DNA of 32,023 nucleotides from Planctomycetota bacterium (GTDB lineage Bacteria; Planctomycetota; Planctomycetia; Pirellulales; PLA5). The translations under genes and the position numbers were made by a program. Shown here in pieces: positions 1 to 32,023 of this stretch (its first letter is position 1; every line of letters starts with the position of its first letter). The DNA lies in contig JAJDEG010000005.1 of assembly GCA_029259895.1 (NCBI GenBank), positions 1 through 32,023 on the forward strand. Reading direction: 5' to 3'. Below the pieces are notes generated by a model. The model was not told the DNA's origin, searched no databases, and worked only from the letters and a program-made list of their open reading frames with translations.

Positions 1-1
1 C

Positions 2-811
2 GGCATCCGCATCGAGCGGAGCGAAGTACGCAACTTGCAAATCACCGGCAACGACATCGAGTACAACAACGACGCCACGCACGGCATCGCCGACGATCCG
101 ACCGCCGAGATTTACATCGACACGACCGCGCCGGACGCCACGGTGTGCGAAGTGACGATCGCCTCGAACACGATTCAGGCCACCGTATCGCGCGGCGGCG
201 CGAACTTGCGGATCGTCGAAGACGGTGCGGCCGCCGGCCGCCCGCCCGGTTTGTTCGCCATCACCGGCAACGTCGTCGGCAGTCAAGAAACCAACGTTCA
301 TCTCACGGGCTGCTACGGCATCACGCTGACCGGGAACAACATCTACTCCGCCGGTCGCTACAATTTGCACCTCGACAACTGCCGCCAGATGATCGTTAGC
401 TCGAATCAGTTTCGCCGCCACACGCCGGAATTCGGCACGGGCGTATTGATCGAAAACTGCCGCGACAGCGTACTCAGCGCGTGCCACGTTCTCGATGAAG
501 AGACGGCCGGCCAAGAGTCCGGGGTGCCGCTGTTGAACTTGCGTCGTTGCGAAGGCCTGACCGTCACTGGCTGCCAACTCGTCGCGCCGGGCGTGACCTG
601 CCTAGTGGTCGAAGACTGCCGCGATACTTTGGTGAGCAGTTGCTCGCTATTCGGCCAAGACGCAGACAAGGCCGCGGGCAAGCCGGCACTCCGTTGGGCC
701 GGCTCAGGAAGCGGCAATCAGCTCGTCGCCTGCCGAATTCGGCCCGCCATCGGCGACAACGACATCGCAGCCACCGCCAACGTACAACAACTAGGAAACG
801 CCGCCGGCTAG
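2..811 (+). CDS. Right-handed parallel beta-helix protein, C-terminal part (5' end outside window)
   Basis: The open frame runs in from the left edge, so only the last ~269 residues are visible and the start is not in the window. The protein is built of short repeats of the type ITGNxI / VSSCxL / LTGCYGITLTGNNI, the pattern of a right-handed beta-helix (pectate-lyase or NosD-like fold), in which Asn, Cys and Ser stack inside the coil. Rungs can be followed from about residue 10 of the visible part to near the stop. Such folds bind or cut polysaccharides, but the rungs alone do not tell which, and no catalytic motif is evident here. In planctomycetes these are usually large exported proteins. 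The fold is fairly sure; the function is unknown. Confidence 0.75.
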   Translation, partial: GIRIERSEVRNLQITGNDIEYNNDATHGIADDPTAEIYIDTTAPDATVCEVTIASNTIQATVSRGGANLRIVEDGAAAGRPPGLFAITGNVVGSQETNVHLTGCYGITLTGNNIYSAGRYNLHLDNCRQMIVSSNQFRRHTPEFGTGVLIENCRDSVLSACHVLDEETAGQESGVPLLNLRRCEGLTVTGCQLVAPGVTCLVVEDCRDTLVSSCSLFGQDADKAAGKPALRWAGSGSGNQLVACRIRPAIGDNDIAATANVQQLGNAAG

Positions 812-1002
812 TCTCGCGCGACGATTTCAGAACGACGACTCCAGAATACGTGTTGCAGCACGCTCGCCAGATTTCGTCGTGGCATGGCCTCTCGCTCGGC
901 TCATCGCCGCACCGGGGACATCAGGCACGAATTGGCTAGGTCCATCATGCGCGTCATTGGACGAGCGTGTCGGCCTTGTCCGTATGACGCGGGCGGCGTA
1001 GG

Positions 1003-1036
1003 CTACTCGGCCTTTGGCCGGCCAAAGGCCGAATAG
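1003..1036. repeat. 34-bp near-perfect palindrome
   Basis: Positions 1008-1031 form a perfect 24-bp palindrome (centre GGCCGGCC, arms CGGCCTTTGG and CCAAAGGCCG). It extends to 34 bp with one mismatch through flanking CTACT and AATAG. It lies 54 bp before the oxidoreductase start. No T-tract follows on either strand, so it is not a classical terminator. It could be an operator, a cruciform-prone site or a dispersed element. Confidence 0.7.
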
Positions 1037-1089
1037 TGCTTGCCGCCAGCCTGCGGCCACCCGCCACCGCCTCACCCCGGTTGAATGCC

Positions 1090-2199
1090 ATGCCTTCATC
1101 TAGTCAGCCCATCCGCATCGGCATCATCGGAGCCGGCGCGGTTAGCGATTATCACCACGTGCCGGGGATTCGGTTGGATTCTCGGTGCGTTCTGGCGGCC
1201 GTTTGCGACACGAGCGAGGAGTTGCTGGCGAAGCGAAAGGGCGAGTGGGGCGTCGAGCGCGTGACGACCGATCCTTTGGAGATTTGCCGTGGCGACGATG
1301 TCGATGCCGTAGTGATTGCTACGCCGAACTTTACCCATCGAGCGATCGCCGTCGAAGCAGCCAACCACGGCAAGCACGTAATGTGCGAGAAGCCGCTCGG
1401 GCTAAACGGGGCCGACGTGCAGGACATGTACGACGCCGCTCGACGAAACAAGGTCGTGCACATGACGGCATTCACGTATCGCTTCGCGCCGGCGATGCGG
1501 TATTTGTCCCATTTGCTAAAGGGCGGTTCGCTCGGCGTTCCGAGGCACTTTCGCAGCCAGCGTTTTTTGGATTGGGCCGAAACGAGTTGGGGTTGGCGAC
1601 AATACAAGGCAACGGCCGGGGCCGGCGATCTGTTCGACATGACGATCCATCGCTTGGACTTTGCGATGGACCTGTGCGGGCCGCTAGCCCGAGTCTGCGG
1701 AGCCGTGGCGCGGTTTGCTCCACGGGACAAGACGAAGGAAGGGAAGGAATGCCCGCCGTCGGAAGTCGACGACTGGTCGGCATTGATCGGCGAATTTCGC
1801 GACGGCGCGGTCGGCGTCTGGGAAGGAACGACGCTGGCCAAGGGCTATCACCGCAATGGATTCGGCCACGAATGGGCGGAGATCAACGGAGCGGAAGGTT
1901 CGGCCGTGTATCAATTGCACGAGCCGAACACGATCCTGCTGGGCAAGACCGGCGACGATCTGCATGCAGTGCCGGTGCCCAGCGAATTCCTCTCGCCGCT
2001 GGGAAGCCCGCGGAACCCGACTGAGGGTGAACCGGCGACGGTTTTCCGGTACGATTTGATGTGGGAGTTCGTGTCGGCGATCGTCGAAGGGCGCGAGGCC
2101 GTGCCAAGCTTCCGCGACGGGCTCAACGCACAACTAGTTGCCGACGCCGTGTTGGTCTCGCACGAAGAGCGGCGCTGGGTCGATTTGGAATTGGAGTGA
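1090..2199 (+). CDS. Gfo/Idh/MocA family NAD(P)-dependent oxidoreductase
   Basis: 369 residues, the usual family length. An N-terminal Rossmann fold opens with IGIIGAGAVSDYH (residues 10-22, GxGxxx dinucleotide loop). The family EKP motif is at residues 100-102, its Lys contacting cofactor and substrate. The second domain carries DMTIHRLD (183-190), which places the conserved Asp and His of the active site. Enzymes of this family oxidise or reduce sugars, inositols or related polyols with NAD(P). Planctomycetes have dozens of paralogues, and the substrate cannot be read from sequence. ATG at 1090 is chosen because the preceding in-frame GTG (1036) falls at the edge of a palindrome and would add 18 residues with no family character. 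No signal peptide is seen, so it is probably cytoplasmic. Confidence 0.88.
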   Translation: MPSSSQPIRIGIIGAGAVSDYHHVPGIRLDSRCVLAAVCDTSEELLAKRKGEWGVERVTTDPLEICRGDDVDAVVIATPNFTHRAIAVEAANHGKHVMCEKPLGLNGADVQDMYDAARRNKVVHMTAFTYRFAPAMRYLSHLLKGGSLGVPRHFRSQRFLDWAETSWGWRQYKATAGAGDLFDMTIHRLDFAMDLCGPLARVCGAVARFAPRDKTKEGKECPPSEVDDWSALIGEFRDGAVGVWEGTTLAKGYHRNGFGHEWAEINGAEGSAVYQLHEPNTILLGKTGDDLHAVPVPSEFLSPLGSPRNPTEGEPATVFRYDLMWEFVSAIVEGREAVPSFRDGLNAQLVADAVLVSHEERRWVDLELE

Positions 2200-2371
2200 T
2201 CGTTTTGCATATCGTCCGTCGAAACGAACCGCGGTGGACGCGGATGGGGAGCACTGAGTTTGCGGACAAGACGACGTGACGAGTGTCGACGGAAGTTTTC
2301 ACGCTCGTCGATACCGACGAATGTTTCGAGTTTCTTATCCCTAGCCTCGAGACCCCAAGCCCCCGTTCTTC

Positions 2372-3391
2372 ATGGCCGATGACCTCGAACTTAACCGACG
2401 TTCGCCCGTTCGCCGTTTGACTGGTGTGCGTTTGGTGGCGACGGGAAGTTACGTTCCCGAGCGCGTGGTGACCAACGCCGATTTGGCGGCGCTGGGGTTC
2501 GATGCGGATTGGATCGTTCAGCGGACCGGCATTCTCGAACGCCGCTTCGCCCCGCCGGAAATGGCGACGAGCGATGTCGCGACCGAGGCGGCTCGGCGAT
2601 GCATGGAAGCGGCCGACGTGAAACCGGCCGATATCGACCTGGTAATTTTGGGCACGTTCACCGCCGACATGCCCGTACCTGCATCGGCATGTCGCGTGCA
2701 AGATAACTTGGGAATCTGCGCGGCCGCGTTCGACGTGCAAGCGGCCTGCGCGGGTTTCATGTATTCGCTGGTGACGGCGGCGCAGTACGTCGTCGCCGGG
2801 ACGAGTCAACTTGCGCTCGTCATCGGCGCCGACTGCAACAGCCGGGCGATCAACCCGAACGACAAGAAGACCTACCCGCTATTCGGCGACGGCGGTGGCG
2901 CCGTGTTGCTGTCGCGCGGAACTGAGGAGCAGGGGCTGCTCGGGTACACGCTCGGCTCCGATGGCGCGGGACGGGATTTGCTATGCCGCCCGATGGGCGG
3001 GTCGCGGATTCCGCCCAGCGAAGAGGCGATGGCGCGGGGCGACCAATACCTATTCATGAACGGCCGGCCGGTGTTCAAGTGGGCCGTGCGGCTGTTGGAC
3101 GATACGGTGCATGCCGTGCTCGATCGCGCCGGGCTCGCGATTAGCGACATCGACCTGTTCGTCATGCATCAGGCGAACAAGAGGATTCTCGACGCCGCGG
3201 CCGAGGCGATGGACATCGACCCGGACAGGATCGCGATCAACGTCGACCGCTACGGCAATACGTCGGCGGGAAGCATCCCGCTGGCGCTCGACGAAGCGCA
3301 TCGTGCCGGACGCGTCGGACCGGGGAGCCGCCTCTGCCTGAGCGGCTTCGGGGCAGGACTCGCCTGGGGCACCGCCGTTTGGCAATGGTAA
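2372..3391 (+). CDS. fabH: 3-oxoacyl-ACP synthase III (KAS III, FabH)
   Basis: 339 residues. It catalyses the first condensation of type II fatty acid synthesis, acyl-CoA with malonyl-ACP, in the cytoplasm. The catalytic triad is complete: Cys126 in VQAACAGF, His266 in MHQANKRI and Asn296 in YGNTSAGS. The start of the thiolase fold (GVRLVATGSYVPE) is at residue 18, so the ATG at 2372 gives a leader of about 17 residues; no better in-frame start lies nearer the core. It stands alone, without acpP, fabD or plsX beside it. A KAS III-like enzyme making a secondary metabolite or hydrocarbon head-group is a possible alternative, but the triad and length fit FabH. It converges on the helicase gene downstream. 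Confidence 0.87.
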   Translation: MADDLELNRRSPVRRLTGVRLVATGSYVPERVVTNADLAALGFDADWIVQRTGILERRFAPPEMATSDVATEAARRCMEAADVKPADIDLVILGTFTADMPVPASACRVQDNLGICAAAFDVQAACAGFMYSLVTAAQYVVAGTSQLALVIGADCNSRAINPNDKKTYPLFGDGGGAVLLSRGTEEQGLLGYTLGSDGAGRDLLCRPMGGSRIPPSEEAMARGDQYLFMNGRPVFKWAVRLLDDTVHAVLDRAGLAISDIDLFVMHQANKRILDAAAEAMDIDPDRIAINVDRYGNTSAGSIPLALDEAHRAGRVGPGSRLCLSGFGAGLAWGTAVWQW

Positions 3392-3435
3392 GGAATTTGT
3401 CCAGACCAAGTTCCCTGAATCTTGGCAGACTTCGA

Positions 3436-3521
3436 GTAGGGTGGGTCGAACGAAGTGTGGCCCGCCACGCGATAGATTACATACAATCCGGTGGGCATCA
3501 CGTTCGTTCGACCCACCCTAC
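3436..3521. repeat. Dispersed inverted-repeat hairpin element
   Basis: Two 17-bp arms, 3436-3452 (GTAGGGTGGGTCGAACG) and 3505-3521 (its exact reverse complement), face each other. The similarity continues inward imperfectly (AAGTGTGGCCC against AACGTGATGCCC in reverse complement), so the whole stretch is two units of about 32 bp in inverted orientation. A single further unit lies at 20543-20577. It sits between the convergent fabH and dinG-like genes, where a long hairpin could also end transcription from both sides, though no T-tract follows. Confidence 0.8.
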
Positions 3522-3580
3522 GAATTCGCCGAACGGGGAATCAGGAAGCCGTTTCTGGCCAAGTCCTAAGCGGGGCCGCG

Positions 3581-5602
3581 TCACTCGACTCGTTCCACGA
3601 CCACGCGGCAATCTGGCAACGATTCGAGGAGAAGCTTGCCGTATGGCTTCGAGCGAACGCGCGGGTCGAGGATCACCACCTGGCCCGTATCTTTTGAGGA
3701 ACGGATCAAGCGGCCGAATCCCTGTTTGAGCTTGATGGCGGCCTCGGGAAGTTGATACTCGCGAAACGGCACGCCGCCACGCTGTCGAATCGCGTCCAGA
3801 CGCGCTTCCAAAAGCGGCCGATCGGGCACGCTGAATGGAAGCTTCGTGATGATCACGTTCTGCAGCGCGTCGCCGGGCACGTCGACGCCTTGCCAGAAGC
3901 TATCCGTGCCGAACAGCACCGCGCCGCGCGTGGCCTTGAATTCTTCGAGCATTTGATGCCGGGGCGTGCCGGCACCCTGGCAGAAAAGTCGCAGACCGTC
4001 GCGGCCGAGCGAGGCCTCGAGTTCCTTCGCAACGCGCTGCAACAGTTGATAGCTGGTGAACAATACGAACGCATGGCCGCCCGTGCGATGGACGTAGCGG
4101 CGGACCATTTTAGAAACTTGCCGATCGTATGCTTCGCGCTGGCTCGACGGATCGGGCATGCCTTCGAGCAGAATTAGCGTCGCCTGGCGTTGATAGTCGA
4201 AGGGACTGCCTAACTGCTTGCCCCGTGCCTTGGTCGCGCCGAGACGGGTTTTGAAGAATTCGAACGAGGCGTCGCGCCCGACGGCGAGCGTTGCGCTGGT
4301 GAGAATTACGGTCTTCACCCGCGCGAACAGTTGCTCCGCGAGCACCGGCCCGACGTCGATCGGCGAGGCGGCGAGTGTGACGCGCGTGCCGCGGCGTTTC
4401 TGCTCGGCCTCGATCCAATAGACGCTGCCTTCGGCCGATTGCTCGACCCATTCATCGATCGCCGCGCCGATCAATTCGAGGCGATTGCCGGCCGACGTGA
4501 AATCTTGTCGCTCGACTTCGTCCTTGATGCGATTGCCTTCCTTGCGAACCATCTTGCCCAACGCGGCCAGCGCCGCACCGAGTTCGTTATGCACGACGCC
4601 GGCCTTGCGCACGCGGCCGTTACCGCCCCACTGCTCGAACCAGTCCTGAACGTCGCGAAAGAACGCGTCGGCCCGTTGGCGGCAGCGCATGACTTCCTGC
4701 TGCGGCGCGGCCAAATGGCGCGTGACGAGCAATCCCTTGTTGGTGCGGTCGTTGTAGAGTTTGCTCAAGACGTAGTCGACCTGGCTGGACGTAATGCGAA
4801 GCCCGAGGTGATCGCCGGCGGTGGCTTCGAGCGTGTGGGCTTCGTCGAGAATCGCGACGTCGTAGTCGGGCAGCAGGCTGACGTTCTGCCGCCGCAGGGC
4901 GAGGTCGCTAAAGAACAGCGCGTGGTTGACGATCATCACCTGGGCATGTTCCAGCCGCCGTCGGGCCGCGAAGTAGAAGCAGTCTTTGTACCGCGGGCAT
5001 TTGCGACCCAGGCAATTGCCGCTGTCGCTGGCCGCTTCGTCCCATACACTCGGCGAGGGACGAAACGGCATGTCGGCCAGCGTTCCGTCATGCGTCGTCT
5101 TGGACCACTTTACGAGTTCGCGGACTTGCTCGAATTCGCCAGCGTCGACGAACAGGCTACCGCCCCGCATGGCGGCCGCTTCGAGTCGCCGCAGACTGAC
5201 GTAGTTTCCGCGCCCCTTGGCGAGCACGGCAGAGAAATCGCGTGGAATGACACCCTTGAGCAGCGGCAAGTCCTTGCCCAAGAGTTGCTCTTGGAGACTG
5301 ATCGTGTGCGTCGATACGACGATGCGGCGGGGCCTACGCTCGGCGACGTCGTCATCGCCACCTTCCGCGGCAGCCGATTCGGGCGTCTCCGCTTCGGGTT
5401 CCGTCACCGCCAGAATCGCAGGCACGAGATAGGCGAAACTCTTGCCGACGCCGGTGCCAGCCTCGACCACCAAGTGTTCCTTCGCGGCAATCGCGGCGGC
5501 CACGGCCTCGGCCATCTCGACTTGCTGCGGCCGGGCCTCGTAGTTGGTCAATCGCCGCGCGATGCTTCCGCCGGAACCCAGGATATCGGCGACGGTGAGC
5601 AT
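3581..5602 (-). CDS. dinG: DinG-type (XPD-like) ATP-dependent DNA helicase
   Basis: 673 residues, an SF2 5'-to-3' helicase of the XPD/DinG family that unwinds DNA (R-loops, forks) using ATP. Visible motifs: Walker A AGTGVGKS (48-55), motif Ia VVSTHTISLQEQLL, three clustered cysteines of the Fe-S domain (C197, C202, C208 in NCLGRKCPRYKDC), NHALFF (226-231), DEAH (253-256), and motif VI QGFGRLIR (627-634). The first Fe-S ligand of E. coli DinG normally ends a KGRxNYxC motif; here it reads KGRGNYVS, so Ser136 stands in place of Cys. The ATG at 5602 is chosen because the Q-motif region (NYEARPQQ) follows 19 residues later; the frame stays open further upstream but is Arg-rich and overlaps the divergent gene. 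Confidence 0.85.
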   Translation of the reverse strand: MLTVADILGSGGSIARRLTNYEARPQQVEMAEAVAAAIAAKEHLVVEAGTGVGKSFAYLVPAILAVTEPEAETPESAAAEGGDDDVAERRPRRIVVSTHTISLQEQLLGKDLPLLKGVIPRDFSAVLAKGRGNYVSLRRLEAAAMRGGSLFVDAGEFEQVRELVKWSKTTHDGTLADMPFRPSPSVWDEAASDSGNCLGRKCPRYKDCFYFAARRRLEHAQVMIVNHALFFSDLALRRQNVSLLPDYDVAILDEAHTLEATAGDHLGLRITSSQVDYVLSKLYNDRTNKGLLVTRHLAAPQQEVMRCRQRADAFFRDVQDWFEQWGGNGRVRKAGVVHNELGAALAALGKMVRKEGNRIKDEVERQDFTSAGNRLELIGAAIDEWVEQSAEGSVYWIEAEQKRRGTRVTLAASPIDVGPVLAEQLFARVKTVILTSATLAVGRDASFEFFKTRLGATKARGKQLGSPFDYQRQATLILLEGMPDPSSQREAYDRQVSKMVRRYVHRTGGHAFVLFTSYQLLQRVAKELEASLGRDGLRLFCQGAGTPRHQMLEEFKATRGAVLFGTDSFWQGVDVPGDALQNVIITKLPFSVPDRPLLEARLDAIRQRGGVPFREYQLPEAAIKLKQGFGRLIRSSKDTGQVVILDPRVRSKPYGKLLLESLPDCRVVVERVE

Positions 5603-5908
5603 GAAACGCACTTTCTCGAAACGACGTACCACGTTGTCGGGTCGACGAGCTGCCGACCGCCGGCGGTCCTGGTCCGCGATCATACGCCCCCGGGGCGACC
5701 GCTGAACAGGGGAAGCCCGGTCTGCACGATCGTCGCAAGCCCGTCGATCGTCGCGAACCGAACTCGTTTCGTGCGTTCGCCGCTCGCCGTACCTGCGTCG
5801 TCCGTACGACGTAGATTTTAGGACCGTTACGCCTCCCCTTGGCCGTCGGCCCCGTTCGTAAACCGATCGAAAGATCTTTCGGCCGCCGCTAATCCCGGCG
5901 TTACGACC
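5603..5908. other. Divergent intergenic region (306 bp)
   Basis: It separates the minus-strand helicase from the plus-strand response regulator and should hold both promoters. I see no convincing -35/-10 pair. Two symmetric elements stand out: an imperfect hairpin at 5793-5814 (CTGCGTCGT, loop CCGT, ACGACGTAG) and a perfect 14-bp palindrome at 5868-5881. Confidence 0.5.
5868..5881. promoter_or_regulatory. 14-bp perfect palindrome before the response regulator
   Basis: CGAAAGATCTTTCG is its own reverse complement and ends 27 bp before the ATG at 5909. Its place in the leader of a regulator gene suggests an operator or an mRNA hairpin. The palindrome is certain; the role is inferred. Confidence 0.4.
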
Positions 5909-6361
5909 ATGAGCCACCGCCAGAAACTGTTAGTGATCGACGACGACGACGCCCAAGTCCGCTTGCTGACGAGGATTGTCAGCAAGTCGTTCGTCGATCG
6001 ATTTGAGATGACCGCGCTCACCGATGCGCAAGAGGCGTGTCGGTGGATCGAGGAATTCGGTCCCGACCTCGTCATCACCGACCTGGAAATGCCCGGCGCC
6101 AGCGGCCTGGACGTTCTTCGGACGACGAAACGTCGAAATCCGGCCGCCCAAGTGCTAATGCTGACGGGCTGTTCGTCCGCGCAAGCGCTGCTCGACGCGC
6201 TCGAGTTCGGTGCGACGGATTATCTGCTCAAGCCGCTGGTGCCCGACGAGTTGGTCGATTTGCTGCAGCAGTCGACCGCTCGCATCGAGCGATGGCAACT
6301 TGCGTTGACCGACACGATGCGATCGCGAAAAGATCGCGTCGCCGCGGTAGTCAGCGATTGA
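5909..6361 (+). CDS. Single-domain response regulator (CheY-like receiver)
   Basis: 150 residues, nearly all of it a receiver domain. The acidic pocket is DDDD (11-14), the phospho-acceptor is Asp58 in ITDLEMPG, the switch Thr is Thr86 in LMLTG and the conserved Lys is Lys108 in LLKPL. After the domain there is only a short charged tail (about 120-150) and no DNA-binding or enzymatic output domain. It therefore probably acts by protein contact, as a CheY-like shuttle or phosphorelay part. No histidine kinase lies beside it, so the partner is unknown; the Ser/Thr kinase at 12.5-13.6 kb is not an obvious partner. The gene points towards the surface-protein gene, which is transcribed in the opposite direction. 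Confidence 0.9.
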   Translation: MSHRQKLLVIDDDDAQVRLLTRIVSKSFVDRFEMTALTDAQEACRWIEEFGPDLVITDLEMPGASGLDVLRTTKRRNPAAQVLMLTGCSSAQALLDALEFGATDYLLKPLVPDELVDLLQQSTARIERWQLALTDTMRSRKDRVAAVVSD

Positions 6362-6369
6362 CGGTTGGG

Positions 6370-6388
6370 CGCGACGAAAAGAGTCGCG
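6370..6388. repeat. Small hairpin between convergent genes
   Basis: CGCGAC (6370-6375) and GTCGCG (6383-6388) form a 6-bp stem with a 7-nt A-rich loop just after the response-regulator stop. No T-tract follows, so termination is only a guess. Confidence 0.3.
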
Positions 6389-6480
6389 TCAGTCAATCCG
6401 AGCGCAAAGAGAACCGCGCAATGCCTACGTCGTCACGACGCGGCATCGCGCGGTCACATACCAATCTCCGTGCCGATGCC

Positions 6481-9400
6481 CTAGACGTAGGTGATCAAGT
6501 CGGCATTTGCTCCGCGCCGCCGATAGTCGATGACCCAATCGCCGAGGTTGATGATAAACCAGTCGGCACCGGAGCCGCCGCTGAGGATATCGAAGTCGTC
6601 GTCGACGGCCGATTCGTCGAGTGTGCCGTCGTCGATGCCCTCGGCGGCCGTGCGATCGGCGGCCCAAGCCTGAGACACGTCGCGCAGCATCGCGGCGGTG
6701 AACAGGGGCGATATGCTGCCGGCGACGAGCACGTCGTGCCCGGCACCGCCGACCAACAGGTCGAAGCCGTCGCCACCGATCAGCATGTCGTTGCCGGCGT
6801 TGCCGAACAGCAGGTCGACGCCGTTTCCGCCGAAGATCAGGTCACTGCCGCTGCCACCGTATACGAGGTCGTTGCCGTTGCCGGCGTCGATCAGCGTATC
6901 GACGAAAATCCCACTGTCGATAACGATGGTATCGTTCCCGTCGCGACCCCAAACGCGGATTTCGTCAATGCTCGCCAACGGGAAATCGGAAATCGTCCCG
7001 TTGATCGAAACTCGAATGGTCGAGCCGATGCGATCGACGAGCAACGTGTCGCCACCCGTGGCCGTGCCGCCAACGCGCAGGATTCCGTCGATAAGCGTGA
7101 CCGTTGCGTCGGCCACAGCAGGAACAACGTTGATCGTCACGGTCGCCGCGGCGCTCGTTTGAGCCGGGTCGCCCGGCGCGTTGTCCGGATCGCCACGGTC
7201 CGTCACCGTAAAGTCAAATGCAGCGCTCGTGGCCCCCGAACCGGCGGCCGGTTCGAAAACCAGCGCCGGTGGGCCGGCGAACGCGTCGCCGATTTGCACG
7301 TCGACTCCGCCGAACGTCAACGCTCCAGTAGTCGGCAACGACGTGACCGTGAACGTCAAGTTGGCGTCGGCCGTTTCGACATCCGAGCCGCTCAGCGTAA
7401 TCGTCACCTGACCATCCTCGGACACGTTCACGCTTTGTGCGTTGGCGGTTGGTGCGTCGTTGAGCGGATTCACCGTGATCGTGAACATCGCTGGGGCGGA
7501 CGTGTCGTCGCCGCCGTTGGCCGTGCCGCCGTCGTCCTGAACCTCGACCGTAACCGTGGCCGAGCCGTTTGCGTCGGCCGCCGCCGTGTACGTCAATGTT
7601 CCGTCCGGTGCAATCGACGGTTGCACGGCGAACATCGCGAAGTTCGTAATCGACGTGATGTTGTATGTCAGCGACTGGCCGGACTCGTTTGCCGGGCCGA
7701 CCGACGCCGTTGCGAAGGCAGCGACCGTTTGCGCGCCGCCGTCTTCGTTTGACGTATGATTGGCGGCAGACAAAAACGTCGGCGCGTCGTTGACCGCGTC
7801 GACCGTGATGCCCACCGAGTCCGAGTCCGTCTGCGGCCCGCCCGTGCCCGTATTGCCCAAGTCGTCCGTCAAGATGTCAACGGACGCTGGCCCGAAATAA
7901 TCCGCGTCGGTCGGCGCGAACACCGTGCCGTCGAGGGCGGCGTTGATGGCGGCGATCGTTCCGTCGAAGGTCATCGTGGTATCGCCCGTGCCGGTGCCGA
8001 CGTTAAACGTAAGCCCGGTCGTGTCGCCGAGCGTCAGCGTTCCATTGGTCGCCGACAGCGTCACTCGCATCGCCGCGCCGAACGCATCGACGTCGCCAAT
8101 CGAAATCGCGTTGCCGTTCAACGCCGAGAAAGTAAGCGTGGAGCCTTCGTTGAGCGACTGTGCGCCGGGTACGCTATTGACCGGGGCATCGTTGGGATCG
8201 ACGAAGATGTACGCCGAACCGGAATTGGAAATCGGACCTGTGTGGTCGTGTAACCGGGATCCGACGACGATAAAACCGCCGTCCAACGCGACGGATTGGC
8301 CGAAAAAGTCCTGGTCGCCGACGATGCTGTCGGTAGCATTGATCAGGTCGCCCGGTCCCCAGATGCTGCCGCTTTGTGTAAACGCGAAGGCACTGCCGTT
8401 GACGCCGCCGGTTGCGCCGACGACCGCCAAATTGCCTTGCAAGTCGACGGCGGTTCCGAACAAACTTCCCGACGGCGGCAAGAGCTTCGCCTGCTGCGTC
8501 CAGATCGCGCCACCACCGGTAAAGACGTAGGCTGCGCCGTTTGTGTTTTCCTTGGGCGCTCCGATCAGAACCGTCGATCCTTCGACGGCAACGGACGTGC
8601 CGAATTCGTCGTCGACGGATTGGTCGCCGGTGGCCACGATCTTGGCGACCTCGGCAAACGGATTTCCCGCGCCGGGTCGATCGAAGACGTACACGGACCC
8701 GTCGTTCGATGCGGCACCGTTGTCGAACGGCGCGCCGACGACGATGCGGTTGGCGAAGATGTCGACGTCGAAGCCGAAGCGGTCGCCGGCAGCGCCGTCG
8801 CTGGCGAGTAGTTTTTGGGGCGGATTGACGGTCCATCCACTGCCCGTGTCCTTGAACACGTATGCCGAACCTCGCACGACGCCGGAAGCGTCGTTGTCGG
8901 ACCGCGCGCCTACGACGATTGTGTTGCCCTCGATGGCGACTGATTCGCCGAAGTTCTCGCCGACCGTGTTTTGGCCGACAAAATCGGGAACGGGCAGCAA
9001 ATGGGCCGTCTCCGCCCATGTTCCCGGGCCCGACGGTTCAAAGACGTAGACCGAACCTTCATCGCCGAAGGTCACGTCGTCGCCGATCGCGCTGACGACA
9101 ATTGTGCCGCCCGAAATGGCGACGGCGCTTCCGAAGCGATCGCCGGGCGCACCGTCGCTGGCGACCAACGTCGCGATCTGATTCCAGGTCGATCCGGTTC
9201 GCTGGAATACGAATACTTTGCCTTCGTCGGATGTTGGCGTCACGGTAATGTCGTCGCGCCACGCGCCGACAACCGCCAAGTCGCCCTCAATGGCCACCGT
9301 TTGGCCCAATTCGTCGTTTGCGGTCAGGCCCGCCGACAACAATTCGGCTTGCTGGGTCCAGGAAGCCAGCACGCGGCGGTGTTCGAGCGATTCAAAGACG

Positions 9401-9504
9401 CCACGCCCTGGCTTGCGTTGCCGTCTCGTGGTGCTGCTTCGGCGTCGCGCCGTCGCGGAAGAGGCGTTTAGGGAATTCCACGGTCGAAAAAGTCTACTAA
9501 ACAT
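6481..9504 (-). CDS. Large surface protein: FG-GAP beta-propeller, cadherin-like repeats, RTX calcium-binding repeats
   Basis: 1007 residues. The Arg/Ser-rich N-terminus carries FESLEHRRVLA (37-47), the LExRxLLA-type motif seen near the start of many exported planctomycete proteins. Residues ~50-435 hold about seven FG-GAP units (FGxSVAIxGxTIVVGA ... GSVYVF), expected to close into an integrin-like propeller. Residues ~438-795 hold three cadherin-like/tandem-95-type domains, marked by NDAP joints at 438, 572 and 682. Residues ~855-930 hold glycine-rich GGxGxDxL nonapeptides that bind calcium. A 45-residue spacer follows, then one last repeat (GGSGADWF, 975-982) and the C-terminus. The likely role is adhesion or cell-surface structure, exported and calcium-stabilised. 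A promoter candidate lies at 9685-9713. Ligand and export route are not readable. Confidence 0.85.
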   Translation of the reverse strand: MFSRLFRPWNSLNASSATARRRSSTTRRQRKPGRGVFESLEHRRVLASWTQQAELLSAGLTANDELGQTVAIEGDLAVVGAWRDDITVTPTSDEGKVFVFQRTGSTWNQIATLVASDGAPGDRFGSAVAISGGTIVVSAIGDDVTFGDEGSVYVFEPSGPGTWAETAHLLPVPDFVGQNTVGENFGESVAIEGNTIVVGARSDNDASGVVRGSAYVFKDTGSGWTVNPPQKLLASDGAAGDRFGFDVDIFANRIVVGAPFDNGAASNDGSVYVFDRPGAGNPFAEVAKIVATGDQSVDDEFGTSVAVEGSTVLIGAPKENTNGAAYVFTGGGAIWTQQAKLLPPSGSLFGTAVDLQGNLAVVGATGGVNGSAFAFTQSGSIWGPGDLINATDSIVGDQDFFGQSVALDGGFIVVGSRLHDHTGPISNSGSAYIFVDPNDAPVNSVPGAQSLNEGSTLTFSALNGNAISIGDVDAFGAAMRVTLSATNGTLTLGDTTGLTFNVGTGTGDTTMTFDGTIAAINAALDGTVFAPTDADYFGPASVDILTDDLGNTGTGGPQTDSDSVGITVDAVNDAPTFLSAANHTSNEDGGAQTVAAFATASVGPANESGQSLTYNITSITNFAMFAVQPSIAPDGTLTYTAAADANGSATVTVEVQDDGGTANGGDDTSAPAMFTITVNPLNDAPTANAQSVNVSEDGQVTITLSGSDVETADANLTFTVTSLPTTGALTFGGVDVQIGDAFAGPPALVFEPAAGSGATSAAFDFTVTDRGDPDNAPGDPAQTSAAATVTINVVPAVADATVTLIDGILRVGGTATGGDTLLVDRIGSTIRVSINGTISDFPLASIDEIRVWGRDGNDTIVIDSGIFVDTLIDAGNGNDLVYGGSGSDLIFGGNGVDLLFGNAGNDMLIGGDGFDLLVGGAGHDVLVAGSISPLFTAAMLRDVSQAWAADRTAAEGIDDGTLDESAVDDDFDILSGGSGADWFIINLGDWVIDYRRRGANADLITYV

Positions 9505-9684
9505 CGTTGGGCCTCACCGGTTACGACCAAGAAAGAGAGAACGGCGACACGAATGCCACATGAGAGACCACTCCATTTGTCACCCTTCTCTGGCGGATCC
9601 AGGTTCCAACGCCCGCCATCATTGGTCGACAATGCGGAGAATATCCCCGCGAGAGGTTGCCCCATCTCCCCTGCGTAACCTAGA

Positions 9685-9713
9685 TGTTAAAATCTTCCCG
9701 ACTCAAAAGTCAA
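9685..9713 (-). promoter_or_regulatory. Sigma-70-like promoter for the surface-protein gene
   Basis: Read on the minus strand: -35 TTGACT (9713-9708), 17-bp spacer, -10 TTAACA (9690-9685). It lies 181 bp upstream of the start at 9504 and just past the end of the cysteine desulfurase gene, in an AT-richer patch. It was chosen by eye and a transcript start is not shown. Confidence 0.4.
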
Positions 9714-9766
9714 CGCTTATCCTTGCGAGCAACAATACTTTTTCGGAAAAATCGTCTTTTCTCACC

Positions 9767-10957
9767 CTACAACCCGCTCAATCGGCGGAGTTTGTCCACC
9801 GCGACCGCGACGGCGTCGACGGCGAACGCGATTTCGTCGTCCGTGTTGAATCGGCCGAGACCGAATCGCAAGCTGCTGCGAGCCTCGTCGACCGAAAGCC
9901 CGAGGGCCTGCAACACGTGGCTTGGCTCTGGATTGGCCGACGTGCATGCCGCGCCGCTGCTAACGGCCAAGTCCTTGATGCTCATCATCAGCGCTTCGCC
10001 GTCGACGCCGGCGAACGTCACGTTGAGATTGCCGGCGAGCCGCAAGTGCGTCAGCGCAAGGGCTGGCCCATTGAGCGAAACGTCCGCCACGCGCTCGAAG
10101 ATTTCCGCATGCAAGCGGTCGCGCATGGCTCGCAGTCTGGCTTGCTCGTCGCCCATCTCCGCGAGCGAGATCTCGATGGCCTTAGCGAAGCCAACGATGC
10201 TCGACACGTTGAGCGTGCCACCGCGGAGACCGCCTTCTTGCCCTCCGCCGGTAATTTGTGGGTCCAATCGCACACTCGGCGTCCGCCGCCTAACGTACAA
10301 CGCTCCGACCCCCTTGGGACCATAGAATTTGTGTGCGGAGAAGCTCATCAAGTCGACGTTGAGCGCATCGACGTCGACCGGCAGCTTGCCGACGGCCTGC
10401 GTCGCGTCGCAATGGAATGGCACGCCGCGCTGGCGGCAGATCGCACCGATCTCGGCGATGGGCGCGATCGCGCCGATTTCGTTGTTGGCGAGCATCACGG
10501 AAACGAGCGCCGTGTCGTCGCGAATGGCCGCCGCTATTTGGTCGACGTCGACGATGCCGGCATCGTCCGCGCCGCGCTGCTTCACGCTTACGAGCGTCAC
10601 GTCGTATCCGCGGCGGCCTAGCCGAGCGATCGGATCGAGAACGGCCTTGTGCTCCGTGGTCACGGTCACGAGATGATCGCCGCGCCGCCTGGGCCGTTCG
10701 GCCACGCCGCGGATCGCCAGGTTGTCGCTCTCCGTCGCGCCGCTAGTAAAGACGATTTCTTTTTCGCCGGCCCCGATGGCCGCGGCGATCGTTGCTCGTG
10801 CGGCGTCGACGGCGTCGCGAGCTTCCCAGCCGAAGGGATGATTCACGCTGCCGGCGTTGCCGAACTTTTCGGTGAAGTACGGCAGCATCGCCTCCACCAC
10901 GCGCGGATCGACCGGCGTCGTCGAGTGATGGTCCATGAATACGGGCAAGCGAAGCAT
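9767..10957 (-). CDS. Cysteine desulfurase, IscS/NifS family
   Basis: 396 residues. A PLP-dependent aminotransferase-fold enzyme that takes sulfur from cysteine as a persulfide for Fe-S clusters and thio-modified tRNA. Visible residues: His103 in TEHKAV, Asp184 in HCDATQA, the PLP Lys210 in SFSAHKFYGPKG and the persulfide Cys338 in SSGAACTS. N-terminal FMDHHSTTPVDP is typical of IscS/NifS and not of SufS. ATG at 10957 is used; the longer frame adds a proline-rich leader translated from G-rich repeats. No IscU, IscR or other Fe-S genes are adjacent, so it may be the general desulfurase or a tRNA-thiolation enzyme. It lies 244 bp downstream of the TIGR03009 gene with a terminator candidate between them, so it probably has its own promoter. 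Confidence 0.9.
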   Translation of the reverse strand: MLRLPVFMDHHSTTPVDPRVVEAMLPYFTEKFGNAGSVNHPFGWEARDAVDAARATIAAAIGAGEKEIVFTSGATESDNLAIRGVAERPRRRGDHLVTVTTEHKAVLDPIARLGRRGYDVTLVSVKQRGADDAGIVDVDQIAAAIRDDTALVSVMLANNEIGAIAPIAEIGAICRQRGVPFHCDATQAVGKLPVDVDALNVDLMSFSAHKFYGPKGVGALYVRRRTPSVRLDPQITGGGQEGGLRGGTLNVSSIVGFAKAIEISLAEMGDEQARLRAMRDRLHAEIFERVADVSLNGPALALTHLRLAGNLNVTFAGVDGEALMMSIKDLAVSSGAACTSANPEPSHVLQALGLSVDEARSSLRFGLGRFNTDDEIAFAVDAVAVAVDKLRRLSGL

Positions 10958-10961
10958 GGAA

Positions 10962-10995
10962 CGGGGGTCGGGGGCTGGAGGTCGGGGGACAGGGA
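10962..10995. repeat. G-rich heptamer repeats in the desulfurase leader
   Basis: On the plus strand the bases fall into 7-nt units: GTCGGGG, GCTGGAG, GTCGGGG, GACAGGG, with GTCGGGGG repeated exactly 14 bp apart (10967-10974 and 10981-10988). It lies directly before the desulfurase start. A related heptamer tract occurs at 23881-23908. Confidence 0.6.
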
Positions 10996-11101
10996 ATACC
11001 AATTAGCCCCCTTGAACACAAACGGCCGAACGACGCGAAGACAAGACCGAGTCACGAATGACCGGTTTGCGTGAGGGAACGGTCTTTATCTTAGACCGCG
11101 C

Positions 11102-11144
11102 AAGAAAACGCCGCCATGCGCGCCGACCGGCGCGAGCGTGGCGG
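11102..11144 (-). terminator. Rho-independent terminator candidate for the TIGR03009 gene
   Basis: Read on the minus strand, a GC-rich hairpin (outer stem CCGCCA/TGGCGG, inner stem GCGCC/GGCGC, loop GGTC; 11144-11111) is followed after CG by TTTTCTT. It begins 58 bp after the stop at 11202. The stem has an asymmetric internal bulge. Confidence 0.5.
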
Positions 11145-11201
11145 AAGTAGAATCGCGGTCGAGAAGTCGCGGCCGGACTTGCGGCAACGGATTGAGAACG
11201 G

Positions 11202-12239
11202 CTACTGCCGCGGCGGCGCCGCCGGGCCTTGTTGGGCAGTCTGCTGCTGTGCCCGCACGACTTGATAGTCCGAAGGGACTTTCGGCCGTTTGATATCGCC
11301 CATGAACACGTTGTTGATCTTGATCTTGCGGAACTCGTACACGGTGTAGTCCGTGCCGTTCGGGGAATACATGCGCAGCGCATAGGGCAAGAAGTCCGCC
11401 CGTTTCATAATCAAGTGGGCACTCTTAAAGTTGGCGGCGTCTTCGGCCCACCGCGGATAGGATTCGAGCCAAATCTCTTCCTTTTCAAACTGAGGATGCG
11501 TCTGCTCGCGCATGAAGTACCGCGCTTTGAGCTTGGCCGCCTCGCCACCGAACAGCATGAACGGCAGCGGCCCGTTGGCGATTTGCTCGCCCTGCATTTC
11601 CGGCGGAATCGGGTTTTCCTTGACCTGCTTGAATTTGGCGTCGACTTCCCACACGACCTTGCCGTCGCAGACCCAGTGCTCGCCCACGTCGTCGCTGGCT
11701 TTTTCGTACTTACCGGTGGTCTTGTTGAGAATTCGTGTATCCGTTACGTGAAACAGGCCTTTGTCTGGCTTGATGTACTTCATCTCGCCGCTGGAAATCG
11801 CCGTGGCCTTTAGTTGTCCGTTCGCGTCGACCGGTACGAAGGTAGGCGAATACTCCCAGCGCGTGAAATCGCACTCAAACGTCTTGATCCCGGCGCTGTG
11901 CTTCTCCCATGCCGCCAGCAGTTCGTCGATAAACCGTTGCTGCTGCGCATCGAGTTGAAATGGCGCTGCTGGCCGTGGCTGTGCGATTGCCAGGCCGCTC
12001 TTCTGTGCGGCTGTTTGACGCTCGCCGCCTTGCGTTGCGCCGGGGTCGGCTGGTGTCGCTTCGCGGGGGCCGTACTCGCGTTCGTCGTAACGGCGGTCGT
12101 TCGTGGGGCGCACTTCGATCGGGCGGATTTCGTAGGCGCGCTCGCCCGACGGTCGTTCTTGTCCATAGATGGGCGTCGCCGCCCAAGCCGCAAGCGCCAG
12201 CAACGCCAGCGTTAGCCGGAGAATTGTCTTCGCGATCAT
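11202..12239 (-). CDS. TIGR03009-type secreted planctomycete protein
   Basis: 345 residues. MIAKTILRLTLALLALAAWA is a clear signal peptide, so the ATG at 12239 is preferred over an upstream in-frame start that would bury it. A low-complexity linker rich in Arg, Glu, Pro and Gln follows (about 27-90). The main domain starts near LDAQQQRFIDELLAAWEKHS and continues with KTFECDFTRWEY, SSGEMKYIKPDKGLFHV and HWVCDGKVVWEVD, the pattern I associate with TIGR03009. This family resembles the LolA/outer-membrane lipoprotein-sorting fold. The tail is Gln/Ala/Pro-rich. A periplasmic role in lipid or lipoprotein handling is an inference from fold resemblance only. It lies downstream of the kinase gene on the same strand with a 223-bp gap. 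Confidence 0.78.
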   Translation of the reverse strand: MIAKTILRLTLALLALAAWAATPIYGQERPSGERAYEIRPIEVRPTNDRRYDEREYGPREATPADPGATQGGERQTAAQKSGLAIAQPRPAAPFQLDAQQQRFIDELLAAWEKHSAGIKTFECDFTRWEYSPTFVPVDANGQLKATAISSGEMKYIKPDKGLFHVTDTRILNKTTGKYEKASDDVGEHWVCDGKVVWEVDAKFKQVKENPIPPEMQGEQIANGPLPFMLFGGEAAKLKARYFMREQTHPQFEKEEIWLESYPRWAEDAANFKSAHLIMKRADFLPYALRMYSPNGTDYTVYEFRKIKINNVFMGDIKRPKVPSDYQVVRAQQQTAQQGPAAPPRQ

Positions 12240-12462
12240 CGAAATCCGTCTCGTGCAAAGCGGAAGGCAGCGGCCGGCAGACATCCCTATCCGTCGGTCC
12301 TAGAGGAGGTGGCATTCTAGCGGCGTCCGGGCCGTCGCCCTAGATCGATTTGGCGGTTGCGGAAAAGCACCGGCAAATCGGAAAACCGACGCGGCGAAGG
12401 CCACAATCCGACGACGAGCCAAGCGACATTACGGACGTGCTTCGATCCGCGCGAAGTCGAGA

Positions 12463-13575
12463 TTATTCGAGTTGTTCGAGCCAATCCCGCAGCTCGCTGT
12501 CGTATTCGCTGGCCAGATCGCCTTTGATGAGCTGTCGCAGAAATGCCCCGGCCCCGTCTTTCTGCATGTCAGCCGCTTCGGCACTGGTGAACCGCCGCGT
12601 CGGGTCCGGCGCGATCATGTTGCGGCAGAACGTCATCAGCAACTCGTTGCAGGCCACTTCTTGCGGCAAGACCTGCGCGATGCGCTGGGCGAGAAACCGC
12701 TTGGCTTCGAGCAACTCGTTGAAATCGCCCAGACCGGCAAATAGCGGTTGGCCGGACAGCATTTCGACGAGCACGTAGCCCAAACTGGCCAAGTCGGACT
12801 GGGCCGTGTATTGGCCCCGTTCCAGCACTTCCGGCGCGGCGTAAGCCGGTGTGCACGTACGACGCTCGGGCGGGTCGGTCAACTCGAACGCCGATCCGAT
12901 GTCGATCAGCTTCGACGTGCCCGTCCGCTTGACCATGATGTTCGACGGCTTGATGTCGCCGTGAACGATTCCTTCTTTGTGCAGGGCAATCAGGGCGGCG
13001 AGGCAGTCCCGCATCACCGCCACGGCGACGCCCGGCTTCATCCGCGGATGGACGGGCCCGGCGGTCATCACGACGTTGTTGATGTGGTCCCAGCGCCGTT
13101 GGCTCGACGTCGCCTGCGTTTGTTCGAGCATCCGCGGGCTGAGCAGTTCGGCCAGATCGAAGCCGTCGATCCACTCCATCTCCATCATCCGGATACGGTT
13201 GCGGTCGATGAAGTTGTGGACCTTCATCAGGTTGTCTTGCTGAATCTGCGCGATTCGGGCCGCGACGCGCGCCATGCGGGCCATCGACCGATCGTACGCC
13301 CGCGCGTCGGGATAGCGGTCGGGCGAAAAGACCTTGATGGCGACGGGGAGCGTGAAGTGGTCGGCCCCGCGACGTTCGCCGAGAAATACGACGCCCTGTC
13401 CGCCGCTGCCGAGAAGGCGAGAAAGCCGGTGATGTTCCGTCCAACTGAGCCGCTTGTCGCGGAGAATTCCTTCGTATCGATCGAGCAACTCCCAGCCGTC
13501 GTCGCCGGGCAGTTCCGCTTGCGGTCCGTAGGGAAGCGTCCTTGCGAACGGAAACAGCGTCGTGGTGCTGGACAT
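12463..13575 (-). CDS. Serine/threonine protein kinase
   Basis: 370 residues, a single Hanks-type kinase domain with no transmembrane segment or sensor domain, so probably cytoplasmic. Gly-rich loop GSGGQGVVFLG (56-66), ATP-anchoring Lys81 in AIKVF, catalytic loop HGDIKPSNIM (Asp207, Asn212), metal-binding Asp225 in DIGSAF, and APE at 247-249. Two departures are visible: HGD where most kinases have HRD (a non-RD kinase) and DIG where most have DFG. All residues needed for phosphotransfer remain, so it should be active. A stretch rich in Thr, Gln and Arg (150-180) enlarges the region before helix E. ATG at 13575 is used; the upstream extension is Arg-rich and unlike kinase N-termini. No phosphatase or FHA protein is adjacent. 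Confidence 0.88.
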   Translation of the reverse strand: MSSTTTLFPFARTLPYGPQAELPGDDGWELLDRYEGILRDKRLSWTEHHRLSRLLGSGGQGVVFLGERRGADHFTLPVAIKVFSPDRYPDARAYDRSMARMARVAARIAQIQQDNLMKVHNFIDRNRIRMMEMEWIDGFDLAELLSPRMLEQTQATSSQRRWDHINNVVMTAGPVHPRMKPGVAVAVMRDCLAALIALHKEGIVHGDIKPSNIMVKRTGTSKLIDIGSAFELTDPPERRTCTPAYAAPEVLERGQYTAQSDLASLGYVLVEMLSGQPLFAGLGDFNELLEAKRFLAQRIAQVLPQEVACNELLMTFCRNMIAPDPTRRFTSAEAADMQKDGAGAFLRQLIKGDLASEYDSELRDWLEQLE

Positions 13576-13738
13576 AAAGTGTGCCTGAGATCCGTGACCA
13601 CGCGGTTCGATCCTTCGCGTCGGCGCGCCGCGTTTCGCGCGCATCGTCGAAACGCCGCGTCCATCTCGCGACTCGTTCCTACGACCTAAAAGACATGCTC
13701 ATTCTAGTCGCCGCGTGATCGGAGCGTCCAGTGAAACT

Positions 13739-13765
13739 AAAAAACGGCCGTTCTCCGGCGGCCGT
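13739..13765 (-). terminator. Rho-independent terminator, minus strand, with no known gene upstream
   Basis: On the minus strand ACGGCCG (13765-13759), an 8-nt loop and CGGCCGT (13750-13744) form a perfect 7-bp GC-rich stem ending in an unbroken run of six T (13744-13739, counting the last stem base). It is the best intrinsic terminator in the window. The nearest genes to its right are on the plus strand, so it would end a minus-strand transcript that starts within or near 13766-14100. Confidence 0.65.
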
Positions 13766-13963
13766 CGGCTGTCGTCGGTTGGTGCGTTCGCTACCGACGT
13801 CGCGATGCGTGAATAATCCGCGGCCAATCGCGTCGCGACTCAAGCGGAGCAACCGCCGTGCGTCGCAACGACAATTGCAATCGGCGAAGGGATTCGCTTC
13901 CTACAATTCCGCAGTTGCCACGAACCAGGCACAGCGGCCGGCGACAAAAAACGGCAAGGACTC

Positions 13964-13992
13964 TTGTTGCCACGGGCTAGTCCGGATAGAAT
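13964..13992 (+). promoter_or_regulatory. Promoter candidate of the feo operon
   Basis: -35-like TTGTTG (13964-13969), 17-bp spacer, -10 TAGAAT (13987-13992). The predicted start near 13999 is immediately followed by the Fur-like palindrome, which suits repression by a bound regulator. The -35 is weak and the -10 is good. Confidence 0.5.
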
Positions 13993-14003
13993 TGGGCATG
14001 ACA

Positions 14004-14018
14004 TGAGAATGAGTCTCA
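14004..14018 (+). promoter_or_regulatory. Fur-box-like operator
   Basis: TGAGAATGAGTCTCA is a 7-1-7 inverted repeat with one mismatch and agrees with the classical Fur core TGATAATGATTATCA at 12 of 15 positions. It lies just downstream of the promoter candidate and about 79 bp before the first feoA. Repression in iron-replete cells is the expected outcome. Confidence 0.6.
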
Positions 14019-14096
14019 ATTGCCAGTGCGGTTGACGCCACGAAGCTCAGCGGCTCGGCGATTGCCTTTTGATTGCTGCCTGCGAGGGGTTTCGGT

Positions 14097-14396
14097 ATGC
14101 ACGACGTGATGCCGCTGGGATGTTTGGCCGCGGGGGCCCGTGGGGAAATCGCCGGAGTGATCGGCCGGCCCGAATACGTGCATCGGCTTCGCGAGATGGG
14201 CCTGCGCGACGGCGTTCGCATCGAGATCGTGCAAAGCGGGTCGCCCTGCATATTGCGCGTCGACGGACACCGGCTGTGCTTTCGCGATTGCGAAACGATG
14301 GGCGTGTTGGTGCGGACGACGGCCGCGGCATGCGTCGAAACCGTCGCGACAGTGGCATCCCGGTCAGCGGCGGCCCCGACCGCGGTCAACTATTGA
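14097..14396 (+). CDS. feoA: FeoA-family protein, first copy
   Basis: 99 residues. The SH3-like FeoA domain spans about residues 10-75, with the signature HRLREMGLRDGVRIEIVQSG (29-48) and a closing strand DGHRLCFRDCETMGVLV. FeoA is a small cytoplasmic partner of the ferrous-iron transporter FeoB. The copy is unusual for five cysteines (9, 51, 61, 65, 79), including a CxxxC pair, and an Ala/Thr/Val-rich tail after the domain. The start is set by GAGGGG at 14084-14089, seven bases before this ATG; an in-frame TTG 24 bp upstream is less likely. It is first in the operon, 105 bp before the second feoA. Confidence 0.85.
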   Translation: MHDVMPLGCLAAGARGEIAGVIGRPEYVHRLREMGLRDGVRIEIVQSGSPCILRVDGHRLCFRDCETMGVLVRTTAAACVETVATVASRSAAAPTAVNY

Positions 14397-14501
14397 GCGG
14401 CGTTCTTCGTTCGGAATTCTTGGAGGCCGAGGCAGGAGTTTGGACGCGACCCATCGCAACGTCGGGTTCGTCCTCGCGCCGTTTTTTTCCGCACCAATGC
14501 C

Positions 14502-14756
14502 ATGCCGCTGTTGTCTGAACTTCTGATCGGCCAACGTGCCCGCGTGGTGAACGTGGCAGGCGCGGATGGCGTGGGCGTCCGGCTGCTGGAGATGGGATTG
14601 ATCCCCGGCGTCGAGATACGTTTGCTGGGCGCCGCGCCGCTGGGCGATCCGCTGGAGTTCGAGTTGCGCGGCTATCGCTTGAGTCTGCGGCGATCCGAGG
14701 CCGCCCGCGTTGAGGTGCAAATGGATGCCGCGCAAGCCGAGGAGGCGACGGGCTGA
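14502..14756 (+). CDS. feoA: FeoA-family protein, second copy
   Basis: 84 residues, the standard FeoA length. Signature VRLLEMGLIPGVEIRLLGAA lies near residues 27-46, followed by GDPLEFELRGYRLSLRRSEA, the usual closing strands. It differs clearly from the first copy (no cysteines, acidic/Ala tail), so the two are not a recent duplication. The stop is 18 bp before feoB, which indicates co-transcription and a role as FeoB partner. Confidence 0.88.
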   Translation: MPLLSELLIGQRARVVNVAGADGVGVRLLEMGLIPGVEIRLLGAAPLGDPLEFELRGYRLSLRRSEAARVEVQMDAAQAEEATG

Positions 14757-14774
14757 CTCGTTGGCCGAACGCGC

Positions 14775-17066
14775 ATGGAAACCACTCGAAGCGAATCCGC
14801 CGGCAGCACCGCGAAGACGATCACGGTCGCGCTGGTTGGCAATCCCAACACGGGCAAATCGACGCTGTTCACCGCGCTGGCCGGAGTGCGGCAGCGGGTG
14901 GGGAATTATCCGGGCGTGACGGTCGAGAAAAAGATCGGCCGCACGAGCGTCTCCGGTCGGGCCGTCGATCTCGTCGATCTGCCGGGCACCTACAGCCTCG
15001 CGCCGCGATCGCCGGATGAGATGGTGACGGTCGACGTGCTGCTCGGTCGCCAAACCGGCACGCCGCGGCCCGACGCCGTGCTGTGCGTGGTCGATGCCAG
15101 CAACTTGGAACGAAATCTGTATTTGGTTAGCCAGGCGTTGGAACTCGGCCTGCCGACGGTGGTGGTGCTGACGATGGTCGATCTGGCCGAAGGACGCGGG
15201 TTGCGCGTCGATGTCGCGCGGCTGGAACGTCAGTTGGGCGTGCCGGTCGTGGCAGTGGCGGCCCATCGACGGATGGGACTCGATCCGCTTCGCCGAGCGC
15301 TCGTGAGCGCGATCGACGGCGGACGGAGCGCGGCCGTGACTCCGTTTTCGCCGGAGTTTCAGCGCGAAGTGAGTGAATTGCAATCGCGACTCTCGGCCAG
15401 CAACGGCGGCCAAACGCCGCGATTCTTGGCCGAACGGTTGCTGCTCGACACGAGCGGCTATATCGAAAGCGACTTGCTCGCGGCCGATGACCGCGCGACG
15501 CGCGAGGCGCTCGCCGCGGCGCGGCAGCGGCTCGCTGAGGCGGGACAACCGGTGCCGGCAGTCGAGGCGATCGCCCGCTATGGCTGGGCGGCGAAGGTGC
15601 TCGACGGCGTCGTCGAACGCAGCGCCAGCGAATCGGCATCGCTCAGCGATCGGCTGGATCGCGTGCTGTGCCACAAGGTGTACGGTGTGGCGATTTTCGT
15701 CGCGCTCATGTTTTTGATGTTCCAGTCGATCTTCACGTGGGCCGCGCCGGCGATGGAAGGCATCGACGGCATCAAGACGGCGCTCGTCGAGTGGATCGAG
15801 GGCGTCGGTGGCGAACCGCTGATGGCGGATGGCCCGCTGCGGTCGCTGATCACTAGCGGCGTTATCGAGGGCGTCGGCGGCGTGCTGATCTTTCTGCCGC
15901 AGATTTTGATTCTCTTCTTGTTTATCGCCTTGCTGGAAGACTGCGGCTATATGGCGCGGGCCGCGTATTTGATGGACAAGCTGATGGCTCCCATCGGGCT
16001 GAGCGGCAAGTCGTTCATTCCGCTGCTTTCGTCGTTCGCGTGCGCGATTCCCGGCGTGATGGCGGCCCGGGTTATCGAAAATCGCCGCGACAGGTTGCTG
16101 ACGATTCTCGTCGCGCCGCTGATGAGTTGTTCGGCCCGCCTACCGGTGTATACGTTGTTGATCGCCGCGTTCATACCGGAGCGGCTGCTGGCCGGATTTT
16201 CTGTAGGCGCGGTCGACGTTGGCTTTGGCCTGCAAGGGGCGACGATGTTCGCCATGTATCTGGTGGGGATTGTGGCAGCGGTGCTGGTGACGCTTGTGCT
16301 GCGCGGCACGATCCTCAAGGGCGAGACGCCGCCGTTCGTGATGGAGTTGCCGAGCTACAAGGTGCCGTCGCTCCGAGTTGTCGCTTCGCGCGTCGTCGAT
16401 CGTGGTTGGGCGTTCGTCCGCCGGGCAGGGACGATGATTTTTGCCGTGATGGTCCTCGTATGGGCGGCGGCGTATTATCCGCGGCTCGACGACGACGCCA
16501 GCCGGACGCTGGCCGCCGAGCAGGAAACGCTCGAGATCAAGATCGCCGCGATGGAGGAAGCGGAACAGGAAGAATCGCCCGAAATCGCCGCGCTGGGCGA
16601 GCGACGCGATGAGATCGCGAATCAATTGGCCGGCGAGCAGGTGCGGCAAAGCTATTTGGGCCGAGCGGGACAATGGATTGAGCCGGTGGTTGAGCCGCTG
16701 GGCTGGGATTGGCGAATCGGCTGCGCGGCGATCGCGTCGTTTCCGGCCCGCGAAGTGGTGGTCGGTACGATGGGCGTGCTGTACGACCTGGGATCGGAGG
16801 AAGACGAGGAGTCGCCGAGCCTGCGTGAGAAATTGCAGACCGCGACTTGGGACGGAACTAACCGAAAGGTGTTCGGTGTGCCCGTCGCCCTGTCGATCAT
16901 GGTGTTCTTCGCGCTGTGCTGCCAATGCGCGGCAACGCTGGCGGTAATCAAGCGCGAGACGAATTCCTGGCGGTGGCCGGCATTTACGTTCGCTTACATG
17001 ACGCTGCTGGCCTATGTGGCGGCGCTGGCGACCTATCAGATTGCCGTGCGAATCGTAGCGTCGTGA
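14775..17066 (+). CDS. feoB: Ferrous iron transporter FeoB
   Basis: 763 residues, full length for FeoB. An N-terminal G domain carries G1 GNPNTGKST (22-30), the G2 region YPGVTVEKKIG (45-55) and G3 DLPGT (68-72). The fourth GTPase motif, usually NxxD, reads TMVD (133-136), so the guanine-contacting Asn is a Thr. The membrane part has the two gate-like segments, with SFACAIPGVMAARVIENRRD and LMSCSARLPVYTLLIAAF, and ends with the Cys-containing CCQCAATLAVIKRETNSWRW helix. A charged, Glu-rich insert of about 55 residues (570-625) lies between membrane helices. It imports Fe2+ across the inner membrane, driven or gated by GTP hydrolysis. It is last in the feoA-feoA-feoB operon; no feoC is seen. 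Confidence 0.94.
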   Translation: METTRSESAGSTAKTITVALVGNPNTGKSTLFTALAGVRQRVGNYPGVTVEKKIGRTSVSGRAVDLVDLPGTYSLAPRSPDEMVTVDVLLGRQTGTPRPDAVLCVVDASNLERNLYLVSQALELGLPTVVVLTMVDLAEGRGLRVDVARLERQLGVPVVAVAAHRRMGLDPLRRALVSAIDGGRSAAVTPFSPEFQREVSELQSRLSASNGGQTPRFLAERLLLDTSGYIESDLLAADDRATREALAAARQRLAEAGQPVPAVEAIARYGWAAKVLDGVVERSASESASLSDRLDRVLCHKVYGVAIFVALMFLMFQSIFTWAAPAMEGIDGIKTALVEWIEGVGGEPLMADGPLRSLITSGVIEGVGGVLIFLPQILILFLFIALLEDCGYMARAAYLMDKLMAPIGLSGKSFIPLLSSFACAIPGVMAARVIENRRDRLLTILVAPLMSCSARLPVYTLLIAAFIPERLLAGFSVGAVDVGFGLQGATMFAMYLVGIVAAVLVTLVLRGTILKGETPPFVMELPSYKVPSLRVVASRVVDRGWAFVRRAGTMIFAVMVLVWAAAYYPRLDDDASRTLAAEQETLEIKIAAMEEAEQEESPEIAALGERRDEIANQLAGEQVRQSYLGRAGQWIEPVVEPLGWDWRIGCAAIASFPAREVVVGTMGVLYDLGSEEDEESPSLREKLQTATWDGTNRKVFGVPVALSIMVFFALCCQCAATLAVIKRETNSWRWPAFTFAYMTLLAYVAALATYQIAVRIVAS

Positions 17067-17168
17067 CGGCGGCCTGTTTCCGCGTTTTTCTGGGGGGCGC
17101 TGGGGCGTAGTCGGCTCGTCTACCGCGTTTCGAGCAGTATTTGCACCGCGAATTGCCGGCTACCACCG

Positions 17169-17197
17169 TTGATGGACTCCGCGGCGGGCGCTATACT
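17169..17197 (+). promoter_or_regulatory. Sigma-70-like promoter of the small basic protein gene
   Basis: -35 TTGATG (17169-17174), exactly 17 bp, -10 TATACT (17192-17197). Predicted start near 17204, about 47 nt before the ATG at 17251. It is one of the best promoter matches in the window, in keeping with an abundant small protein. Confidence 0.6.
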
Positions 17198-17250
17198 GGC
17201 GGATTCGAGTTAGGCCCGTTTCCAAGCAGGTCCATTAGCAGGTCCAGGTT

Positions 17251-17520
17251 ATGACGATCGACAAAACACTCAAGGTTGCCCGCGGTCTGATTCGCAGCCG
17301 CAGCGTTCTTACCCGCGGCGAGCGTCTGGTGCGGCTCAAGGAAGCCGACCGTTGGCAGGAAGGGGACAGCCCCGTCGGCCTGCCAAAGGTGCGCGTCTAT
17401 AAGCTGGCGATGAAGAAGAAAAAGAAGAAGGCGGCCGAAGAGGGTGCCGAAGGGGCCGCGGCTCCGGCGGCTGCGCCGGCCAAGGGCGCGCCAGCCAAGG
17501 GTGGGGCGGGCAAGAAATAG
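17251..17520 (+). CDS. Small basic protein, TIGR04137 type, with Lys/Ala-rich tail
   Basis: 89 residues. The first ~50 (MTIDKTL...[18 protein letters not shown]...LPKVRV) match the pattern I know for TIGR04137, a small basic protein limited to Planctomycetes, Verrucomicrobia, Chlamydiae and relatives, of unknown function. Basic residues and the strict length suggest nucleic-acid or ribosome binding, but that is inference. After the core comes a run of six Lys (55-60), a short acidic patch and an Ala/Pro/Gly/Lys tail (66-89) like those of histone H1 or some planctomycete HU proteins. It has its own promoter candidate at 17169-17197. larA follows 89 bp downstream on the same strand and could be read through. 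Confidence 0.8.
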
Positions 17521-17609
17521 CTGCTGGCGGCGCTCGTTGCTCGCCGCGTGGTGCTGGCGGTTATGGCCACTGGCATCAGCCGACGTTCGATCTTCGACGG
17601 GTGCTTCCG

Positions 17610-18881
17610 ATGCGCGTTCGCCTGGAATATGGTCGGCAGGGTTTGGAGGTCGACTTGCCGGCCGATCGGGTCGTGCGGACGCTTAAGTACAAAGACGCGC
17701 CGCCGCTGGCCGAGCCGCTGGCCGAACTGGAGAAACTCCTCGACGCGCCGATCGGCACGCCGCCGCTGGTCGAGCTTGCCCGCGTGAAGCGGAGTGCGTG
17801 CATCGCCATCTGCGACATTACGCGGCCCGTGCCCAACGCCTTGATGCTGCCCCCGATCCTCCAACGGCTCGAAGCGGCTGGCATTGCTCGCGAGGCGATC
17901 ACAATTCTGATCGCCACGGGTCTGCATCGGCCGAACGAAGGTGACGAACTGGTCGAGTTGGTTGGGGCGGAGATCGCGGCCAACTATCGGATCGAGAATC
18001 ACCACGGCAAAGTACTCGGCGAGCATACGTATTGCGGCGAGAGCCCGCGGGGCGTGCCGATTTGGATCGACTCGCGGTACGTCGAAGCGGAACTCAAGAT
18101 CACGACCGGTTTGATCGAGCCGCATTTGATGGCCGGTTTTTCCGGCGGCCGGAAGTTGATCTGTCCGGGCATCGCGGCGCTGGAAACGGTGAAGATCTGG
18201 CACGGGCCGGACTTCTTGGAAAGCCCGCTGGCCGACTGCGGCATTCTCGACGGTAATCCGGTGCACGAGGAAAACACGTGGATCGGTCGGCACGTGGGCT
18301 GCGACTTCATCGCCAACGTGGTGATCGACTCGCAGCGGCGGCCGCTGAAGTTTGTGGCCGGCGACATGGAGGCCGCGTTTCTCGACGGCGTGGCGTTCTG
18401 CCGGGCGGTGGTCCGCGACACGGTCGACGAGCCGGTCGATATCGTCGTGACCAGTTGCGCCGGCTATCCGCTCGACACGACGTTTTATCAAGCGGTGAAG
18501 GGACTGACCGGGGCGTTGCCGATCGTCAAGCAAGGCGGCACGATCATCATGGCGGCCAGCCTGACCGAGGGCATCGGCAGTCCGGAGTTCGAGAGCCTGT
18601 TTCGCGACAATGCGAGCCTCGACGTGTTCATCGAGCGGATTCTGGGCAAGGACTATTTCGTGATGGACCAGTGGCAACTCGAAGAGCTGGCCAAGGTCTG
18701 TCGCAAGGCGAAGGTGAAGATCGTCAGCGACGGGTTGCCGGCCGAGACGCTCAACAAGTTGTTCGTTGAGGCTGCGCCGTCGGTCGAACGGGCGCTGGCG
18801 GAGTCGCTCGACGAATACGGCCCGACGGCGACGGTGGCGGTGATTCCGAAGGGGCCCTATGTGCTGGCGCAGGTGGTTTAG
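17610..18881 (+). CDS. larA: LarA-family (nickel-pincer) racemase/epimerase
   Basis: 423 residues. LarA enzymes interconvert stereoisomers of 2-hydroxy acids (lactate in the type case) using a nickel-pincer nucleotide bound to Lys. The known L. plantarum active-site residues all have counterparts at nearly the same numbers: CDITRPVPN (68-76, Arg72), His106 in ATGLHRPN, His172 in EPH, the cofactor Lys182 in FSGGRK and the nickel ligand His198 in KIWHG. The cofactor-making genes larB, larC and larE are not in the window. The substrate may be a hydroxy acid other than lactate, since the family is broad. ATG at 17610 is chosen; GTG at 17601 is an equal-frame alternative adding three residues. Confidence 0.85.
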
Positions 18882-18933
18882 CGCAGGCGTCGGCGTGCAG
18901 TCGTCGGCCGCGATGAAAAACAAGCTGGTTCAG

Positions 18934-18968
18934 TTTTTCACGCGGAGGACGCGGAGGGCACGCAGAGC
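18934..18968. repeat. CGCGGAGG-type low-complexity intergenic repeat
   Basis: TTTTTCACGCGGAGGACGCG continues with GAGGGCACGCAGAG: three degenerate copies of ACGCGGAGG about 9-10 bp apart, in the gap between the convergent larA and DUF1501 genes. I recall similar stretches as common intergenic filler in planctomycetes; no function is known to me. Confidence 0.45.
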
Positions 18969-19051
18969 GGCTGTGTTTAGAAACGAACCAATGCAGATTC
19001 GCACGAGCGAGCACGAAGCTGCGAGCGATTCGTGCGGAACCCGCGTGCACG

Positions 19052-20497
19052 TCAGGCGATGATTTCTTTAACGACGCGACCGTGTACGTCGGTGAGCCGG
19101 AAGTCGCGGCCGCTGTAGCGGTAGGTTAGCCGCTCGTGATCGAGGCCCATCAAGTGCAGGATGGTGGCGTGCAGGTCGTGGACGTGTACGCGGTTATCGA
19201 CCGCCGAAAGGCCGAACTCGTCGGTCGCTCCGTAACTGACGCCGCCCTTGACGCCGCCGCCGGCCATCCACGTGGTGAAGCCGTAATGGTCGTGGTCGCG
19301 GCCTTTTTGGCCTTCGGAAGTGGGCGCGCGGCCGAATTCTCCGCCCCACACGACGAGCGTTTCGTCGAGCAGGCCGCGCTGCTTTAAGTCGGTTAGCAAC
19401 GCAGCAATGCCCTGGTCGCAGGCGTCGGCCAGCTGCTTATGGCCGCCAACGATATCGCCGTGGCCCGTGTCCCAGGCGATATCGTAGCCGTCGATCGACA
19501 GCGAAACCTGCACGCAGCGGACGCCGCGCTCGATCAACCGGCGGGCGAGCAGGCAGCCTTTCGCATACTCCTCCGGGCCGTACAGGTCGAGTGTGGCTTT
19601 GGTTTCTCGCTCGGTGTCGAACGCCTCGGGCACGGCGAACTGCATGCGGAACGCCATTTCCATCGCCTGAATGCTGGCTTCGAGTTGCGGGTCTTCCGTT
19701 TGCCGGTCGAGGTGCAGACGGTTGAGACGCGCGAGCAAGTCGGCCTGACGGCGCTGGTCGTCGCGGGCGAGATACTGGTTCTTCAAATCGCCGAGAATGC
19801 GGTCCGGACGCATCTCGTGGATGTTCACGTAGGTGCCGGCATACGCGCCGGGCAGAAAAGCGTTGCCCCAATTGGCGAGTTTGCCGCGGGGCTGGGCGCG
19901 GGGACTCATGGCGACGAAGCCGGGCAGGTTCTCGTTCTCGCTGCCCAGGCCATAGACGAGCCACGCGCCCATGCTGGGGCGATTGGGTTGCAGGTGGCCG
20001 ACGTTCATCATCATCATCGCGCCGGCGTGTTCCGGGATGTCGGTGTGCATCGAGTGGATGAAGGCGATGTCGTCGACGCATTGGGCCGTGCGGGGAAAGA
20101 TATCGCTGACCCACTTGCCACACTGGCCGTACTGCTTGAAGCCGAACGGCGAGGGCATGAGGCCGTTCGTCGTGTTCCGCAGCGACTTGCGATCGACCGC
20201 TTGGGGACGCTGACCGGCGTGGGCGGCGATGGCCGGTTTGTAGTCGAACGTGTCGACCTGCGACGGGCCGCCGGGCATGAAGAGTTGGATCACGCGCTTC
20301 GCCTTGGGGGCGAAGTGCGGTGGTTTGACGGCCAGCGGCGACGCCGGATGATTTACCGTTTGGCCTGGGGAAGCGAAGAGGCGTGCGTCGGCCATTACGC
20401 TGGCCAGGCCGAGCGTGCCGAAGCCGGCACCGATCCGCGTGAGCATGTCGCGGCGGGAGATCGGCGGCAGCGGGTCACGGTGGTGAAGCGATGGCAT
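19052..20497 (-). CDS. DUF1501 family protein with Tat signal
   Basis: 481 residues. ISRRDMLTRIGAGFGTLGLA (13-32) is a twin-arginine signal (Arg15, Arg16) ahead of a hydrophobic stretch, so the folded protein is probably exported by Tat. The body shows the DUF1501 pattern, related to the alkaline-phosphatase/sulfatase fold: FMPGGPSQVDTFDYKP, VVWGGEFGRAPTSEGQKGRDH and HATILHLMGLDHERLTYRYSGRDFRLTD at the end. The start is ATG 20497; the frame stays open to 20578, but that extension (VGWVERSEAHQA) is translated from a dispersed repeat. It lies 82 bp downstream of the PSD1 gene; such pairs are very common in planctomycetes. The proposed role is in polymer or sulfated-glycan breakdown, but the activity is not established. 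Confidence 0.9.
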   Translation of the reverse strand: MPSLHHRDPLPPISRRDMLTRIGAGFGTLGLASVMADARLFASPGQTVNHPASPLAVKPPHFAPKAKRVIQLFMPGGPSQVDTFDYKPAIAAHAGQRPQAVDRKSLRNTTNGLMPSPFGFKQYGQCGKWVSDIFPRTAQCVDDIAFIHSMHTDIPEHAGAMMMMNVGHLQPNRPSMGAWLVYGLGSENENLPGFVAMSPRAQPRGKLANWGNAFLPGAYAGTYVNIHEMRPDRILGDLKNQYLARDDQRRQADLLARLNRLHLDRQTEDPQLEASIQAMEMAFRMQFAVPEAFDTERETKATLDLYGPEEYAKGCLLARRLIERGVRCVQVSLSIDGYDIAWDTGHGDIVGGHKQLADACDQGIAALLTDLKQRGLLDETLVVWGGEFGRAPTSEGQKGRDHDHYGFTTWMAGGGVKGGVSYGATDEFGLSAVDNRVHVHDLHATILHLMGLDHERLTYRYSGRDFRLTDVHGRVVKEIIA

Positions 20498-20542
20498 CGG
20501 GATTGTCCGCTGGGGAGCGAGATTTGGTTTTTGAACCGTTGC

Positions 20543-20577
20543 TTGGTGGGCCTCACTTCGTTCGACCCACCCTACCA
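20543..20577 (-). repeat. Single unit of the dispersed GGGTGGGTCGAACGAAG element
   Basis: Reverse-complemented, it reads GGTAGGGTGGGTCGAACGAA then GTGAGGCCCACC, the same unit found twice in inverted orientation at 3436-3521. The unit itself has complementary ends (GGGTGGG/GGTGGGCC on opposite strands), so it can fold. It fills nearly all of the 82-bp gap between PSD1 and DUF1501 genes. Confidence 0.8.
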
Positions 20578-20579
20578 AG

Positions 20580-22961
20580 TCATTGAACGTACATGAACTC
20601 GTTCGAGCCGAGGAGTACTTGGGCGTACTGTTCCCACGGTGATAGGCGGTCGGTGCCGTTGGCCGTGGCGATGTAGGCTAGACCGACTTCGACTTCTTCG
20701 GCTGTTGGTGGCCGTTGATACAACAGCGAATACGCCAACTCAATCCGCGCCGCATTAGATTCGGACTCGTCAGCGAGCCTTTTGACGAGCGCCTTCGACC
20801 GTTCGATCATGAATGGGCTGTTCATCAGGAACAGAAACTGCTGCGGTACGATGCTCAACGGTCGGCGTTCGACGCTGGCTCGCATGATCGGGAAATCGAA
20901 TAGCCGCAAGAACTCGTCGGTGGCGAAGACGTCGCCGTTGCGGCTGACTTTGAAGTAGAGCGTGCGGCGGCGGCTGTCGACTTTGTCGGTCGGCTGGCCG
21001 CCGAGGTTGCGGTCGAGTTCGCCGGTGATGTCGAGCAGAGCGTCGCGCCAGGCTTCGACGTCGAGCCGCCGCGGATTCATCCGCCATAGCAGACGGTTGT
21101 CGCCGTCGGTGCGGAATGCGGCTTCGTCGAATGTGCTGCTCATCTGGTATGCAGACGACAGCATCATCGTGCGATGGAGTGCTTTGATCGACTGCCCGGA
21201 CTCGATGAACGTGGCGGTGAGCCAATCGAGAAGCTGCGGATGCGTCGGTTTTTCACCCAGCGCACCGAAATTACTCGGCGTGCGGACGATTGCTTTGCCG
21301 AAGTGGTGCATCCAGACGCGGTTGACCATCACCCGCGAGGTGAGCGGATTGGTCGGCGCGGCGACGGCTTCGGCGAGTTGGCGGCGACCGCTGGCGTCGT
21401 CGAACGGCGCGGCGTCATCGCCGGCGAGAATGCGGAGGAACCGCCGCGGGGCTTTCTCGCCGGGCTTGCGGAGGTCGCCGCGGATTGCCACCTGCATGTC
21501 GGCCGCGCCGCTGTCGTGCAACATGTGGGCGGTGTCGAAGCGCGGCGGCGCGTCCTCGCGGAGCTTACTTAGTTCCGCCGTCCAGTCGTCCAACAGCTGT
21601 TTTTCGTCGTCGCTGGGTTCGCGTTTTTCGTTCTTGATCTTGCCGCGGAGGTCGTCGATTCGTTTTTCCGCTTCTTTAATGGACTGTTCGTGGCGGTTGA
21701 ACGTGTCGACGACTTCCGGCGGCGCGAGCGGCGATTCGCCAGCGCCGGTGTTGTTGAATACGCCGGCCAACGAGTAATAGTCTTGCTGCGGCAGCGGATC
21801 GAATTTGTGGTCGTGGCAACGGGCGCAGGCTAGCGTTAGGCCGAGCATGCCTCGGCTGAGCGTGTCGAGCCGATCGGAGAGGGTTTCGGCTTTCGCCTGG
21901 GCGACGCTGTCTGGATCGCCGCCGTCGCTGTTGTACGTTGGCCCGAGCGCGAAGAATCCGGTGGCCACGGCGTCGCCGCGCTCGCCGATGATGTCGCCGG
22001 CGATTTGCAGCGCGATGAACTTGTCGAACGGCAAATCGGCGTTGAGGGCGTCGACAACCCAATCGCGATACCGCCATGCTTGGGCGTAGGCGGCGTTGTC
22101 GAGGAAACCGCCGTGTCCGTCGCTGTAGCGGGCCACGTCGAGCCAGTGCCGTGCCCAGCGCTCGCCGTAGTGGGGCGAACTGAGAAGGCGATCGACCAAT
22201 TCGCGAATCGCGGTTGCTCGGTCCCGTTCGCAGGCGGCGACAAAGTCGCTGACTTCGTCGGGCGTGGGAGGCAGTCCGATCAGATCAAAATAGATGCGCC
22301 GCACCAGCACGCTTGGCTCGGCCGGCGATGCGGGCGCGAGTCCGGCTCGTTCGAGGCTGGCTAATATGAAGCGGTCGACGTCGCTTTGGACCCAGGATTC
22401 GTTTGCGACCTTTGGCGGGTCAGGCATTGCGACGGGTTGGAAGGCCCAATGTTCGCTGCGCCACTTGGCCCAGTCGTAACCCGCGGCCTCTTTGGCGGTC
22501 GACGCGGCGTCGCTGGGCGCAGCGTTGGGGGGCCACGGGGCACCCATCTCGATCCACTTTTCGAGCGTCGCGATTTCCGCCGGCTTGAGCTTGCCGGCCG
22601 GCGGCATCTCGAACGATTCCCAGCGAACGGCTTCGAGCAGCAGACTTTCGGCCGGATTGCCGGGCGAAACGGCGCTGCCAGAATCGCCGCCGCGGATGGC
22701 CAATTCGCGACCGTCGAGCCGCAGCCCGGCCATGAGCTTCTTGGCCTCGCCGCTGTGGCATTCGTAGCAATGCTTCACCAGCAGCGGGCGGACTTTGGCC
22801 TCGAAGAATTCGATTTGCTCGGCGGAAAACTTGGTGGCAGATTCTGTGGTGGAATTTGCGGTGGACTCTGCGGCGGACGCTGCATCATCTGCCAGACAGA
22901 CCTCGGCCCAGGACGCCAAGGCGAGTAGAACGAGCGCGATTTGTGGCCGCAAGGAGGGCAC
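20580..22961 (-). CDS. PSD1 (DUF1549/DUF1553) planctomycete cytochrome c protein
   Basis: 793 residues. A signal peptide (MPSLRPQIALVLLALASWAE and on to about residue 24) and a Ser/Thr/Ala linker lead to the cytochrome c domain with HCYECH (Cys65, Cys68, His69), so one haem is attached in the periplasm. DUF1549 begins near SDVDRFILASLERAGL (about 193) and includes RRIYFDLIGLPPTP. A charged segment of about 45 residues (KEAEKRIDDLRGKIKNE and on) is likely coiled coil. DUF1553 begins near RRQLAEAVAAPTNPLTSRVM and runs to the C-terminus. The start codon is GTG; no ATG precedes the signal peptide in frame. With the DUF1501 gene downstream it forms the usual planctomycete pair. The redox role and substrate are unknown. 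Confidence 0.92.
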   Translation of the reverse strand: MPSLRPQIALVLLALASWAEVCLADDAASAAESTANSTTESATKFSAEQIEFFEAKVRPLLVKHCYECHSGEAKKLMAGLRLDGRELAIRGGDSGSAVSPGNPAESLLLEAVRWESFEMPPAGKLKPAEIATLEKWIEMGAPWPPNAAPSDAASTAKEAAGYDWAKWRSEHWAFQPVAMPDPPKVANESWVQSDVDRFILASLERAGLAPASPAEPSVLVRRIYFDLIGLPPTPDEVSDFVAACERDRATAIRELVDRLLSSPHYGERWARHWLDVARYSDGHGGFLDNAAYAQAWRYRDWVVDALNADLPFDKFIALQIAGDIIGERGDAVATGFFALGPTYNSDGGDPDSVAQAKAETLSDRLDTLSRGMLGLTLACARCHDHKFDPLPQQDYYSLAGVFNNTGAGESPLAPPEVVDTFNRHEQSIKEAEKRIDDLRGKIKNEKREPSDDEKQLLDDWTAELSKLREDAPPRFDTAHMLHDSGAADMQVAIRGDLRKPGEKAPRRFLRILAGDDAAPFDDASGRRQLAEAVAAPTNPLTSRVMVNRVWMHHFGKAIVRTPSNFGALGEKPTHPQLLDWLTATFIESGQSIKALHRTMMLSSAYQMSSTFDEAAFRTDGDNRLLWRMNPRRLDVEAWRDALLDITGELDRNLGGQPTDKVDSRRRTLYFKVSRNGDVFATDEFLRLFDFPIMRASVERRPLSIVPQQFLFLMNSPFMIERSKALVKRLADESESNAARIELAYSLLYQRPPTAEEVEVGLAYIATANGTDRLSPWEQYAQVLLGSNEFMYVQ

Positions 22962-23300
22962 GAAAGACCACTTTTTCGGCAGGAAGGGCGAGCGTTACTG
23001 CCTATACGCATAACCTGTTATCGATGGGTGTGTCAACCTTGGCGGCCGAAATCCTGGATGAGGGCCGTGATCGGGCGGCCGGCAAGATCGAGCGGTAATG
23101 GGGTTGGCTTCGGCCGATGGTGGTGCGATTTGGCGAGCGCGTTGATGTTGAGGAGGAGGACGGCGAGGAGGACAGGCCGGGCGTTGGACGGCGTTAGACG
23201 TCGACGCCCCGCAGTGGCTGAGTTACCCTTAATCTCGAGGCGAGAGAGAAAGCGCTCGCTCGATTCGTATTCCAACTTTCATCGGGAGAGACGTTCCGTG
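22962..23300. other. Divergent intergenic region (339 bp)
   Basis: It holds the minus-strand promoter of the PSD1/DUF1501 pair (23008-23036) and, at its right end, the leader and ribosome binding site GGGAGAG (23284-23290) of the secreted-protein gene. A purine-rich stretch around 23145-23180 (GTTGAGGAGGAGGACGGCGA and on) is of unknown use. No further gene is seen. Confidence 0.5.
23008..23036 (-). promoter_or_regulatory. Sigma-70-like promoter of the PSD1/DUF1501 pair
   Basis: On the minus strand: consensus -35 TTGACA (23036-23031), 17-bp spacer, -10-like TTATGC (23013-23008). The predicted start lies about 40 nt before the GTG at 22961, which also supports that start codon. The -10 is poor. 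Confidence 0.45.
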
Positions 23301-23873
23301 ATGCAACGATTTCAAAGTCGCGTATCGTGCGCGTTCGTGGTTCTCATTTGCGCATGGGCTACGGTTTCGCTGCGTGCGGAGGAGGACGCGGCGCAGGAGA
23401 AGCCGGCGAAGCAGGAGACGATTGATTTGGCCGAAGGCAAACTGCTGCTCAAAGCGCCGGCCGAATGGGTCCGCAAGCAGCCGGCCGTGCGGATCATCGA
23501 TCAAGAGTTCGTCGTGCCCAAGGCCGAGGGAGACGAGGTCGACGGCCGTGTGACCGTGATGGGGGCCGGCGGCGGCGTGAAGGCGAACGTCGATCGATGG
23601 AAGGCACAGTTCACGAAACTCGCCGCGCAGAAAGAAGAAACGAAGAAGGTCGTCGGCATTGAGATTCACGTCATCGATCTTTCGGGCACGTACAAAGACC
23701 AGCGCGGGCCGTTTGCGCCGGCGGAGAATCACGAAGGGTATCGGATGCTCGGGGCGATCATCGTTGGCGAGAAGCTGGGGGCGTACTTTGTGAAGTTCTA
23801 TGGGCCGGAGAAGACGGTGGCTGCGCACGAGAAGGCGTTTGCGGCGATGCTGGACGGGTTGGAGAAGAAGTAG
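23301..23873 (+). CDS. Conserved secreted planctomycete protein of unknown function
   Basis: 190 residues. MQRFQSRVSCAFVVLICAWA then TVSLRA is a signal peptide, followed by a short Lys/Glu/Gln linker (27-40). The body (LLLKAPAEWVRK, EFVVPKAEGDEVDGRVTVMG, NVDRWKAQF, GTYKDQRGPFAPAE, GAYFVKFYGPEKTV) resembles a group of planctomycete hypothetical proteins I recognise by pattern, with no named domain. No metal or catalytic motif is seen. The start is ATG 23301 with GGGAGAG ten bases upstream; a longer open frame (from 22941) has no coding character. A periplasmic or cell-envelope location is likely. Confidence 0.8.
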   Translation: MQRFQSRVSCAFVVLICAWATVSLRAEEDAAQEKPAKQETIDLAEGKLLLKAPAEWVRKQPAVRIIDQEFVVPKAEGDEVDGRVTVMGAGGGVKANVDRWKAQFTKLAAQKEETKKVVGIEIHVIDLSGTYKDQRGPFAPAENHEGYRMLGAIIVGEKLGAYFVKFYGPEKTVAAHEKAFAAMLDGLEKK

Positions 23874-23880
23874 GTTGGGG

Positions 23881-23908
23881 CAGGAGACAGGAGATAGGAG
23901 ACAGGGGG
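23881..23908. repeat. Heptamer repeat tract CAGGAGA/TAGGAGA
   Basis: Four consecutive 7-nt units: CAGGAGA, CAGGAGA, TAGGAGA, CAGGGGG, placed directly after the stop of the secreted-protein gene. It shares the 7-nt period and the ACAGGG end with the tract at 10962-10995. Confidence 0.7.
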
Positions 23909-23968
23909 ATATCGATTGGAGCTTGTAAGCGGCGAGACTGTTTGTCTGTTTCGCCGACCACGTTGGAT

Positions 23969-24640
23969 ATGTGCGGCCGATTTACGCTTCGAGCTCCGAT
24001 GCAGTTGTTGGTGCGTCAGTTTCGGCTGGACGTGAGTGTTCCGCTGCGTCCGCGGTACAACATTGCGCCGACGCAGGATGCGCCGGCGGTGCGTACGACG
24101 CCGGATGGGCAACGCGAGCTTGTCATGTTGCGTTGGGGATTGGTGCCGAGTTGGGCCGATGACTTGGCGATTGGGAATCGGATGATTAACGCCCGCGGGG
24201 AAACGGTGGCAGAGAAGCCGTCGTTTCGCACGGCATTGAAAAAGCGGCGGTGTGTGGTTGTCGCCGATGGGTATTACGAATGGCAGAAAGTGGGCAAGCG
24301 AAAGCAGCCGTACTTGTTTCACTTTGCGGACGACCGGGTGTTTGCGCTAGCGGGGTTGTGGGAGCGGTGGTCGAAGGGGAGCGTGCCGGTCGAGACCTGT
24401 ACGATCATCACGACGACGCCGAGTCGGCTGGCGGCGACGGTTCACGATCGGATGCCGGCGATTCTCGACGGTGCGGCGATCGACATGTGGCTCGATCCGG
24501 ACGTGACGGACGCGGCGGCACTGACGGGCTTTCTGCGACCGTTTGACGACGAGCAACTCGCGGCCGACGCGGTGAGTACCTTGGTCAACAGCCCGGCGAA
24601 TGAGGATCCACGGTGCGTCGAGCCGGCGGCGACGGAATGA
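23969..24640 (+). CDS. SRAP-domain DNA-protein crosslink sensor (YedK/HMCES family)
   Basis: 223 residues, one SRAP domain. The family covalently traps abasic sites in single-stranded DNA through the amino-terminal Cys, shielding them during replication. Key residues match E. coli YedK one position off: Cys2 (exposed when Met1 is removed), Asn74 in MINARGE, Glu104 in GYYEW and His159 in VHDRMP. RYNIAPTQ (29-36) and MLRWGLVPSW (53-62) are the usual DNA-binding loops. The start must be ATG 23969, because Cys2 has to follow Met; a longer frame from 23942 would destroy the active site. No umuC, polV or recombinase gene is adjacent. Confidence 0.93.
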   Translation: MCGRFTLRAPMQLLVRQFRLDVSVPLRPRYNIAPTQDAPAVRTTPDGQRELVMLRWGLVPSWADDLAIGNRMINARGETVAEKPSFRTALKKRRCVVVADGYYEWQKVGKRKQPYLFHFADDRVFALAGLWERWSKGSVPVETCTIITTTPSRLAATVHDRMPAILDGAAIDMWLDPDVTDAAALTGFLRPFDDEQLAADAVSTLVNSPANEDPRCVEPAATE

Positions 24641-24890
24641 CCACGGTTTGAAGACGATTTTTAGGCGGCGTAAGTCGATTTGAAGGAATTGACCGCGAGC
24701 GTCTCGCAAGCAACGCTAGCGTAAGACTCGGTTTTCGCGATCGGAATTCGGCGGATTTGCCCGATTCCGTAGAGTTTGCCGTGGGTTGATCGAAGAGGGC
24801 GCGGCGACATGGTCGATGGACCGTGATAGACTTGCAGGTGTTGGCCGAGGGCCAGACCGTATTGCGTTTCATGTTGGAAGGGTGAGTGCG

Positions 24891-25253
24891 ATGATGGGAC
24901 GACGAGCTTGGACTTTCTTGTCCGCTGCATTTCTCGGCTTGTTGGTGTGTGCCGCGGAATCGAGCGCCCAATCGCCGCGGGGCATCGGGTCGCCGTACTC
25001 TGGGCGGTATCAGCCGTCGCGGCCTACGGTCAGTCCGTATATGAATCTGTTCCGTAACCAGCGCGGCCCGATCCCGAATTATCATCTGTACGTGCGACCG
25101 ATCTTACGGCAGCAGTCGATTAACTCGCAACAAGGGTCGGCCGTGCAGCAACTCGAGCAGGGCTTGCGGCAGACGCAGACTACGCCGCACGGCCCGACGG
25201 GCATTTCTTCGGGCTATCGCAACTTCTCGCACTACTACTCGGGACTGCGATAG
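24891..25253 (+). CDS. Small secreted protein of unknown function
   Basis: 120 residues. MMGRRAWTFLSAAFLGLLVC then AAESSAQ is a signal peptide. The mature part is rich in Tyr, Gln, Ser, Pro and Arg (SGRYQPSRPTVSPYMNLFRN, QQLEQGLRQTQ, SSGYRNFSHYYSGLR) with no known domain. GGAAGGGTGAG just upstream is a good ribosome binding site and sets the ATG at 24891 (24894 is nearly equal). I recall similar short proteins with SPYMNL near the N-terminus in many planctomycete genomes. A cell-envelope location is likely and the function is unknown. Confidence 0.72.
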   Translation: MMGRRAWTFLSAAFLGLLVCAAESSAQSPRGIGSPYSGRYQPSRPTVSPYMNLFRNQRGPIPNYHLYVRPILRQQSINSQQGSAVQQLEQGLRQTQTTPHGPTGISSGYRNFSHYYSGLR

Positions 25254-25597
25254 ACGGGCCTGCGATGGGCGCGTCGTTGCGCTTCTGTACCACCGGCAAT
25301 CGTTCCTTGTCGTTGCGTGCGCGCAGCCGTATTGAAATCGGCTTTCTTTGCGTCGCGCCGGCCTCGTCTGCCGTGCATTTGATATCGACGCTATCGCTGC
25401 GTCTCCGCTCGGCAAACTTTGCCGAATAAGTAGCAAGTTCCGGCCGATTTGATTGAGCGGTTGGGGCGGAGTTTGTCGATGAGTCAAACGTACGGGGTCT
25501 TGGCGTCGACGCCTTTGCGACGTTGTTACGGCGGCGCGGCGACTGGCGCTGCTGAGATCCCATCAACGAACTCGCGGAATACGACGGGAACCATCCC
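25254..25597. other. Intergenic region before the polysaccharide export gene (344 bp)
   Basis: No supportable gene. A weak promoter-like pair is at 25307-25312 (TTGTCG) and 25330-25335 (TATTGA), spacer 17 bp. A short frame beginning MSQTYGVLAS at 25480 runs into the next gene in another frame and lacks support. Otherwise I see nothing in it. Confidence 0.35.
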
Positions 25598-26842
25598 ATG
25601 CCTGCGACAGTTAACGCATTGGCGGCGGCGAAAGTTTGTGCGCCGATCTTGTTGGCGATTGGAATGCTTGGGTGCCAGCCGATGGCGTCGAAGAAAAATT
25701 CGACGACGGCGGCGGATGCGCGGTCGAACGCGCTTGCCGCACAGGCTGCGGCCAGTGGCGTGGGACGTATCGACAACATGCGACCGCGATCGCCGTCGGC
25801 CGCGTCGTCTGGCGTGCGGCCCGTTTCGTTCGACCTTCAGATCGAACCGTTGGCTTCTCCGCCGATAGCGACCGGCAGCGTCGCGCCGAATCCTCTGGTT
25901 TCGGTGCCGCGCGAACTGGCGAAAGTGATCCTGCCGGACTATCGCATCGAACCGCCGGATATCGTCCAAATCGACGCCGTACACATCGCGCCGAAAGCGC
26001 CGTATCGCCTACGGGCGTTCGATACGCTGGTTGTGATCGCACAGGCCGCGCTACCCGACGCACCGGTCAATGCGGCTTACACGGTCGAGCCGGGCGGGAT
26101 GATCGACTTCGGAGCGCCTTATGGCCGGGTGCGCGTGTTGGATATGACCGTCGACGAAGCACGGGCAGCGATCGAAAAACATCTGGCCGAGCAGCTCAAC
26201 GATGCGACGACGTCGGTGAGTCTGGGCGACATCGCGGCGAAGCAGCAGATATCGGGGCAGCACCTCGTTAGTTCGGACGGCAAGGTCACGTTGGGCAGCT
26301 ACGGCAAGGTGCAGATCGTCGGCATGACGGTCGGCGAGGCCAAGGCGGCGATCGAGCGGCACTTGTCGCAAACGCTGGAGCAGCCCGAGATTTCGCTCGA
26401 CGTGTTCGCCTACAACAGCAAGGTGTTCTACATCATCACGCAGGGCGCCGGCATGGGCGATGGCGTGGCGCGGTTCCCGATCACGGGCAACGACACCGTG
26501 CTGGACGCGATCTCGCTGATCAATGGACTCGCGCCGACCTCGTCGACGCGGATTTGGGTCGCCAGGCCGGGCCGCGACAACTTGGGATGCCACCAGATTC
26601 TGCCGGTCGACTGGTACATGATTACCCAATGCGGTGATACGCAATCGAACTATCAGCTTTTGCCGGGCGATCGCGTTTACGTCGCGGAAGACCGGCTGAT
26701 GTCGATCGATACATGGCTCGGAAAGGCACTGGCTCCATGGGAGCGGATCTTCGGATTCGTGTCGCTGGGAACGAGTACGGTGTCGAGCGTCACGTTCTTC
26801 AAGCAGCAGGGCGCGCGGGGCTTCGGCGGGAGTGGTTTCTAG
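25598..26842 (+). CDS. Polysaccharide export lipoprotein, Wza-like
   Basis: 414 residues. The N-terminus is a signal peptide ending in the lipobox-like MLGC (Cys26), so it is probably anchored as a lipoprotein. A Ser/Ala-rich linker (30-105) leads to the Poly_export motif DYRIEPPDIVQIDAV (114-128). Two similar beta-domains follow in tandem: 161-209 (VEPGGMIDFGAPYGRVRVLD then MTVDEARAAIEKHL) and 222-269 (SSDGKVTLGSYGKVQIVG then MTVGEAKAAIERHL), then an SLBB-like part with a conserved NYQLLPGDRVYV (351-362). Proteins like this form the outer-membrane channel for capsule or exopolysaccharide. No Wzc, Wzx or Wzy lies nearby; the lipoprotein gene 107 bp downstream is the only likely partner in view. 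The start follows a weak GGGAA site. Confidence 0.85.
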   Translation: MPATVNALAAAKVCAPILLAIGMLGCQPMASKKNSTTAADARSNALAAQAAASGVGRIDNMRPRSPSAASSGVRPVSFDLQIEPLASPPIATGSVAPNPLVSVPRELAKVILPDYRIEPPDIVQIDAVHIAPKAPYRLRAFDTLVVIAQAALPDAPVNAAYTVEPGGMIDFGAPYGRVRVLDMTVDEARAAIEKHLAEQLNDATTSVSLGDIAAKQQISGQHLVSSDGKVTLGSYGKVQIVGMTVGEAKAAIERHLSQTLEQPEISLDVFAYNSKVFYIITQGAGMGDGVARFPITGNDTVLDAISLINGLAPTSSTRIWVARPGRDNLGCHQILPVDWYMITQCGDTQSNYQLLPGDRVYVAEDRLMSIDTWLGKALAPWERIFGFVSLGTSTVSSVTFFKQQGARGFGGSGF

Positions 26843-26949
26843 CCCGAGTGGCAACGAGTTTGGCGTTGCACGTGTCGCGGGGCGGCGACGGGCACGCATG
26901 CGGACGGTCGAGATCGAACTTTCATAAAGAACGAACGAAGGGTACGAAC

Positions 26950-27714
26950 ATGGCACGGGCACCACGACGGCGGTGGCAGATCGGCGCGACGCTTTGCGCA
27001 TTGGTTTGCGTTGGTGTGACAGCAGGTTGTCGCACGCTTACGGTGCCGTGGGAACATCCGACCGCCGTTAAGAAGACGCCGGTGTGCGATTCGCCGGGGC
27101 CGTGTGGAGACGGTGGTTGCTACGTTGCGCCGCCGCCGATGCTCGACTCGGACTGCTACGGCTACCGATTCACCTGCTGGCATCCGTGGCCGGAACATTG
27201 TCAGCCGCGGTGCGAGGAAGGGTACGAGCAGCCGCACGTCGTGGTCGAGCGAGAATTGCCGGTTACTCCGCCAGTTGCGCCGCCCGCAATGCCGGAGATA
27301 GCTCCCGAAACGCCACCGGAATTGCCGCCCGAATCGACGAGCTTCGCGCCGCCTTCGTCCGCGACGACTCGGCATGCGAATGAGACGCGCGATTATCGCG
27401 AACCTGCGCCGCGAGCACAGTATCTGCCGACGCAGCAAGCGGGTGCCTTTCAGCCGGGCGCGCGGTGGAGCCGCGGCGTGTCGGCACCAGCAGAAATGGG
27501 GCCGCCAGCGACAACGGCACCGGCCGACGCTCGCGCGTCGAACTACGGATTTCTGAACGCCGTGGCCGAGTCGTCAGGCGCGAGGCGCGACGATGCGGTT
27601 CGCCCAGCGAGCCGCGTGACACGACTCTACGAGCCTGGTAGGGACGACAGCAACGCTCCGGCGGACCACCAGCGACGGACGGATCGCGGGGGCGAGCAAC
27701 GGTTTGAGTGGTAG
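26950..27714 (+). CDS. Cys- and Pro-rich lipoprotein of unknown function
   Basis: 254 residues. A basic N-terminus, hydrophobic stretch and the lipobox VTAGC (Cys27) mark a lipoprotein. Residues 46-88 hold seven further cysteines and aromatic residues (CYGYRFTCWHPWPEHCQPRC), a TCWxxWP-like motif I recall from many planctomycete envelope proteins. A Pro/Glu-rich spacer (about 100-130) and a low-complexity Ala/Arg/Ser tail complete it; no enzyme motif is seen. The ATG follows GAAGGG at a proper distance. Its place directly after the Wza-like gene suggests joint expression and an envelope or polysaccharide-related role, which is inference. Confidence 0.75.
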   Translation: MARAPRRRWQIGATLCALVCVGVTAGCRTLTVPWEHPTAVKKTPVCDSPGPCGDGGCYVAPPPMLDSDCYGYRFTCWHPWPEHCQPRCEEGYEQPHVVVERELPVTPPVAPPAMPEIAPETPPELPPESTSFAPPSSATTRHANETRDYREPAPRAQYLPTQQAGAFQPGARWSRGVSAPAEMGPPATTAPADARASNYGFLNAVAESSGARRDDAVRPASRVTRLYEPGRDDSNAPADHQRRTDRGGEQRFEW

Positions 27715-27822
27715 CGGCGTTTGACTTGCGGTAGGCGTGGAGTACGGTTGTGAGGTTCGCGACGACTTTGCCATAGGGTCGTGCGGCCTTGCCGATCTTC
27801 CACGTCCGAAAGGCTCCGCTCC

Positions 27823-28827
27823 ATGTCGCCGATCTCTACTCCGTCGTTCGACTTGCCCGACTGCCATACGACGAATGAATCTTTTGCGGGCGATGCTTTC
27901 GCAGATGTCGGATCTGCATCGTCGCGCGTCGTCGTGTTGGCCGACGGATCGCGGTTGAGCTTGGAAGGAATCTCGCCGGCCGAACTACTGCGGCTGCAAT
28001 TGGAGCAGGAGCAAGCGTACGCGCGTCGATTCGTCGAGTTTCCCAAGCGGTCGGCCGAGCGAGCGGCGGCGTTCGCCGAGGGTTACGACACGGTCACGGC
28101 GCTGTTCGCGGCCGCCAACGGCATCGATGGCCCCGTCGCGATGGGCGTCGATGGGCGACACGAACAACTCGTCCTCAACTTGCTCGACCAGCAACGGCGG
28201 CGCGGCGCGGCGGCTAAGTTGTTCGAGGTCGGCTATGGCTGCGGCACGCTGCTCGAACGGGTCAGCCGGCACGGTTATGCCGTTGGCGGGATCGAGGTTT
28301 CGCCGGCGATGCATCGCGAAGCACAGGACGCTGTCGCGGCGGAACATCGGAGCCGGCTGCTGCTCGGCGACTTCATGGCCGACGACGCGCCGCTCGAATA
28401 CGGCGAATACACGCTGTGCTACTGGAACGATGTGTTCGAGCACGTCGCGCCGGACGAGATTAGCGATTACCTGGAACGCATCTTTCAACTGCTCGCGCCG
28501 GGCGGATCGCTGGTGACGATCACGCCGAACTGGCACGTCCGCCCGAACGACGTGACCGCGGATTTCTTTCCGCCGCGGACGGAGGCCAGCGGAGTTCACC
28601 TGAAAGAGTACACGCTGGGCGAAGTGACGCAGTTGCTTCGCCGGGCGGGATTTCAGCACGTGGCGACGCCGTTGTTTGTGACGAGGAGGCAGATCGCTGT
28701 GTGCGGCAGCGGACTGGCGGGAATCAAGCGATTGGCGGAGCCGCTGCTCGAATGGTTGCCGTTTTCGTTTGCGCGACTGTTGGTCCGCGGCTTCGGGTTC
28801 TCTTGCACAATCGCCCGCCGGCCGTAG
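27823..28827 (+). CDS. SAM-dependent methyltransferase (class I)
   Basis: 334 residues. A Rossmann-like methyltransferase domain lies in the middle: motif I LFEVGYGCGTL (133-143), the acidic SAM-ribose residue Glu158 in GGIEVSP, motif II-like CYWNDVFEHV (199-208) and motif III LLAPGGSLV (223-231). The ~120 residues before it contain a helical Gln/Glu/Arg-rich segment (EAY-like QLEQEQAYARRFVEF) and may help bind the substrate. After it, ELKEYT-like and LLRRAGF are typical of methyltransferases acting on small molecules or sugars. A hydrophobic C-terminus (PLLEWLPFSFARLLV) might touch the membrane. The substrate is unknown. The neighbouring GT2 gene hints at glycan or lipid-linked sugar modification. 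Confidence 0.85.
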   Translation: MSPISTPSFDLPDCHTTNESFAGDAFADVGSASSRVVVLADGSRLSLEGISPAELLRLQLEQEQAYARRFVEFPKRSAERAAAFAEGYDTVTALFAAANGIDGPVAMGVDGRHEQLVLNLLDQQRRRGAAAKLFEVGYGCGTLLERVSRHGYAVGGIEVSPAMHREAQDAVAAEHRSRLLLGDFMADDAPLEYGEYTLCYWNDVFEHVAPDEISDYLERIFQLLAPGGSLVTITPNWHVRPNDVTADFFPPRTEASGVHLKEYTLGEVTQLLRRAGFQHVATPLFVTRRQIAVCGSGLAGIKRLAEPLLEWLPFSFARLLVRGFGFSCTIARRP

Positions 28828-28955
28828 ACACGCGGCTGTTGCGCAAGTTCCGCCGGCGTTTTCCAGGATTCGTCCTGCGGAATGTCCGCGACCGTCGGGT
28901 GCGGGCGAAATCGTCGACAGTTCGCGTCTAAGCCGTTTGGCCGGCACGACTTGGC

Positions 28956-28975
28956 GTCGCCGCGATTGCGGCGGC
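28956..28975. repeat. Stable hairpin in the methyltransferase-GT2 gap
   Basis: GTCGCCGC, loop GATT, GCGGCGGC: an 8-bp GC stem with one T:G pair. No T-tract follows, so it is not a typical terminator. It lies about 130 bp after the methyltransferase stop. Confidence 0.35.
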
Positions 28976-29073
28976 ACTCGCCTGCGATGAACGCTGTGCG
29001 TACACTATAGATCGCTACGGATCGCCGCAATTGATCCGTCGAGATTTCTCTGGCTTTTTCCCCGGCACGGTTT

Positions 29074-29904
29074 ATGGCAGGACGATTCCTCACGGCACTG
29101 CCGGTATTCAATGAAGCTCGTCATCTGACGCCCGTGCTCGACGAAGTGCGGCGTTACAGCGACGACATCCTGGTGGTGGACGACGGCTCTTCGGACGACA
29201 CACCGCTGCTTCTGGCTAAGCGCGGAGACGTGCGGACGGCGCGGCACGCGAAGAATCGCGGCTACGGCGCGGCGCTGCGGACGGCGTTCGACTACGCCGC
29301 CAAGAACAACTACGAAATCGTCGTTACGATCGACTGCGACGGCCAGCACGAGCCAAAGAGGATTCCGCAATTCGTCGACGCTTGCCGAGACGTCGACATC
29401 GTGTCGGGCAGCCGCTATCTGCAAACGTTCGATAGCGACACGCCTCCGCCCGAACAGCGACGGCGCATCAACGCGATGTTGACCGAAGAGTTGAACCGGC
29501 GGTTGAAGTTGGAGTTGACGGATGCGTTTTGCGGTTTCAAGGCGTATCGCGTGGCGGCGCTCGGCGCGTTGAACTTGACCGAAGACGGGTATGCGATGCC
29601 GTTGGAACTGTGGGTTCAGGCGGTGGCGGCCGGATTGCGGATCGTCGAGTCGCCGGTTCCGCTGATCTACCTCGACGAGAGGCGGTCGTTCGGCGGCGCG
29701 CTCGATGACGCGGAGAAGCGGATGGCGTACTATCGCGATGTGCTGGATCGGTCGATGGCGGCGGATCGTGCGTCGAAGTCGTCGGCGAACAATTCGGCGA
29801 AACCATCGGCGGACGCCTCGGCGGACTCAGCGTCGCGGAATCCGCGGGGCGAGTTGTGTGGATATTCTCCGTCTGCGAGTGAGTCGTCGCGCTGCCATGA
29901 ATGA
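29074..29904 (+). CDS. Family 2 glycosyltransferase
   Basis: 276 residues. GT-A fold: FLTALPVFNEARHL (5-18) at the nucleotide-binding start, VVDDGSSDDT (34-43), and DxD motif ID-CDG (Asp87, Asp89) for the metal and sugar nucleotide. NRGYGAALRTAFDYA and FCGFKAYR (152-159) are typical of the dolichyl-phosphate-mannose-synthase-like branch. No transmembrane helix is visible, so it is probably cytosolic or peripheral. The last ~45 residues are low-complexity Ser/Ala/Asn (about 230-276) and look disordered. The stop overlaps the start of the next gene by eight bases (ATGAATGA), so the two proteins are probably made together. Donor and acceptor are unknown. Confidence 0.9.
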   Translation: MAGRFLTALPVFNEARHLTPVLDEVRRYSDDILVVDDGSSDDTPLLLAKRGDVRTARHAKNRGYGAALRTAFDYAAKNNYEIVVTIDCDGQHEPKRIPQFVDACRDVDIVSGSRYLQTFDSDTPPPEQRRRINAMLTEELNRRLKLELTDAFCGFKAYRVAALGALNLTEDGYAMPLELWVQAVAAGLRIVESPVPLIYLDERRSFGGALDDAEKRMAYYRDVLDRSMAADRASKSSANNSAKPSADASADSASRNPRGELCGYSPSASESSRCHE

Positions 29905-31570
29905 ATCGAACGCCGTGGGGGCGCTGCGGGCACCGCGCCGCTCGGGCGAGGCGCTCGTCGAGCCGCCGCTCGACGCGATTGGCGGTCTGTTGGGCCGCAA
30001 CGCGGCTGCGGCGACGTCCACGGCAATGGGCTGCGTCGATCTTGGGGGCCGTTCGCTTGCGGAACTCTCACGGATGGCGCGTGCGCAGATGCTCGGCGAA
30101 GCGGTGCGATATACGCGGCAGTATCGCGACGTTGCGGAGATTCCGCCACAGCCGCCGCGTTTGATCTTGGCCGGTCATCAGCCGGAGCTATTTCACCCGG
30201 GCGTGTGGTTCAAGAATTTCGTCCTGGATCGTATCGCTCGGCAGCACGAGGCGGTCGCCGTGAATCTCGTCGTGGACCACGACACTTGCCGACGGGCGTC
30301 GGTTCGCGTGCCGACGGGTTCGGCCGAACAGCCGACGGTCGAGACGGTTGAGTTCGATGCCGCCGCGTTCCATACGTCGTCGTTCACTTCGGCATCGTTC
30401 ACTTCGGCGGCGGCTGTGCCGTGGGAAGATCGAGCCATTGCCGACATCGATACGTTTCGCTCGTTCGGCAAGCGGGCGGGCGAGTTGCTGCGGCCGCTGG
30501 TCGCGGAGCCGCTGCTCGGCGCGCTATGGCCGTTGGCCATCGAAGCGGCGGATCGAGGGGCCACGCTCGGCGAGTCGCTCGCTCAGGCCCGGCATGCGTT
30601 GGAGGGCCAGATCGGACTGGAGACGTTGGAAGTTCCGCTTAGTCGCTTGTGTCGCGGCGAGGCGTTCGCGTGGTTCGCCGCGTGGCTGCTGGCGGAAGCG
30701 CCGCGGGTTCGCCAGGTTTACAACGACGCGGTGCGAGACTATCGACAGGCCAATCGCGTGCGCAGCGCGTCGCATCCGGTGCCCGACTTGGCCGACGACG
30801 GCGAGTATTGCGAGTCGCCGCTGTGGGTGTGGTCACGATCGAATCCGCGGCGACGCCACGCGTTCGTCGCTCGGCGGCGGGGAGGCCTGACGCTTTCGGA
30901 TCGCGAAGGCTGGAGTTGCGACGTTCCGGCCATCGACGCCGGATCGGCGAGGGCCGCGGTCGAACGGCTGCTGGCCCTGGACGGCGAGGGCGTTCGCTTG
31001 CGGCCGCGTGCGCTGACGACGACGTGGTACGCCCGCGTCGTGTTGGGCGATCTGTTCGTGCATGGGATCGGCGGCGCGAAGTACGACGAAGTTACGGACC
31101 GCATTATTGCGAAGCTTTTCGGTATCGCGCCGCCGGCGTACTTGACGGCCACGGCGACGTTGCATCTGCCGGTGGTTCACGCAGCGGACGCCGAGGGGCG
31201 ATTGCGTGCGGCGCGCAAACGGCGACGGGACTTGCGGTTTCATGCCGAGACGTTGATACGGGATGGCGACGAGCGTTGGCGCGACGTCGTGAGCGCGAAG
31301 CGAGCGTGCGTCGACGCGTTTCGTCGCGCTGCGGAGTTGCCTTGGCAGCGCGAGGCGGCGCGCGAGCGGCATCTTGCCGTCGTGCGCGCCAATGCGTCGT
31401 TTGCGCCGTGGGCCGACGAGGAATTGCACGCCCTCGAGGCCGACGAGGCGCGGCTCGCCGAGCAGCTTCGCGTCGAGCAAGTACTCGAATCGCGCGAGTA
31501 CGCTTTCTGCTTCTTTCCGCGCGACGCGGTCGTGCCGCGATTGCTTGCTTTGGCAGACGGCGGTGTTTAG
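29897..31570 (+). CDS. Uncharacterised protein with remote BshC-like features
   Basis: 557 residues. I do not recognise an exact family. LAGHQPELFHPGVWFKNF (91-108) and VNLVVDHD (122-129) parallel the GQQPGLFGGPLYT and FWIxxxDHD of BshC, the putative cysteine ligase of bacillithiol synthesis. RPRALTTTWYARVVLGDLFV then HGIGGAKYDEV (His389-Gly-Ile-Gly-Gly-Ala-Lys) parallels its late RPLxQDxxLPxxxYxGGxxEI. The Arg/Glu-rich region after 420 looks helical, matching the BshC coiled coil, and the length is similar (BshC ~540). The ATG at 29897 overlaps the GT2 stop by eight bases, so translation is probably coupled; a longer frame to 29705 is Arg-rich shadow of the GT2 gene. BshA and BshB are absent from the window. 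Function unknown. Confidence 0.7.
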   Translation: MNESNAVGALRAPRRSGEALVEPPLDAIGGLLGRNAAAATSTAMGCVDLGGRSLAELSRMARAQMLGEAVRYTRQYRDVAEIPPQPPRLILAGHQPELFHPGVWFKNFVLDRIARQHEAVAVNLVVDHDTCRRASVRVPTGSAEQPTVETVEFDAAAFHTSSFTSASFTSAAAVPWEDRAIADIDTFRSFGKRAGELLRPLVAEPLLGALWPLAIEAADRGATLGESLAQARHALEGQIGLETLEVPLSRLCRGEAFAWFAAWLLAEAPRVRQVYNDAVRDYRQANRVRSASHPVPDLADDGEYCESPLWVWSRSNPRRRHAFVARRRGGLTLSDREGWSCDVPAIDAGSARAAVERLLALDGEGVRLRPRALTTTWYARVVLGDLFVHGIGGAKYDEVTDRIIAKLFGIAPPAYLTATATLHLPVVHAADAEGRLRAARKRRRDLRFHAETLIRDGDERWRDVVSAKRACVDAFRRAAELPWQREAARERHLAVVRANASFAPWADEELHALEADEARLAEQLRVEQVLESREYAFCFFPRDAVVPRLLALADGGV

Positions 31571-31648
31571 CGCATACCCGTAAACGAATCGCATGTACTT
31601 CGCTCTGTAGACATTGCGGCCTTCGGTTGGGCAGCTTGCGCGATCGCT

Positions 31649-32023
31649 CTACATTTTCATTGGGCCACAGCCGCAAGCGTGCCCGCCGCGCCATAGTTCC
31701 CAGCCCTCGCGGAGCACTAGCACGGCGATGACGAGCGCGGCCGCGGGATCGGCCCACCATAGGCCGAATGCATAGTGCAGCAGCAGGCCGAACAGCAAGG
31801 CGACGGAAAGGAACATGCAGGCGAGACTTTGCTTGGCGTCGGCGATGAGGCTGGCGCTGCCGATCTGTTTGCCGAGTCGGTACTTCCACAGGAAGAGCGC
31901 GGGCATGAGCGTGAGCGAAACGCCGGCGATGGCCAGACCGTACCACGTGGCCTGTGGCGGTTCGGCGGCGAGGAGGTCCGAACCGGCATCGAAGAAGATG
32001 TAGCCGGCCAGCAGGAAGTACGT
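31649..32023 (-). CDS. Cation diffusion facilitator (CDF)-type transporter, C-terminal part (5' end outside window)
   Basis: Only the last 124 residues are visible; the frame is open to the right edge. Several hydrophobic helices are separated by polar loops. ASLIADAKQSLACMFLSVAL followed by WWADPAAALVIAVLVLREGW is the pattern of the last two membrane helices of CDF-type metal-ion exporters, with Asp residues in both helices as expected of the metal site. The usual cytoplasmic C-terminal domain is missing: the protein ends soon after the last helix with HACGCGPMKM, whose His and two Cys might bind metal. The substrate is not readable (Zn, Co, Fe and others are possible). It converges on the BshC-like gene. 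Confidence 0.75.
   Translation of the reverse strand, partial: TYFLLAGYIFFDAGSDLLAAEPPQATWYGLAIAGVSLTLMPALFLWKYRLGKQIGSASLIADAKQSLACMFLSVALLFGLLLHYAFGLWWADPAAALVIAVLVLREGWELWRGGHACGCGPMKM

Follow-up and report, generated by a model that had tools for sequence, protein, structure and literature searches.

A small basic protein of the PVC signature family TIGR04137 in a planctomycete, and its possible place on the ribosome

The window, by which we mean the whole stretch of 32,023 nucleotides of planctomycete DNA analyzed here, contains a short gene for a small basic protein, and the question that it raises is what a protein of this kind does in the cell. The initial annotation placed the product in the TIGR04137 family, described a conserved-looking core of 50 residues followed by an H1-like Lys/Ala tail, and proposed a nucleoid or ribosome factor special to the PVC superphylum. 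The gene and its parts are as follows.

17251..17520, + strand: TIGR04137 small basic protein gene, ATG start, 89 amino acids plus stop
17251..17394, + strand: conserved core, residues 1-48 (83 aligned sequences)
17401..17430, + strand: basic block, residues 51-60, with four or more Lys after a hydrophobic residue (31 of 31 members of the order)
17431..17517, + strand: variable end rich in Ala, Pro, Lys and Gly, without conservation; residues 61-89, net charge +1

An open reading frame was found at the annotated position, and it is confirmed as an ordinary member of the known TIGR04137 family. Residues 1-49 match the NCBIfam model TIGR04137.1 ('Chlam_Ver_rRNA') with an E-value of 5.7e-19 and a score of 67.7 bits, above the curated cut-off of 50 bits, and the core runs from the initiator methionine with the conserved residues R17, E24, G43 and K46 in place. 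The window's own genome holds one match above that cut-off, namely the window gene itself. A Pfam search with the window protein returned no match, and 83 family members gave scattered weak matches only, with PF00327 (uL30) absent, as it was for the window protein. A sequence search of the PDB found no chain that matches the family; the matches that it did return (a designed repeat protein, a kinesin, SNAP-29 and a PH-like protein) were rejected as compositional or short chance similarities.

In the portions of the literature available to us, the family appears as CT421.2, which Gupta and colleagues described as unique to PVC bacteria (PMC3444138, Gupta 2012; PMC2474590), with lengths from about 53 amino acids in the Chlamydiaceae to more than 80 in the Planctomycetes and a function given there as not known (PMC3444138; PMC2474590). 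It had been pointed out by 2008 as a protein shared by the PVC group and not seen elsewhere (PMC2474590), and was found in all Chlamydiae sequenced by the time of the later paper (PMC3444138). Poribacteria are described as being without the marker protein (PMC3909097), and two homologues are reported in Aerophobetes (PMC7203096). This last source suggests that the family may stand in for ribosomal protein L30 in a group-specific manner, and it credits an L30-like folding pattern to Lagkouvardos et al. 2014, cited here at second hand (PMC7203096). These extracts thus already contain the restriction to PVC bacteria as well as the proposed link to the ribosome. The window protein resembles CT421.2 of Chlamydia trachomatis in its core (residues 1-49), start, size, basic charge and PVC-type distribution; the Chlamydiaceae form is about 53 amino acids long, to which the window member adds a run of six lysines (K6, residues 55-60) and a 29-residue Ala/Pro/Lys end (extracts of PMC3444138). 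Our literature search met no paper that names TIGR04137 and none that settles the function of the family, and in this respect the initial annotation, which had listed no assigned function, holds. Extracts of an essential-gene study of Planctopirus limnophila do not name the family (PMC10632474), the accessible parts of PMC9816063 and PMC5945725 give no function for it, and the titles and opening lines of abstracts that we searched yielded no PVC ribosome structure.

The claimed restriction to the PVC group agrees both with print and with our own searches, in which two PVC phyla were positive and 14 controls, a small sample of non-PVC genomes, were negative. Our counts cover Planctomycetota, Omnitrophota and these controls; statements about Verrucomicrobiota and Chlamydiota are taken from the published extract (PMC3444138). 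Of 294 Planctomycetota genomes, 275 have TIGR04137, 273 of them over the cut-off, and among the 177 high-quality genomes the count is 173. In the window's order, 72 of 77 genomes have it, as do 113 of 117 Omnitrophota genomes (109 over the cut-off). A second match occurred in only 5 of the 275 Planctomycetota and 2 of the 113 Omnitrophota, and in both of the latter it fell short of the cut-off; every other genome with the family has one copy. The 14 controls gave no match at an E-value of 0.01; at a limit of 10, eight of them gave matches, none over the cut-off. Plasmid and phage records searched with the window protein gave no match, and neither did viral contigs searched with a four-member core alignment. 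When nine matchless genomes were re-searched with the family alignment, seven gave nothing, G433 gave a weak and partial match that reaches the end of a contig, and G486 gave a match at chance level; this re-search did not establish true gene loss in matchless genomes. G434, which belongs to the same genus as the window and is 99% complete, gave no match by either search, a result for which loss and a gap in the assembly are both possible explanations.

The conservation attributed to the core was borne out. Across the 83 aligned sequences, M1, L7, R17, E24 and K46 are invariant and S6, V19, R22, R25, L29, G43, L44 and P45 nearly so. Pairwise comparisons of the core among 31 order members (the window plus 30 others) show differences of 0.29 at the first codon position, 0.22 at the second and 0.59 at the third, indicating that this reading frame is selected for its protein. 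Just past the core, 30 of these 31 members have five or more lysines in a row. Outside the order this block is looser: a run of four occurs in 0 of 22 Omnitrophota rows versus 54 of 100 other rows (122 rows from both phyla, in which some genes were fetched twice and from which one further row with unknown residues was dropped). The remainder of the window protein, residues 61-89, is an AAPAK-type end of 29 residues with a net charge of +1. Within the order, what follows residue 60 ranges from 6 to 47 residues in length and from -9 to +4 in charge. The core is thus the conserved part of the protein, the end is an ornament, and the Lys block is an addition made in the order.

Eukaryotic histone H1 tails and bacterial H1-like proteins carry a Lys/Ala/Pro-rich end, and the initial annotation drew on this likeness. 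A nucleoid protein that compacts DNA with an H1-like Lys/Ala tail would be consistent with the basic core of the family (median charge +6) and with the AAK/PAK-like motifs that 42 of the 122 rows carry in their ends. The tail description fits the composition of the window protein, but it does not extend to the family, since the end varies so widely in length and charge within the order and since in 5 of the 122 rows from both phyla the protein stops no more than 10 residues past the core. The comparison with H1 is therefore weak: the likeness is compositional, the end is not conserved, no Pfam domain was found, and neither the order set nor the 122 rows have a conserved basic Lys/Ala-rich tail. 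The nucleoid protein HU, which was found in 30 of 30 genomes tested, also behaves differently, with 1 to 12 matches per genome and less conservation than TIGR04137. Taken together, we regard a nucleoid role as improbable.

We compared TIGR04137 with proteins whose roles are established. Compared pairwise across 29 genomes, the first 50 residues of TIGR04137 have a mean identity of 0.52, bS21 of 0.46, uL14 of 0.66 and the best HU match of 0.40, and single copies of bS21 and uL14 were found in 29 and 30 of 30 genomes, respectively. In copy number and conservation, TIGR04137 resembles a ribosomal protein more than a nucleoid protein. One counterpart in these respects is bS21 (PF01165), which is likewise small, single-copy and conserved to a similar level in the compared genomes. 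Unlike a protein replaced by TIGR04137, however, bS21 is encoded by a separate gene alongside it in 30 of 30 genomes tested, so bS21 is not what the TIGR04137 protein replaces.

The ribosomal protein named in print is L30 (uL30, rpmD, PF00327), which is similar in size to the window protein and missing from both phyla in which TIGR04137 is nearly universal. No L30 match over the cut-off was found in 195 Planctomycetota genomes (a draw that overlaps the 294 without being identical to it) or in 117 Omnitrophota genomes, versus 13 of 14 controls; one genome in each of the two sets gave a match below the cut-off, and a smaller check of nine Omnitrophota found no uL30. In all 12 spc operons in which uS5 and uL15 could be located by motif search (20 regions were fetched and the remaining 8 stayed unresolved), no open reading frame of at least 40 amino acids lies between these two genes. 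The one control without uL30 is Synechococcus elongatus, in which uL14 was detected and TIGR04137 is also missing; because it lacks both, loss of uL30 need not be made good by TIGR04137.

The published idea that the TIGR04137 protein is a structural homologue or fold mimic occupying the uL30 site draws on this complementary distribution and on the reported similarity of folding pattern (as relayed in PMC7203096). Our comparisons argue in the other direction. An hhalign comparison with a three-sequence uL30 alignment gave a probability of 0.3% over 8 columns, and by this profile comparison the TIGR04137 protein is not a sequence homologue of uL30. The TIGR04137 gene also lies outside the spc position between uS5 and uL15. 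AlphaFold modeling of the full window protein with 83 sequences gave a mean pLDDT of 66 and a pTM of 0.31, with helices at residues 22-31 and, at lower confidence, 50-64, and modeling of a natural, nearly tail-less homologue with 73 sequences gave a pLDDT of 72, a pTM of 0.41 and one helix at residues 22-32. These low-confidence models are mostly unstructured with one helix in the core, and they lack the beta-alpha-beta fold of uL30. Foldseek found no uL30 with either model, its best PDB match having an E-value of 8.7 for the full protein and there being none for the tail-less form. The alignment is shallow (Neff about 2.4), such that the low confidence of the models may hide a real fold. Many small ribosomal proteins, when modeled alone, are likewise predicted with low confidence and as mostly unstructured. 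The hhalign, AlphaFold and Foldseek results disagree with the L30 fold similarity credited to Lagkouvardos et al. 2014 (as cited in PMC7203096). The TIGR04137 protein is probably no fold mimic of uL30, and its occupying the uL30 site as a structural homologue is very unlikely.

The genomic context of the gene was compared across 188 unique loci, many of them with short flanks (15 further fetched loci, in which the script's pattern missed the open reading frame, were left out). The neighbors in the window are the following.

14073-14396: FeoA-domain gene
14502-14756: FeoA-domain gene
14775-17066: FeoB gene, upstream of the TIGR04137 gene
17601..18881, + strand: relative of LarA-family racemases (Lar_N and LarA_C domains), starting 80 nt beyond the TIGR04137 gene

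The two FeoA-domain genes and FeoB, spanning 14073-17066, constitute a ferrous iron uptake cluster. An operon link between FeoB and TIGR04137 was rejected, as FeoB in G434 is followed by an unrelated open reading frame, which by eye looks PEP-CTERM-like (locus L159), and none of the other 187 loci, their flanks often short, has FeoB. The LarA relative scores below the cut-offs of all five LarA-type models that it matches (405.6 bits versus 460 for NF033504). Such a gene lies downstream of TIGR04137 in 11 of the 188 loci, counting the window, and the 31-member order set supplies 7 of the 11. No single neighbor is common to all 188 loci. An association with rRNA genes, suggested by the model name Chlam_Ver_rRNA, was also rejected: a scan of 163 sequences with four short motifs, allowing two mismatches, found no rRNA operon by the gene and only two isolated matches to one 16S motif. 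In one genome (G149:C247, locus L314), we noted by eye a bS21 gene that is oriented opposite to the TIGR04137 gene and lies about 1.1 kb away from it.

Sixteen of the 188 loci hold 21 tRNA genes, and five of these adjoin the TIGR04137 gene. All five are tRNA-Asn(GTT) genes located on the same strand, 25-159 nt downstream (loci L013, L044, L046, L107 and L200, of which L013 and L200 come from one family). No other tRNA gene lies within 400 nt downstream or 500 nt upstream of TIGR04137 in the 188 loci. Given the copy number and conservation of TIGR04137 and the tRNA-Asn gene downstream of it in 5 of 188 loci, we favor a role in the ribosome or translation over one in the nucleoid. The proposal of a nucleoid or ribosome factor thus fared differently in its two halves: the ribosome half is backed by the L30 proposal in the published extracts, the absence of L30, single copy, core conservation and some tRNA-Asn adjacency, whereas the nucleoid half is at odds with a copy number unlike that of HU and an H1-like end that is variable or nearly missing.

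A different neighbor recurs in Omnitrophota: 31 of 34 loci (for example, L221 and L205) have a gene belonging to one cluster upstream of TIGR04137 and on its strand, in 30 of them adjacent, and the one cluster member tested has a SPOR domain (PF05036, E-value 6.5e-10). This, and a similar-looking upstream gene in 14 loci outside Omnitrophota (one of which was tested and gave no Pfam match), would be expected if the TIGR04137 protein were linked to the envelope or to cell division and acted with an upstream membrane-protein neighbor. However, that neighbor is not kept elsewhere, the window itself having FeoB upstream; the core sequence, judged by eye, looks hydrophilic and shows no evident membrane segment; and the downstream genes tested are metabolic. 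Among these is a member of another cluster, present in 42 loci, none of them in Omnitrophota, and mostly just downstream of TIGR04137; the tested member, which itself lies 3.1 kb downstream, is an aminotransferase. We consider an envelope or division role barely credible.

The initial annotation also described a near-consensus promoter, and a site is present upstream of the gene:

17169..17197, + strand: sigma70-type promoter-like site, TTGATG-N17-TATACT, 9 of 12 matches

Two such sites occur on both strands of 3.5 kb, compared to a mean of 0.5 after shuffling. Sites with at least 9 of 12 matches were found in 18 of the 31 upstream 200-bp windows of the order, and in 3.3% of 789 control windows taken from these loci. 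The excess recurs in two further sets that partly overlap each other, at 9 of 30 versus 5.3% and at 34 of 78 versus 8.0% (the 78-locus set takes in some Omnitrophota), and is not seen in 12 Omnitrophota loci (3 of 12 versus 19.1% of controls). Although "near-consensus" is generous for 9 of 12 matches, the site stands and is enriched across the order, and the TIGR04137 gene likely has a promoter of its own; its strength is a separate matter. Codon usage, considered as a proxy for expression, gave a negative result and did not support the abundance suggested in the initial annotation. Among 28 genomes (two of the 30 were dropped for having too few open reading frames), TIGR04137 is nearer to ribosomal proteins than is the local background in only 13, compared to 22 of 28 for the ribosomal proteins themselves.

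Codon usage unlike that of ribosomal proteins counts against a ribosomal protein, and it fits equally well a ribosome assembly, hibernation or RNA-chaperone factor that binds rRNA or pre-ribosomes transiently and is not a stoichiometric component. Most of the evidence for a ribosomal protein is shared by such a factor, and promoter-like sites upstream of a gene outside ribosomal protein operons fit both equally. Near-universal single copy and strong core conservation suggest a structural part instead, as does the printed presence of the family in all Chlamydiae then sequenced (extract of PMC3444138), but neither point is decisive. We judge a transient factor to be rather unlikely.

The reading that we prefer is that the TIGR04137 product is a PVC-specific small ribosomal protein or a constitutive ribosome-bound factor, for which we infer, from distribution, conservation and context, about an even chance. 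According to this reading, the 48-residue core would be largely unfolded when free and would take shape on the ribosome, its conserved arginines and lysines and one short helix (about residues 22-32) contacting rRNA; the Lys block and the variable end would form an added basic extension; and the protein may compensate for the loss of uL30 in its lineage. Beyond the codon usage, several observations weigh against a ribosomal protein: the gene did not appear within any ribosomal operon and has no universal neighbor, the tRNA-Asn link is limited to the five loci, S. elongatus does without both proteins, no PDB chain was matched by sequence, the nearly complete G434 gave no match, and the AlphaFold models are of low confidence from a shallow alignment. 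A more specific version, in which this is a superphylum-wide ribosomal protein that matches no solved structure by sequence, is present on PVC ribosomes, those of Chlamydia included, and replaces the role of the lost uL30 by means of a different fold, is possible but rather doubtful. We claim no novelty for the order-wide Lys block, the tRNA-Asn adjacency or the failed L30-fold test, which are absent from the portions of the literature that we consulted without a search dedicated to them.

By itself, the window adds an ordinary member to the TIGR04137 family. If the family does prove to be a true ribosomal protein, it would represent a lineage-specific part of the ribosome for a superphylum to which both Chlamydia and the anammox bacteria belong.
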